DNA from: Buttiauxella izardii
GTDB lineage: Bacteria > Pseudomonadota > Gammaproteobacteria > Enterobacterales > Enterobacteriaceae
Reading direction: 5' to 3'
Assembly: GCF_003601925.1 (NCBI RefSeq)
Contig: NZ_QZWH01000024.1
Location: 1 to 59,038 of the forward strand
DNA length: 59,038 nucleotides
This document shows, one piece after another, positions 1 through 59,038 of the stretch (position 1 is its first letter; each line of letters starts with the position of its first letter). The notes beneath the pieces are model-generated. The model saw only the letters and a list, made by a program, of their open reading frames with translations, was not told the origin of the DNA and did not search any database. Made by a program: the position numbers and the translations under genes.

Positions 1-27
1 GAGGTTCGAATCCTCTCTCGCCGACCA
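1..27 (+). tRNA. proM: tRNA-Pro (proM type), 3' end only
   Basis: The window opens inside a tRNA. The 27 bases contain the T arm (GGTTCGAATCC), the 3' acceptor strand and the encoded CCA. They match my memory of the 3' end of E. coli proM, tRNA-Pro(UGG), which is the last gene of the argX-hisR-leuT-proM operon just upstream of glmZ-hemY. The anticodon lies outside the window, so the isotype rests on the tail sequence and the gene order. Confidence 0.85.
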
Positions 28-37
28 AATTTAGAAA

Positions 38-63
38 AGACCAACCTTCGGGTTGGTCTTTTT
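38..63 (+). terminator. Intrinsic terminator of the tRNA operon
   Basis: A 9-bp stem (AGACCAACC with GGTTGGTCT) closes a TTCG tetraloop and is followed by a run of T. It begins 11 bases after the tRNA CCA, so it ends the tRNA operon transcript. Confidence 0.9.
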
Positions 64-173
64 GCATTTGTAGTTTATAGAGGATGAGAATCTCCGAAGG
101 AGGTTTGAGCCGAGCGCAGCGAGACAACGTTGCTTTAGCAACGGCCCGCAGGGCGCGTCACGCAGTGACAAGT

Positions 174-243
174 AATCCTCTCTCGCCGACCAAATTTAGA
201 AAAAGCCAACCTTCGGGTTGGCTTTTTTACGTCTGTAGTTTAT
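174..243 (+). repeat. Second copy of the tRNA-Pro tail plus terminator
   Basis: About 70 bases repeat positions 9-78. The unit holds the last 19 bases of tRNA-Pro including CCA, the same 3' spacer, a terminator hairpin and a shared TAGTTTAT tail. The copies lie 165 bases apart. The 5' part of a tRNA is absent before the second copy. Bases 84-173 instead hold short GC-rich inverted repeats, for example CGTTGC-TTTA-GCAACG. This could be the relic of a duplicated tRNA gene or an attachment-site duplication left by an integrated element. Confidence 0.75.
201..228 (+). terminator. Second terminator in the duplicated tail
   Basis: The stem AAAGCCAACC with GGTTGGCTTT closes the same TTCG loop as the first terminator and runs into a T tract. 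Compared with the hairpin at 38-63 the outer pairs differ on both arms together, so pairing is kept. Confidence 0.8.
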
Positions 244-249
244 GGATTT

Positions 250-280
250 GTAGGTTGGATAAGCGCAGCGTCATCCAACA
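250..280. repeat. REP-like palindromic element
   Basis: GTAGGTTGGATAAGCG, a short middle, then a partly complementary CATCCAAC: this is the enterobacterial REP pattern. A related double unit lies between corA and rarD. From here to about 330 I see nothing else. Confidence 0.6.
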
Positions 281-332
281 AAACGATGTATAAAAACCCT
301 CAGTCTCAAAAACACGACATCACGTTTTTTAT

Positions 333-413
333 TGTCGTCATTTGGTGACTATTAACTCATTGAAATAAAGCAATTAATTTTATCGCCCATTTATGTGTCT
401 CTAAAAAGAGACA
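333..413 (+). promoter_or_regulatory. GlrR activator sites upstream of glmZ
   Basis: Two matches to the GlrR (YfhA) pattern TGTC-N10-GACA are visible: 333-350, ending in GACT with one mismatch, and 396-413, which is perfect. A third, degenerate half-site pair may lie at 427-443, with a spacer one base short. They lie about 140-220 bases upstream of the glmZ start, as expected for an enhancer-dependent sigma-54 promoter. A weak IHF-like sequence lies at 472-484. Site assignment is by pattern only. Confidence 0.65.
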
Positions 414-525
414 GTATAGCAATTGCTGTATGCCCTCCAGACAGCCGACCTATTGCCTGACGTGCTGCATTTAACACTATGAATACAAAGTGATTAGCGA
501 CTCATAATAATTTCCAATACAAACC

Positions 526-541
526 TGGCACGCATCATGCA
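526..541 (+). promoter_or_regulatory. Sigma-54 promoter of glmZ
   Basis: TGGCACGCATCATGCA matches the sigma-54 -24/-12 consensus (TGGCACG-N4-TTGCA) with the GG and GC elements correctly spaced. The predicted start, about 12 bases after the GC, falls at 552-553, exactly where sequence similar to GlmZ begins. Confidence 0.8.
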
Positions 542-552
542 ATAATATATAG

Positions 553-756
553 GTAGATGCTCATTCCACTTCTTATGTTTGCTTAGGCTTCATAAACCCA
601 GGAATGACGCAGAGCCGATTACGGTGCTTATCGTCCACCGACAGATGTCGTCTTTAAGACCTCATCCAACACCATGGACATAACGTTGAGTGAAGCACCA
701 CTTAGTTGTCATACAGACCTGTTTTAGCACCTGCCAATTGGCGGGTGCTTTTTTTT
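553..756 (+). ncRNA. glmZ: Small RNA GlmZ
   Basis: This stretch of about 204 bases resembles E. coli GlmZ from the first bases (GTAGATGCTCATTCCA) through the conserved internal blocks GGAATGACGCAGAGCC and GTTGAGTGAAGCACC to the 3' terminator (GCACCTGCCAATTGGCGGGTGC followed by T8, read in two arms). GlmZ base-pairs with the glmS leader with help from Hfq and activates glucosamine-6-phosphate synthase. RapZ and RNase E destroy it unless the decoy GlmY is present. Its place upstream of hemY is the same as in E. coli, although aslA and aslB, which separate it from proM there, are missing. The 3' end is placed at the end of the T run. Confidence 0.93.
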
Positions 757-771
757 GTCTCAAGGAAGGGA

Positions 772-795
772 AAAGGGCGAAGGATATCGCCCTTT
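772..795 (-). terminator. Terminator of the hemCDXY operon
   Basis: The inverted repeat AAAGGGCGA / TCGCCCTTT with a 6-base loop is followed, on the minus strand, by T-rich sequence. It lies 18 bases past the hemY stop and faces the GlmZ terminator. Confidence 0.7.
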
Positions 796-813
796 AGTTA
801 CAGGAATTTTGGT

Positions 814-2010
814 TTACGAGTTGGGATTGTTTTGCAGAGTTAACAACAAGCCGTCACGGCGCATCAAAGCCGCTTCTTCTGGTTGATGCAACCTGTCCAG
901 GCAATCTGCCAACCAGGCGTAATCATAAGCATCAGGACGCTGTTTAATCGCTTCGCGGAATGCCTCACAAGCTTGCTGCCATTCACCGTGTTTCATCAGT
1001 AACTGACCCAGTGTGCTGTTCAACAGCGGGCGGTCACCTTGCGTTTTGATCTGCTGGCGAAGCGCTTTCTCAAGCTGTTCCGGATTGCCGGACTTCAGGC
1101 GCGGCATCAGCAAAATCAGACGCTCGTCATACTGACGTTTCAACCCATCGAGAATGATCTCCTGCGCCGCATCATGATCGTCACATTCAATAAGATGCTC
1201 CGCCATGGCGACTTGCAGCACGGTTTCATGACGCGTCTTACGGCTTTGATTCTTCCACCAGGTTTTCAGGCCATCGTTGCCTTGCTCCGCCATCGCCTGA
1301 TCCATCAAGCCAATCCAGGCCTGTTGTTGCAATGCGAGGCGATGCGTTTCATCACCGATTTGTACTTTGTCCATCGCGGGCAAAATATCGAGTAACGAAC
1401 CCCAGGCACCGGTGCGAACATAGGCCATTTCTGCCAGACGCAGCACTTCAGGGTGGCGCGGAGAAATCTCCAGCAGCCTGTCCACACCATGACGAGCAGC
1501 ATGATTCTCGTTGCGCACTAATTGCAGACGTACCCGGGTAATCTCAACCGGCAATTGATCGTTATCGGCCAGTTCGGCTGCACGCTCCAGATGCTGATTG
1601 GCACGGATTTCATCACCGCGCTGCTGGGCAGCTTCTGCCGCCAGAAGATAGTTCACCACTGGCTGTTCAGCATGATCGGCGTTTTTCACCATTAGCTTCT
1701 CAACTTGCTGGTAATCACCTTCAGCCAGTTTCAGCAATGCCGCTTTAGTTTGCTTGCGCGCGCGACTGCTCTTACGCCCAACAAACCAGCCACGAGTACG
1801 CGCTCCGGTGCGGAATACCCGACGCAGCACCCATTCAATGGCGAACAGCACGACCATGGTCAGGATCAGAATGATCACCAGACCTGTGACGCTGGTTTCG
1901 ACGTTGTAGTTGTCAGTTTGAATCAGAACATATCCCTGATGCCCGGCGAGCATAGGGCCAAGAACGATCCCGGCGATCAACAACAGAAAGAGTAATAAGA
2001 CTTTAATCAT
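814..2010 (-). CDS. hemY: HemY, TPR protein of the hem operon
   Basis: The product has 398 residues, the same length as E. coli HemY. It is an inner-membrane protein with two N-terminal hydrophobic segments (about residues 4-22 and 42-62), then a basic stretch and a long helical region with tetratricopeptide-like repeats that should lie in the cytoplasm. The family is found in the uro operon of enterobacteria. Its exact role in late heme synthesis is unsettled, and it is not the protoporphyrinogen oxidase HemY of Gram-positives. The start ATG lies 2 bases after the hemX stop, so the two are translationally coupled. It is the last gene of hemC-hemD-hemX-hemY and is followed by a terminator. 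Confidence 0.95.
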   Translation of the reverse strand: MIKVLLLFLLLIAGIVLGPMLAGHQGYVLIQTDNYNVETSVTGLVIILILTMVVLFAIEWVLRRVFRTGARTRGWFVGRKSSRARKQTKAALLKLAEGDYQQVEKLMVKNADHAEQPVVNYLLAAEAAQQRGDEIRANQHLERAAELADNDQLPVEITRVRLQLVRNENHAARHGVDRLLEISPRHPEVLRLAEMAYVRTGAWGSLLDILPAMDKVQIGDETHRLALQQQAWIGLMDQAMAEQGNDGLKTWWKNQSRKTRHETVLQVAMAEHLIECDDHDAAQEIILDGLKRQYDERLILLMPRLKSGNPEQLEKALRQQIKTQGDRPLLNSTLGQLLMKHGEWQQACEAFREAIKQRPDAYDYAWLADCLDRLHQPEEAALMRRDGLLLTLQNNPNS

Positions 2011-2012
2011 GC

Positions 2013-3194
2013 TTATTCTCCTTGAGTTGGCGCTGGAGCCGGAGCCGCTTGAGGCGCGGGTTCAGCAGGAGCGCTGGCACTGGCCGCAGGCTGAGCGAGT
2101 AAATTACGCACCCGGGTCTGCATCAGTTTTTCCAGCAGCGGCTGGCTTTCCAGCGTTTGCGGGACATCCATATTGATGCTTTGCTGGCTCAGGGAATCCA
2201 GATCATCAAGGAAGGATTTGGTCACGCTGTCGTTGGTATCGTAATAAGCACGTACCCAGGTCGAAACGTTTTCCAGCGATTGCTTATACGTTTCATCCTG
2301 ATGACGTGGCACCGCTTGTGCTGCAACCAGCAGGCGCGAGCGGATGTTCTCACGAAGATAGACATCCTGATTCGGCGCTAACAGCGGGACGGCGGTTTCA
2401 TCACGACGACGGATAGTAATGAAACTATCCATAAAATTGTGCCAGCTTTTGGTCAGATTTTGACGCCATTCCGTCACGGTAGAAGAAAGCTCGCTACCGT
2501 CGGAATCCATAGGCGTGTCGTCGGTATTGTTGTCTGCCAGACGCAGATTATCGACCTGGTTAGAAAGCTGGTTGAGCTTGAGGATAATCCCGTCGTAATC
2601 AACCTGAGTAATCGCAGAGAGTGCGGAGATATCGTCTGTCAGCGCACGGCGCACGGCGATCAGGCTCGGATCGTTCATATCGGCGAGGCTGGCATCAGCA
2701 CTTTTCAGTAATGCGGCGGCGGTCGTGACATCCTGATCGCTCCACAGCTTGCGCCCGGCCAGTTTCACCAGGAAATCAGACTGCGCGAGCAGCCAGGTTT
2801 TTGCATCGCTGCCGGAAATCGTTGCCACTTTTTGCTGCACTTCATCAAGCTCACGCGCCAGATTTGCCTGTTGGCGATTCGCTTCTTCAAGTGCGGCAGC
2901 TTGCTGCTTAATTGTGGCTTCGAGCGCTGACTGCTGCTGTTCTTGCTGCTTTTGTAGGGCGGTCAGTTGCGTTGCCAGTGCATCGGTGTTGGTATTTTGT
3001 GCCGCGACCTCATGTTTACCGTAGCTGTAAAGACCTGCACCGAGCGCCAGAGCGATAGCAATCGCAATCGCGCCGAGAGCAATTCCCGCAATACCACTGC
3101 GATTTTTTTGTGGTGGTTGCTCTGGAAGCGGTGCGCTTTCTACCGCAGGTGTGGTCTCTTCAACCATGGCGGAGGTGTCTTTTTGTTCCGTCAT
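2013..3194 (-). CDS. hemX: HemX, membrane-anchored coiled-coil protein
   Basis: The product has 393 residues, matching E. coli HemX in length. An acidic, proline-rich N-terminal tail (1-33) leads into one transmembrane helix (about 34-58). A glutamine- and alanine-rich coiled coil follows (about 72-125), then a mostly periplasmic helical domain and an alanine/proline-rich C-terminal tail. Older annotation as uroporphyrinogen-III C-methyltransferase is probably wrong, since no methyltransferase motifs are seen. It sits between hemD (21-base gap) and hemY, so it is cotranscribed with the heme genes. Its function is not established. Confidence 0.93.
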
Positions 3195-3215
3195 TGTGGC
3201 TTCCTGTGATTAATT

Positions 3216-3956
3216 TTATTGTAGCGCGCGAAGCAGCGCGTCATTGTCTGCGTTATCGGCGACCCGAATATCCTGCCAGCCCAATTCTCGGCCAAGGTCT
3301 GCCAGACGCTCACTGACCACTAAAAGTCGACAGTGGAGTAACCAGTTTTTGCGATACCATTCGGGAATCAGCGCATAAAGTTGTTGCAGCATTTCACCGC
3401 TCGTCACAACCAGTGTGGAAATTCCACGTTCGCGCCAGCGAAAGGCTTCTTCTGTTCCATCATAAATCCTGGCATTTCTTTGATAGCATTCGCAGAAAGT
3501 CACTTCTGCGCCGCGTTCTGCCAGCGTTTCGCCTAACAGTTCACGCCCCCCATTCCCACGTAAAATGAGTGCCCGTTTCCCGGCAACATTTTGTAATTCA
3601 GGTAATTGTAGCAACACTTCCGTCGTTTCCCTGTCTTGCGGATAACGAACCGGTAAATGGCTAACGGTATGAAAAGCTAACGCAGTTGTACGCCCAATAG
3701 CAAACCAGGCCAGATTTGCAGGCCAGCTCATACCGTTTTGACTTAATGGTGGGTGGGCAAAATGAATGACGTGCTGTGATAACAGAAATACCAGGTCGCC
3801 TTCGGAAAGGCTCGCGAGCATCCCCGGAAGTTTGTCTAACTGTCGACCGGGGGAAAACTCGATAAGAGGGAAGCTATACGCCACCTGCCCCAGTGCGCGC
3901 AGTCTGCTCACTAACTCGTCCCCAGCGGGAGAAGGGCGGGTGACAAGTATCGTCAT
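3216..3956 (-). CDS. hemD: Uroporphyrinogen-III synthase HemD
   Basis: The enzyme has 246 residues, the usual length. It inverts ring D and cyclises hydroxymethylbilane to uroporphyrinogen III, the branch point to heme, siroheme and cobalamin. The N-terminal [15 protein letters not shown] and the region near FPLIEF are typical of the family. Its ATG overlaps the hemC stop in an ATGA arrangement, so synthase and deaminase are made together. This matters because hydroxymethylbilane cyclises spontaneously to the wrong isomer if HemD is limiting. Confidence 0.96.
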
Positions 3957-4894
3957 GCCGGAGCATCTCCGTCGTAAACCGCTGCCAGGATTTCACGAGC
4001 ACCTTTATCGAGCAGCTCTTCTGCCAGAGAAACGCCCATCGTTTCGGCATCGGCTGGCTTACCGCGACGTTCGCCGCGAACCAGAACCGAACCGTCCGGT
4101 GCGCCAACTAATGCACGCAGCCACAATTCGCCGTGTTTCAGTTCAGCATAGCTGCCGATTGGCACCTGGCAGCCACCTTCAAGACGCATATTCATGGCGC
4201 GTTCAGCGCGTACGCGAATAGCCGTTTCTTCATGATTCAAAGAAGCGAGTAACGCCTGGGTGCGATCATCGTCAAGACGACATTCGATGCCCACCGCGCC
4301 CTGGCCAACTGCGGGCAGAGAAACTTCCGCAGGCAACGCGTAACGGATGCGTGATTGCAATTCGAGGCGATTCAACCCGGCGACTGCCAGAATAATCGCG
4401 TCGTAATCACCGTTATCGAGTTTACCCAAACGGGTGCCGACATTGCCGCGCAGAGAGCGAATCACCAGATCCGGGCGGCGTTCAGCAATCTGACACTGAC
4501 GGCGTAGACTGGACGTTCCCACGACGCTGCCTGCGGGTAAATCGTCCAGACTGGCGAAATTATTCGAGACAAAAGCGTCACGCGGATCGTCGCGCTCGCA
4601 AATGGTCACTAAACCTAAACCTTCCGGAAATTCGACCGGCACATCTTTCATGGAATGCACGGCGATATCCGCACGGCCTTCAAGCAGTGCGAGCTCCAGC
4701 TCTTTGACAAACAATCCCTTGCCGCCTACTTTTGCCAGCGGTGTATCAAGAATGATGTCGCCACGCGTCACCATTGGCACCAGCTCAACCGTGAGCTGGG
4801 GATGGTTCGCTTCGAGGCGTTGTTTGACATAATGTGCTTGCCAAAGTGCTAATGGACTCTGGCGAGTGGCAATTCTTAATACATTGTCTACCAT
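3953..4894 (-). CDS. hemC: Porphobilinogen deaminase HemC
   Basis: The enzyme has 313 residues, the same as E. coli. It joins four porphobilinogen molecules to hydroxymethylbilane in the cytoplasm. The catalytic Asp84 lies in HSMKDVP, and the cysteine that carries the dipyrromethane cofactor lies in [11 protein letters not shown] near residue 242. The basic substrate-binding motifs GTSSLRRQ and [11 protein letters not shown] are intact. It is the first gene of hemCDXY and is divergent from cyaA across a 281-base region. I could not place its promoter with confidence. Confidence 0.97.
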
Positions 4895-5064
4895 TGCTAG
4901 TTACCGTAATTATCGTCCCTGACCATCCTACCACTCTTCAAGGAAGGCTGTCAGTTTCAACGGGTTTGCGGAAAAGAGGGACATGTTTCGTATTATGGAA
5001 GATAAAGCGGGTAGGTGTGGGGGAAGTTGGCGAGTAGCGCATCTTTCTTTACGGTCAACCAGCA

Positions 5065-5086
5065 AGGTGTTAAATTGATCACGTTT
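5065..5086 (+). promoter_or_regulatory. CRP site in the cyaA promoter region
   Basis: TGTTA-AATTGA-TCACG fits the CRP half-site pattern TGTGA-N6-TCACA, and the core reads the same as the CRP site of E. coli cyaA P2. In E. coli this site lets cAMP-CRP repress adenylate cyclase synthesis. A TATAAT hexamer lies downstream at 5111-5116. The distance from site to start codon, about 90 bases, is shorter than I remember for E. coli. Confidence 0.7.
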
Positions 5087-5175
5087 CCAGCAATTCTTTG
5101 CCTTGTCGTTTATAATAGAGGCAACAACCGGGAAACGGGTTTTTTCGTAATACTGAAACCATCAGGCGATATGTC

Positions 5176-7728
5176 TTGTACCTCTATATTGAGACTCTTA
5201 AACAGAGACTGGATGCCATTAACCAACTGCGTGTAGATCGCGCACTTGCTGCCATGGGGCCTGCTTTCCAACAGGTCTACAGTCTTCTGCCAACATTGTT
5301 ACATTATCATCACCCGCTGATGCCAGGTTACCTCGAAGGTAACGTCCCACATGGCATTTGCATCTACACGCCTGATGAAACCCAACGTCACTACCTCAAC
5401 GAACTCGAAATGATGCGCGGCATGCCGCCGCAGAAAACTGAATCGGGCGAATTGCCTATTACTGGTCTTTATTCAATGGGCAGCACCTCGTCCGTTGGGC
5501 AGAGCTGTTCATCCGATTTAGATATTTGGGTTTGTCACCAGTCCTGGCTCGATAACGACGAGCGCCAGTTGCTGCAACGTAAATGTAGCGTGCTGGAAAG
5601 CTGGGCTGCGTCATTAGGCGTTGAAGTCAGCTTCTTCCTGATCGACGAAAACCGCTTCCGCCACAACGAAAGTGGCAATCTGGGTGGCGAAGATTGTGGT
5701 TCTACCCAACATATCTTGCTGCTCGATGAGTTCTACCGCACCGCTGTGCGCCTCGCCGGTAAACGTATTCTGTGGAGCATGGTTCCGGGCGACGAAGAAG
5801 ATCATTACGACGATTACGTGATGAGCCTTTACTCGCAGGGCGTTCTCACGCCAAACGAATGGCTGGATCTCGGTGGTTTAAGCTCGCTGTCAGCGGAAGA
5901 ATACTTCGGTGCCAGTTTGTGGCAGCTCTATAAAAGTATCGATTCGCCATATAAAGCCGTGCTGAAAACGCTGTTGCTGGAAGCCTATTCCTGGGAATAC
6001 CCGAATACTCGCTTACTGGCAAAAGATATCAAGCAGCGCCTGCATGACGGCGAAATCGTCTCGTTTGGGCTTGATCCGTACTGCATGATGCTTGAGCGTG
6101 TGACTCACTACCTCACGCAAATCGAAGACACCGCGCGTCTGGATTTAGTGCGTCGTTGCTTCTATCTCAAAGTATGCGAAAAACTTTCTCGTGAACGTGC
6201 CTGCGTGGGCTGGCGTCGTGAAGTCTTAAGCCAACTAGTCAAAGACTGGGGCTGGGATGAACCGCGTCTGGCGATGCTGGATAACCGCGCTAACTGGAAA
6301 ATCGACCAGGTTCGCGATGCGCACAACGAATTGCTCGATGCGATGATGCAAAGCTATCGCAACCTGATTCGCTTCGCTCGCCGCAATAACCTGAGCGTCA
6401 GTGCAAGCCCGCAAGATATCGGTGTGTTAACCCGTAAATTGTATGCCGCGTTTGAAGCGCTGCCGGGCAAAGTCACCCTGGTTAACCCGCAAATTTCCCC
6501 AGATTTGTCAGAGCCTAATCTGACCTTTATTCATGTTCCGCCGGGTCGTGCTAACCGTTCAGGTTGGTATCTCTACAACCGTGCGCCAAACATGGATTCC
6601 ATCATCAGCCATCAACCGCTGGAATATAACCGTTATCTTAATAAGCTGGTGGCATGGGCCTACTTCAACGGCCTGCTGACCTCCCGCACCCGCCTGTTTA
6701 TTAAGGGCAACGGTATATGTGATTTACCAAAACTTCAGGAAATGGTGGCAGACGTTTCGCACCACTTCCCGCTGCGCTTGCCTGCGCCAACCGCGAAAGC
6801 GTTATACAGCCCATGCGAAATTCGCCATCTGGCGATTATCGTAAACCTCGAATACGACCCGACGGCAGCGTTCCGCAATCAGGTGGTTCATTTCGATTTC
6901 CGTAAGCTGGATATATTCAGCTTTGGGCAACAACAACAGTGCCTCGTGGGAAGCGTTGACCTGCTTTACCGCAACTCGTGGAATGAAGTGCGTACGCTGC
7001 ATTTCAACGGCGAGCAATCGATGATTGAAGCGCTAAAAACGATTCTGGGCAAAATGCACCAGGATGCCGCGCCGCCGGATAGCGTTGAAGTGTTCTGCTA
7101 CAGCCAGCATCTGCGTGGGCTTATCCGCACACGCGTTCAGCAACTGGTTTCTGAATGTATTGATTTCCGTTTATCGAGCACACGCCAGGAACCGGGCCGC
7201 TTTAAAGCGCTGCGCATTTCCGGTCAAACGTGGGGGCTGTTCTTCGAACGTCTGAGCGTATCGGTGCAAAAATTGGAGAATGCGGTCGAATTCTACGGCG
7301 CCATTTCCCATAACAAACTGCACGGTTTGTCGGTGCAGGTTGAAACCAATCAGGTTCAGTTACCGTCAGTGGTGGATGGTTTTGCCAGTGAAGGGATTAT
7401 TCAATTCTTCTTTGAAGAGGCGAGTGAAGACCACGGGTTCAATATCTATATTCTTGATGAGACTAACCGCGCAGAGGTTTATCACCACTGTGAAGGAAGC
7501 AAAGAAGATTTGGTGCGTGATGTCAGCCGCTTCTACTCGTCCTCGCACGACCGTTTCACTTACGGCTCAAGCTTCATCAACTTCAACTTGCCGCAGTTCT
7601 ATCAAATTGTGAAAGTCGATGGCCGCTCGCAGGTGATTCCGTTCCGCACCCAGACCATTACAGCAGCGACGCCGATCAATCATGACGATAGCTCAACGCC
7701 GCTGATTCAGCAGTACAGCAACAGCTAG
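5176..7728 (+). CDS. cyaA: Class I adenylate cyclase CyaA
   Basis: The enzyme has 850 residues (E. coli 848) and makes cAMP from ATP. The catalytic N-terminal half has the nucleotidyltransferase signature: Gly102-Ser103 followed by Asp114 and Asp116 in SSDLDIW. The C-terminal half is the regulatory domain that responds to the glucose PTS enzyme IIA. Translation is set to start at a TTG, because the protein then begins [16 protein letters not shown] exactly as in E. coli, whose gene also uses TTG. The weak start and the CRP site both limit expression. The stop overlaps the convergent cyaY stop by 4 bases. Confidence 0.97.
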
Positions 7729-8045
7729 CTAAAGCTAACCGGCTCGCCCGCTTGCTGCGTGCAAGCTTCTTCCAGCAATTGCCAGAACTCTGCACCGCTA
7801 CGGTCGCAAATCCATTTATCGTCTTTCAGATTAAAGTGATAACCGCCGCTTTTCGTCGCCAGCCACACCTGATGTAACGGCTCCTGGCGATTGATAATAA
7901 TCTTGCTGCGATTCTCAAAACTTAGCGTCAGCACGCCACCGTTGATTTCGCAGTCAATATCGCTATCCCCATCCCAGTCATCCAGGCGTTCTTCGATTGT
8001 TGACCACAGGCCGTCGGCCAGGCGATGAAATTCACTGTCGTTCAT
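7725..8045 (-). CDS. cyaY: Frataxin-like protein CyaY
   Basis: The protein has 106 residues, the usual length for bacterial frataxin. The acidic N-terminal helix ([12 protein letters not shown] and the [10 protein letters not shown] ridge) is the iron-binding surface, and the following beta sheet includes [13 protein letters not shown]. CyaY binds IscS and iron and tunes Fe-S cluster assembly in the cytoplasm. It is convergent with cyaA (stops overlap at CTAG) and divergent from lptM. Confidence 0.96.
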
Positions 8046-8173
8046 ATCTTTTTCTCAGTTGTTCGTCTTCACGGCAGTATAAAAGCAACGCTCGCCAATA
8101 GAAAAGAGTATTGCTTTTCGGGGATCACCTGCGATGATAGACAACAGAATATTGGATTACAGGCATCTCAATA

Positions 8174-8380
8174 ATGAAGAAAATTTTCTGCCCGTTAGCA
8201 ATCACGCTGGCACTTTTCACTCTTTCCGGCTGCGGTCTGAAAGGGCCTTTGTACTTTCCGCCTGCCGATGGCAAAACCAAGCCAACATCTCAGGTAACCC
8301 CTGCGAAACAGACGCAATCAACCACGCCAGAACGTAACGACCGTGGCACTGATAACGCACCGACTCAGGTTATCTACTAG
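8174..8380 (+). CDS. lptM: LPS-assembly lipoprotein LptM (YifL)
   Basis: This is a 68-residue lipoprotein. A short signal peptide ends in the lipobox LSGC (Cys20), followed by GLKGPLYFPP, the hallmark of YifL/LptM, and a low-complexity threonine- and glutamine-rich tail. LptM mimics LPS and helps oxidative maturation of LptD in the outer membrane. It lies directly upstream of dapF, as in E. coli. The start at 8174 gives a normal signal peptide; an overlapping frame from 8134 encodes nothing recognisable. Confidence 0.93.
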   Translation: MKKIFCPLAITLALFTLSGCGLKGPLYFPPADGKTKPTSQVTPAKQTQSTTPERNDRGTDNAPTQVIY

Positions 8381-8418
8381 CCAACTATCGATAAGTAGCC
8401 GCGGATATGGAGCAGAAG

Positions 8419-9243
8419 ATGCAGTTCTCAAAGATGCATGGCCTTGGCAATGACTTTATGGTCGTCGACGCGGTAACTCAAAACGTCTATTTTTCCCCTG
8501 AGTTGATTCGTCGCCTGGCCGACAGGCATTTAGGAGTGGGTTTCGATCAGCTGCTGGTGGTTGAACCGCCGTACGATCCCGACCTTGATTTCCATTACCG
8601 TATTTTCAATGCCGATGGCAGCGAAGTTTCGCAATGTGGCAATGGCGCGCGCTGTTTTGCCCGTTTTGTGCGCCTCAAAGGGCTGACTAACAAACGCGAT
8701 ATTCGCGTCAGCACCGCCAATGGCCGCATGGTTCTCACCGTCACGGAAGATGAACTGGTGCGCGTGAACATGGGCGAGCCGAACTTCGAGCCATCCGCTG
8801 TGCCGTTCCGCGCAAACAAAGCGGAAAAGACCTATATTATGCGTGCCGCCGAACAGACCATTATGTGTGGCGTCGTGTCGATGGGTAATCCACATTGCGT
8901 GATTCAGGTTGATGACGTGGCGACCGCCGCCGTGGAAACTCTCGGACCGGTAATGGAAAACCACGACCGCTTCCCCGAGCGCGCGAACATCGGCTTTATG
9001 CAAGTCGTGACCCAGGAACATATCCGCCTGCGCGTTTTTGAACGCGGTGCCGGAGAAACACAAGCTTGTGGCAGTGGTGCTTGCGGCGCAGTCGCCGTGG
9101 GCATATTGCAAGGAATACTGGCGGAACAGGTGCGCGTTGAGCTGCCTGGTGGCCGTCTTGATATCGCCTGGAAAGGGCCGGGAACTCCGTTGTTTATGAC
9201 CGGCCCGGCGGCCCACGTCTATGATGGATTTATACATCTATGA
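8419..9243 (+). CDS. dapF: Diaminopimelate epimerase DapF
   Basis: The enzyme has 274 residues, the E. coli length, and converts LL- to meso-diaminopimelate for lysine and peptidoglycan. The two catalytic cysteines are present: Cys73 in QCGNGAR and the later one (about 217) in ACGSGAC. I chose the ATG at 8419 ([12 protein letters not shown]) rather than the in-frame ATG four codons earlier because it matches the conserved N-terminus. Its stop overlaps the yigA start, beginning the tightly packed dapF-yigA-xerC-yigB(-uvrD) operon. Confidence 0.96.
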
Positions 9244-9944
9244 AGAACGCCGAGGAACAGCAAGAAGCCGTACTGGAACTGGATGACCGCATGGTGGCGG
9301 AATATCTGCTACGTCATCCCGATTTCTTTATTCGTAATGCCCAGCATGTAGAACAGATGCAGGTCCCGCACCCGGTGCGTGGCACGGTTTCGTTGGTTGA
9401 ATGGCATATGGCGCGTAGCCGTAACCATATTAATTTCCTTGAAGAAAACATGAGCTTGCTGATGGAGCAGGCGAGTGCCAACGAAGGCCTGTTTTATCGC
9501 TTACTGAAGCTACAAGGCCGCCTGGCTTCTGCAACCAGTTTGCAGGACATGCTTAACCGCTTGCACCGCTGGGCGCGCGAAATGGGTCTGGCAGGCGCGA
9601 ATGTGCGTCTTTTTGCTGACCGTTGGCGGATTGGTGCTCCTTCTGATTTCACCCATTTAGCGCTGAATCGCCAGGCTTTTGAGCCGCTGCGTATTCAACG
9701 TCTGGGTGACAGGCAACATTATCTCGGGCCGTTAAATGGCCCGGAATTACTGGTGGTTTTGCCCCAGGCGAAAGCGATTGGTTCAGTCGCGGTTTCTTTG
9801 ATGGGAAATGATGCCGATTTAGGCGTGCTGGTGTTCAGCAGCCGTAACCCGCAACATTACCAGGAAGGGCAAGGCACGCAATTACTGCACGAACTGGCGC
9901 TGATGTTGCCCGATCTTCTGGAGCGCTGGGTTGAGCGAGTATGA
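9240..9944 (+). CDS. yigA: DUF484 family protein YigA
   Basis: The protein has 234 residues of the DUF484 (GAF-like) family, nearly the E. coli YigA length. The conserved N-terminal block RHPDFFIRN and the downstream [12 protein letters not shown] are present. The function is unknown. It overlaps dapF by 4 bases and xerC by 4 bases, so it is cotranslated with the recombinase. A regulatory GAF fold is suggested by the family only; I see no catalytic motif. Confidence 0.9.
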
Positions 9945-10846
9945 CCGACTCCCCGCTACAAACCTCCGTTGATGGCTTTCTGCGCTACCTGAAAGTAGAG
10001 CGTCAGCTTAGCCCGCTGACTCTACTCAATTATGGCCGCCAGCTGACAGCAATTATCGGCCTGGCAGGCGAGATGAAATTGAGTACCTGGCAGCAGTGCG
10101 ACGCTGCAGCCGTACGATCCATCACCGTTCGTAGCCGCAAGGCTGGCCTTGGGCCATCAAGCCTGGCGTTACGCCTCTCCGCATTACGCAGTTTTTTCGA
10201 CTGGTGTGTCAGCCAGGGCGAGCTTAAAGCCAATCCCGCCAAAGGGATTTCCACGCCGAAAGCTGGCCGCCATCTGCCAAAAAATATCGACGTCGATGAC
10301 GTAAGCCGCCTGTTGGATATCGACATTAACGATCCGCTCGCCGTGCGTGACCGCGCGATGCTTGAAGTGATGTACGGCGCGGGTTTGCGTCTTTCTGAGC
10401 TGGTGAATATGGATTGCCGCCATATTGATCTCACCACGGGCGAAGTCTGGGTGATAGGGAAAGGCAGCAAAGAGCGCCGCGTGCCGGTGGGGAAATCTGC
10501 CGTTTCCTGGGTTGAACATTGGCTGGATTTACGCGAGCTTTTTGGCCCGGACGACGATGCGTTATTTCTGTCAAAACAGGGGAAACGCATTTCGACGCGC
10601 AACGTTCAAAAACGCTTTAGCGAGTGGGGGATCAAACAGGGGCTGAACAGCCATGTGCACCCTCACAAACTGCGTCACTCCTTTGCCACGCATATGCTGG
10701 AATCGAGCGGAGATCTGCGCGGCGTGCAGGAATTATTAGGCCACGCTAACCTTTCCACTACGCAAATCTATACCCATCTCGACTTCCAACACTTAGCCTC
10801 AGTGTATGATGCTGCGCATCCACGCGCTAAACGAGGGAAATCGTAA
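9941..10846 (+). CDS. xerC: Tyrosine recombinase XerC
   Basis: The recombinase has 301 residues. An N-terminal SAM-like domain is followed by the catalytic domain with the full set of residues: Arg150, Lys174, His242, Arg245, His268 and the nucleophile Tyr277 in LSTTQIYTH. With XerD it resolves chromosome dimers at dif, under FtsK, and is also used by multicopy plasmids and integrative phages. It overlaps yigA by 4 bases, and its stop TAATG shares a base with the yigB start. Confidence 0.96.
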
Positions 10847-11562
10847 TGCATTTTTACCGCCCACTCGGGCCTATTGCCGCGCTCACGTTTGATCTTGATG
10901 ACACGCTGTACGACAACCGTGACGTCATTACGCGCACCGAAAGCGAATCAATGAGCTTTGTGCAGAATTACCACCCGAAGCTTAACCATCTGCAACGCCC
11001 TGATTTTCTGCGCATTCGCCATGCGTTACGCCTCGCAGAACCGGAAATTTACCACGATGTCACCGAGTGGCGTCGCCGTGCCGTAGAACAAGCGATGCTG
11101 GACGTCGGTTTGTCCGCAGAAGAAGCCGCCGCTGGCGCACTGGCTTCGATGGCGAATTTCGCCCACTGGCGCAGCCAAATCGACGTGCCGCAAGAAACCC
11201 ACGACACGCTGGCGAAACTAGCGGAAAAATGGCCGCTGGTGGCGATTACTAACGGTAACGCTGAGCCGCATCTTTTTGGCCTCGATCACTACTTCAAATT
11301 TGTGCTGCGCGCTGGGCCGCACGGGCGCTCCAAGCCATTCAACGATATGTATCACCTGGCGGCGGAAAAGCTGGATGTTCCGCTCGGTCACATTCTGCAT
11401 GTTGGCGATGACCTGACGACCGACGTCGCCGGTGCCGTGCGTTGCGGAATGCAGGCTTGCTGGATAAACCTGCGTGATGGCGACCTGATGCAGATTAATG
11501 ACAGCCGTTTATTGCCACATCTGGAAATTTCGCAGTTGGCATCCCTCACCGCGCTGATATAA
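10846..11562 (+). CDS. yigB: HAD phosphatase YigB
   Basis: The protein has 238 residues of the haloacid dehalogenase superfamily. Motif I is [10 protein letters not shown] with the nucleophilic Asp, motif II is the ITNGN region, and motif III/IV includes [13 protein letters not shown]. coli YigB is one of the phosphatases that dephosphorylate the pyrimidine intermediate 5-amino-6-(5-phosphoribitylamino)uracil in riboflavin synthesis. It is the fourth gene of the dapF operon. The uvrD LexA box lies 11 bases beyond its stop. Confidence 0.93.
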
Positions 11563-11573
11563 TCGTCAGAACT

Positions 11574-11589
11574 CTGTATAAAATCCCAG
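11574..11589 (+). promoter_or_regulatory. LexA box of uvrD
   Basis: CTGTATAAAATCCCAG fits CTGT-N8-ACAG with one mismatch in the right half. E. coli uvrD has the same CCAG variant. It places uvrD in the SOS regulon, with its own promoter between yigB and uvrD. Confidence 0.8.
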
Positions 11590-11619
11590 TGTATTTTTAG
11601 CTCCTCAACGGCGGTGCCA

Positions 11620-13782
11620 ATGGACGTTTCTTACCTGCTCGACAGCCTCAATGACAAACAGCGCGATGCCGTCGCGGCCACGCGCAGCAACATGCTGGTA
11701 CTGGCAGGGGCGGGCAGCGGTAAGACACGCGTATTAGTGCACCGTATCGCGTGGTTAATAAGCGTGGAAAACTGCTCGCCGTATTCCATTATGGCGGTGA
11801 CGTTTACCAACAAAGCGGCGGCGGAAATGCGCCACCGTATCGGCCAGTTGATGGGAACCAGCCAGGGCGGCATGTGGGTCGGCACCTTCCACGGCCTTGC
11901 GCACCGCTTGCTGCGCGCGCACCATATGGACGCCAACTTGCCGCAGGATTTCCAGATACTGGACAGCGAAGATCAACTGCGCCTGTTAAAGCGCCTGATT
12001 AAAGCCATGAATCTCGATGATAAACAGTGGCCTGCACGTCAGGCGATGTGGTTTATCAACGGCAAAAAAGACGAAGGCTTACGCCCGCATCACATTGAAA
12101 GTTACGGCAACCCGGTTGAGCAAACCTGGCAGAAAATTTATCAGGCTTATCAGGAAGCGTGCGACCGCGCGGGTTTACTGGATTTCGCCGAGCTGCTGCT
12201 GCGCGCCCATGAACTGTGGCTGAACAAACCGCACATTCTTAATCACTATCGCGAACGCTTCACCAACATTCTGGTGGACGAATTCCAGGACACCAACAGC
12301 ATTCAGTACGCGTGGATTCGCATGTTAGCGGGCGACACCGGCAAAGTGATGATCGTTGGCGACGATGACCAGTCAATCTACGGCTGGCGCGGCGCCCAGG
12401 TTGAAAACATCCAACGCTTCCTGACGGATTTCCCAGGCGCGCAAACTATTCGCCTGGAACAAAACTATCGCTCCACCAACAATATTCTGAATGCCGCTAA
12501 CGCCCTGATTGCTAACAACTCAGGCCGTCTGGGGAAAGAGTTGTGGACTGACGGCAGTGACGGCGAACCCATCTCGCTGTATTGCGCATTCAACGAACTC
12601 GACGAAGCTCGGTTCGTGGTGAATCGCATTAAAACCTGGCAGGAAACGGGCGGCGCGCTTGAGCATTGCGCCATTCTCTATCGCAGCAACGCCCAATCGC
12701 GCGTGCTGGAAGAGGCATTATTGCAAGTCGGTATGCCGTACCGCATTTATGGCGGCATGCGCTTCTTCGAGCGCCAGGAAATCAAAGATGCGCTCTCGTA
12801 TTTGCGCCTGATTGCTAACCGCAATGATGACGCAGCGTTTGAGCGTGTGGTGAACACGCCAACGCGTGGTATCGGCGATCGCACCTTAGACGTGGTGCGC
12901 CAGACTTCCCGCGATAAACAACTCACTTTGTGGCAAGCCTGCCGTTTGCTGCTGCAAGAAAAAGCACTGGCAGGACGCGCGGCTTCTGCATTGCAACGCT
13001 TTATGGAGCTTATCGACGCGCTGGCGCATGAAACCATCGATATGCCACTGCACGTACAAACCGACCGGGTGATCAAAGACTCCGGTTTGATGATGATGTA
13101 TGAGCAGGAAAAGGGCGAGAAAGGCCAGACGCGTATCGAAAACTTAGAAGAACTGGTGACGGCAACACGCCAGTTCAGCTATCAGGATGAAGACGAAGAC
13201 CTGATGCCGCTGCAAGCGTTCTTGTCCCATGCGGCGCTTGAAGCCGGTGAAGGGCAAGCCGACACCTGGCAAGACGCGGTGCAACTAATGACGCTGCACT
13301 CGGCGAAAGGTCTGGAGTTCCCGCAAGTCTTCATCGTCGGAATGGAAGAGGGCATGTTCCCAAGCCAGATGTCGCTCGAAGAAGGTGGCCGTCTGGAAGA
13401 AGAACGCCGCCTGGCCTACGTTGGCGTAACACGTGCGATGCAGAAACTCACGCTCACTTATGCCGAAACGCGCCGTTTGTATGGCAAAGAGGTGTATCAC
13501 CGTCCTTCACGTTTCGTCGGCGAGTTGCCGGAAAACTGCGTGGAAGAAGTTCGCCTGCGCGCCAGCATCAGCCGCCCGGTAAGCCATCAACGTATGGGAA
13601 CGCCGATTTCCGAAAACGACACCGGTTACAAACTCGGTCAGCGCGTGCGCCATGCCAAATTTGGTGAAGGTACCATCGTTAACCTGGAAGGCAGCGGTGA
13701 ACATAGCCGGGTTCAGGTGGCATTTCCTGGGCAGGGAATTAAGTGGTTAGTGGCGGCTTATGCGCGCCTGGAAACCGTCTAA
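11620..13782 (+). CDS. uvrD: DNA helicase II UvrD
   Basis: This SF1 helicase has 720 residues, the E. coli length. Motif I/Walker A is GAGSGKT near residue 30, motif II is DEFQD, and motif IV-VI sequences include NYRST, LMTLHSAKGLEF and VGVTRAM. A C-terminal Tudor-like segment (GQRVRHAKFGEGTI) binds RNA polymerase and UvrB. It works in nucleotide excision repair, methyl-directed mismatch repair and clearing of RecA filaments. I chose the ATG at 11620 (MDVSYLLDSLND) over a GTG two codons upstream because it matches the known N-terminus. Confidence 0.97.
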   Translation: MDVSYLLDSLNDKQRDAVAATRSNMLVLAGAGSGKTRVLVHRIAWLISVENCSPYSIMAVTFTNKAAAEMRHRIGQLMGTSQGGMWVGTFHGLAHRLLRAHHMDANLPQDFQILDSEDQLRLLKRLIKAMNLDDKQWPARQAMWFINGKKDEGLRPHHIESYGNPVEQTWQKIYQAYQEACDRAGLLDFAELLLRAHELWLNKPHILNHYRERFTNILVDEFQDTNSIQYAWIRMLAGDTGKVMIVGDDDQSIYGWRGAQVENIQRFLTDFPGAQTIRLEQNYRSTNNILNAANALIANNSGRLGKELWTDGSDGEPISLYCAFNELDEARFVVNRIKTWQETGGALEHCAILYRSNAQSRVLEEALLQVGMPYRIYGGMRFFERQEIKDALSYLRLIANRNDDAAFERVVNTPTRGIGDRTLDVVRQTSRDKQLTLWQACRLLLQEKALAGRAASALQRFMELIDALAHETIDMPLHVQTDRVIKDSGLMMMYEQEKGEKGQTRIENLEELVTATRQFSYQDEDEDLMPLQAFLSHAALEAGEGQADTWQDAVQLMTLHSAKGLEFPQVFIVGMEEGMFPSQMSLEEGGRLEEERRLAYVGVTRAMQKLTLTYAETRRLYGKEVYHRPSRFVGELPENCVEEVRLRASISRPVSHQRMGTPISENDTGYKLGQRVRHAKFGEGTIVNLEGSGEHSRVQVAFPGQGIKWLVAAYARLETV

Positions 13783-13869
13783 GTATTCGGAATCACTCAT
13801 CGTTTTTTACGTTTTTGCTACCCTTTAAACACCGAGGGTATTTATTCGCAAGGCGTGTCCCGTTGCGTG

Positions 13870-13898
13870 TTGACGCCATATTTGTGGTGGCGTAACAT
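13870..13898 (+). promoter_or_regulatory. Probable promoter of corA
   Basis: TTGACG and TAACAT are separated by 17 bases, a good sigma-70 promoter. The start would be near 13905, giving a leader of about 247 bases before corA that contains the short peptide frame at 13931. Confidence 0.6.
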
Positions 13899-13930
13899 GC
13901 GCGCACGATTACGCTAAGAGGACACTCGCC

Positions 13931-13987
13931 TTGGACACACCCAGTAAATACTGGCTCAGCTACCTGTCATTCAGGTACAACTTCTAA
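13931..13987 (+). CDS. corL: corA leader peptide, CorL-like
   Basis: A frame of 18 codons (TTG start, MDTPSKYWLSYLSFRYNF) lies in the corA leader, behind an AGAGGA ribosome-binding site. In Salmonella a conserved leader peptide, CorL, couples translation to Rho-dependent termination and lets Mg2+ control corA. This frame has the right place and size, but I do not recall the Salmonella peptide residue by residue, so equivalence is inferred. Its stop codon is the first base-paired triplet of the hairpin at 13985-14014, so a ribosome reaching the stop would open that hairpin. Confidence 0.55.
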   Translation: MDTPSKYWLSYLSFRYNF

Positions 13988-14014
13988 GGCTATCCTCTTA
14001 TGCTGATAGCCTTA
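13985..14014 (+). promoter_or_regulatory. Leader hairpin before corA
   Basis: A perfect 10-bp inverted repeat (TAAGGCTATC / GATAGCCTTA) with a 10-base loop starts at the stop codon of the leader peptide. It has no T tract, so it is not an intrinsic terminator. It probably forms part of the attenuation switch in the corA leader. Confidence 0.6.
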
Positions 14015-14151
14015 GTGGTTGTCGGCGACCCCATATCTCGTATATCCCGTCGCAATGAGTCAGACTTTTTAATGGTCTGAAACCTGTTTTGTTTCTGTCT
14101 GTGTGCCAACCGAACTGTCCCTGATATTTTTTTGCATTGGGAGTACCGGTC

Positions 14152-15102
14152 ATGCTGAGCGCATTTCAACTGGAAAACAATCGTCTGTCCCGTCTCGAAT
14201 TAGATGAGGCCGATAACCTGAGCAATTCCGTGTGGGTTGATCTGGTTGAGCCTGAAGAGAGCGAGCGTCAGCGCGTGCAAACGGAACTTGGACAAAGCCT
14301 GGCAACTCGCCCGGAACTGGAAGACATCGAAGCATCCGCGCGTTTCTTTGAAGACGAAGACGGTTTGCACATCCACTCATTTTTCTTTTATGAAGATGCA
14401 GACGACCACGCAGGCAACAGCACCGTGGCATTTACCATTCGTGAAGGCCGCCTGTTTACGCTGCGTGAACGTGAATTACCTGCGTTTCGCCTCTATCGTA
14501 TGCGCGCCCGTAGCCAAAACATGGTTGACGGCAACGCTTACGAATTACTGCTCGATTTGTTCGAAACTAAAATCGAACAGCTGGCAGATGAAATCGAAAA
14601 CATCTACAGCGATCTGGAAAAACTCAGCCGCGTGATTATGGAAGGGCATCAGGGCGATGAATACGACGCCGCGCTTTCAACGCTGGCGGAACTGGAAGAT
14701 ATCGGCTGGAAAGTCCGTTTGTGTCTGATGGATACCCAACGCGCCCTGAACTTCCTGGTGCGTAAAGCGCGTTTACCGAGCGGGCAACTGGAACAGGCGC
14801 GCGAAATTCTGCGCGATATCGAATCCCTGCTGCCACACAACGAATCGCTGTTCCAGAAGGTGAACTTCCTGATGCAGGCGGCGATGGGCTTTATCAACAT
14901 CGAGCAGAACCGCATCATCAAGATCTTCTCGGTGGTATCGGTTGTATTCCTGCCGCCAACGCTTGTGGCATCCAGCTACGGGATGAACTTTGAGTTTATG
15001 CCAGAGTTGAAACTGAGCTTCGGTTATCCGGCGGCGATTATCGTGATGATCCTCGCGGGCCTTGCGCCGTATCTCTACTTCAAGCGTAAAAACTGGTTGT
15101 AA
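14152..15102 (+). CDS. corA: Magnesium/cobalt channel CorA
   Basis: The channel has 316 residues, as in E. coli. It forms a pentameric inner-membrane Mg2+ (and Co2+, Ni2+) channel. The long cytoplasmic funnel (1-255) is rich in acidic helices. Two C-terminal transmembrane helices follow, the first ending in the selectivity motif [11 protein letters not shown] and the last ending KRKNWL. I chose the ATG at 14152 ([12 protein letters not shown]) rather than an upstream GTG-like extension, matching the family start. It has a long leader with a likely regulatory peptide. Confidence 0.96.
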
Positions 15103-15106
15103 AATT

Positions 15107-15180
15107 GTCGGGTGACGCTGCGCTTACCCGACCTACGAAACCATTTGTCGTAGGGTAGATAAGCGACAGCGTCATCCACC
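15107..15180. repeat. Double REP (BIME-like) element
   Basis: Two units in opposite orientation fill the gap between the convergent corA and rarD stops. One unit (15107-15136) reads GTCGGGTGACGCTGCGCTTA and on to CCTAC; the other (15150-15180) begins GTAGGGTAGATAAGCGACAG. Together they form a large imperfect palindrome that may act as a transcription barrier or stabilise both mRNA ends. Confidence 0.75.
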
Positions 15181-15181
15181 G

Positions 15182-16078
15182 CTAGGCTATTTTGCGCAGC
15201 TTACTCTGCGTATACACCGCATCCATAATAAACAGCGCCAGCGCTGCCCAGATAAAACCGAAGGTCAGGAGCTTGTCTTTGCCGACGACTTCACCGTAGA
15301 ACGTCACCGCCAACAGGAACATTAACGTTGGGCCGATGTACTGGAAGAAGCCCAGCGTCGAGAGGCGCAAACGCGTCGCCGCTGCGGTAAAGCACAGCAA
15401 CGGAATCGTAGTGACCACGCCTGCCGCAATCAACATCAAGTTCAGCGACATCGGGTTTTGCCCCATATGGCTGGTGGAACTGTCGGCGATGCCAAACAGG
15501 TAAATCGCGGCAATTGGCAGCAGCCAAAGCGTTTCAACCAACATGCCGGTTTGTGCATCCACGGCAATTTTCTTACGCACCAGGCCGTAAAACGCGAAGC
15601 TGAACGCAAGGCCAAGGGCGATGATTGGCAGCGAGCCAAACGTCCAGAGTTGCACCAGAACGCCGCAAGCAGCCAGCGCCACGGCGACCCACTGCATTCG
15701 ACGGAAACGTTCGCCGAGGAAAATCATGCCCAATAACACGTTCACCAGCGGGTTGATGAAATAGCCGAGGCTCGCTTCCAGCATGTGGTTGTTATTCACC
15801 GCCCAAATGAACAGCAGCCAGTTCCCGCCGATAAGCACCGCTGAAAGTGCCATGGCAAAAACCTTCTTGCGGTTCTGGCAGGATTTTTTCACTTGCGGCC
15901 ATTGGCGGCTGAGGCTAATTAGCACCACCATAAAGAAGAACGACCAAATCACGCGATGCGTCAGAATTTCATCTGCGGGGACGTAATGGATTAATTTGAA
16001 ATAAGCGGGCGCGATGCCCCACATAAAGTACGCCGCCAGCGCAAGTAACACTCCCTGGCGGGTTTGTTTCGCATCCAT
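15182..16078 (-). CDS. rarD: RarD, EamA-family permease
   Basis: The protein has 298 residues (E. coli 296). It has about ten hydrophobic helices arranged as two EamA/DMT repeats, for an inner-membrane transporter. Historically it was linked to chloramphenicol resistance in Pseudomonas. The substrate is not known. The start at 16078 gives MDAKQTRQGVLLALAAY, as in E. coli; a longer reading from 16108 lacks support. It is convergent with corA. Confidence 0.93.
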   Translation of the reverse strand: MDAKQTRQGVLLALAAYFMWGIAPAYFKLIHYVPADEILTHRVIWSFFFMVVLISLSRQWPQVKKSCQNRKKVFAMALSAVLIGGNWLLFIWAVNNNHMLEASLGYFINPLVNVLLGMIFLGERFRRMQWVAVALAACGVLVQLWTFGSLPIIALGLAFSFAFYGLVRKKIAVDAQTGMLVETLWLLPIAAIYLFGIADSSTSHMGQNPMSLNLMLIAAGVVTTIPLLCFTAAATRLRLSTLGFFQYIGPTLMFLLAVTFYGEVVGKDKLLTFGFIWAALALFIMDAVYTQSKLRKIA

Positions 16079-16129
16079 GAAAAGAACTCGTTGGTAAATA
16101 GTGTGCAAATAGTAACAGGATTTATCTTC

Positions 16130-16600
16130 TCACCCCACCATGTAGGTGGCCGTCGCACTGGCGATATGCAGCTTGTCTTCGTTGTGTAATTCCACTCGCG
16201 CGACCGCCACTTTGTTCCCGGCTCGCAGCAGGCTGCTGCTGGCGGTAAAGCGTTGCCCACGACCCGGACGCAGGTAATCGACACGCAGATCGATAGTGCC
16301 CATTTTCGACAGTCGCTGGCGCAGTTCTTCCTCGCTAATACTGTCGTGGCGCGTTAACGTGCTTCCGACGCAAACCAGGCCTGCTGCGACATCCAGCGAT
16401 GAAGCAATCACCCCACCATGCAAAATACTTTGCGCCCAGTTTCCTACCATCATCGGCTGATTATTGAAGCAAAGCTCGGCGTAATCCTTTTCATAACGAA
16501 TCAATTCCAGACCCAGCGCCCGGTTAAATGGCATGTGATAAACAAAGATTTCACCGACTAATTGCAGAGCGGCTTCAGGGGTCAGAAATGGGGTAGACAT
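16130..16600 (-). CDS. yigI: YigI, hot-dog thioesterase
   Basis: The protein has 156 residues with the PaaI/YbgC-type hot-dog fold. The signature [17 protein letters not shown] carries the catalytic region, followed by [13 protein letters not shown]. coli YigI has been reported as an acyl-CoA thioesterase acting on medium and long chains. It lies 51 bases upstream of rarD on the same strand and is divergent from pldA. Confidence 0.9.
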
Positions 16601-16771
16601 GGATCATCCTCGATCAAAACAAAGTCACAATGTTAATTAGTTGTTTATTTTATGCTTCACAACCGTTGATTGCCACTTTAAGAAAGGTAGACCGAGCGCG
16701 TGCATTCAGAACTATGTAGAATGTGCCCCTGATAATAATTTGAAACCTTTTCTTTCAGGAGAACACCATTG

Positions 16772-17641
16772 ATGCGCAAGTATCTTGGATGGCTAATGGC
16801 GGCGTGCCTGCTTCCTTCTATGGCAAATGCAGCGGAAGCGACGATTAAGCAAGTGCATGACAAACCCGCTGTGCGCGGCAGTATCATTGCCAATATGCTT
16901 CTGGAACATGACAATCCATTCACACTTTACCCGTATGAAACCAACTATCTGATTTATACGGTGACCGACGATCTCAACAAAGAAGCTATCAGCAGCTATA
17001 ACTGGTCTGATAATGCCAGAAAAGATGAAGTGAAATTCCAGCTTAGCCTTGCGTTCCCTATCTGGCGTGGCATTGTTGGGCCAAACTCCGTGCTGGGCGC
17101 GTCTTATACTCAGAAATCCTGGTGGCAGTTATCCAATAGCGGCGAATCTTCTCCTTTCCGTGAAACTAACTACGAACCGCAAGTTTTCTTAGGTTTCGCG
17201 ACCGACGAATCTTTTGCTGGCTGGACATTACGCGACGTTGAGTTTGGCTATAACCACGACTCCAACGGTCGTTCTGACCCAACTTCCCGTAGCTGGAACC
17301 GCCTTTATACTCGCCTGATGGCTGAAAACGGCAACTGGATGGTGGAAGTGAAGCCGTGGTACGTCATTGGCGACACTGACGATAACCCGGATATCACCAA
17401 ATACCTGGGCTACTACCAGTTGCGCGTCGGATACGAATTCGGCGATGCCATTCTGAGTATGAAAGGCCAGTACAACTGGAATACCGGCTACGGCGGCGCA
17501 GAATTAGGCTTTAGTTATCCGGTCACTAAGCACGTTCGCTTGTATACGCAACTGTATAGTGGCTACGGCGAGTCATTAATTGATTACAACTTTAACCAGA
17601 CACGCTTTGGCGTCGGCGTTATGCTTAACGATCTGTTCTAA
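16772..17641 (+). CDS. pldA: Outer membrane phospholipase A PldA
   Basis: The enzyme has 289 residues, the E. coli length. A signal peptide ends near SMANA (about residue 20), followed by a 12-strand beta barrel ending in Phe. The active-site His and Ser lie in YNHDSNGRSDP, with the supporting Asn in RSWNRLYTR. It is dormant until it dimerises with Ca2+, then hydrolyses misplaced phospholipids in the outer leaflet. The ATG at 16772 is preferred over an adjacent upstream TTG; the ribosome-binding site is CAGGAG. Confidence 0.96.
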   Translation: MRKYLGWLMAACLLPSMANAAEATIKQVHDKPAVRGSIIANMLLEHDNPFTLYPYETNYLIYTVTDDLNKEAISSYNWSDNARKDEVKFQLSLAFPIWRGIVGPNSVLGASYTQKSWWQLSNSGESSPFRETNYEPQVFLGFATDESFAGWTLRDVEFGYNHDSNGRSDPTSRSWNRLYTRLMAENGNWMVEVKPWYVIGDTDDNPDITKYLGYYQLRVGYEFGDAILSMKGQYNWNTGYGGAELGFSYPVTKHVRLYTQLYSGYGESLIDYNFNQTRFGVGVMLNDLF

Positions 17642-17670
17642 AAATTGGCGGTTTTTGTGGTGGGGAAAGC

Positions 17671-19497
17671 GTGACAGAGGCGGAAGTAATTAATCAGGCA
17701 GTGCTGGCCAGACAGGTTTTGCAAGATACCTTCGGCTATCAACAGTTCCGCCCGGGTCAGGAAACCATCATCGAAACGGTGCTGGAAGGGCGTGATTGCC
17801 TGGTTGTCATGCCGACCGGCGGTGGCAAATCCCTGTGCTATCAAATCCCCGCGTTGGTATTTGGCGGGCTGACGGTAGTTGTCTCGCCGCTGATTTCCCT
17901 GATGAAAGACCAGGTTGATCAACTGCTGGCGAACGGCGTGGCGGCGGCCTGTCTGAACTCCACGCAAAACCGCGAGCAACAGCAAGAAGTGATGGCGGGT
18001 TGCCGCACCGGGCAAATTCGCCTGCTTTATATCGCTCCAGAACGCTTGATGATGGATAACTTCATCGACCAAATCAGCCAATGGCATTTGTCGATGATTG
18101 CGGTGGATGAAGCGCACTGTATTTCCCAGTGGGGCCACGATTTCCGCCCGGAATACGCCGCTCTTGGCCAATTGCGCCAGCGCTTGCCGACGGTGCCGTT
18201 TATCGCACTGACTGCGACGGCTGATGACACCACGCGTGCTGATATCGTGCGCCTGCTCGGTCTGCACGACCCGCTTATCCAAATCAGCAGTTTTGACCGC
18301 CCGAACATTCGCTACATGTTGATGGAGAAGTTCAAACCTCTCGATCAATTGATGCGCTACGTGCAAGACCAGCGCGGGAAATCCGGAATTATTTACTGCA
18401 ACAGCCGCGCCAAAGTGGAAGACACCGCCGCGCGTCTGCAAAGCAAAGGCATCAGTGCCGGAGCGTATCACGCCGGGCTTGAACATCAGGTTCGCGCCGA
18501 AGTGCAGGAAAAATTCCAGCGCGATGACCTGCAAATCGTCGTGGCGACCGTGGCATTCGGCATGGGCATCAACAAACCCAACGTCCGTTTTGTCGCGCAC
18601 TTCGACATCCCGCGCAATATCGAATCTTACTATCAGGAAACCGGTCGCGCCGGGCGTGACGGCCTGCCTGCGGAAGCGATGCTATTTTACGATCCAGCCG
18701 ATATGGCCTGGCTGCGTAAATGCCTCGAAGAAAAACCGGTCGGGCAATTGCAAGATATCGAGCGCCATAAGCTCAATGCCATGGGCGCGTTTGCTGAAGC
18801 GCAAACCTGTCGCCGTCTGGTGCTGCTGAATTACTTCGGCGAAGGCCGCCAGCAATCTTGCGGCAACTGCGATGTTTGCCTCGATCCGCCGCGCCGTTAC
18901 GACGGGCTGGTGGACGCACAAAAAGCGCTGTCGTGTATTTATCGCGTCAATCAGCGCTTTGGTATGGGTTACGTCGTGGAAGTGCTGCGCGGCGCCAATA
19001 ACCAGCGTATCCGCGAGTTTCAGCATGACAAATTACCGGTCTACGGCATTGGCCGCGACCAGACGCACGAACACTGGGTGAGCGTAATTCGCCAGTTGAT
19101 TCACCTCGGCGTAGTCACGCAAAACATTGCCCAACACTCCGCACTGCAACTCACCGCCGCGGCGCGTCCGTTCTTGCGTGGCGAAGAACCGTTGATGTTG
19201 GCTGTGCCGCGTATCGTGGCAATCAAATCGAAATCTAGCCCGAAAGTATTCGGCGGAAACTACGACCGCAAGCTGTTCGCCAAACTGCGCAAGCTGCGTA
19301 AAGCAATTGCCGACGAAGAAAATATCCCGCCATACGTGGTGTTTAACGACGCGACGTTGATTGAAATGGCTGAACAAATGCCGCTCTCACCAGGTGAAAT
19401 GCTGGGCGTGAACGGTGTGGGGACGCGTAAGCTGGAACGCTTTGGGCGCGAGTTTATGGCACTTATTCGCAGCCATGTTGATGGCGAAGATGAGTAG
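17671..19497 (+). CDS. recQ: ATP-dependent DNA helicase RecQ
   Basis: The helicase has 608 residues (E. coli 609-610). It has Walker A MPTGGGKS, the DEAH box in VDEAHCISQWGHDFRPEY, motif VI QETGRAGRDG, the zinc-binding cysteines in CGNCDVC, then the winged helix and a C-terminal HRDC domain. It starts recombination through the RecF pathway and suppresses illegitimate recombination. Translation starts at GTG behind GGGGAAA. Its stop lies only 6 bases before an ERIC element. Confidence 0.96.
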   Translation: MTEAEVINQAVLARQVLQDTFGYQQFRPGQETIIETVLEGRDCLVVMPTGGGKSLCYQIPALVFGGLTVVVSPLISLMKDQVDQLLANGVAAACLNSTQNREQQQEVMAGCRTGQIRLLYIAPERLMMDNFIDQISQWHLSMIAVDEAHCISQWGHDFRPEYAALGQLRQRLPTVPFIALTATADDTTRADIVRLLGLHDPLIQISSFDRPNIRYMLMEKFKPLDQLMRYVQDQRGKSGIIYCNSRAKVEDTAARLQSKGISAGAYHAGLEHQVRAEVQEKFQRDDLQIVVATVAFGMGINKPNVRFVAHFDIPRNIESYYQETGRAGRDGLPAEAMLFYDPADMAWLRKCLEEKPVGQLQDIERHKLNAMGAFAEAQTCRRLVLLNYFGEGRQQSCGNCDVCLDPPRRYDGLVDAQKALSCIYRVNQRFGMGYVVEVLRGANNQRIREFQHDKLPVYGIGRDQTHEHWVSVIRQLIHLGVVTQNIAQHSALQLTAAARPFLRGEEPLMLAVPRIVAIKSKSSPKVFGGNYDRKLFAKLRKLRKAIADEENIPPYVVFNDATLIEMAEQMPLSPGEMLGVNGVGTRKLERFGREFMALIRSHVDGEDE

Positions 19498-19503
19498 TAG
19501 CCA

Positions 19504-19628
19504 ATACCCTTCATTCTTCAAGCTGCAGGGGTGTTGGCTGCACTCACTTACCCCAGTCACTTACTTATGTAAGCTCCTGGGGATAAGTTCCCTGGCCGCC
19601 TACCTGCAACTCGAAGTATTTAGGGTAT
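19504..19628. repeat. ERIC element 1 (between recQ and rhtC)
   Basis: This is a 125-base imperfect palindrome running from ATACCCT to AGGGTAT, with the ERIC core CAGTCACTTACTTATGTAAG and the CTCCTGGGG arm. It fills most of the recQ-rhtC gap and could be cotranscribed as a large hairpin. Confidence 0.92.
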
Positions 19629-19665
19629 AGTTATTGTCCAATTAATTATCCAGCGAGCTATTCCT

Positions 19666-20286
19666 ATGTTGACGCTTTTTCTGACCGTAGCGGTATTACA
19701 CATCGTTGCGCTCATCACCCCAGGCCCCGACTTCTTCTTCGTCTCGCAGACCGCTGTTAGCCGTTCCCGCAAAGAAGCGATGATGGGCGTGCTGGGTATT
19801 ACCGGCGGCGTTATGGTTTGGTCTGGCGTGGCGTTGCTTGGCCTGAATCTGATCCTTGAAAAAATGGCCTGGCTGCACAGCATTATCATGGTGGGTGGTG
19901 GTTTGTATCTGTGCTGGATGGGCTACCAGATGCTGCGTAGCGCGCTGAAGAAAGAGAAGCCTTCCGAAGAATTACCCGCTGTAGAACTGGCACACGGTGG
20001 CCGCAGTTTTCTGAAAGGGCTGCTGACCAACCTGTCGAACCCTAAAGCCATTATTTACTTCGGCAGCGTGTTCTCGCTGTTCGTGGGCAATGATGTGGGA
20101 AGTGCTGAACGCTGGGGTTTATTTGTGATGATCGCGCTGGAAACCTTTGCCTGGTTTACCGTGGTCGCCAGCCTGTTCGCTATGCCGCAAATGCGCCGGG
20201 GTTACCAGCGTCTTGCGAAATGGATTGACGGCACAGCCGGTGCGTTGTTTGCCGGGTTCGGCATCCACCTGATTATTTCCCGTTAA
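19666..20286 (+). CDS. rhtC: Threonine exporter RhtC
   Basis: The transporter has 206 residues of the LysE/RhtB family, with about five or six transmembrane helices. The N-terminal motif ITPGPDFFFVSQTAVSRSRKE is typical of RhtC, and LTNLSNPKAIIYF is the conserved second motif. It exports threonine from the cytoplasm. It stands between two ERIC elements and faces rhtB, its paralogue for homoserine export, tail to tail. Confidence 0.93.
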   Translation: MLTLFLTVAVLHIVALITPGPDFFFVSQTAVSRSRKEAMMGVLGITGGVMVWSGVALLGLNLILEKMAWLHSIIMVGGGLYLCWMGYQMLRSALKKEKPSEELPAVELAHGGRSFLKGLLTNLSNPKAIIYFGSVFSLFVGNDVGSAERWGLFVMIALETFAWFTVVASLFAMPQMRRGYQRLAKWIDGTAGALFAGFGIHLIISR

Positions 20287-20297
20287 TTTTTTCTGAG

Positions 20298-20422
20298 ATA
20301 CCCTAAATAATTCGAGTTGCAGGTAGGCGGCCAGGGAGCAAATCCCCAGGAGCTTACTTGAGTAAGTGACTGGGGTTTGTGAGTGCAGTCAACACCCCTG
20401 CAACTTGAAGTATGACGGGTAT
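20298..20422. repeat. ERIC element 2 (between rhtC and rhtB)
   Basis: A second 125-base ERIC runs from ATACCCT to ACGGGTAT with core GAGTAAGTGACTGGGG. It is in the opposite orientation to ERIC 1. Its last base is the last base of the rhtB stop codon on the minus strand, so any rhtC or rhtB 3' end must pass through it. Confidence 0.92.
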
Positions 20423-21042
20423 TAGGCCTGGCGCGCTCCAGCGAGGAGTGCGCCAACCAGCATAAACAGCGAACCAAACACCCGGTTCAATGCTTTCATC
20501 TGACGCGGCCCCTTAATCCAGCCTGCAATACGTGTCGCCAGCGTCGCATAGCCAATCATCACGATAATATCGACGACCACCGTTGTTACGCCGAGCACCA
20601 AATACTGCGCCGCTTGTGGCTGATGTGGGGCGATAAACTGCGGGAAAAGTGCCGCCAGAAACACAATACTTTTGGGATTGGTGAGATTGACAAAAATCGC
20701 CCGCTTAAACAAACGGCTGCGCGGTTGGCTGCTCGCCAGCGTATTCAAATCAATCGCACCCGCGGCACGCCACTGCTGAATGCCAAGCCAAATCAAATAC
20801 GCAGCACCTGCCCATTTCAGAATTTCAAACGCCAGCAGTGAGCGTGAAAACAACGCGCCGAGACCAATCCCAACCAACACAATATGAATCGCCAGCCCGG
20901 TTTGCAGCCCGGCAATAGACGCAGCCGCCCCGCGATAGCCGTGGCTAATGGCGGTGGTCATGGTATTAATCGCCCCGGAACCGGGTGAAAGACTCAGAAT
21001 TATCGTGGTCAAAAGATAGGTTAACCACCACTCAACGCTCAT
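20422..21042 (-). CDS. rhtB: Homoserine/homoserine lactone exporter RhtB
   Basis: The transporter has 206 residues of the LysE/RhtB family, as in E. coli. The N-terminal motif [20 protein letters not shown] and the later [20 protein letters not shown] are characteristic. It exports homoserine and its lactone. The stop codon TAA touches the end of ERIC 2. It is divergent from pldB. Confidence 0.94.
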
Positions 21043-21121
21043 GTGAAATTCCCTGGATGGACACTTTTATGCCACAATACGCTATTGTTGATGAGCGTGC
21101 TACGAATCACAAAAAAGCGAT

Positions 21122-22114
21122 ATGACTCTGCATAAAAATGGATGGTCAAACAGGGAAAATGCCTTTGCGGCTTTCACCACCGGTCCGCTGATGGACTTCT
21201 GGCGCAACCGTGAAGAGTGTGAATTTTCAGGCGTCGACGAAGTGCCGGTACGCTACGTACGGTTTCGTGCGCAGGAAAACGATCGTGTGATTGTAGTGTG
21301 CCCAGGGCGCATCGAAAGCTACGTAAAATATGCTGAACTGGCGTATGACCTGTTCCATTGTGGGTTCGACGTTTTAATTATCGACCACCGTGGGCAAGGG
21401 CGTTCCGGTCGAATGTTGTCAGATTCACATCGCGGCCATGTTGCCAGATTTAGCGACTATGTCGACGATTTTGACCGCTTTTATCAACATGAAGTTGCCA
21501 ACGGCCCATGGAGAAAACGCTACGCTTTAGCGCATTCCATGGGTGGCGCCATCATCACTTTGTGGCTTGAAAAAAATTCACAATGTTTTGATGCGGTTGC
21601 GCTTTGCGCGCCGATGTTTGGCATTGCGCTGCGCTGGCCTGACTGGATGGTGCGCCATATTCTTGACTGGGCCGAAGGCCATCAACGTTTTCGCGAAGGA
21701 TACGCAATCGGAACAGGCCGCTGGCGCGCTCTCCCATTTGGCGTTAATGTCCTGACCCATAGCCGTGAACGTTACCGCCGCAACCTGCGTTTTTATGCTG
21801 ACGAGCCAGCATTGCGAGTGGGCGGGCCGACGAATCACTGGGTAAGAGAAGGGATACTCGCAGGAGAACAGGTTTTAGCGGGAGCCACCGCCATCACCAC
21901 GCCGATATTTATCCTGCAAGCAGAAGAGGAACGTGTGGTTGATAACCGCGCCCATGACCAATTCTGTGAAATTCGAGCCGCGGCGGGCAACCCTTGTGAG
22001 GGGGAAACACCTTACGTCATCAACGGTGCGTATCATGAGATCCTGTTTGAAAAGGACGATATGCGGGCCGAAGCGCTGGATGCCATTATCGAGTTTTTCG
22101 CCAGGCATCAATAA
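21122..22114 (+). CDS. pldB: Lysophospholipase L2 PldB
   Basis: The enzyme has 330 residues and an alpha/beta-hydrolase fold. The conserved DHRGQGRSGR turn precedes the nucleophile elbow AHSMGG. The catalytic His is probably in the late GAYHEILFE. It hydrolyses lysophospholipids and transfers acyl groups to phosphatidylglycerol at the inner membrane. It is followed after 30 bases by yigL on the same strand. Confidence 0.94.
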   Translation: MTLHKNGWSNRENAFAAFTTGPLMDFWRNREECEFSGVDEVPVRYVRFRAQENDRVIVVCPGRIESYVKYAELAYDLFHCGFDVLIIDHRGQGRSGRMLSDSHRGHVARFSDYVDDFDRFYQHEVANGPWRKRYALAHSMGGAIITLWLEKNSQCFDAVALCAPMFGIALRWPDWMVRHILDWAEGHQRFREGYAIGTGRWRALPFGVNVLTHSRERYRRNLRFYADEPALRVGGPTNHWVREGILAGEQVLAGATAITTPIFILQAEEERVVDNRAHDQFCEIRAAAGNPCEGETPYVINGAYHEILFEKDDMRAEALDAIIEFFARHQ

Positions 22115-22144
22115 TGAGTTTTAACATCAGAGGTTCCAAATCCT

Positions 22145-22951
22145 ATGTACCATGTCGTTGCGTCTGACTTAGATGGCACGTTGTTGTCTCCCGATCACCT
22201 TCTTACTCCGTATGCTAAAGAAACGCTGAAACTGCTCACTGCTGAAGGTGTCCATTTCGTCTTTGCAACGGGTCGCCACCATATCGATGTCGGGCAAATA
22301 CGCGATAACCTCGAAATCAAAGCCTACATGATCACCTCTAACGGCGCGCGCGTGCATGATACCGACGGCAACCTGGTGTTCAGCCACGATCTCGACCACG
22401 ACATCGCGCAGGATCTCTTTGGCGTAGTACAAACCAATCCAGATATCGTGACCAACGTCTATCGCGGCGACCAATGGTTTATGAACCGCCATCGCCCTGA
22501 AGAGATGAAATATTTCAAAGAAGCAGTGTTTAACTACAGCCTGTTTGAGCCAGGTTTGCTGGAGGCCGACGGCGTAAGCAAAGTGTTCTTCACCTGTGAT
22601 TCCCACGAAAAATTACTGCCGCTCGAGCAAGCCCTGCTCGCTCGTTGGGGCGACCGCGTGAACGTGAGCTTCTCAACGCTGACGTGCCTGGAAGTGATGG
22701 CGGGCGGTGTGTCGAAAGGCCACGCGCTGGAAGCGGTATCGAAAGCGATGGGCTACGGCCTGAAAGACTGCATCTCCTTTGGCGACGGCATGAACGACGC
22801 CGAAATGCTCAGCATGGCGGGCAAAGGCTGCATTATGGGTAACGCCCACCAGCGCCTGAAAGACCTGCTGCCTGAACTGGAAGTGATCGGCACCAACGCC
22901 GATGACGCCGTTCCGCATTACTTGCGTAAGATGTTCCTCGGTAAAGATTAA
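22145..22951 (+). CDS. yigL: HAD phosphatase YigL
   Basis: The protein has 268 residues of the Cof-type HAD subfamily. Motif I is SDLDGTLLSPDH, and motif IV SFGDGMNDAEML supplies the Mg2+-binding aspartates. E. coli YigL dephosphorylates pyridoxal phosphate and sugar phosphates. It is a target of the small RNA SgrS, which raises YigL to relieve glucose-phosphate stress; in E. coli the SgrS site lies at the end of the upstream pldB, and I did not verify it here. Confidence 0.92.
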   Translation: MYHVVASDLDGTLLSPDHLLTPYAKETLKLLTAEGVHFVFATGRHHIDVGQIRDNLEIKAYMITSNGARVHDTDGNLVFSHDLDHDIAQDLFGVVQTNPDIVTNVYRGDQWFMNRHRPEEMKYFKEAVFNYSLFEPGLLEADGVSKVFFTCDSHEKLLPLEQALLARWGDRVNVSFSTLTCLEVMAGGVSKGHALEAVSKAMGYGLKDCISFGDGMNDAEMLSMAGKGCIMGNAHQRLKDLLPELEVIGTNADDAVPHYLRKMFLGKD

Positions 22952-23059
22952 TTCGCCGCAAACGAGTGGTGAATTAATCACCACTCGTCAACCAAATAAT
23001 CAAACTCCTGCTAACACCCTTCGCTACAATAAGGCATCACCTTTTGTAGAGACTTCATC

Positions 23060-23959
23060 GTGCCGCTACTTATTATCACCACCATTCTGTGGGCCTTCTC
23101 GTTTAGCCTGATTGGCGAATACCTTGCCGGGCACGTCGATAGCTATTTTTCCGTGTTGATGCGCGTCGGGCTGGCGGCATTCGTCTTCCTGCCGTTCCTG
23201 CGTTTCAAAGGCTACAGCGCGAAAACGCTGCTGCTGTATATGCTGGTGGGCGCGCTGCAACTCGGCGTGATGTACCTGTTCAGCTTCCAGGCGTATTTGT
23301 ACCTCACCGTTTCGGAATTCCTGTTGTTTACGGTGATGACGCCGCTGTATGTCACGCTGATTTACGACTTGATTAGCGGTAACAAATTGCGTTGGGGTTA
23401 CGCATTAAGCGCCGGGCTGGCGGTGATCGGCGCGGCGATAATCCGTTACGACAAAGTCAGCGATCACTTCTGGATTGGACTGTTGCTGGTGCAGGGCGCA
23501 AACATCTGTTTCGCCATCGGGATGGTGGGCTATAAACGACTGATGGAAACGCGCCCGATGCCGCAGCATTGCGCATTTTCATGGTTTTACCTCGGTGCGT
23601 TTATCGTGGCCGTCACAGCCTGGTTCTTACTGGGGAATCCACAAAAACTGCCGACCACAAATCTGCAATGGGGCATTCTGGTTTGGCTGGGCGTTGTCGC
23701 ATCTGGACTCGGTTACTTCATGTGGAACTACGGTGCCACGCAGGTAGACGCGGGCACGCTGGGCATCATGAACAACGTGCATGTTCCGGCGGGATTGCTG
23801 GTTAACCTCGCCATCTGGCAAGAACAACCCCACTGGCCGAGTTTTATTATTGGTGGGACGGTGATAATGGCGTCGCTTTGGGTGCATCGCCATTGGGTCG
23901 CTCCGCGTTCTTCACAAACGGCAGATGCTCGCAAGCGTGTGAGCGCGTCGAGCGAATAA
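23060..23959 (+). CDS. yigM: Biotin transporter YigM
   Basis: The protein has 299 residues, the E. coli length, with about ten transmembrane helices of the EamA/DMT type (two repeats). E. coli YigM was shown to be the biotin uptake carrier. The start is a GTG ([21 protein letters not shown]). The C-terminal tail ([20 protein letters not shown]) lies on DNA that is also the 3' end of metR on the other strand; the overlap is 113 bases. Confidence 0.88.
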
Positions 23960-24800
23960 ACGCTTCCGTTGCAGGTTGACGCTGCTCGCCATCGCGCACG
24001 GCGGCGTACAACCGGCTCCATAATCCTTCGCCCAGGGTTTTCGTTACCACCAAACCCTGGCGTTCCACATTCTCCACCACCCAATGCGGCAGCGCGGCAA
24101 TACCCATGCGTGCCGACACCATCTGAATTAACAACAGCGTGTTATCAACACTTTTCAGCGACGGGCTAACACCTGCCGGTTGCAGGAAATGACGCCAGAT
24201 ATCCAGGCGCTGGCGCTGCACCGGGTAAATCAACAGCGTTTCGCTGGTCAAATCTTCAGGTTCAATGCGCGTTTTGTTTGCCAGCGGATGATCCGTGGCC
24301 AGCACGAGGCGCACTTCATAATCAAACATTGGCGAATAATGCAGCCCGCTGCGCGGCAGAATGTCGGACGTTAACACGATATCCAGCTCGCTTTGCTGGA
24401 GCGCGGGTTGCGGGTCAAACGTGACGCCAGATTTGAAATCCAGATCCACCTGCGGCCAGGTTTTGTGGAAGTTTTCCAGCGCGGGCGTCAGCCACTGAAT
24501 ACAACTATGGCATTCGATAGCGATGCGAAGCGTGGTCTGGTGCGGCTCATTACATGCCTGAAGTGCGCGGCTGATTTGCGGCAACACTTGCTCCGCCAGT
24601 TGCAGTAGCACTTCGCCCTGCGGCGTAAAGCGCAGCGGCTGACTTTTACGGACAAACAGGCGGAACCCAAGCCGCTGCTCCAGATCGCTGAACTGATGAG
24701 AGAGCGCCGATTGGGTTTGATGCAACGCGGCGGCGGCGGCGGCTAAAGAGCCGCAATTTCGTAACGCCTGAAGCGTCCGCAGGTGTTTGATCTCGATCAT
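23847..24800 (-). CDS. metR: LysR-type regulator MetR
   Basis: The regulator has 317 residues, as in E. coli. The helix-turn-helix lies near residues 18-37 ([20 protein letters not shown]), followed by the effector domain. MetR with homocysteine activates metE, and also acts on metA, metF, glyA and hmp. It is divergent from metE, and a MetR palindrome covers its own start codon, consistent with autorepression. Its last 37 codons overlap the convergent yigM. Confidence 0.96.
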
Positions 24801-24812
24801 GAAAGTCCTTCA
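24800..24812. promoter_or_regulatory. MetR binding site
   Basis: TGAAAGTCCTTCA is a perfect match to the MetR palindrome TGAA-N5-TTCA with T in the centre. Its first base is the A of the metR ATG on the minus strand. Binding there would activate metE, 105 bases away, and block metR. Confidence 0.8.
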
Positions 24813-24871
24813 CTTCGGCATGAGCAAATTGCGCTTGAGGAATACACAGTACATTTGCAAGATGGCGGTGT

Positions 24872-24887
24872 AAACATCTGGATGGCT
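24872..24887. promoter_or_regulatory. Possible MetJ boxes before metE
   Basis: Two adjacent 8-base units, AAACATCT and GGATGGCT, resemble the met box AGACGTCT. They lie 30 bases before the metE start, where MetJ with S-adenosylmethionine would repress. Matches are partial, so this is tentative. Confidence 0.4.
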
Positions 24888-24917
24888 ATATCCGAAAAAT
24901 TCATCAAGGGGCATAAA

Positions 24918-27179
24918 ATGACAATTCTTAATCACACCCTCGGTTTTCCTCGTGTCGGCCTGCGTCGCGAACTGAAAAAAGCACAAGAAAGTTACTGGGC
25001 GGGTAATTCCACTCAGGAAGAATTACTGGCGGTGGGCCGTGAACTGCGCGCCCGTCACTGGGAACAACAAAAGGAAGCTGGCGTGGAATTGCTGCCAGTG
25101 GGCGATTTCGCCTGGTACGATCACGTTCTGACCACCAGCTTGCTGCTTGGCAATGTGCCGGCTCGTCATCAGAACGCGGACGGCAGCGTTGATATCGACA
25201 CTCTTTTCCGCCTGGGTCGTGGCCGCGCACCAACCGGTACGCCAGCCGCCGCCGCTGAAATGACCAAATGGTTTAACACCAACTATCACTACATGGTGCC
25301 GGAATTCACCCAAGGCCAGCAGTTCAAACTGACCTGGACGCAGCTTCTGGATGAAGTTGATGAAGCGCTGGCGCTGGGACACAACGTGAAACCTGTACTC
25401 CTTGGCCCGGTAACCTATCTGTGGCTGGGTAAAGTGAAAGGCGAGCAGTTTGACCGCCTGAGCCTGCTCAAAGACATTCTGCCTGTTTACCAGCAAGTGC
25501 TGGCGGAACTGGCAAAACGTGGCATCGAGTGGGTACAAATCGACGAGCCTGCGCTGGTGCTGGAGCTTCCACAGGAATGGCTGGAGGCATTTAAACCGGC
25601 GTACGATGCGCTAACCGGCAACGTAAAACTACTGCTGACCACCTATTTTGAAGGCGTCACGCCAAACCTGAATACCATTACCCAGCTTCCGGTGCAGGGC
25701 CTGCATGTGGACTTCGTGCACGGCAAAGATGATATCAACGCATTGCATCAGCAACTGCCAGCCGACTGGTTGCTGTCTGCAGGCGTGATCAACGGCCGTA
25801 ACGTCTGGCGCGCCGATCTGACCGAGAAATTTGCCCAATTGAAAGATCTGGTGGGTAAACGCGAATTGTGGGTGGCTTCTTCTTGTTCATTGCTGCACAG
25901 CCCAATCGACCTGAGCGTGGAAACGCGCCTGGATACGGAAGTCAAAAGCTGGTTCGCCTTCGCGCTGCAAAAATGTGCCGAGCTGTCATTGCTGACTGAA
26001 GCGTTAAACAGTGGCGATACCACCAAACTGGTGGAGTGGAGTGCGCCGATTCAGGCTCGCCGCCATTCACAGCGCGTACATAACGCGGCGGTGGAAAAAC
26101 GTCTGGCGGCAATTACGGCGCAGGACAGCCAACGCCAGAGCGATTACACCGCTCGCGCCGTGGCGCAACGCCAGCGTTTTAACCTGCCAGCGTGGCCGAC
26201 AACGACCATTGGTTCTTTCCCACAAACCACTGAAATTCGCGGTCTGCGCCTCGACTTCAAAAAGGGAAATCTGGATGCCAACAACTATCGCACCGGGATT
26301 GCTGAACATATCAAACAGGCGGTTGCCGAGCAGGAGCGTTTAGGTCTGGACGTGCTGGTTCACGGCGAAGCCGAGCGTAACGACATGGTGGAATACTTCG
26401 GCGAGCACCTCGACGGCTTCGTATTTACACAAAACGGTTGGGTGCAAAGCTACGGTTCCCGCTGCGTGAAACCACCGGTTGTGATTGGCGACATCAGCCG
26501 CCCGGAAGCGATCACCGTGGAATGGGCGAAGTACGCGCAATCCCTGACCGACAAACCGGTAAAAGGCATGTTGACCGGCCCGGTGACGATTCTTTGCTGG
26601 TCATTCCCACGCGAAGACGTGAGCCGCGAAACCATTGCGAAACAGATCGCGCTGGCGTTGCGTGACGAAGTGGCCGATCTCGAAGCCGCAGGCATCGGTA
26701 TCATCCAGATTGACGAACCGGCATTGCGCGAAGGCTTACCGCTGCGCCAGTCCGACTGGCAGGCGTATCTGGAGTGGGGCGTGGAAGCCTTCCGTCTGAA
26801 CGCCGCCGTGGTGCGTGACGACACGCAGATCCACACGCATATGTGTTACTGCGAATTCAACGACATCATGGATTCCATCGCCGCGCTGGATGCGGATGTT
26901 ATCACCATCGAAACCTCACGTTCCGACATGGACTTGCTGGAATCGTTTAAAGAGTTTGAATATCCGAACGAAATTGGGCCGGGCGTGTATGACATCCACT
27001 CGCCAAACGTACCAAGCGTGGAATGGATTGAAGCGTTGTTGAAGAAAGCGGCAGAGTCCGTTCCCGCAGAACGCCTGTGGGTGAACCCGGACTGCGGCCT
27101 GAAAACTCGCGGCTGGCCGGAAACCCGCCAGGCTCTGGCAAACATGGTGAAAGCGGCCCAGAACCTGCGTAGCGCTTAA
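24918..27179 (+). CDS. metE: Cobalamin-independent methionine synthase MetE
   Basis: The enzyme has 753 residues, the E. coli length. It transfers the methyl group of methyltetrahydropteroyltriglutamate to homocysteine in the cytoplasm. The duplicated barrel begins [20 protein letters not shown]. The C-terminal half holds the zinc ligands, His and Cys in HTHMCYC and Cys in NPDCGLKTR. The ATG at 24918 follows AAGGGG and fits the family; the reading frame is open further upstream but not conserved. It is controlled by MetR and probably MetJ. Confidence 0.97.
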
Positions 27180-27185
27180 GTTTTA

Positions 27186-27301
27186 CCCTCACCCTAACCC
27201 TCTCCCCAGGGAGAGGGAACTGTCTGGTTTTCTCCCTCTGCTCAGGGAGAGGGAATTATCTGGTTTTCTCCCTCTCCTCAGGGAGAGGGCTGGGGTGAGG
27301 G
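27186..27301. repeat. Cluster of nested palindromes after metE
   Basis: Three tandem hairpins with CCCTCTCC/GGGAGAGGG arms are enclosed by an outer inverted repeat (CCCTCACCCTAACC... with ...CTGGGGTGAGGG). The two inner units are near-identical 36-base repeats. A T5 run follows at 27304, so the last arm can terminate metE. The type is common between enterobacterial genes and here marks the edge of the accessory DNA. Confidence 0.7.
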
Positions 27302-27326
27302 CGTTTTTAAACCCACTTTAAGAGCG

Positions 27327-27791
27327 TTACCGCTTCTTCTCTATCTTCCAGTTTCTGGGATCAATATTCTCACAGAGTTCTAAATCAGTAACATAATAAG
27401 CACCGAGCTTTTCCTGAGGGCAGTTGTGGTAAGGTGTAAACATCAGGCCGATGGGAATTAGGAATGCGATGATGAGTGATAAGAAAGTTGCAATGACACT
27501 AAAGCCGCTACACACCTTTCCAATAGAGGTTTGTTTTGTTGGTGGTTTAATTCCTTTGGTAAATAATACTCTAAGGGCAACGAATATAAGATAGATACAA
27601 AGAGGTATGGCGCCAACACAAGCGACGGCTTTAGCATGATAAATAATAATTTTATCATGTAATAACAATGAGCGGAGATCGTACAGTGGTACGGAAAATA
27701 ATATGAAATAGAGTAAAGTGAACATTAGTAGAATCATAATGACAGCCGCGCCACGGTATAGTAACCATTCTAAAATAATTTCTTTATTCAT
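27327..27791 (-). CDS. Small membrane protein, candidate immunity protein 2
   Basis: The protein has 154 residues with three hydrophobic segments (about 15-34, 55-76 and 92-118) and a short C-terminal part with the cysteine-bounded block NCPQEKLGAYYVTDLELC. It is a paralogue of the gene just upstream, sharing the layout, the TKG-PP--TSIG loop and the C-terminal block. I do not firmly recognise the family; it recalls DUF1240 membrane proteins. It begins 1 base after its paralogue ends and is the third gene of a low-GC trio. Given the colicin-like first gene, immunity to a pore-forming toxin is the best guess. Confidence 0.5.
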   Translation of the reverse strand: MNKEIILEWLLYRGAAVIMILLMFTLLYFILFSVPLYDLRSLLLHDKIIIYHAKAVACVGAIPLCIYLIFVALRVLFTKGIKPPTKQTSIGKVCSGFSVIATFLSLIIAFLIPIGLMFTPYHNCPQEKLGAYYVTDLELCENIDPRNWKIEKKR

Positions 27792-27792
27792 A

Positions 27793-28248
27793 TTATTCCA
27801 GGTTCCCGTTTTGAGGGTTGATATGTTCGCATAATTCTAAATTGATAACATAATATGAAGTGAGTCTTTCCTGAGGGCAGTTGCTATAGGATGAAAACAT
27901 TAATCCAATAGGGGTTAATATTGTTCCAACTACTCCTGCCATAGCTATGGCCATACTAATGCACCCCCAGATCAAACCAATAGATGTCAGTTTTTTAGGT
28001 GGTGTGGTTCCTTTCGTGATAAGCCCGCGGAAGGCGGAGAAAATAGCACAGGTGAAGATTGGAATACCACAAGCACACGCAATGCTTTGGCTGTAGATAT
28101 GTATTATATCTCCATGTTTGATTAAGGATTGTAGTTCATTAAATGTGCCGCCAAAAATTATTGCGTAAATAAAAAACATAAATATCATTATTGAGAAAAC
28201 ACAAGCGCCTTTATATATTACCCATTGTGAAGTGCTGTTTTTTTTCAT
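27793..28248 (-). CDS. Small membrane protein, candidate immunity protein 1
   Basis: The protein has 151 residues with three hydrophobic segments (about 15-35, 55-75 and 95-118) and a C-terminal block NCPQERLTSYYVINLELC that mirrors its downstream paralogue. Cysteine spacing is the same in both, so they arose by tandem duplication and then diverged. It starts 4 bases after the stop of the 290-residue gene, so the two are translationally coupled. Multi-helix inner-membrane proteins next to pore-forming colicins are typically their immunity proteins. No function is proven; DUF1240 membership is from memory. Confidence 0.5.
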   Translation of the reverse strand: MKKNSTSQWVIYKGACVFSIMIFMFFIYAIIFGGTFNELQSLIKHGDIIHIYSQSIACACGIPIFTCAIFSAFRGLITKGTTPPKKLTSIGLIWGCISMAIAMAGVVGTILTPIGLMFSSYSNCPQERLTSYYVINLELCEHINPQNGNLE

Positions 28249-28252
28249 GTGA

Positions 28253-29125
28253 TTAATCTGATGTATTGGCTAATAAGTTAAGAAATGTAGATGAATGCTT
28301 TTGATTCCACTCTTTCATGCGCTGTTCTTCTGCTAATGCAATCCGTAGTTTTACTTTTAAACTGGCAGACAAACCAAGTTTGTCATCTAAAACATTGAGT
28401 CCTTTATTCAGAGCTATCCCTGCAATGATAATAATTGCTGCCGTTAATGCTATTGGCGAACTAGCCAAAACAGCAATTCCACCCACAACCCCAATCGCAA
28501 CACTAGAAACAATAATTTTCGCCACATCCATCGTGACATCTACCAAAAAACCAACCAGGTCATAACCAGATTTAAATATCAGTTCAACGGCACGCCATGC
28601 GAGTGAGCAGCAAATACAAAATTTTGCACCTTTAACTATTGAGATACCAAGCCCGCGTATTCCAATACCCATTTCCAGTATTTGCGGGTTACGCAGACTA
28701 TATCGTGTACCATTAAGAATTCTACGCATGGCGGGATAACCGGTCAGCTTAATATAATCCTTTCCGCCCACGCTGCATTTTACCGCTCGCATACCCAATG
28801 ACTGAAATCGGATAATGAGTTTTCCAAATTCATTATGATAAGTCATCAATTTACCGATGGTTCTAAAACCATCCAGACCATCTTTAATGTTTCCGGGGCC
28901 AGCCCGATAAGAAAAGAAATGATCCATATTGCCAAGTAGTTCGTCCGTTATGCTCTGGGCTTCATCGAATGTTAGCAGCGTGATGTAATGATTTTCGGTG
29001 ATAAATGATTCATTCATCACAGCCATATCACGCAAAACGGGGTTCATACTGGGATATGAGCTAAAGGTGTGGTCGTCTCGTAAATAGTCTTTGGGCTTTT
29101 CCGAAGATGGACGGAGATATGACAT
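28253..29125 (-). CDS. Candidate pore-forming toxin/effector
   Basis: The protein has 290 residues and I do not recognise its family with confidence. The N-terminal 160 residues are soluble, with no signal peptide. Residues about 165-196 are moderately hydrophobic, and 203-239 form a strong hydrophobic hairpin (IGVVGGIAVLASSPIALTAA within it) followed by an amphipathic tail with LDDKLGLSASLKVKLR. A buried hydrophobic hairpin near the C-terminus is the hallmark of colicin-type pore formers and of several type VI and contact-dependent effectors. It is followed at once by two paralogous small membrane proteins. The trio is AT-rich compared with its neighbours, which suggests transfer. No VgrG, PAAR or secretion gene is in the window. 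Confidence 0.45.
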   Translation of the reverse strand: MSYLRPSSEKPKDYLRDDHTFSSYPSMNPVLRDMAVMNESFITENHYITLLTFDEAQSITDELLGNMDHFFSYRAGPGNIKDGLDGFRTIGKLMTYHNEFGKLIIRFQSLGMRAVKCSVGGKDYIKLTGYPAMRRILNGTRYSLRNPQILEMGIGIRGLGISIVKGAKFCICCSLAWRAVELIFKSGYDLVGFLVDVTMDVAKIIVSSVAIGVVGGIAVLASSPIALTAAIIIIAGIALNKGLNVLDDKLGLSASLKVKLRIALAEEQRMKEWNQKHSSTFLNLLANTSD

Positions 29126-29311
29126 GATTTATTCCCTTTATCATGCTGAAGTATTGATGAAACAGTTTTCAAATTCTGTTCTCAATAATAAAGGGATGCA
29201 ACTTGTTTATGGTGGCTGATTTGACAATGAATTATTTATATTATTAATGCCCATTCAAATTTTTATTGATGAAATATATAATAGATTCAAAGTCTGTAAG
29301 TAAATGCATTT

Positions 29312-30220
29312 CTAATTCCCCCCGCTCAATCTCGCCCTTACTGCCGGATGCAATAAGTAATCCATACACCAGCGGCTGACTTTTCCCATTCCGTCGGAAC
29401 GGGCGGCGAGAAATAGTTTGGTGGCGTGTTTATGTTCTTGCATTGGCTTTTTCAGTAATAAGCCGTTATTGAGCAGCGGCAAGGCTAAATGGTGCGGAAT
29501 ATATCCGATGCCAACGTTTTGCTGAATCAGCGCAATAGCGGTGGCGAAGTTCGGCACAAATAGTGGTTTTTGCCCTTCCAGCAGCCAGGCCTGTTGGGGC
29601 GCAAGATTGACCGTGGTATCACGAATACAGATTGCAGAAAAATGGCGCAGTTCGGCGTTTTCGAGTGGTTGTGAATGACTGGCGAGCGGGTGCTCGGGGC
29701 CGACGACAAAATCCCACTCCAGTTGGCCGATTGGCTCGCTGATGATTCCTTCGGTGCTCGGCACCGCGTGTGGCGCGCCAATCACCAGATCCGCCCGTTT
29801 GCTATAAAGCGCATCCCAACAACCGTTGTACACCTCGAGATTAATCGTCAGCGTCGTGGAGGAAAACTCGCGTTCAAAATCGCGGATAAATTCCACCAGC
29901 GTGGCGGTGGGAATAATATTGTTTACCGCAATAGTTAGCTCGCGCTCCACGCCGTCGTGAATCAATACGGTGTTGCGTTTTAGTGCGTCGAGGTCACCAA
30001 GAATCGTTTTGCTGTGTTCTATGAAGTAATTGCCAGCGGGTGTGAGTTCGATATAGCGGCCTTTGCGGATAAACAGCTCCGCGCCGATGCTTTCTTCCGC
30101 TTTTTTGATGGTGTAACTTATCGCCGACGGCACCTTGTTTAACTGCTCGGCAGCAGTGGTAATGCTCTGATATTTAGCAACAAGATGAACAATGCGGATG
30201 GTTTCGTCAGAGATAAACAT
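29312..30220 (-). CDS. LysR-type regulator, AllS-like
   Basis: The regulator has 302 residues. The N-terminal helix-turn-helix (about 18-37, SITTAAEQLNKVPSAISYTI) and the phrase DGVERELTIAVNNI are close in style to E. coli AllS, the activator of anaerobic allantoin use, and to related purine regulators. It is the last gene on the minus strand of the carbamoyl cluster, 68 bases after the permease, with a 9-bp inverted repeat in that gap. It probably controls the seven genes upstream in answer to a ureido compound or purine breakdown product. The ligand is unknown. Confidence 0.85.
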   Translation of the reverse strand: MFISDETIRIVHLVAKYQSITTAAEQLNKVPSAISYTIKKAEESIGAELFIRKGRYIELTPAGNYFIEHSKTILGDLDALKRNTVLIHDGVERELTIAVNNIIPTATLVEFIRDFEREFSSTTLTINLEVYNGCWDALYSKRADLVIGAPHAVPSTEGIISEPIGQLEWDFVVGPEHPLASHSQPLENAELRHFSAICIRDTTVNLAPQQAWLLEGQKPLFVPNFATAIALIQQNVGIGYIPHHLALPLLNNGLLLKKPMQEHKHATKLFLAARSDGMGKVSRWCMDYLLHPAVRARLSGGN

Positions 30221-30241
30221 AGAGTTCCCGGTCAGGCGTTA

Positions 30242-30272
30242 AGTGACCTGACTCGTTCTGAGCCAGGTCACT
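30242..30272. promoter_or_regulatory. Inverted repeat between permease and regulator
   Basis: AGTGACCTG and CAGGTCACT are perfect complements separated by 13 bases that can pair further (CTC/GAG). No T tract follows on the minus strand, so it is not a clear terminator. It may be an operator or mRNA-stabilising hairpin. A TATAAT on the minus strand lies next to it. Confidence 0.45.
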
Positions 30273-30288
30273 GTATTATACCCGGGAT

Positions 30289-31512
30289 TTACTTGTTGTT
30301 ACTCATCCGGCTTAACGCGGCATAAGCGATGCAGGCCACAAGAATGGAATCCAGAGACGGGATAGTGGTGAGTGTGAACAACCCTTTCACCGTCATAAAG
30401 CCCACTGCCGAACCGATAACCCAGGCGACAAACGTCAGCACTTTGATTTGTGGCTCGCGGGTTAACACGCTTTCCTCATAACCGTTACGGCGATAAAGGA
30501 AGAAATCGGCGATGTAAATCCCGGCAACGGGCGGAGTGGCAATCCCGAGGAACAGCAGGAATGGAATAAACCACGCCATGATATCCATGCTGCCGACAAT
30601 CGCCGCCAGCACACCAAGTGCGATGGTGATTTGCCATTTCGGGAAGCGGGTCAGCAGCGTGGAAACCACTAATGTCCCCTGGAACATGTTCCCGGCATTG
30701 CCGGTGACACAAGCAAAAATCAGCAGCAGCGCGCCTGGCAGAACCGCACCAAACACCGCCATCGCACCCAGCAACGAACCTTGCCCACTAATGGCGCTTG
30801 GCGTTGCACCCGCCCAATACAGCAGCGGATAAGCAATCAGGAATGTTAAACCTGCGGCAATTAACGCGTGTTTGCGGTTATGCACAAAGCTGCCGAAATC
30901 GGGCAGGGTGGCGACCAGCACGATAATCGTCCCTACGACGGTCGAAACCGCCACGCCGGTGTTCATGCTGATGATCGCCGCAGGGGCTGCGACTTCGGTA
31001 TGCGTTGCAACATACAGGATGTAGCAAAGCACCAGCGCAATCACTGGCACCGCGAACTGCGCCACTTTGCCCAACACCGCAAAACCAAACGCGGTCGAAG
31101 CGACAAAAATCACGCATCCCGCCGCCACCAGCAGTTGCACCGGTAGCTCCAGCCCATGCTGCGCCAGCAAATCATGCACCGAATGGCCGAACATGTTGGC
31201 GGTCACCGCAATCCAGCCGAACAAGCTAATCGCCATCAAAATGTTGATCGCAATCGCGCCTTGCTCGCCGAAAGCATATTTCACAATGCCGTAAGTCGGC
31301 ATCCGCGCTTTTTCGCCCACGCTAATGGTGATCGCCGAAAGGATGGCGAGAATTAACCCGCCGATAATCACCACGCTAATCAGCCCGGAACTGGAGAGCT
31401 GATTGCCGAGGCTTGATGATGAAAGCAGCACGGGCGTGACGGCAATACCAAGCAAAATCATGGCAATGCGCAAGCCTGATGCGGTTCCTGGACTTTCTTC
31501 TGTTTTACGCAT
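30289..31512 (-). CDS. NCS1-family permease, CodB-like
   Basis: The protein has 407 residues with about twelve transmembrane helices. The N-terminal region and ATLPDFGSFVHNRKHA loop resemble the cytosine permease CodB of the nucleobase:cation symporter-1 family, which also carries uracil, allantoin and hydantoins. Charged stretches such as GEKARMPTYGIVKYAFGEQG are typical. It lies 26 bases downstream of the allophanate-type domain gene and should import the substrate of this pathway. The substrate itself cannot be read from the sequence; a small planar ureido or ring compound is likely. Confidence 0.85.
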   Translation of the reverse strand: MRKTEESPGTASGLRIAMILLGIAVTPVLLSSSSLGNQLSSSGLISVVIIGGLILAILSAITISVGEKARMPTYGIVKYAFGEQGAIAINILMAISLFGWIAVTANMFGHSVHDLLAQHGLELPVQLLVAAGCVIFVASTAFGFAVLGKVAQFAVPVIALVLCYILYVATHTEVAAPAAIISMNTGVAVSTVVGTIIVLVATLPDFGSFVHNRKHALIAAGLTFLIAYPLLYWAGATPSAISGQGSLLGAMAVFGAVLPGALLLIFACVTGNAGNMFQGTLVVSTLLTRFPKWQITIALGVLAAIVGSMDIMAWFIPFLLFLGIATPPVAGIYIADFFLYRRNGYEESVLTREPQIKVLTFVAWVIGSAVGFMTVKGLFTLTTIPSLDSILVACIAYAALSRMSNNK

Positions 31513-31538
31513 GACGAACTCCTTTTACGTGAGACGAC

Positions 31539-31931
31539 TCAGGCAATATGAAAGTGGCCGGTATATTTGCGCCAGCTACCCATTTCGGTGATCTCTTTTT
31601 GGCCTTCGGTCAGCCACGGTTCCGCCAGCACGCCGAGCATTTCGCTGCCGTCGGCAAGTTTCACTTTGCCAATGCATAAGCCCGCAGGCTCGCTCAGTAA
31701 CAGCGCGGCAAAAGAGGCCATCGGCAATTCCCAGACTTCCAGCGCCACAGAGGTGCCGCCTTCGCTGACGCGAACCATGCCAGGATGTTTGTTGTTGATG
31801 CTCCAGATGCGGTAATGGGCGTCGGTGTAATCTTCGCGTACAAATACGCCGCCGACTTTAAGCATGTTGACGTTCAGTTCCAGGCCGCGCATTAAGGTGC
31901 CGTTCACGGCGACCAGAGTGGTATCAGTCAT
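31539..31931 (-). CDS. Free-standing allophanate hydrolase C-terminal domain
   Basis: The protein has 130 residues and resembles the C-terminal domain of allophanate hydrolases (AtzF, Dur1,2), which has a gamma-glutamylcyclotransferase-like fold. The matching features are the opening VAVNGTLMRGLELN, then YRIWSIN, PGMVRVSEGG, VALEVWELP and IGKVKLADGSEMLGVLAEP. In AtzF this domain is reported to decarboxylate N-carboxycarbamate, made by the amidase domain. Here no amidase domain is attached or nearby. It overlaps the carbamate kinase stop by 8 bases, so the two are made together. Assignment of the domain is from remembered sequence patterns. Confidence 0.75.
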   Translation of the reverse strand: MTDTTLVAVNGTLMRGLELNVNMLKVGGVFVREDYTDAHYRIWSINNKHPGMVRVSEGGTSVALEVWELPMASFAALLLSEPAGLCIGKVKLADGSEMLGVLAEPWLTEGQKEITEMGSWRKYTGHFHIA

Positions 31932-32907
31932 GATGTTCTTCCTTGTTAACAGAGGTAATCCAGGTGCCGTTCTGGTGATTTAACGCGGCTTTGATCGCCT
32001 GCGGGCTGGTAATTAAACCGCTGGCATTTTTGCCGCCGAGTTGGCTTGCGCTAACAAAATCGACAATCGCTTCGACTTTCGGCTGCATGCTGCCTGCGCC
32101 AAATTGCCCTTGCGCGATCAGCGCTTCGGCCTGCGGAAGGGAAAGCTCATCCAGCCAGCGTTGTTCAGGCGTGCCGAAATTAATCGCTACTTTATCCACG
32201 CCGGTTGGGATCAGCAGCAGATCGGCACCGAGCTGTTGCGCCAGCAAAGCAGACGCCAGATCTTTGTCGATCACCGCTTCCACGCCGTGCAATTGCTGCT
32301 GTGCGTCACGCACCACCGGGATACCGCCGCCACCGCAGGAGATCACGATGCAGCCCTGTTTCAATAACTGGGCGATGGTGTCGCGTTCGATGATTTCCAG
32401 CGGAGCAGGGGACGGCACGGTACGACGCCAGCCGCGACCCGCGTCTTCCATCATCGTCCAGCCGAGTTGCTGTTGACGCAGTTCGGCAGTTTGCAGATCG
32501 AAGAACGCGCCAATCGGTTTGCTCGGGTGGCTAAAGGCCGGATCGTCTTTACTGACCAGAGTTTGCGTCACCACGGTCACAATCGGTTTGCTGATGCCAC
32601 GGCGTTGCAGTTCGTTATGCAGCGCTTTCTGGAACATGTAACCAATCGCGCCCTGGGTATCGCCGACGGCGTAATCGAGCGGCACCGGGGACACTTCTTC
32701 TGCCGCCAGTTCGGAGCGGCGCAGAATAAAGCCGACCTGTGGGCCGTTGCCATGCGTCAGTACTAAATCCCAGCCCGCCTCAATCATTTCGGCGACATGC
32801 GTAACGGTTTCGACCACCGCCTGATACTGGTCAGGAATGCTGTTGTGTTGGTCATCCTGAATCAGCGCGTTACCACCAACGGCGACGACAGCTAAAGGTT
32901 TGCTCAT
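31924..32907 (-). CDS. Carbamate kinase (AllK/ArcC-type)
   Basis: The enzyme has 327 residues of the amino acid kinase fold. It has AVGGNALIQ at the N-terminus, LTHGNGPQVG, and ISCGGGGIPVV in the middle. The catabolic reaction makes ATP and carbamate from carbamoyl phosphate and ADP. I chose the ATG at 32907 (MSKPLAVVAVGGNAL, behind AGGAGA), which overlaps the DUF1116 stop as ATGA; a longer frame from 32964 has a cysteine/arginine-rich, unlikely start. In E. coli the allantoin cluster has an equivalent kinase, YbcF/AllK, and the yah cluster has YahI. It is the energy-conserving step here. Confidence 0.92.
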   Translation of the reverse strand: MSKPLAVVAVGGNALIQDDQHNSIPDQYQAVVETVTHVAEMIEAGWDLVLTHGNGPQVGFILRRSELAAEEVSPVPLDYAVGDTQGAIGYMFQKALHNELQRRGISKPIVTVVTQTLVSKDDPAFSHPSKPIGAFFDLQTAELRQQQLGWTMMEDAGRGWRRTVPSPAPLEIIERDTIAQLLKQGCIVISCGGGGIPVVRDAQQQLHGVEAVIDKDLASALLAQQLGADLLLIPTGVDKVAINFGTPEQRWLDELSLPQAEALIAQGQFGAGSMQPKVEAIVDFVSASQLGGKNASGLITSPQAIKAALNHQNGTWITSVNKEEHHD

Positions 32908-34325
32908 GCTGATTCTCCTGCGGCAACGGCTTGCGCCAGCGCCTGAATGGCATCGACAAAACATGACAGCGGAGCAGTAGTGATGCCCGCGCCAATTTGC
33001 CCAACGCCTGCCTGTTTGTGGGCGATGCCGGTATTGATGATCGGAAGGATGCTGCGGTCTGCGACTTTACGCGCGTCGATGCCTGCGGCAGTGGCCGCAA
33101 AATTCAATGCCGGAAGCGTGAATGCCTGGTTTGCGCCAATGGTAATGGCCTGCATACGGCGGCTGTTGTTGGTGGCATCGTCCGGCGTGCCGCCAACAAA
33201 TTTCACGATGGCCGGTGAAGAAGCCATCGCAAAGCCACCGACGCCTGCGGTTTCGGTAATCGCGCTGTCGCCCAGATCCGCAGCCGCATCGTCTACGCCA
33301 TAACCCGGGAAGAACAACCCTTCCACCGGATTGGCTGGAGCCTGGAACCACTGGTCGCCAAGGCCGGATAAACGAATGCCGAAGTTCACGCCGTTACGCG
33401 CCATCACCGTGACCATGGAGCTGAACGGTACATTGGCGGCGGCGTCCATCATCGACTTACAGGCGGTCATCGATAAGTTAAGGAAGAAGTGATCGTTACT
33501 GGTGATAAACGCCACCACGCGCTGGAGCTGATCGGGCGGCAAATTGCAGGCCAAAAGTGCCGGGAACAGGCGCTTGCAGAGCAGGCCAGTGGCGGCGGCA
33601 TTGCGGTTATGGACTTCATCACCCATATGCAGCGCTTGCGACATCAACGGTTTCAGTTCCAGCTCGCCGAGTTCACCAACGGCGGCTTTTAGCGCCGGGG
33701 CGAGTTCTTCGCGCATCCAGTGCAAACGTTGCAGAACTTCGTCGTTATTGGCGCCAAAGCGCAGAACCTTGCCCAAACCTTCGTTGAAGTTGCTGAATGC
33801 GCGTTGGCCGTTGGTTTTGTTTTCAATCACCCACAGCGGCATCGACGGGCTGATAATCCCCGCCATTGGGCCGACGGCGTGATAATGGTGGCAAGGTTCG
33901 AGGTCGACTTCGCCGTTATGAGCCATTAATTCAGCGGCTTCGTGCGTGGTCGCCCAGCCTTCGAAAAGAATGGCACCCACAATCGCCCCTTTCACCGGGC
34001 CGCACATATTTGCCCAGCTAATCGGTGGGCCAGAGTGCAGAATCAATTTGCGCTGCGCCATGGCTGGGATCGCTTCACGAGCTTCCATTACATCAACCAA
34101 AACGGGTTGAGCGCTGAGATAACGTTCAAAGGCGATTTGGTTGGCTTGTTCAACTAACGGATGGCGCAGCAGTGCGGCCAAATACAGACCCGCCTGAACA
34201 TCGCCTGCAGCGGGTGGCTGCCAGCTTAATGGCGTCACATCGCCACCGACCTGTTGCAAGTTACCGGCAAAACTTTGCAGCCCGACATTGACGACCTTCA
34301 AAGGCTGATTAAATAAGGTATTCAT
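32904..34325 (-). CDS. DUF1116 protein, AllG (YlbE)-like
   Basis: The protein has 473 residues of the DUF1116 family, to which E. coli YlbE (AllG) and YahG belong. Conserved blocks include HSGPPISWANMCGPVKGAI, HHYHAVGPMAGIISPSMPLW and ARNGVNFGIRLSGLG. In E. coli, AllF, AllG and AllH together have been reported as oxamate carbamoyltransferase, which splits oxalurate with phosphate to oxamate and carbamoyl phosphate. The gene overlaps fdrA-like upstream and carbamate kinase downstream by 4 bases each, a sign of stoichiometric assembly. The exact substrate here is open. Confidence 0.88.
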   Translation of the reverse strand: MNTLFNQPLKVVNVGLQSFAGNLQQVGGDVTPLSWQPPAAGDVQAGLYLAALLRHPLVEQANQIAFERYLSAQPVLVDVMEAREAIPAMAQRKLILHSGPPISWANMCGPVKGAIVGAILFEGWATTHEAAELMAHNGEVDLEPCHHYHAVGPMAGIISPSMPLWVIENKTNGQRAFSNFNEGLGKVLRFGANNDEVLQRLHWMREELAPALKAAVGELGELELKPLMSQALHMGDEVHNRNAAATGLLCKRLFPALLACNLPPDQLQRVVAFITSNDHFFLNLSMTACKSMMDAAANVPFSSMVTVMARNGVNFGIRLSGLGDQWFQAPANPVEGLFFPGYGVDDAAADLGDSAITETAGVGGFAMASSPAIVKFVGGTPDDATNNSRRMQAITIGANQAFTLPALNFAATAAGIDARKVADRSILPIINTGIAHKQAGVGQIGAGITTAPLSCFVDAIQALAQAVAAGESA

Positions 34326-35881
34326 GCGTTAGCTTCCTTCTTCTGCGCCTGGCTGTTTGCGACATGGCTTGCCCAAAGTGCGGCTTGAGCGTTGCAATCG
34401 GCGACGATAATTCCCGCATTGCGCAGCGCATTAATTTGTTGTGAGCGTTGTTGTGGATCGGCTTCAGTGCCGCAAACGTGCGCGATTAACAGCGGTGCGT
34501 GCTGTTTGTCGGTTTGTGAAAGCAGCTCAAGCAGTTCTGCTGCCGGTTCACTGGATGCGCCGTAACCCAGCACTAAATCGAACAGCACTACAGCAGTTTC
34601 AGCATCGGCGATTTCCGCCAGAATGCGCTGGTTACGCAGTGTAGGGTCGATCATCGGGTGCGGGCGGCCACGGGTGAAATCATCATCACCCATATCAATC
34701 AGCGTATGGCCCTGGCTTTTCCAGATGTCCGCGAGCTTGCTGTTGCCTGCCACTGGCGTGTTGGAGTACGCGGTGTGGCCTTGTTGCTGGCAAATCAACT
34801 GGCTTTCAAAACAGAAAGTGCCGCCAGCAAACACGCCGCGAATCGCGGTGCGTTTTGCATCCAGCATTTGAGAATGCTTGTTCAGCATGGCGACGTGTTG
34901 CGGGTCAAGATGCGCAACGGTTGTTGGAAGCGAGCGGTTTTTCAGCAAGGCGACGGCAATTTCTGCGGCATCTGCCAGAGTGCTGGCGGCGGTGACACCT
35001 GGGCGCGTGATTTCTTCAGCTTTAGCGCCGAGGAAATTCACTACCACCGGTTTGTTCGCGGCTTGCGCACATTTGAGAATTTGTTCCGCGACCGGGCGAG
35101 CTGGGGGTTTGGAAATTAAAACAATTACTTTGGTTTCAGGATCTTCAGCTAGCGCATTGAGGCCGAACAGCATTGAAATGCCGCCGATTTCTTCACTGAG
35201 ATCGTGCCCGCCGGTGCCCAACGCCTGGGAAATTCCCGCGCCCAACTGGTCGATACGACACGTCACTTCCTGCACGCCAGTGCCGGACGCGCCAACAATG
35301 CCAATCGCGCCACGCTGCACCACGTTAGCAAAACCCAACGGCATGCCGTTGATAATCGCGGTGCCGCAATCCGGCCCCATCACCATGCGGTTTTTTTGCT
35401 GCGCCAACAGCTTGATCTGCTTTTCCTGGGCGACGCTGACGTTATCGCTAAACATCATCACGTTCATGCCCAGTTGCAGCGCTTTGATGGCTTCAGCGGC
35501 GGCGTAATCGCCCGGTACAGAAATCAGTGCCAGATTGGCTTCGGGTTCTTTTTCCAGCGCCATTTCGATACTGACCAGATCAGGTGCGCGAACACCATTG
35601 TTGCTGCCTTCGTCTGGTTTGCTGTTCAGGCGCTGGTGCGCCAACTCAAGCGCCTGGTTGCAGGCGTCTTCTTCGCCCATCAAGGCGATAATCAGGTCGT
35701 TTGGCCCGGCGTTGAAATTCTCCCCTAAACCCGCGTCGTGAAGCTGCTCCAGATTCGTCGCAGTGCCCATCACCACCGAGGCCTGAACAATGCCCGGAAG
35801 CTTGCTGATTTGCGCCGAAATCTGCATCAGGGAAACGGAATCCTGATACAACCTGGCAAAAACTTTATGCATGATGCTCAT
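34322..35881 (-). CDS. FdrA/AllF-like acyl-CoA synthetase-fold protein
   Basis: The protein has 519 residues and is related to E. coli FdrA (AllF, 555) and YahF (515). It has a succinyl-CoA-synthetase-alpha-like Rossmann region: ANLALISVPGDYAA, MGPDCGTAIINGMPLGFANV and GIVGASGTGVQEVTC. The C-terminal half holds GDDDFTRGRPHPMIDPTLRN. It should form the core of a carbamoyltransferase with the DUF1116 and DUF2877 partners. The length is nearer to YahF, so it may belong to the Yah-type branch rather than the allantoin one. A 91-base gap with two hairpins separates it from the DUF2877 gene upstream. Confidence 0.88.
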   Translation of the reverse strand: MSIMHKVFARLYQDSVSLMQISAQISKLPGIVQASVVMGTATNLEQLHDAGLGENFNAGPNDLIIALMGEEDACNQALELAHQRLNSKPDEGSNNGVRAPDLVSIEMALEKEPEANLALISVPGDYAAAEAIKALQLGMNVMMFSDNVSVAQEKQIKLLAQQKNRMVMGPDCGTAIINGMPLGFANVVQRGAIGIVGASGTGVQEVTCRIDQLGAGISQALGTGGHDLSEEIGGISMLFGLNALAEDPETKVIVLISKPPARPVAEQILKCAQAANKPVVVNFLGAKAEEITRPGVTAASTLADAAEIAVALLKNRSLPTTVAHLDPQHVAMLNKHSQMLDAKRTAIRGVFAGGTFCFESQLICQQQGHTAYSNTPVAGNSKLADIWKSQGHTLIDMGDDDFTRGRPHPMIDPTLRNQRILAEIADAETAVVLFDLVLGYGASSEPAAELLELLSQTDKQHAPLLIAHVCGTEADPQQRSQQINALRNAGIIVADCNAQAALWASHVANSQAQKKEANA

Positions 35882-35972
35882 GTTTTAATACCTGTGTTTA
35901 ACCGCCTGAAGGTGAATTCAGGCAAAGCGTTGCCGCACCGATTGAGCGGTGTCTTTCGATTGCGGTAAGAAT

Positions 35973-36854
35973 TTAAAGTGTGGCTTTTAGCGTTCGCAGC
36001 CCATGTAGCAACCCGGCCAGGCAATCCACGCCAGATGAACTGCCAAACTGCATAACGCCAAGCGCTGCCGTGCGAATTTGCGTTGTTTGGGCGTTGCTGT
36101 AGAGCAACTGAATAAGCTGGTAAATCGGTTCGGAGAAATGCCCTTCCAGCCCGCGAGTCACGTAATGGCGGCTAATGTCATTAGTGCGTGAAAGCAGCGG
36201 CGGGACTGCGTTTTGCAGGTTTTCCCAATGTAACGCGATGCCTTCTACTTCTCGCCATGACCAAAGTGCCGCCAGATAACCCAGCAAATAATCATCACCG
36301 TCGGGCGTTAAGCCGTGCCCAAAACCGATAATTTTTGCCAGTTGTGCGTCCATCATTTCGCGGCTGTCGTTCGCCGTCAGATTCACCGCCAGACCTTGCG
36401 GGCACTCTTGCGGCAAGAGCTGCAACACGCTGTTGATGTGCTGTTGCTGGCAATAATGGCGCAACTGTTGAGTCAGGGTTTGGTAGTGAGTCAGCGCGCC
36501 AGGCAAGCCTTGTTTAACTTGTGCTATCATTGGCCACTCAGGCTGCCATTGCGCGCTGCCTCGCAAACTGATGCTCAAGCGTTGCGTGGTAAGAATTCCG
36601 TCACGCCAGATGAACGGCTCGTTGGGGCGGGTTTGTAGACGCCAGTCCCAACCGGGCGGCAAATCGACGCGTATCGCATCCGGTAGTTGCTGGTACTTTA
36701 TGGCACACAGCAACGTCAGCAATTCGCCGTCTTCCGCCACCATATTCAGCGCCGATTCAAAGGCGCTATGCAGGCGAAGCGAAACCTGTTTTTGAGCTAA
36801 CCGGCTGGCAGCCAGATAGCCCATCGAGATCACAGGAAGCGCGACGGCGACCAT
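35973..36854 (-). CDS. DUF2877 protein, AllH (YlbF)-like
   Basis: The protein has 293 residues of the DUF2877 family, with E. coli YlbF (AllH) and YahE as relatives. The signature GFGHGLTPDGDDYLLGYLAAL lies near residue 180, and the C-terminus has FGSSSGVDCLAGLLHGL. It is the third partner of the FdrA/DUF1116 carbamoyltransferase. The start ATG lies 6 bases after the hydrolase stop without a strong ribosome-binding site, so it is probably translated by coupling. N-terminal hydrophobic residues 1-14 look like protein core rather than a signal peptide. Confidence 0.85.
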   Translation of the reverse strand: MVAVALPVISMGYLAASRLAQKQVSLRLHSAFESALNMVAEDGELLTLLCAIKYQQLPDAIRVDLPPGWDWRLQTRPNEPFIWRDGILTTQRLSISLRGSAQWQPEWPMIAQVKQGLPGALTHYQTLTQQLRHYCQQQHINSVLQLLPQECPQGLAVNLTANDSREMMDAQLAKIIGFGHGLTPDGDDYLLGYLAALWSWREVEGIALHWENLQNAVPPLLSRTNDISRHYVTRGLEGHFSEPIYQLIQLLYSNAQTTQIRTAALGVMQFGSSSGVDCLAGLLHGLRTLKATL

Positions 36855-36860
36855 CGTGAC

Positions 36861-37526
36861 TTAGCCTTTCAGCCCGGAAATAATCGCGTTGGCATCGCTC
36901 ACCCAGCCAAAAATCGCGCCCTGAGCTTTAATCATTTCCAGCGCGTACTTCTGGAATTCCGGGAAGTACGAGCCAACGCAATCTTCAGGAATAATGCATT
37001 CAAAGCCACGGTCGTTGGCTTCACGCACCGTAGTGGTCACGCAAACTTCGGTGGTTACGCCGCAAACAATCAGCGTTTTAATGCCGCTATTTTGCAAAAT
37101 CAAATGCAGGTCAGTTTGGTAGAAAGCCCCTTTGCCGGGCTTATCAATCACCGGCTCGCCAGCGATTGGGTACAGTTCAGGAATGATGTCGTGACCGGCT
37201 TCGCCGCGAATCAGCGTGCGACCCATCGGGCCGTTTTCACCGATAAAAGTCATGCCGCCGCGAGTCAGTTTGGCAGGTGGGCAATCAGTGAGATCCGGGC
37301 GATGGCCTTCGCGGGTGTGAATCACCATCAAACCTTTTTGACGTGCCACATCAAGCACGCGTTTACACGGCTCGATAGCGCTACGCACCAGGGAAACATC
37401 GTTACCCAGCGCTTCGCCAAAACCACCGGCTTCGACAAAATCGCGCTGCATATCGATCATGACCAGCGCGGTGGTTTTAGGATCAAACGGCAGAGAAAAA
37501 GGTTGGGCTTCAAAAGCGTGGGTCAT
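36861..37526 (-). CDS. Isochorismatase-like cysteine hydrolase, BiuH-like candidate
   Basis: The enzyme has 221 residues of the isochorismatase-like superfamily. The catalytic triad is Asp25 (VMIDMQRDF), Lys129 (IDKPGKGAF) and Cys162 (GVTTEVCVTT). Family members cut amides and ureido groups: biuret hydrolase, triuret hydrolase, RutB, N-carbamoylsarcosine amidase. Gln202 in IKAQGAIFGW lies 40 residues after the Cys. As I recall, biuret hydrolase has its substrate-binding Gln215 40 residues after Cys175. The ATG at 37526 has a strong AGGAG site; an upstream extension to 37625 is not family-like. It is the first gene of the minus-strand operon. Confidence 0.82.
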   Translation of the reverse strand: MTHAFEAQPFSLPFDPKTTALVMIDMQRDFVEAGGFGEALGNDVSLVRSAIEPCKRVLDVARQKGLMVIHTREGHRPDLTDCPPAKLTRGGMTFIGENGPMGRTLIRGEAGHDIIPELYPIAGEPVIDKPGKGAFYQTDLHLILQNSGIKTLIVCGVTTEVCVTTTVREANDRGFECIIPEDCVGSYFPEFQKYALEMIKAQGAIFGWVSDANAIISGLKG

Positions 37527-37818
37527 CGTAAATCTCCTGTTTACCAAGTGAGAATTCGTTGTGTCTGCGGTGAGTATTGAGGAGATGTGAAGAGTTAAAA
37601 AGCTAAATAGTTTGGCGCGCAGCAACGAAAATTTTGATTCAGGGAGGGAAGGTTAAAACTTAAAAAGCAAAGTGTGGGCGAGATCATGCCGATATTTACT
37701 GCGGCAAATTTTTTGATGCTGGAAGGTGGCTGGAGCAAAAAATGCAGACTCAAGAGTGTGAGCCAATACACTTATTATTGATAGGGAAAATGCCCCGGTA
37801 GTACCAGGGCGAAATCCG
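37527..37818. promoter_or_regulatory. Intergenic region holding the operon promoter
   Basis: These 292 bases separate the hydrolase start from the dlhH stop and must hold the promoter of the eight-gene cluster. I find AT-rich blocks, a GAAAATTTTGATTC partial palindrome near 37626 and the dlhH 3' end with CCCCGGTAGTACCAGGGCG. I cannot assign a -35/-10 pair or a clear sigma-54 or CRP site. A LysR-type T-N11-A operator is possible but unproven. Confidence 0.35.
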
Positions 37819-38646
37819 TTACTTCTTCGCGCCGTAACGCTCAAACCAGCGCAGCATCCGCTGCCAGCCATCTTTGGCAGATTCTTCATGGTAGCTCGGG
37901 CGATAATCGGCATTAAAAGCATGGCCAGCTTCCGGGTAAACGACAATTTCTGCACTGGCATTCGCCGCGCGTAACGCCTGGCGCATGGTTTCCACGGTAT
38001 CCAGCGCGATTCCGGTATCTTGCCCGCCGTAAAGACCCAGCACGGGCGCGTTCAGATTAATGGCGACATCGACAGGATGATGCGATGAATTTAGCGTTTT
38101 CTCGCCCACCAGTTTGCCGTACCACGCCACCGCCGCTTTCAACTGCGGATTGTGCGCGGCGTATAGCCAGGTAATGCGCCCGCCCCAACAGAAACCGGTA
38201 ATCATTAAACGATGCGCGTCGCCGCCGTTTCTTGCCGCCCAGTTGGCGACGTGATCGAGATCGGCGAGAACCTGCGCATCGGGCACTTTTGACACCAGTT
38301 CGCTGAACAGCGTAGGGATATCGGCATAATCATTCGGGTCGCCCTGGCGGAAATAGAGTTCCGGGGCAATGGCGAGATAGCCTTCCAGCGCCAGGCGGCG
38401 GCAGACATCACGAATATGTTCATGTACGCCGAAAATTTCCTGAACGACGATTACGATAGGTAATGATCCTTCAACATGCTTCGGGCGAGCGTGATAAGCG
38501 GGCATACTTTCGCCCTGCGTCGGAATCGAGGTTTCCCCTGCCAGAATTCCGTCATTCGAGGTATGTAACACAGTGGATGCAAGAGGGGAGGCCGCTGGCG
38601 CGAAATTTCCGCCCGGCGATTGACCTGTCGGTTGTTGTTCTTTCAT
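37819..38646 (-). CDS. dlhH: Dienelactone hydrolase-family protein DlhH (YsgA)
   Basis: The protein has 275 residues of the dienelactone hydrolase family (alpha/beta fold). The nucleophile is the Cys of GFCWGG, and the catalytic His is in EAGHAFNADYRPSY near the C-terminus. E. coli YsgA lies in the same place next to udp; its natural substrate is unknown. The ATG at 38646, behind GGAG, gives MKEQQPTGQSPGGNFAPAASPL in two pieces close to the E. coli start. An open frame continues upstream without support. It marks the return to core gene order after the accessory region. Confidence 0.9.
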   Translation of the reverse strand: MKEQQPTGQSPGGNFAPAASPLASTVLHTSNDGILAGETSIPTQGESMPAYHARPKHVEGSLPIVIVVQEIFGVHEHIRDVCRRLALEGYLAIAPELYFRQGDPNDYADIPTLFSELVSKVPDAQVLADLDHVANWAARNGGDAHRLMITGFCWGGRITWLYAAHNPQLKAAVAWYGKLVGEKTLNSSHHPVDVAINLNAPVLGLYGGQDTGIALDTVETMRQALRAANASAEIVVYPEAGHAFNADYRPSYHEESAKDGWQRMLRWFERYGAKK

Positions 38647-38782
38647 AAGCGAGCTCCATTTATTCATCAATGTTTCAAGCGCAATGCGATAACTATAGCC
38701 AACCCCCCAACAACTCGAATGATTTTGGGTAAAGTTAATCAATCGTATCTTTTATATCTGAACGATGAATATCTAGCCCATT

Positions 38783-38804
38783 AAGTGTGATTGTCATCAC
38801 TATT
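38783..38804 (+). promoter_or_regulatory. Upstream CRP site of udp
   Basis: TGTGA-TTGTCA-TCACT is a near-perfect CRP site. Its centre lies 52 bases before that of the second site, the spacing used by CytR to bind cooperatively between two CRP dimers. Confidence 0.8.
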
Positions 38805-38834
38805 GCGGTTGAAAATAATGTAACTTGTTTCATT

Positions 38835-38856
38835 CAAAGTGAATTGCGTCACGAAA
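38835..38856 (+). promoter_or_regulatory. Promoter-proximal CRP site of udp
   Basis: AGTGA-ATTGCG-TCACG fits the CRP pattern. Its centre, 38845.5, is about 41.5 bases before the start predicted from the -10 box at 38875-38880 (TACAGT), a class II activating position. CytR would repress by binding between this and the upstream site. Confidence 0.78.
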
Positions 38857-38925
38857 TTCTTTGCCGAGGTTCTGTACAGTACCTCCAAGCAATGCAAGCC
38901 AACCTATTAAACAGAGGAGTCTGTT

Positions 38926-39687
38926 ATGTCCAAGTCTGATGTTTTTCACCTCGGCCTCACTAAAAGCGACCTACAGGGGGCAACACTTGCCATCGTCCCG
39001 GGCGACCCTGAGCGAGTTGAAAAAATCGCTGTACTGATGGACAAGCCGGTCAAATTGGCTGCCCACCGTGAATTTACTACCTGGCGTGCAGAGTTGGACG
39101 GCAAGCCAGTGATCGTCTGCTCGACCGGTATCGGCGGCCCATCGACTTCTATCGCGGTGGAAGAGCTGGCGCAACTGGGCATTCGCACCTTCCTGCGTAT
39201 CGGCACCACCGGTGCGATTCAGCCGCATATTAATGTTGGCGATGTTCTGGTGACTACAGCGTCTGTGCGCCTTGATGGTGCCAGCCTGCACTTTGCACCA
39301 ATGGAATTCCCGGCGGTTGCTGACTTTGCGTGTACCACCGCATTGGTTGAAGCGGCGAAATCTATCGGCGCCACCACGCACATTGGCGTGACAGCTTCTT
39401 CCGATACTTTCTACCCAGGTCAGGAACGTTACGACACCTTCTCAGGCCGCGTAGTCAGTCGCTACAAAGGTTCTATGGAAGAGTGGCAGCAGATGGGCGT
39501 GATGAACTATGAAATGGAATCCGCCACGCTGTTGACCATGTGTGCAAGCCAGGGCCTGCGTGCCGGTATGGTTGCCGGTGTCATCGTGAACCGTACTCAG
39601 CAAGAAATTCCTAACGCTGAAACCATGAAGAAAACCGAAAGCCATGCGGTTAAAATCGTTGTGGAAGCGGCTCGCCGCCTGATCTAA
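38926..39687 (+). CDS. udp: Uridine phosphorylase Udp
   Basis: The enzyme has 253 residues, the E. coli length. It splits uridine with phosphate to uracil and ribose-1-phosphate in the cytoplasm. Signatures are [12 protein letters not shown] near residue 25, [17 protein letters not shown] and the late [13 protein letters not shown] that binds ribose. The ribosome-binding site AGAGGAG is strong. CRP sites upstream indicate control by cAMP-CRP and CytR. It ends in an intrinsic terminator. Confidence 0.97.
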
Positions 39688-39695
39688 TTCCCCCA

Positions 39696-39723
39696 AAGCC
39701 GGTGAAAGCCGGCTTATTTTTTT
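39696..39723 (+). terminator. Intrinsic terminator of udp
   Basis: AAGCCGG and CCGGCTT form a 7-bp stem with a short loop, followed by A and a T7 run, 8 bases after the udp stop. Confidence 0.88.
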
Positions 39724-39800
39724 CGCTTTGCGTAACACCTCGCAGGAAATCCCTTTTCATCTGGACATTTATACAGCAGAATTTTATTTTGCTGATGTTT

Positions 39801-39925
39801 ATACCCGTCATACTTCAAGTTGCATGTGCGTTGGCTTTCCTCGCTCACCCCAGTCACTTACTCAAGTAAGCTCCCGGGGATTCACTGCGTCGCCGCCTTC
39901 CTGCCACTCGAATTATTTTGGGTAC
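39801..39925. repeat. ERIC element 3 (udp-rmuC)
   Basis: A 125-base ERIC runs from ATACCCGTCAT to TTTTGGGTAC, with core CAGTCACTTACTCAAGTAAG. It ends 23 bases before the rmuC start, so it occupies the place where the rmuC promoter or leader would be. Confidence 0.92.
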
Positions 39926-39948
39926 TGCATGACTTTGTGGGAGTGACT

Positions 39949-41394
39949 GTGGATATTTCTATTTTATTCGGGACTGGTATTGCGCTGGTTGGGGTTCTGA
40001 CCGGCTGGTTGCTGGCAAGTTTGCGGGCAGCGCAGCGGCAATCCGCTCTGTATGAAGAACAACGAGAAATCTACGGCGAACTGACTGCCTCCCGGCAAGA
40101 GTTGCAGCAAAATCAGCACTGGAAAGAAGAGTGCGAGCAACTCAATCGCGAATTGCGCACCCAGCTTGAAATCAACAGCGCCCAGGAAGCGGATATCCGC
40201 GAACTCTCCACATTGCTGGAACAAACCCGTCTAAATGCTGACGATAAACATCGCCAGATGCTTAACAGCGAACAGCGCCTGAGCGAGCAGTTTGAAAATC
40301 TTGCTAACCGAATTTTTGAGCAAAGCGGCCGCAAAGTTGAAGAGCAAAACCGCCAAAGTTTGAACGGCTTACTTTCGCCTTTACGCGAGCAACTGGATGG
40401 TTTCCGTCGCCAGGTTCAGGATAGTTTTGGGCAAGAAGCCCGCGAGCGACACACGCTGTCCCATGAAATCCGTAACCTTCAGCAGTTGAATGCGCAAATG
40501 GCGCAAGAGGCGTTGAACCTCACCAAAGCGTTGAAAGGCGATAATAAAACTCAGGGGAACTGGGGCGAAGTGGTGCTGACCCGCGTACTGGAAGCCTCCG
40601 GTTTGCGTGAAGGTTATGAATACGAAACTCAGGTGAATATTCAGCTCGAAAATAACAGCCGCATGCAGCCGGACGTGATCGTGCGTTTGCCGCAGGGCAA
40701 AGACGTGGTGATCGACGCCAAAATGACGCTGGTGGCCTACGAGCGTTATTACAACGGCGATGACGAATTAACGCGAGAAAGTGCGCTCAACGAGCACATT
40801 GCTGCAGTGCGTAACCACATTCGACTATTGGGGCGCAAAGATTATCAGCAGTTGCCGGGGCTGCGTTCGCTGGATTACGTGCTGATGTTTATCCCCGTCG
40901 AACCCGCATTTTTACTGGCGATTGACCGCCAGCCTGAATTGATTAGCGAAGCGCTGAAAAACAACATCATGCTGGTCAGCCCGACCACATTGCTGGTGGC
41001 GTTAAGAACGGTTGCCAATTTGTGGCGTTATGAGCACCAAAGCCGCAATACGCAACAAATTGCCGAACGAGCCAGCCGTCTCTATGACAAAATGCGCCTC
41101 TTTGTTGATGACATGTCGGCGATCGGCCAGAGCCTCGATAAAGCGCAGGATAACTACCGACAGGCGATGAAAAAACTCGCTTCAGGTCGCGGGAATATTC
41201 TGACTCAGGCCGATGCATTTCGTGGCCTGGGCGTTGAAGTTAAACGTGAGATTAATCCCGATTTAGTCGAGCAGGCCAGGCTTGAGGACGAAGAGAATAT
41301 CGGCCTTGAACGTCATGAAAACGACGAAGAAAACAACTTAGCAAGCAACGGTGAGAACAGTTTAGAGAACCGACGAATCGTTGGTGAGCGTTAA
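39949..41394 (+). CDS. rmuC: DNA recombination protein RmuC
   Basis: The protein has 481 residues (E. coli 475). An N-terminal hydrophobic anchor (about 3-24) is followed by a long coiled coil (about 30-130) and the RmuC nuclease-like domain with GNWGEVVLTRVLEASG, QPDVIVRLPQGKDVVIDAKM and LDYVLMFIPVEPAF. Loss of RmuC raises recombination at short inverted repeats. I chose the GTG at 39949 (MDISILFGTG, behind GGGAG) because it aligns with the E. coli N-terminus; an ATG at 39820 lies inside the ERIC element and would add ERIC-encoded residues. The acidic tail is poorly conserved. Confidence 0.93.
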   Translation: MDISILFGTGIALVGVLTGWLLASLRAAQRQSALYEEQREIYGELTASRQELQQNQHWKEECEQLNRELRTQLEINSAQEADIRELSTLLEQTRLNADDKHRQMLNSEQRLSEQFENLANRIFEQSGRKVEEQNRQSLNGLLSPLREQLDGFRRQVQDSFGQEARERHTLSHEIRNLQQLNAQMAQEALNLTKALKGDNKTQGNWGEVVLTRVLEASGLREGYEYETQVNIQLENNSRMQPDVIVRLPQGKDVVIDAKMTLVAYERYYNGDDELTRESALNEHIAAVRNHIRLLGRKDYQQLPGLRSLDYVLMFIPVEPAFLLAIDRQPELISEALKNNIMLVSPTTLLVALRTVANLWRYEHQSRNTQQIAERASRLYDKMRLFVDDMSAIGQSLDKAQDNYRQAMKKLASGRGNILTQADAFRGLGVEVKREINPDLVEQARLEDEENIGLERHENDEENNLASNGENSLENRRIVGER

Positions 41395-41405
41395 GCTTCG
41401 GTTAA

Positions 41406-41430
41406 ACCCTGCAGCTTGAAGCATAGGGCT
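41406..41430. repeat. Possible ERIC end relic
   Basis: ACCCTGCAGCTTGAAGCATAGGG resembles the outer 25 bases of the ERIC ends seen elsewhere in the window (CCTGCAACTTGAAGTATGACGGG). The core is missing, so this may be a deletion remnant between rmuC and ubiE. Confidence 0.4.
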
Positions 41431-41485
41431 TTAGGCCCCATTCTGTTACACTTCACAAACAAATTTTGGATAAGCAGGCATTGAG

Positions 41486-42241
41486 ATGGTTGAAGAATCC
41501 CAGGAAACAACACACTTTGGTTTTCGCACCGTAGCGAAAGAGCAAAAGGCCGATATGGTCGCTAATGTGTTCCACTCTGTGGCCGCAAAATACGACGTAA
41601 TGAATGACCTTATGTCATTCGGCATCCATCGCATCTGGAAGCGTTTCACCATTGATTGCAGCGGTGTTCGTCGTGGTCAGCGCGTTCTCGATTTGGCTGG
41701 GGGCACCGGTGATTTAACGGCGAAATTCTCCCGTCTGGTCGGCGAAACCGGCGAAGTGGTTCTGGCAGATATCAACGACTCAATGCTGAAAATGGGGCGT
41801 GAAAAACTGCGCAACATCGGTGTAGTTGGCAACGTGAACTATGTTCAGGCTAACGCCGAAGCGCTGCCATTCCCGGATAATTTCTTTGACTGCATCACTA
41901 TCTCTTTCGGCCTGCGTAATGTGACCGATAAAGAGAAAGCGCTGCGTTCTATGTACCGCGTATTAAAACCAGGTGGCCGCCTGCTGGTGCTGGAGTTTTC
42001 CAAACCGGTTATCGAGCCTCTGAGCAAAGCATACGACGCCTACTCATTCCACATTTTGCCGCGCATCGGTGAAATCGTGGCACAAGATGCAGAAAGTTAC
42101 CGTTACCTGGCAGAGTCGATTCGCATGCACCCGGATCAAGAAACGCTGAAAGCGATGATGGAAGATGCGGGCTTTGAAAACACCACATACTTCAATCTGA
42201 CCGCTGGCGTTGTTGCTCTGCACCGTGGTTATAAATTCTGA
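41486..42241 (+). CDS. ubiE: Ubiquinone/menaquinone C-methyltransferase UbiE
   Basis: The enzyme has 251 residues, the E. coli length. It methylates the ring carbon in both ubiquinone and menaquinone synthesis using S-adenosylmethionine. Motif I is [12 protein letters not shown], and the family signatures [18 protein letters not shown] and [11 protein letters not shown] are present. It is the first gene of ubiE-ubiJ-ubiB, with a 13-base gap to ubiJ. Confidence 0.97.
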
Positions 42242-42254
42242 CAGGGAGTTCGTG

Positions 42255-42860
42255 ATGCCTTTTACACCTCTGATGACTGCTGGGATTGAAAGTGTCCTTA
42301 ATACCTTTCTCTGGCGTGACCGGGGATTAAAAGCGGCACGTCAGCGCTTAATAGGCAAGGTGTTGCGCGTCGAGCTTAAAGAGTTCTCTTCGCCCCTCGT
42401 TTTAGTCTTTAGCGAGCAGCAAATTGATGTGCTGGGCCAATGGGAAGGTGACGCTGATTGTGTGGTGAAAACGGCTCTCAGCACCTTGCCAAAATTGCGC
42501 GACAGGCAGCAGCTTACGGCGCTGATTCGCAGCGGTGAGTTGGAAGTGGAAGGCGATCTTCAGGTCGTTCAGAATTGGGTTGCGTTGATGGACCTTGCTG
42601 AATTTGACCCGGCAGAATTGTTGGCTCCGTATATTGGCGACATTGCTGCGGAAGGCATCGGCAAGGTGATTCGCGGCGGCAGTAAATTGCTAAAAAAAGG
42701 CTTTACCCGTAACCAACAATACCTTTCAGAAGCGATAACTGAAGAGTGGAAGATGGCTCCTGGGTCGCTGGAAGTCGCATGGTTTGCCGAGGAAACGGCA
42801 GCAGTCGAACGCAATGTTGACGCACTCGCTGCGCGACTGGACAAACTGGAGAACAAATGA
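42255..42860 (+). CDS. ubiJ: Ubiquinone synthesis accessory factor UbiJ
   Basis: The protein has 201 residues, the E. coli YigP/UbiJ length. An N-terminal SCP2 lipid-binding domain (about 15-110) precedes a helical tail with [10 protein letters not shown]-like sequence and a C-terminal coiled coil. With UbiK it supports the Ubi complex, which hydroxylates ubiquinone intermediates. The ATG at 42255 follows GGGAG and fits the family. In E. coli the 3' part of this gene also gives the small RNA EsrE; I could not confirm that here. It overlaps ubiB by 4 bases. Confidence 0.93.
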
Positions 42861-44497
42861 CGCCTGGAGAAATGCGCCGCCTCTATTTCATTATCCGCAC
42901 TTTCTTGAGTTACGGTCTGGATGAACTGATTCCCAAAATCCGCCTGACACTGCCATTGCGCTTTGGGCGCAAGCTGTTGTTCTGGATGCCAAATCGTCAT
43001 AAAGACAAGCTCCTTGGCGAGCGTTTACGCCTGGCGTTGCAGGAACTGGGGCCGGTGTGGATTAAGTTCGGGCAGATGCTTTCAACGCGTCGTGACCTTT
43101 TCCCGCCGCAAATCGCCGATCAACTCGCGATGTTGCAGGACCGTGTGGCACCGTTTGATGGGGCATTAGCCAAAAAACAAATCGAGCAAGCGATGGGGAA
43201 TATTCCTGTCGAAACCTGGTTCGATGATTTTGACATCACGCCGTTGGCATCAGCTTCGATTGCTCAAGTTCACACGGCGCGCCTGAAAGAAAACGGCCGT
43301 GAAGTGGTTATCAAAGTAATCCGCCCGGATATTTTGCCCATCATCAAAGCTGATATGAAACTCATCTATCGCCTTGCGCGATGGGTGCCACGTCTCTTGC
43401 CTGATGGCCGCCGTTTGCGTCCGCTGGAAGTGGTGCGTGAATATGAAAAAACGCTGATTGATGAACTGAATCTGCTACGTGAATCAGCGAACGCTATTCA
43501 GTTGCGCCGCAATTTTGAAGACAGCCCGATGCTGTATGTGCCGGAAGTGTTCTCTGATTATTGCAGTCAGGACATGATGGTGATGGAACGTATTTACGGT
43601 ATTCCGGTTTCTGATATTGCGATGCTTCATAAGCAAGGCACCAACATGAAACTGCTGGCAGAACGCGGTGTGCAGGTGTTCTTCACTCAGGTTTTCCGCG
43701 ATAGCTTCTTCCATGCCGACATGCATCCTGGCAACATCTTTGTCAGTTATGAACACCCGGAAGATCCGCAATATATCGGTATCGACTGCGGCATTGTTGG
43801 CTCGCTCAACAAAGAAGATAAGCGTTATCTGGCAGAAAACTTCATCGCTTTCTTTAACCGTGATTATCGCAAAGTGGCGGAGTTGCACGTGGATTCTGGC
43901 TGGGTGCCACCGGATACCAACGTTGAAGATTTTGAGTTTGCGATTCGCACTGTGTGTGAACCTATCTTCGAGAAACCGCTGGCAGAGATTTCCTTTGGAC
44001 ACGTGTTACTGAACCTGTTCAACACGGCACGGCGCTTTAATATGGAAGTCCAGCCGCAGCTCGTTTTGCTCCAGAAAACGCTTCTTTATGTTGAAGGGCT
44101 CGGAAGACAGCTTTATCCCGAGCTGGATTTATGGAAAACAGCGAAACCTTTCCTGGAAGACTGGATCAAAGATCAGGTTGGTATACCGGCACTTATTCGT
44201 ACTCTTAAAGAGAAAGCCCCGTTCTGGATTGAAAAAATGCCAGAACTGCCGGAACTGATGTACGACAGTTTGCGCCAGGGTAAACAATTGCAGAATAGTG
44301 TTGATAAAATAACGCGCGACTTACAACGCAATCAGGTGCGCCAGGCACAATCGCGCTACCTGTTCGGCATTGGTGCCACGCTGATGATAAGCGGCACGTT
44401 ATTGTTAATTAATAAGCCAGAGTGGGAATTGATGCCTGCCTGGATAATGGCTGGCGGCATTGTGACTTGGCTGATTGGCTGGCGGCGCTCGGCCTGA
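42857..44497 (+). CDS. ubiB: Ubiquinone synthesis ATPase UbiB
   Basis: The protein has 546 residues, as in E. coli. It is an atypical kinase of the ABC1/ADCK/UbiB group. The KxGQ motif appears in [16 protein letters not shown], the alanine-rich nucleotide loop in [11 protein letters not shown], and the catalytic region in [10 protein letters not shown] and GIDCGIVG. Two C-terminal transmembrane helices (about 500-545) anchor it in the inner membrane. It has ATPase activity and promotes ubiquinone synthesis rather than phosphorylating proteins. Confidence 0.96.
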
Positions 44498-44582
44498 GTT
44501 GTTTTTAATCGTTTTTAACCGACAACGTGCGGTACAATATGCACCGTTATTCTTTTTATCATTATGACTCTGAGGCAACACT

Positions 44583-44843
44583 ATGGGTGGTATCAGTATT
44601 TGGCAATTGTTGATCATTGCCGTAATCGTCGTTCTGCTGTTCGGCACTAAGAAACTGGGTTCTATCGGTTCTGATTTGGGCGCATCCATCAAAGGCTTCA
44701 AAAAAGCGATGGGCGATGATGAAGATAAAGAGAAAGATAAATCCGTTCAGGATGCTGATTTCACAGCGAAAACGCTTGCTGATAAGCAGCCTGGCGAAGT
44801 GAAGAAAGACGAAGCAAAGAGCAACGATAAAGAGCAGGTGTAA
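44583..44843 (+). CDS. tatA: Twin-arginine translocase TatA
   Basis: The protein has 86 residues (E. coli 89). One N-terminal transmembrane helix (about 4-20), the FGTKKL hinge and an amphipathic helix ([16 protein letters not shown]) are followed by a charged, lysine- and aspartate-rich tail. TatA multimers form the pore for folded proteins carrying twin-arginine signals. It opens the tatABC operon, 3 bases before tatB. Confidence 0.95.
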
Positions 44844-44846
44844 ACC

Positions 44847-45386
44847 GTGTTCGATATTGGTTTCAGTGAGCTGCTACTGGTATTCGTGATTGGCCTGATT
44901 GTTCTCGGGCCACAACGTTTGCCTGTGGCCGTTAAAACGGTTGTCGGCTGGGTGCGCGCCCTGCGTTCACTTGCGACAACCGTACAAAATGAACTGGTTC
45001 AGGAGCTGAAAATCCAGGAGCTGCAAGACAGCCTGAAAAAGGTTGAAAAAGCGAGCATGGATAACCTCACTCCGGAGCTGAAAGCATCAATGGATGAGCT
45101 GCGTCAGGCGGCTGAATCTATGAAGCGCTCGTATACCCTTGATCCTGAAAAGGCGAGTGACGAGGCTCATACCATCCATAATCCGCTGGTCAAAGATGCT
45201 GAGGACAGCCACGACGGTGTGACTCCAGCCGCGGCTGCACATCAGGCCAGTGCGCCGGAGAAAGCACCGGAACCTGAAGCTGCTTTCTCCGAGGCCGCTG
45301 AAGCGTTAATTCAGCCTCAGATCAAACCTGTCGCAGAGCCAGTTAAAACTCCAGTTTCTTCTCAACCTTCGAGTGATAAACCGTAA
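44847..45386 (+). CDS. tatB: Twin-arginine translocase TatB
   Basis: The protein has 179 residues (E. coli 171). The N-terminal helix ends in the conserved [14 protein letters not shown] hinge, followed by an amphipathic helix, a long helical stretch and a low-complexity alanine/proline/glutamate tail, which accounts for the extra length. With TatC it forms the receptor for twin-arginine signal peptides. The start is GTG (behind the tatA stop), and only 2 bases separate it from tatC. Confidence 0.95.
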
Positions 45387-45388
45387 AC

Positions 45389-46183
45389 ATGGCCGTTGAA
45401 GATACCCAACCGCTTATCAGCCATCTGATAGAGCTACGCAAGCGACTGTTAAATAGCATTATCGCTGTGCTGGTGATTTTCCTGGCACTGGTTTACTTCG
45501 CCAATGACATCTATCAAATCGTCTCTGCACCGCTGATTAAGCAAATGCCGATTGGGTCGACGATGATTGCGACCGATGTCGCGTCACCGTTTTTTGCCCC
45601 AATTAAACTGACTATTTATGTCGCTGTGTTCTTATCCGCACCGGTGATTCTTTATCAAATCTGGGCCTTTATCGCGCCAGCGCTTTATAAGCATGAACGC
45701 AAACTGGTGATGCCGCTGCTGTTCTCCAGCACGATGCTGTTTTATATCGGTATCGCCTTTGCTTACTTCGTGGTGTTTCCGCTGGCCTTTGGGTTCTTAA
45801 CCAAAACAGCGCCAGTTGGCGTTATCGTGTCGACCGACATTACGAAATACCTCGATTTTGTCATGGCATTGTTTATGGCGTTTGGGGTGGCGTTTGAAGT
45901 GCCGGTTGCCATTATTTTGCTGTGCTGGATGGGTGTAACGACACCGGAAGAGTTGAAGAAGAAGCGTCCGTACATTTTAGTCGGTGCCTTTGTGGTGGGG
46001 ATGTTGCTCACGCCGCCGGATGTGTTCTCGCAAACTCTGCTAGCGATTCCGATGTACTGCCTGTTTGAAATTGGCGTGTTTTTCTCGCGGTTCTATGTCG
46101 GTAAAGGACGTAGGCGTGGCGAGGAAGATGACCCGGAAGACGCACCAGAAGCAGAAGACGAACACTCTAAAAAAGAGTCATAA
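45389..46183 (+). CDS. tatC: Twin-arginine translocase TatC
   Basis: The protein has 264 residues (E. coli 258) with six transmembrane helices. The N-terminal [13 protein letters not shown] contains the conserved Glu that contacts the twin-arginine motif, and [12 protein letters not shown] lies in the first cytoplasmic loop. It recognises the signal peptide. The C-terminal tail after [14 protein letters not shown] is acidic and variable. A GC hairpin without a T tract (46189-46208) lies between its stop and tatD. Confidence 0.96.
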
Positions 46184-46239
46184 TTTCAGGCCGCCCATCA
46201 GGGCGGTCGTCGTTTGCAAGGCACAAATCAGAAGGCGCT

Positions 46240-47019
46240 ATGTTTGATATCGGTGTAAATCTTACCAGTTCACAATTTGCCAAAGACCATGCGGATGTTG
46301 TCGCCCGAGCACAACTGGCTGGGGTTAGCGGAATGTTGCTGACGGGGACCAACCTTCACGAAAGTCAGCAGGCACTTTCCCTGGCGAAACAGTATCAGGG
46401 TTGCTGGTCCACCGCAGGTGTTCACCCGCATGATGCCAGCCAATGGCAAGACGAAACGGCAGTAGCCATTCGTGAGCTAGCGAGTGCCTCTGAAGTGGTG
46501 GCTATCGGCGAATGTGGCCTGGATTTCAACCGTAACTTTTCAACGCCTGCCGAACAAGAACGCGCTTTTACCGCACAATTGGCCCTGGCGGCAGACCTGA
46601 TGATGCCGGTATTTTTACACTGCCGCGAAGCCCACGAACGCTTTATTACCTTGCTCGATCCGTGGCTCGATAAATTGCCCGGTGTGGTGCTGCACTGTTT
46701 TACCGGCACCGAAAACGAGGCCCGCGAATGTTTAGCGCGTGGACTGTTTATTGGCGTCACCGGTTGGGTTTGCGATGAACGTCGCGGCCTTGAATTACGT
46801 GAGTTGTTACCGGTTATCCCAGCGCATCAGTTGTTGCTGGAAACCGATGCCCCTTATTTGTTACCGCGGGATCTAAAACCAAAACCTGCTTCCCGGCGGA
46901 ACGAACCCTGCTACTTGCCTCATATCCTGAATAAGGTAGCTGAATGGCGTGGAGAAGATCCCGCCTGGCTTGCGCAAGTAACAGATGACAATGCCCGCCG
47001 TCTTTTCCGGCTGGCTTAA
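46240..47019 (+). CDS. tatD: Metal-dependent 3'-5' nuclease TatD
   Basis: The enzyme has 259 residues (E. coli 260) and a TIM-barrel fold. Metal-binding motifs are [29 protein letters not shown] and LLETDAPYL. The usual N-terminal HxH is replaced by GVNLTSSQF, as in enterobacterial TatD. It degrades single-stranded DNA and RNA and takes part in oxidative DNA repair. It is not needed for Tat export. It is followed after 15 bases by hemB on the same strand, which is not the E. coli order. Confidence 0.93.
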
Positions 47020-48057
<1,038 letters not shown>

Positions 48058-48065
48058 AGTCTAAA

Positions 48066-48093
48066 AATAAGGCCAGCATTCGCTGGCCTTATT
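48066..48093. terminator. Bidirectional terminator between hemB and rfaH
   Basis: AATAAGGCCAGC and GCTGGCCTTATT form a perfect 12-bp stem with an ATTC loop. A-rich and T-rich flanks allow it to act on both strands. Its last base is shared with the rfaH stop codon. Confidence 0.85.
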
Positions 48094-48581
48094 CATTTCT
48101 TTTTGAAGTCGGTATTCTTCACACTCTGCATAACCTGTTTATTTAACAGATTCAGCAGCAGCATGGATCGGGCCTCGCCGTCCGGTTCACCAAAAATCGC
48201 CTCCAGCCCTTCAAATGCCCCTTCTGTTATCACCACGCTATCGCCAGGATATGGCGTTTCGGGATCGGTGACATTCTCAGGCTGGTAATTCACCAGTTGC
48301 TCGATGACATCAGCCGGAACGGTCGCTGGCTGAGCACCGAAGCGCACGAAATGGCTGACACCACGTGTTGAATGGATGGTCGTGGTGTGGATAGTTTCAG
48401 GGTCAAACTGGACAAACATATAGTTTGGGAACAATGGTTCTTTGACCGCAGTGCGTTTGCCTCGCACGATCTTTTCGAGCGTGATCATCGGGGTGAGGCA
48501 ATTAACTTCCTGGCGCTGAAGATGTTCTTGCGCCCGCAGTAATTGACCCCGTTTGCAGTAGAGCAGATACCAGGATTCCAT
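48093..48581 (-). CDS. rfaH: Transcription antiterminator RfaH
   Basis: The protein has 162 residues, as in E. coli. The N-terminal NusG-like domain (1-100) includes [10 protein letters not shown] and [12 protein letters not shown]. The C-terminal KOW domain has [19 protein letters not shown] and switches from alpha-hairpin to beta-barrel. It is recruited to ops sites and prevents termination in long LPS, capsule and haemolysin operons. It is divergent from ubiD. Confidence 0.96.
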
Positions 48582-48766
48582 AATGTCTCTTTTTCCTAAT
48601 CAACCGTGGAAGAATAGCAAAAGGCCGTTATGAGGGATAGACAGCACAAGTATAACCCTTCACCGATCGGTCACCAGGTAAGCATTTACTCGTTATTAAC
48701 AAAAATACAGCATGCTATGCATGAAGACCGTATAATGACCGCAAAATCCTGACTACGATTAATTGC

Positions 48767-50251
48767 ATGAAATACCACGACCTACGCGACTTTCTGGAAC
48801 TACTCGAACAACGCGGCGAACTTAAGCGTATCGCGATGCCAGTCGATCCATACCTGGAAATGACTGAAATTGCCGATCGTACTTTGCGCGCCAATGGCCC
48901 GGCACTGCTGTTTGAAAACCCAAAAGGGTACGACATGCCGGTGCTGTGCAACCTGTTCGGTACGCCAAAGCGTGTCGCGATGGGAATGGGGCAGGAAGAT
49001 GTTTCTGCACTGCGCGAAGTCGGTAAGTTACTGGCCTTCCTGAAAGAACCCGAGCCACCAAAAGGGTTCCGCGATTTATTCGATAAACTTCCGCAGTTCA
49101 AACAAGTCCTGAATATGCCGACCAAACGGCTGCGTAATGCCCCTTGTCAGGAGCAAATCTTTGAAGGAAATGAGGTCGATCTGACGCGCATTCCTATTAT
49201 GCAATGCTGGCCTGAAGATGCCGCGCCGCTGATTACCTGGGGTTTAACCGTCACGCGCGGGCCGCATAAAGAGCGCCAGAATCTGGGCATTTATCGCCAG
49301 CAGCTTATCGGCAAAAATAAACTGATTATGCGTTGGCTGTCGCATCGCGGCGGCGCGCTGGATTTCCAGGAATGGTGTGCGGCACATCCCGGTGAACGCT
49401 TCCCGGTTTCTGTAGCATTAGGCGCTGATCCGGCAACCATTCTCGGCGCGGTCACACCTGTGCCAGATACGCTTTCCGAATATGCCTTTGCCGGTTTGTT
49501 GCGTGGCACCAAAACGGAAGTGGTGAAGTGTATTTCAAACGATCTCGAAGTGCCTGCCAGTGCTGAAATAGTGCTGGAAGGGTACATCGAACCGGGCGAA
49601 ATGGCGCCTGAAGGGCCATATGGCGACCACACTGGCTACTACAATGAAGTAGATGACTTCCCGGTATTTACCGTGACGCATATTACCCAGCGCCAGAATC
49701 CGATTTACCATTCAACGTATACCGGACGCCCGCCAGATGAACCTGCGGTTCTGGGTGTGGCGCTTAATGAAGTGTTTGTGCCGATTTTGCAGAAACAATT
49801 CCCGGAAATTGTCGATTTTTATCTGCCGCCGGAAGGCTGTTCTTATCGCCTTGCAGTTGTGACGATCAAGAAGCAATACGCAGGCCACGCCAAGCGCGTG
49901 ATGATGGGCGTCTGGTCTTTCCTGCGGCAGTTTATGTACACCAAGTTTGTCATTGTATGTGATGACGATGTTAACGCGCGTGACTGGAACGATGTGATTT
50001 GGGCCATCACCACGCGTATGGATCCGGCGCGCGATACCGTTCTGGTAGAAAACACGCCGATCGATTACCTGGATTTTGCCTCGCCGGTTTCTGGCCTTGG
50101 CTCAAAAATGGGACTGGATGCCACCAATAAATGGCCAGGGGAAACCCAACGTGAGTGGGGTCGTCCAATTAAGAAAGATGCAGAAGTATGCGCACGCATT
50201 GATGCAATCTGGGACGAACTGGCTATTTTCGACGACAGTAAAAACGCCTGA
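48767..50251 (+). CDS. ubiD: 3-octaprenyl-4-hydroxybenzoate decarboxylase UbiD
   Basis: The enzyme has 494 residues (E. coli 497). It decarboxylates the prenylated 4-hydroxybenzoate of ubiquinone synthesis using prenylated FMN made by UbiX. Conserved blocks include [19 protein letters not shown] and [12 protein letters not shown], the latter carrying the catalytic glutamate region. It is followed by fre after 47 bases, as in E. coli, where the two form an operon. Confidence 0.96.
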
Positions 50252-50298
50252 GTGGCGATTTTTAACGTATTGCATTATTGACCCGACAGAGGGGAAGC

Positions 50299-51000
50299 AT
50301 GACAACCTTAAGCTGTAAAGTGACCTCGGTAGAAGCGATAACTGACACGGTGTATCGCGTTCGATTACTGCCGGAAGCGAAGTTCTCCTTTCAGGCCGGG
50401 CAGTATTTGATGGTGGTGATGGATGAGCGCGACAAACGCCCGTTCTCCATGGCATCCACGCCGAGCGACCAGGAGTTTATCGAGCTGCACATTGGCGCAT
50501 CAGAGATTAATCTCTACGCCATGGCGGTGATGGATCGCATTCTGAAAGAGAAAGAAATCGTCGTTGATATCCCGCATGGCGATGCCTGGCTGCGTGAAGA
50601 CGAAGATCGTCCGCTGATTCTGATTGCGGGTGGCACTGGCTTCTCTTATGTTCGCTCGATTTTGCTGACGGCACTGGCGCGTAATCCACAACGTGAAATC
50701 GCGATTTACTGGGGCGGCCGTGAAGATAAGCATCTTTATGACCTGTCAGAATTAGAAGCGCTGTCTGTGGTTCATCCAAACCTGCGTGTTGAAGCGGTTG
50801 TTGAGCAGCCGGAAGAAGGCTGGCGTGGGCGCACTGGCACTGTGCTGACGGCGGTAATGCAGGATTACGGAACGCTTGGCGGGCATGACATTTATATTGC
50901 CGGACGTTTTGAGATGGCGAAAATTGCCCGTGACTTGTTCTGTAATGAACGTGGCGCGCAGGTTGATCGTATGTTTGGCGATGCGTTTTCGTTTATCTAA
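50299..51000 (+). CDS. fre: NAD(P)H-flavin reductase Fre
   Basis: The enzyme has 233 residues, as in E. coli. It reduces free flavins with NAD(P)H; the products support ferric iron reduction and ribonucleotide reductase activation. The flavin site is in [10 protein letters not shown], and the nucleotide-binding GGTGFSY and [10 protein letters not shown] follow. The ATG at 50299, behind GGGGAAGC, is chosen over an upstream extension. Its stop lies 2 bases from ERIC 4. Confidence 0.95.
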
Positions 51001-51002
51001 AG

Positions 51003-51127
51003 CTACCCGTCATACTTCAAGCTGCATCTTTGTTGACTACGTTCACTCACCCGAATCACTTACTCATGTAAGCTCATCGGGACTCGTTCTCTTGTCGCCT
51101 TGATGCAACTCGAATTATTTTGGGTAT
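51003..51127. repeat. ERIC element 4 (after fre)
   Basis: A 125-base ERIC runs from CTACCCGTCATA to GGGTATA, with a diverged core (AATCACTTACTCATGTAAGC). It lies between fre and the fadBA terminator, in the same orientation as ERIC 1 and 3. Confidence 0.9.
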
Positions 51128-51131
51128 AAAT

Positions 51132-51156
51132 AAAAAACCCGCCCCTGACAGGCGGG
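51132..51156 (-). terminator. Terminator of fadBA
   Basis: On the minus strand CCCGCC and GGCGGG form a 6-bp GC stem with a 7-base loop, followed by a T6 run. It is about 80 bases after the fadA stop. Confidence 0.85.
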
Positions 51157-51185
51157 AAGAACGGCAACTAAACTTTTTTCTGCGG

Positions 51186-51207
51186 CCCTGGCGCACTAGC
51201 GCCAGGG
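51186..51207. repeat. Perfect palindrome after fadA
   Basis: CCCTGGCGC-ACTA-GCGCCAGGG is a 9-bp stem with a 4-base loop. It has no T tract on either side. It lies in the fadA 3' untranslated region, upstream of the terminator, and may protect the mRNA end. Confidence 0.6.
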
Positions 51208-51235
51208 ACTTTGAAAAATTTTCTTATTAACGTGA

Positions 51236-52408
<1,173 letters not shown>

Positions 52409-54598
52409 TCAGGCGCTTTTCAGGTCAGTGGCCGGGCGGGCTGGCTCAACCGGTGGATAGTACGGCTCGTTACGGGACGCTTTGGTACGTAGACCGTCCG
52501 GCACCTGATAAAGCGGGCCAAGATGTTCGTACTGCTGAGCCATATCGAGATATTTCGCACTGCCGATAGTGTCTAACCAACGGAATGCGCCGCCGTGGAA
52601 TGGAGGGAATCCCAGACCGTAAACCAGCGCCATATCGGCTTCCGCCGGGCTGGCGATGATGCCTTCTTCCAGGCAGCGCACCACTTCGTTGACCATTGGA
52701 ATCATCATACGGGCGATGATCTCTTCGTCGCTGAAGTTGTGGCGCGGTTTGCTGACATCGGCCAACAGGCTGTCGGTCGCTTCATCTTGTTCTTTGCGCG
52801 GTTTGCCTTTGCTGTCTTGTTTGTAGCGATAGAAGCCCTGCTGGGTTTTCTGGCCGTAACGGCCCGCATCAAACATGGCGTCAACGGCATCGCGATAATC
52901 TTTCTGCATACGCTGCGGGAAGCCCGCCGCCATCACTGCCTGCGCGTGGTGCGCAGTATCAATACCCACAACATCCAGCAGGTATGCCGGGCCCATCGGC
53001 CAGCCGAACTGTTTTTCCATCACTTTGTCGATTTGACGGAAATCGGCACCGTCACGCATCAGCTGGCTAAAGCCTGCAAAGTACGGGAACAGGACGCGGT
53101 TGACGAAGAAGCCTGGGCAGTCGTTCACTACGATTGGCGTTTTGCCCATTTTGCTGGCCCACGCCACGACTTTCGCGATGGTTTGCTCAGACGTTTTCTC
53201 GCCGCGAATGACTTCAACCAAAGGCATGCGATGCACCGGGTTGAAGAAGTGCATGCCGCAGAAGTTTTCCGGGCGTTTCAGACTGTTTGCCAGTTCGCCG
53301 ATCGGAATGGTTGAGGTGTTCGACGCCAGAACGGTATCCGGGCGCACTTTGTCTTCCACTTCGGCCAGAACGGCTTTCTTCACTTTCGGGTTTTCAACTA
53401 CCGCTTCAACGACCACATCGACACGCTCAAAGCCAGCGTAATCCAGCGTCGGATGAATGGTGGCAATCACGCCGGCCAGTTTCATACCGTCGATTTTGCC
53501 GCGCTCAAGCTGTTTGTTCAGCAGTTTGCTGGCTTCGTTAATGCCCAGCTCCAGCGACTTCTCGTTAATATCCTTCATTAATACCGGTACGCCTTTCCAG
53601 GCTGACTGGTAAGCAATGCCGCCACCCATAATCCCGGCGCCAAGGACGGCGGCCTGTTTTGGGGTTTCGGTATTTTTGGTCAGCTTTTTCGCCTGACCTT
53701 TTATATATTGGTCGTTGAGGAAGATCCCGACCAGCGCACGGGCCTCATTGGAACGCGCCAACGGCACGAAACTTTGAGTCTCCAGTTGTAATGCTTCGTC
53801 ACGGCCCATTCTTGCCGCGGCTTCAATGGTTTTGACTGCCGTCATCGGGGCAGGGTAGTGCTTGCCCGCAATCTGCATCACCATGCTTTTGGCAATCGTG
53901 AAGCTCATGGTGGCTTCGATTTTGCTCAGTTTTAGCGGTTGCAGTTTCGGTGCGCGTTTGGCTTTCCAGTCGAGATCGCCATTGATCGCCTGGCGCAAAA
54001 TCGCCAGTGCGCCATCGCGCAGTTTTTCAGTTTTAACTATACCGTCAACCAGGCCAAGCTTTTGCGCTTCAACCGCACCGACATCTTTCCCGGCGGTAAT
54101 AATTTCCAGAGCGCTATCGGCACCTAATAAACGCGGCAGACGAACTGAACCGCCAAAGCCAGGCATAATACCCAGTTTGGTTTCCGGCAGGCCGATGCGG
54201 GTATCTGGTGTTGCGAGGCGGTAATCAGTCGCCAGCACACATTCGCAGCCGCCGCCGAGGGCGTAACCATTTACTGCTGAAATGGTTGGGACTGGCAGAT
54301 CTTCCAGGCGATTGAATACGCTGTTGGCAAATTGTAGCCAGTGAGTCAGTTGCTCCGCAGGAACCTGGAACAACGACAGGAATTCGGTAATATCAGCGCC
54401 GACGATAAACGCCGCTTTGTTGGAGCTCAGCAGCAGGCCTTTGAGGTTCGGCTGCTTTTCCAGCACATCCAGCGCGTGGCCAAGGCTGGCTACGGTCGCG
54501 GTATCGAGTTTGTTCACTGAGCCGGGCGCATCAAATACCAGTTCTGCGATGCCATCTTCCAGCCAGTCGAGATGTAAGGTTTCACCTTGGTAGAGCAT
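52409..54598 (-). CDS. fadB: Fatty acid oxidation complex alpha subunit FadB
   Basis: The protein has 729 residues, as in E. coli. The N-terminal crotonase domain (1-190) has hydratase/isomerase glutamates in [15 protein letters not shown] and GLPETKLGI. The 3-hydroxyacyl-CoA dehydrogenase domain begins at the NAD motif [10 protein letters not shown] (about 320) and has the catalytic His in [16 protein letters not shown]. It forms a heterotetramer with FadA. A perfect FadR operator lies in its leader, so it is derepressed by long-chain acyl-CoA. Confidence 0.97.
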
Positions 54599-54624
54599 GT
54601 CAGTCTCCTGAATCCAGCAATGGG

Positions 54625-54641
54625 ATCTGGTCGTACCAGAT
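54625..54641. promoter_or_regulatory. FadR operator of fadBA
   Basis: ATCTGGTCGTACCAGAT is a perfect 17-base palindrome matching the FadR site of E. coli fadB (ATCTGGTACGACCAGAT) apart from the central bases. It lies 27 bases before the fadB ATG. Confidence 0.9.
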
Positions 54642-54792
54642 GAAAGGCAGTGTGGAATTGATGTTAATGAAATGCAAATAACTCTTTAAATATTTGCAAA
54701 GATGATCACAGCCACTGGAAATAAGTTCGCTAACTTTGCTGTGTGATAAGATGCGTGGCGTTCAGCTTCTAAAAAAAACAGAAGGGTAAATC

Positions 54793-56124
54793 ATGGATTC
54801 ACTGGCCTCACTTTATAAAGATCATGTGGCGACTTTGCAGGAACGTACCCGCAATGTTCTGGCGCGTTTTAACCTTGATGCGTTGTTGATTCACTCGGGC
54901 GAGCTATTCAACGTCTTCCTCGACGATCATCCGTATCCGTTCAAAGTTAACCCACAATTCAAAGCCTGGGTTCCGGTGACACAAGTGCCAAACTGCTGGC
55001 TGCTGGTGGATGGCGTGAACAAGCCTAAACTATGGTTCTACCTGCCTGTTGATTACTGGCATAACGTTGAGCCGCTCCCAGAATCCTTCTGGACTGACGA
55101 AATTGAAGTGATTGCGTTGCCAAAAGCCGATGGCATTGGCAGCCAGTTACCGGCTGCGCGCGGGAATATCGGCTACATCGGCCCGGTTCCAGATCGTGCG
55201 GTGCAGCTTGAGATTCAAGGTGCCAACATCAACCCGAAAGGCGTGATTGATTATCTGCATTACTATCGCGCCTACAAAACCGATTATGAGCTGGCGTGTA
55301 TGCGTGAAGCGCAGAAAACCGCAGTGGTTGGCCATCAGGCTGCTCACGAAGCGTTTTTGTCCGGGATGAGCGAATTTGATATCAACCAGGCTTATCTGAC
55401 GGCAACCGGGCATCGCGATACCGATGTGCCATACGGCAATATCGTGGCGCTCAACGAACATGCTTCCGTTCTGCATTACACCAAACTGGATGACCGTGCT
55501 CCTGCGGAAATTCGCAGTTTCCTTCTCGATGCGGGGGCGGAATACAACGGTTATGCGGCTGATTTAACGCGCACCTGGTCGGCTAATAACGACAACGATT
55601 ATGCGCAGTTGGTGAAAGATGTTAACGCCGAACAACTGGCGTTGATTGACACTCTGAAAGCAGGCGTGCGTTATACCGATTACCATCTCCAGTTCCATCA
55701 GCGCATCGCGAAATTGTTGAACCGCCATAAACTGGTCACGGGGATCAGCGAAGAAGCGATGGTCGAAACCGGGATTACCGGGCCATTTATGCCGCACGGC
55801 TTGGGCCACCCGCTGGGTTTACAGGTTCATGATGTTGCAGGCTTTATGCAAGATGATGCCGGTACGCACCTGGCTGCGCCGTCGCAATATCCTTACCTGC
55901 GCTGCACCCGTATTCTGGAACCACGCATGGTTCTGACCATCGAACCGGGGATTTACTTCATTGAATCACTGCTGGCTCCGTGGCGTGAAGGGCAGTACGG
56001 CAAACATTTCGACTGGCAGCGCATCGAAGCGATGAAACCTTTCGGTGGTATTCGCATTGAAGACAATGTGATTGTTCATGAAAACAGCATTGAAAACATG
56101 ACGCGCGATTTGAAACTGGCGTAA
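54793..56124 (+). CDS. pepQ: Xaa-Pro dipeptidase PepQ
   Basis: The enzyme has 443 residues, the E. coli length, and cuts dipeptides with C-terminal proline. The pita-bread fold binds two Mn2+ ions through Asp residues in [19 protein letters not shown] (split by the strand), His in [12 protein letters not shown], and Glu residues in LTIEPGIYF and GGIRIEDNV. It is divergent from fadB. Its stop codon TAATG shares its last base with the yigZ start. Confidence 0.96.
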
Positions 56125-56735
56125 TGGATAGCTGGCTGGTTCCTGCTGAGTCCGTCACGGTCAGTGAGGAAATCAAGAAAAGTCGCTTTATTACGTTGGT
56201 CGCTCATACGACTGGCGTAATAGCGGCGAAAACATTTCTTGAGCAAGTGCGTTCAGAACATCCCGCCGCCCGGCATCATTGCTGGGCTTGGGTGGCGGGT
56301 GCGCCTGACGATTCGCAGCAATTAGGTTTCTCTGATGATGGCGAACCTGCCGGAACAGCGGGCAAACCGATGCTTGCCCAATTAATGGGGAGCGGCATTG
56401 GTGAAATCACGGCGGTCGTGGTGCGTTATTCGGGCGGAATCAAGCTCGGAACGGGCGGCCTGGTGAAAGCTTATGGCGGCGGCGTGCAGGCGGCATTAAT
56501 TCAGTTGCCTACCGTGCTCAAAGTTCCGTTAACCGAATATACTTTGCAGTGTGACTATGCGCAGCTTGCGGGAATCGAAGCGCTGCTCAAACAGTGCAAC
56601 GGTGAACTCGTGCAAAGTGATTTTCAGGCTTCGGTGTTATTACGTATCGCGTTACCCCACGCGAAACTCGCTGACTTTTCAGTCAGACTTGCTGATTTTA
56701 GCCGCGGTGCATTGCATTTATTGCCGGCTGAATAA
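56124..56735 (+). CDS. yigZ: IMPACT-family protein YigZ
   Basis: The protein has 203 residues (E. coli 204) of the IMPACT/UPF0029 family. The N-terminal domain has KKSRFITLVAHT, HHCWAWVAG and SDDGEPAGTAGKPML; the C-terminal domain has an EF-G domain V-like fold. Its eukaryotic relatives act on the Gcn2 pathway; the bacterial role is unknown. It overlaps pepQ by 1 base and lies 45 bases before trkH. Confidence 0.93.
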   Translation: MDSWLVPAESVTVSEEIKKSRFITLVAHTTGVIAAKTFLEQVRSEHPAARHHCWAWVAGAPDDSQQLGFSDDGEPAGTAGKPMLAQLMGSGIGEITAVVVRYSGGIKLGTGGLVKAYGGGVQAALIQLPTVLKVPLTEYTLQCDYAQLAGIEALLKQCNGELVQSDFQASVLLRIALPHAKLADFSVRLADFSRGALHLLPAE

Positions 56736-56780
56736 TAATTCCCTCTCGTTATTTATTGATTGTTAAAGGAAGCGGCTGAA

Positions 56781-58232
56781 ATGCATTTTCGCGCCATAAC
56801 CCGAATCGTTGGTCTGTTAGTTATTCTCTTTTCCGTGACCATGATTATTCCTGGGTTGGTAGCTTTAATTTATCGCGATGGTGCGGGTCGTGCTTTTACC
56901 CAGACTTTCTTCGCAGCACTGCTCATTGGTTCTTTTCTATGGTGGCCAAACCGTCGCCAAAAGAGTGAGTTAAAACCGCGTGAAGGATTCCTGATCGTCG
57001 TCTTGTTCTGGACGGTGTTGGGGAGTGTGGGTGCTTTACCTTTTATCTTCGCCGAACAGCCGAATCTCACGATTACCGATGCCTTCTTTGAATCGTTTTC
57101 AGGTTTAACCACCACTGGGGCGACGACGCTTGTCGGGCTGGATACGCTCCCGCACGCGATTTTGTTTTATCGGCAAATGCTGCAATGGTTTGGCGGTATG
57201 GGGATCATCGTGTTGGCAGTGGCAATCCTGCCCATCCTGGGCGTTGGTGGGATGCAGTTATATCGCGCGGAAATGCCGGGGCCGCTTAAAGATAACAAGA
57301 TGCGCCCGCGTATTGCTGACACCGCAAAAACACTGTGGCTCATTTATGTCTTGTTAACGGTCGCTTGTGCACTGGCGCTTTGGTTTGCGGGCATGCCTGC
57401 GTTTGACGCGATAGGCCACAGTTTTGCGACGATCGCTATTGGTGGGTTTTCTACTCACGATGCCAGTATCGGCTATTTCGACAGCCCAACGATTAATACG
57501 ATTATCGCCATCTTCTTGCTGATCTCCGGTTGTAACTATGGCCTGCACTTCTCTTTATTAAGCGGACGTAACTTAAAAGTTTACTGGCGTGACCCTGAAT
57601 TCCGTATGTTCATTGGCGTACAACTTACGCTGGTGGCTATCTGCACTCTCGTACTCTGGTTCCATAATACTTACCAAACGGCTCTGCTAACGCTGAACCA
57701 GGCATTCTTCCAGGTTGTTTCAATGGCGACGACGGCGGGGTTCACCACCGACAGTATTGCGCGCTGGCCGTTGTTCTTGCCTGTTCTCTTATTGTGTTCT
57801 GCTTTTATCGGCGGTTGTGCGGGGTCAACGGGCGGTGGCTTAAAGGTTATTCGAATCCTACTGCTGTTTAAACAAGGTAACCGCGAGCTTAAACGTCTTG
57901 TGCACCCGAATGCGGTATATAGCATCAAGCTGGGTAACCGTGCGCTGCCCGAACGTATTCTTGAAGCAGTGTGGGGATTTTTCTCCGCGTATGCGCTGGT
58001 GTTTATCGTCAGCATGTTGGCAATTATTGCGACCGGCGTGGATGATTTCTCTGCTTTTGCTTCAGTGGCGGCAACGCTCAATAACCTCGGCCCTGGATTG
58101 GGTGTCGTGGCAGACAACTTCGCCAGCATGAACCCTGTGGCGAAATGGATATTGATAGCTAACATGCTGTTTGGTCGTCTTGAAGTGTTTACTTTACTTG
58201 TACTGTTTACGCCAACCTTCTGGCGAGAGTAA
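56781..58232 (+). CDS. trkH: Potassium uptake protein TrkH
   Basis: The protein has 483 residues, as in E. coli. It is the membrane subunit of the Trk K+ uptake system and works with TrkA. Four M1-P-M2 repeats form the pore; selectivity segments include SFSGLTTTGATTLVG, AIGGFSTHDAS and MATTAGFTTDS. The ATG at 56781 (MHFRAITRIVGLLV) is used rather than an upstream TTG. It is followed by hemG after 12 bases. Confidence 0.96.
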   Translation: MHFRAITRIVGLLVILFSVTMIIPGLVALIYRDGAGRAFTQTFFAALLIGSFLWWPNRRQKSELKPREGFLIVVLFWTVLGSVGALPFIFAEQPNLTITDAFFESFSGLTTTGATTLVGLDTLPHAILFYRQMLQWFGGMGIIVLAVAILPILGVGGMQLYRAEMPGPLKDNKMRPRIADTAKTLWLIYVLLTVACALALWFAGMPAFDAIGHSFATIAIGGFSTHDASIGYFDSPTINTIIAIFLLISGCNYGLHFSLLSGRNLKVYWRDPEFRMFIGVQLTLVAICTLVLWFHNTYQTALLTLNQAFFQVVSMATTAGFTTDSIARWPLFLPVLLLCSAFIGGCAGSTGGGLKVIRILLLFKQGNRELKRLVHPNAVYSIKLGNRALPERILEAVWGFFSAYALVFIVSMLAIIATGVDDFSAFASVAATLNNLGPGLGVVADNFASMNPVAKWILIANMLFGRLEVFTLLVLFTPTFWRE

Positions 58233-58244
58233 CCGGAGCCCGTA

Positions 58245-58778
58245 GTGAGAACTTTAATTCTGTTTTCGACCCGTGATGGGCAAACTCGAGAAATTGCTTC
58301 TTATATAGCATCCGAGCTGAAAGAGCTGGGCGTTGAGAGTGATGTGGTGAATCTGCATCGCAGCGGTGACATTGCCTGGGGTAATTACGAACGCGTCGTG
58401 ATCGGCGCTTCTATTCGTTATGGGCATTTCCATTCTTCAGTAGCGACGTTTGTGAAGAAGCATAAGGAAGCATTGAACACGATACCCAGCGCTTTCTTTT
58501 CAGTAAACCTGGTTGCCCGCAAGCCGGAGAAGCGTTCCCCGCAAACCAACTCTTATACCCGCAAGTTCTTGCTGACCTCGCCGTGGCAGCCAAATCACTG
58601 CGCTGTGTTTGCTGGTGCGCTGCGTTATCCGCGTTATCGTTGGTACGATCGCGTGATGATTCGCTTAATTATGAAGATGACCGGCGGCGAAACAGATATT
58701 AGTAAAGAAGTTGTTTATACGGATTGGCCTCAGGTGGCGCGTTTCGCCCAAGAGATAGCGCATTTAAACAGCAAATAA
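58245..58778 (+). CDS. hemG: Menaquinone-dependent protoporphyrinogen oxidase HemG
   Basis: The enzyme has 177 residues (E. coli 181). It is a long-chain flavodoxin-like protein that oxidises protoporphyrinogen IX to protoporphyrin IX and passes electrons to quinones. The FMN loop is [11 protein letters not shown], and [10 protein letters not shown] follows. Translation starts at GTG 12 bases after trkH. It is the last protein gene before the rrn promoter, as at E. coli rrnA. Confidence 0.95.
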
Positions 58779-58839
58779 TGTCTAAAATAGGCGTTTTGTT
58801 GAAAAAAAAGACGCTTAGTCATTTTTTTGCAATAAACAC

Positions 58840-58867
58840 TTGTCAGCTTCCGGAAAATCCCTATACT
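58840..58867 (+). promoter_or_regulatory. rrn P1 promoter
   Basis: TTGTCA and TATACT are 16 bases apart and are followed by a GC-rich discriminator (GCGCC), typical of ribosomal RNA P1 and ppGpp/DksA control. An AT-rich UP-like element lies upstream (58800-58838). Confidence 0.9.
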
Positions 58868-58938
58868 GCGCCTCCACTGACACGGCACAACGGCTTACAA
58901 ACCGGCCCGTCAGCCAGACGAAAAGCGAAAATAAACGC

Positions 58939-58966
58939 TTGACTCTGAAAGAGGAAAGCGTAATAT
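58939..58966 (+). promoter_or_regulatory. rrn P2 promoter
   Basis: TTGACT and TAATAT are 16 bases apart, followed by CGCCACC. It lies about 100 bases after P1, the usual tandem arrangement. Confidence 0.9.
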
Positions 58967-59005
58967 ACGCCACCTCGAGTTAGCAAGCGAAAGCGCGTAA
59001 CTCAC

Positions 59006-59017
59006 TGCTCTTTAACA
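59006..59017 (+). promoter_or_regulatory. rrn boxA antitermination site
   Basis: TGCTCTTTAACA is the conserved boxA of ribosomal leaders, bound by NusB-NusE. It is followed by leader sequence; the 16S gene lies outside the window. Confidence 0.9.
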
Positions 59018-59038
59018 ATTTATCAGACAATCTGTGTG

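Follow-up and report, generated by a model that had tools for sequence, protein, structure and literature searches.

A candidate operon for triuret catabolism through carbamoyl phosphate in Buttiauxella izardii and other bacteria

Introduction

Triuret arises as a by-product from both uric acid and urea fertilizer. TrtA, the first enzyme of the TrtA-TrtB-BiuH-AtzF path of Herbaspirillum, has been shown to turn triuret into carboxybiuret (PMC7948467). The same paper reports triuret from human urine and its formation from uric acid by peroxynitrite, so that enteric bacteria living in birds and mammals could encounter this compound. Two other enzyme systems are pertinent here. The E. coli AllFGH complex, encoded by allFGHK with a carbamate kinase, is described as an oxamic transcarbamylase (PMC11326118), and the N and C domains of allophanate hydrolase are reported to catalyze sequential reactions (PMC5770610). 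In comammox genomes, allFGHK adjoins trtA, and archaeal contigs with biuH often carry allFGHK and are presented as having no collocated atzF (PMC12625717).

We analyzed a cluster of eight genes in a stretch of 59,038 nucleotides from Buttiauxella izardii, referred to below as the window. The cluster has in common with the Herbaspirillum path, as described in PMC7948467, the first enzyme and the predicted substrate, but it is devoid of BiuH and AtzF and has a carbamoyltransferase, a carbamate kinase, and a free AH_C protein. Because these proteins stand in for BiuH and AtzF, one ATP is predicted to be made and urea to be left. In comparison to E. coli allFGHK, as described in PMC11326118, the three subunits, the carbamate kinase, and the conserved charged residues are the same, whereas the AllG clade differs, the order is H-F-G-K, and the partners are TrtA and AH_C rather than allantoin genes. 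The same operon is found at the same site (metE-ysgA) in E. coli genomic island GR 29, in which it is uncharacterized and read as Rut-like pyrimidine use (PMC12928451).

Results

All of the eight minus-strand genes announced by the original prediction at positions 29312 to 37526 were present and intact. In the 5' to 3' order of the cluster, they are as follows.

36861..37526, minus strand: TrtA-type isochorismatase-like hydrolase (predicted triuret hydrolase), 221 aa; PDB matches, triad and six residues TrtA-like
35973..36854, minus strand: AllH (DUF2877) carbamoyltransferase subunit; PF11392, 79 bits
34322..35881, minus strand: AllF (FdrA) subunit; PRK06091, 493 bits (cut-off, 433); PDB 3dmy, FdrA
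32904..34325, minus strand: AllG (DUF1116) subunit, TrtA-linked AllG clade; PF06545, 323 bits; clade support, 99/94
31924..32907, minus strand: carbamate kinase, 327 aa; TIGR00746 (arcC), 369.7 bits (cut-off, 358.25)
31539..31931, minus strand: lone AH_C protein, 130 aa, predicted to cleave off an N-carboxyl group; PF21986, 138 bits; PDB 5c5z, 236 bits
30289..31512, minus strand: NCS1-family permease, predicted to take up a ureide; PF02133, 45 bits
29312..30220, minus strand: LysR-type regulator (PunR/AllS-like); both models under their cut-offs

The genes had been said to overlap mostly by 4 to 8 bases, but this applies to only three of the seven junctions (AllF/AllG, 4 bases; AllG/carbamate kinase, 4 bases, ATGA; carbamate kinase/AH_C, 8 bases), the remaining four being gaps of 6, 91, 26, and 68 bases. 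The start of the carbamate kinase gene was placed at 32907, and the TIGR00746 score, which passes the cut-off, was taken on a version with one extra codon at the start. A scan for promoters and terminators gave 6 and 12 sites, equal to the number in shuffled sequence. The description of the regulator as AllS-like holds loosely, since the AllS model NF007501 (222 bits; cut-off, 372) came second to PunR (280 bits; cut-off, 345). The NCBIfam model nearest to the permease was that of cytosine permease (140 bits; cut-off, 326). A short AH_C protein was found in 12 of 394 genomes from the order to which B. izardii belongs, including the genome of the window, and in all 12 it lay beside the hydrolase, AllF, and AllG, indicating that the eight-gene set is not a random assembly.

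The best PDB matches of the hydrolase were TrtA (6xix and 6xj4; 265 and 261 bits, respectively) and BiuH (6azo; 237 bits), and its score with the BiuH model NF050097 was only 274 bits (cut-off, 370). Residue roles and the positions discriminating TrtA from BiuH were taken from PMC7948467. Alignment placed the Cys-Asp-Lys triad at D24, K129, and C162 and the substrate residues at E72, K132, and Q202. At the six discriminating positions, the hydrolase carries the TrtA letter throughout (F35, N41, A134, E160, Y187, and I205), as do 12 aligned relatives, and none of the BiuH letters (Y, Y, S, D, T, and V), which 22 BiuH-type relatives display in this or a close form. F35, N41, E160, Y187, and I205 are kept in 41 of 42 hydrolases encoded near AllF or AllG (one duplicate contig included), the remaining one having gaps at two of these five positions. 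On these residues, the enzyme looks like the triuret hydrolase TrtA and not like the biuret hydrolase BiuH. The original prediction had it convert biuret to allophanate; biuret was set aside as the substrate since the residues at all separating positions are of the TrtA type. For the same reason, the product should be carboxybiuret, which makes allophanate unlikely as the main carbamoyl donor.

The three subunit families of oxamic transcarbamylase are all represented in the cluster (PF06545, PF11392, and the FdrA model). In the AllG tree, the protein of the window falls in a distinct clade of 37 rows, and E. coli AllG and YahG branch elsewhere; besides rows left out throughout (L001 and L002, which are sub-stretches, and L025, which shares its contig with L012), the tree excludes L022 and L013. 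The yahDEFGHIJ genes of E. coli K-12, with a counterpart in the genome of the window (L004), are also an orphan AllFGH-type set with a carbamate kinase, but they have a YahJ-type amidohydrolase as the partner, and TrtA and AH_C are missing from their stretch. Among the charged residues that are conserved in AllG or AllF proteins of other kinds (>80% of 16 AllG or 10 AllF), we found none that a different fixed residue replaces in the TrtA-linked proteins (>90%). This comparison covered AllG and AllF, against a group in which the substrate is known for the K-12 proteins only, and a residue that had merely become variable would escape detection. AllG position 288, two residues away from the invariant K290, is Ala in 36 of the 37 TrtA-linked rows, as in the window, whereas 14 of the 16 others have Met or Tyr (Tyr in K-12 AllG); Ala288 also occurs in more distant AllG proteins of unassigned role.

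The C-terminal domain of AtzF and the lone AH_C protein share PF21986, which is the only domain of the latter. The 130-residue protein is free of the amidase domain present at the N terminus of AtzF and differs from AtzF C domains by the motif VNGTLM and by the Glu of EP-GL, a residue found at this column in none of 18 aligned AtzF sequences. Within allophanate hydrolase, the AH_C domain acts as a decarboxylase of N-carboxycarbamate. The best PDB match, 5c5z, is a solved structure without an assigned role, which we take to be that of c4763. A reading of c4763 as a urea breakdown protein is cited in PMC7558591. An AH_C domain of some kind (free, fused, or within allophanate hydrolase) was present in 17 of 19 tested genomes with such AllFG loci. 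Judged by this conservation, the small domain, whose dispensability had been considered in the original prediction, does not appear to be dispensable. Among 369 genomes sampled from the class, seven regions with other short AH_C matches were examined. One contains the whole module (L099), three have the short AH_C beside amidase parts of allophanate hydrolase (L101, L102, and L103), two have distant AH_C relatives in other contexts (L104 and L105), and no core gene was recovered from the last (L100).

The module formed by TrtA, the AllF/AllG/AllH-type carbamoyltransferase, carbamate kinase, and the small AH_C protein was found in several phyla. Among its E. coli carriers are a plasmid and the laboratory strain BL21(DE3), which has all eight genes. 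The hydrolase and AllH genes were present in 1,546 of 5,426 complete E. coli genomes (~28%). A scan seeded with TrtA-type hydrolases gave 42 TrtA-AllG loci, which are related and partly redundant (E. coli is counted twice, as L003 and L022, and L012, L013, and L014 are near relatives). These loci contain an AH_C gene (31 loci), a carbamate kinase-AH_C fusion (4 loci), a full allophanate hydrolase AtzF in place of AH_C (5 loci, BiuH being absent from 4 of these), or neither (2 loci), and never both. AH_C adjoins TrtA in eight loci and is in one frame with it in a metagenome-assembled genome (L078, counted among the 31). A PF03253 urea transporter gene directly follows the fusion gene in L035 and L037. 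Carbamate kinase was absent within 10 kb in 5 of the 42 loci. An AtzH-like gene was found in none of them, versus 13 of 55 TrtA loci lacking AllG; this family is taken as TrtB-like on our reading of PMC12625717, whereas PMC6219798 assigns AtzH to dicarboxyurea. BiuH was also present in three of the 42 loci, a count from which, owing to the TrtA seed, an avoidance of BiuH by AllFGH cannot be read. When AllG was searched for without a TrtA seed, 45 regions were returned. Six of these had a window-type AllG; TrtA was present in four of the six and in no other region, and the remaining two carry AH_C or AtzF. One region (L106) combines a window-type AllG and AtzF with no TrtA across 17.5 kb. Of two sets of carrier genomes, one had urease above the cut-off in 2 of 12 members and the other in 17 of 25 (L030 left out), and urease was discarded as a required partner.

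Discussion

Carboxybiuret is oxalurate plus one extra NH, and a carbamoyl transfer from it would thus match the oxamic-transcarbamylase reaction already known, with a longer substrate. We lean, by a small measure, toward reading the cluster as a triuret catabolic operon working via carbamoyl phosphate, with AH_C and phosphorolysis acting in either order, on the basis of residues and gene neighborhoods. The permease would import the ureide, and the TrtA-type hydrolase would convert triuret to carboxybiuret and ammonia. With carboxybiuret as the donor and phosphate as the acceptor, AllF-AllG-AllH would transfer the terminal carbamoyl group, releasing carbamoyl phosphate and allophanate. Members of the carbamate kinase family convert carbamoyl phosphate to ATP, ammonia, and CO2, as the kinase of the cluster would. 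The small AH_C protein would decarboxylate allophanate to urea, a place taken by full allophanate hydrolase in some relatives, and the urea would leave the cell or serve elsewhere. The predicted balance (triuret + ADP + Pi → urea + 2 NH3 + 2 CO2 + ATP) is identical for both orders.

The triuret pathway is favored by the complete set of TrtA letters, by the mutually exclusive presence of AH_C, its kinase fusion, and AtzF in the TrtA-AllG loci, by the conservation of some form of AH_C, by the two urea transporter genes and the missing AtzH-like gene, by the confinement of TrtA to regions with window-type AllG in the unseeded search, and by the retention of charged residues together with Ala288. 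Against it, carbamoyl transfer by AllFGH from carboxybiuret or biuret is not described in the open-license literature searched, TrtA specificity rests on residues, five loci are without carbamate kinase and L106 is without TrtA, Ala288 is shared by more distant AllG proteins, urea use does not consistently go with the module, and the archaeal contigs of PMC12625717 associate biuH with allFGHK.

We slightly prefer phosphorolysis before AH_C. In the other order, AH_C would be a carboxybiuret decarboxylase standing in for TrtB, and AllFGH would convert the resulting biuret and phosphate to carbamoyl phosphate and urea. The proximity of AH_C to TrtA, including the single frame in L078, fits this order better, and the urea transporters and the lack of an AtzH-like gene agree with it, as does a locus with AH_C, TrtA, and BiuH but no AllG (L067). 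Since the half-life of carboxybiuret is about 20 min (PMC7948467), an enzyme acting on it would help. However, AtzF in place of AH_C and the carbamate kinase-AH_C fusion would be left unexplained, and biuret has no carboxylate, yet no conserved charged residue underwent a fixed swap. Taken alone, AH_C acting first is rather unlikely, its probability being counted within that of the triuret operon.

A second oxalurate system, in which AllFGH would be confined to oxalurate and the hydrolase would take an oxalurate precursor or oxamate, would agree with the E. coli enzyme (PMC11326118), with the conserved charged residues, and with the reading given to comammox allFGHK beside trtA in PMC12625717. 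The original prediction of a ureide route through carbamoyl phosphate and ATP, not of ordinary allantoin use, was supported: the AllG clade is separate, allantoin genes are absent from the eight genes, and no allantoinase in the genome exceeded the curated cut-off, the best match being a dihydropyrimidinase. Ordinary allantoin use was set aside on this context. The recurrent coupling to TrtA and the lack of a role for AH_C, AtzF, and urea transporter partners make the oxalurate system quite improbable. We are equally reserved about the initial proposal that biuret gives allophanate and that AllFGH splits the latter into carbamoyl phosphate and carbamate, which we regard as doubtful at best. 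The hydrolase does belong to the TrtA/BiuH branch and AH_C to the allophanate hydrolase family, two loci (L059 and L064) combine BiuH, AH_C, and AllG in genomes with no allophanate hydrolase above the cut-off, and the archaeal biuH contigs described in PMC12625717 would fit. However, the hydrolase letters are of the triuret type, BiuH accompanies AllG in only three of the TrtA-seeded loci, and AtzF, where present, would hydrolyze the proposed substrate. Rut-like pyrimidine nitrogen acquisition, proposed in PMC12928451 for the E. coli copy with a hydrolase named RutB-like and in keeping with the nearest permease model (cytosine permease), is very improbable, as the hydrolase scores 265 bits with TrtA versus 94 bits with RutB and the eight genes include no RutA-like gene.

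The proposed triuret pathway is composed of parts already known, and as one pathway it was not found in the open-license literature searched. We give even chances to a broader proposal, namely, that this AllFGH clade is an unrecognized carbamoyltransferase phosphorolysing carboxybiuret (or biuret), that the free AH_C protein works as a decarboxylase in its own right, and that triuret is thereby an ATP-yielding nitrogen source, with a working route carried by urease-negative enterics, by about 28% of complete E. coli genomes, and by some E. coli plasmids. If true, this would provide a function for the E. coli operon, a role for structure 5c5z, a second reaction for the newly found AllFGH transcarbamylase type, and a reason for allFGHK beside trtA in comammox and other genomes. 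It would also mean energy-conserving triuret use requiring neither BiuH nor AtzF, a route not assigned in the literature searched to any of these carriers.

A cyanuric acid hydrolase gene (PF09663), a possible feeder of carboxybiuret, was detected in 8 of 31 genomes; in the six for which the contigs could be compared (all but those of L039 and L045), it lies on a different contig than the module. Many TrtA genes are adjoined by a gene for a protein of ~525 residues, read as a membrane protein; the copies tried gave no match to Pfam or NCBIfam models.

Organization of the gene cluster

The window comprises an entire 59-kb contig of a genome totaling 4.77 Mb, which synteny suggests to be that of an enteric bacterium. 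The features considered here are as follows.

29312-37526, minus strand: eight-gene cluster, all genes intact, encoding (in transcription order) an isochorismatase-like hydrolase, AllH, AllF, AllG, carbamate kinase, a lone AH_C protein (130 aa; allophanate hydrolase C-terminal-domain family), an NCS1 permease, and a LysR regulator
27327-29125, minus strand: three small genes between metE and the LysR gene

Three of the seven gene junctions overlap by 4 to 8 bases, the AllG/carbamate kinase overlap being read from the nucleotide sequence, and the others are gaps of 6 to 91 bases. The cluster is flanked on one side by a dienelactone-hydrolase gene, followed by what we take to be udp, and on the opposite side by the three small genes, followed by what we take to be metE (names assigned from the translations). 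Two of the small genes are adjacent paralogues with 42% identity, of which one matches DUF1240. A search of family models with the 290-aa protein of this interval returned nothing above the cut-off.

A predicted triuret-type hydrolase

Comparison of the hydrolase with solved structures gave 265 bits for the Herbaspirillum triuret hydrolase TrtA, 237 bits for the biuret hydrolase BiuH, and 94 bits for RutB. Six residues separating TrtA from BiuH (F35, N41, A134, E160, Y187, and I205) were used in the mutational work on TrtA described in PMC7948467. The window hydrolase and 12 aligned module relatives carry the TrtA letter at all six positions. Among 42 hydrolases encoded near AllF or AllG, 41 keep five of the six letters, the remaining one being gapped at two positions; A134 is replaced by S in eight, a change described as not harmful in TrtA (PMC7948467). 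At these positions, 22 BiuH-type relatives show the set typical of BiuH or one close to it. TrtA-type hydrolases lacking neighboring AllFG display identical letters at the discriminating positions, indicating that the letters mark the type of enzyme rather than the linkage; this larger scan was seeded with TrtA-type proteins. Judged from its residues, the window hydrolase is predicted to be of the triuret type, and the substrate of the pathway should be triuret. The original prediction had the hydrolase convert biuret to allophanate, which is unlikely because all six letters, and the best structural match, are those of TrtA.

Conservation of the module

When 394 genomes of the same order were searched for the lone AH_C protein, 54 gave a match. 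The short AH_C protein was present in 12 of these (57 to 100% identical), and the other matches were exclusively full-length allophanate hydrolases (≤41% identity); four genomes, including that of the window, had both. The short AH_C gene adjoined those for the hydrolase, AllF, and AllG in 12 of 12 genomes, with carbamate kinase absent from the cluster in two. The 369 genomes sampled from the class yielded only distant short AH_C proteins (≤45% identity) and no additional close one. Two other searches used a hydrolase alignment (one genome per species; best 80 of 575 relatives used) and AllG, the latter in 385 genomes of the class containing L035, a compared locus, with 52 matches in 37 genomes. 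After five fragments and one region already in the set were left out, 45 AllG regions were examined. AllG of the window type (at least 585 bits to the window AllG) occurred in six; TrtA accompanied it in four, AH_C in another, and the full allophanate hydrolase AtzF alone in the last. TrtA was found in none of the other 39. In the pooled set of 62 AllG loci scoring >350 bits, TrtA was located within 10 kb in 42. The genes of the module are thus conserved together. The predicted cluster is real and more widespread than could have been known from the window.

These 42 loci contained an AH_C gene (31), a carbamate kinase-AH_C fusion (4), full AtzF (5), or none of these within reach (2); AH_C and AtzF never occurred together (0/42), and carbamate kinase was missing in five. 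BiuH was present in 3 of the 42. In comparison, the 55 TrtA loci without AllG contained AH_C in 2, BiuH in 19, and AtzF in 11, Fisher values for this comparison ignoring relatedness and serving as a guide only. In the fusions (Mycobacterium twice, Hyphomicrobiales, and Rhodobacterales), AH_C is joined to the end of the kinase, and Pfam confirmed both domains in all four. Some AH_C domain was detected in 17 of 19 tested genomes, the misses being one MAG and one genome with a 6-kb AllG contig. A full allophanate hydrolase scored above the cut-off in only 9 of 30 module genomes, indicating that the module does not need one. The motif VNGTLM and the Glu of EP-GL are common to module AH_C proteins and absent from 18 aligned AtzF C domains; some module AH_C proteins also score as gamma-glutamyl-cyclotransferase-like.

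In many loci, TrtA is followed by a protein of ~525 aa, read as a membrane protein (e.g., L048:10710-12302 and L016:9856-11433), which had no Pfam or NCBIfam match in the copies tried and is perhaps an undescribed ureide permease family. A small cupin-like protein, read from sequence, lies near BiuH in three TrtA-plus-BiuH loci (L038:12852-13355, L040:13207-13623, and L088:3286-3795).

Phylogeny of AllG

In a tree of 80 AllG proteins, 35 TrtA-linked rows and loci L106 and L107, the two regions with window-type AllG but no TrtA, formed a clade of 37 (support 99/94) that excluded E. coli AllG, YahG, and the second AllG of this genome. Five more TrtA-linked AllGs fell outside the clade, L028 firmly with YahG. 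Well-supported branches impose four of the six changes that the linkage label requires, and L106 and L107 may account for two of these; the coupling between TrtA and AllG was thus gained or lost more than once. In L106 (6453-10355), the genes for AllF, AllG, and carbamate kinase, which belong to the TrtA-linked clade, adjoin one for full AtzF, and TrtA was not found in 17.5 kb. The second AllFGHK set of this genome (L004, contig C14, 4453-12388) is of the yah type. Its AllG has E. coli YahG as its nearest relative, and the set also includes a YahJ-like amidohydrolase and a protein related to that of ~525 aa.

Proposed pathway and order of the steps

The best reading of the cluster keeps the general idea of the original prediction, in which a ureide yields carbamoyl phosphate and ATP. 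Triuret would be hydrolyzed to carboxybiuret, a carbamoyl group would be passed to phosphate, carbamate kinase would form ATP from the resulting carbamoyl phosphate, and the N-carboxyl group would be lost through AH_C. The products would be urea, 2 NH3, 2 CO2, and ATP for either order of the middle steps.

We lean slightly toward an order in which phosphorolysis comes first and AH_C then acts on allophanate. AtzF, an allophanate consumer, replaces AH_C in five loci, and the kinase-AH_C fusion joins the two enzymes that would clear both products of the reversible transfer. Compared with oxalurate, carboxybiuret has one additional NH and retains the carboxylate, and none of the conserved charged residues of AllG or AllF was seen to have a fixed replacement. 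In AllG, the most distinct change is at position 288, near the invariant K290 (Ala in 36 of the 37 linked rows, Ser in one, Tyr in K-12 AllG, and Met in YahG). Within this pathway, that AH_C acts before the transfer, on carboxybiuret, has a somewhat less than even chance. AH_C directly adjoins TrtA in eight loci and once shares a frame with it (L078, a single MAG in which Pfam shows AH_C and isochorismatase and a missed stop codon is possible), and the AtzH-like gene, taken as TrtB-like, is absent from the TrtA-plus-AllG loci (0/42, versus 13/55 without AllG).

E. coli AllFGH is described as an oxamic transcarbamylase (PMC11326118). Gene neighborhoods joining trtA, biuH, and atzF to allFGHK in comammox bacteria, and biuH to allFGHK in archaea, are reported in PMC12625717, where the passages on these genes interpret the triuret and oxalurate pathways as separate and those on carbamoyl phosphate do not join triuret to it as one pathway. 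No single pathway linking triuret to carbamoyl phosphate was found in the open-licence literature searched, in which the component families are known and the combination and two reactions are undescribed.

Urea as a proposed end product

A PF03253 urea transporter gene overlaps the kinase-AH_C frame at the end of the cluster in L035 and L037. Among 25 genomes carrying such modules, only 4 have this family at all, so that its presence inside the cluster in two of the four is unlikely to be due to chance. The search for urease in the window's genome was negative; urea carboxylase with AtzF is encoded on another contig. Urease searches gave no match in the E. coli E69, Edwardsiella, and Aeromonas genomes, where urea would thus be excreted.

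Distribution in E. coli and plasmids

E. coli BL21(DE3) has all eight genes in identical order between ysgA and metE, the site of the window operon. The E. coli copy in the metE-ysgA island is discussed in PMC12928451, which proposes Rut-like pyrimidine use. The hydrolase-AllH pair was present in 1546 of 5426 complete E. coli genomes (match covering at least 80% of the query), and 1544 genomes, nearly as many, matched DNA of the remaining six genes. In a plasmid collection, the hydrolase was 80 to 90% identical in 83 of 515 matching records. The one plasmid record examined, pACN001-B, carries the eight genes in the order of the window, its AH_C gene, annotated as hypothetical, being assigned by position and length only; the plasmid is predicted to be conjugative.
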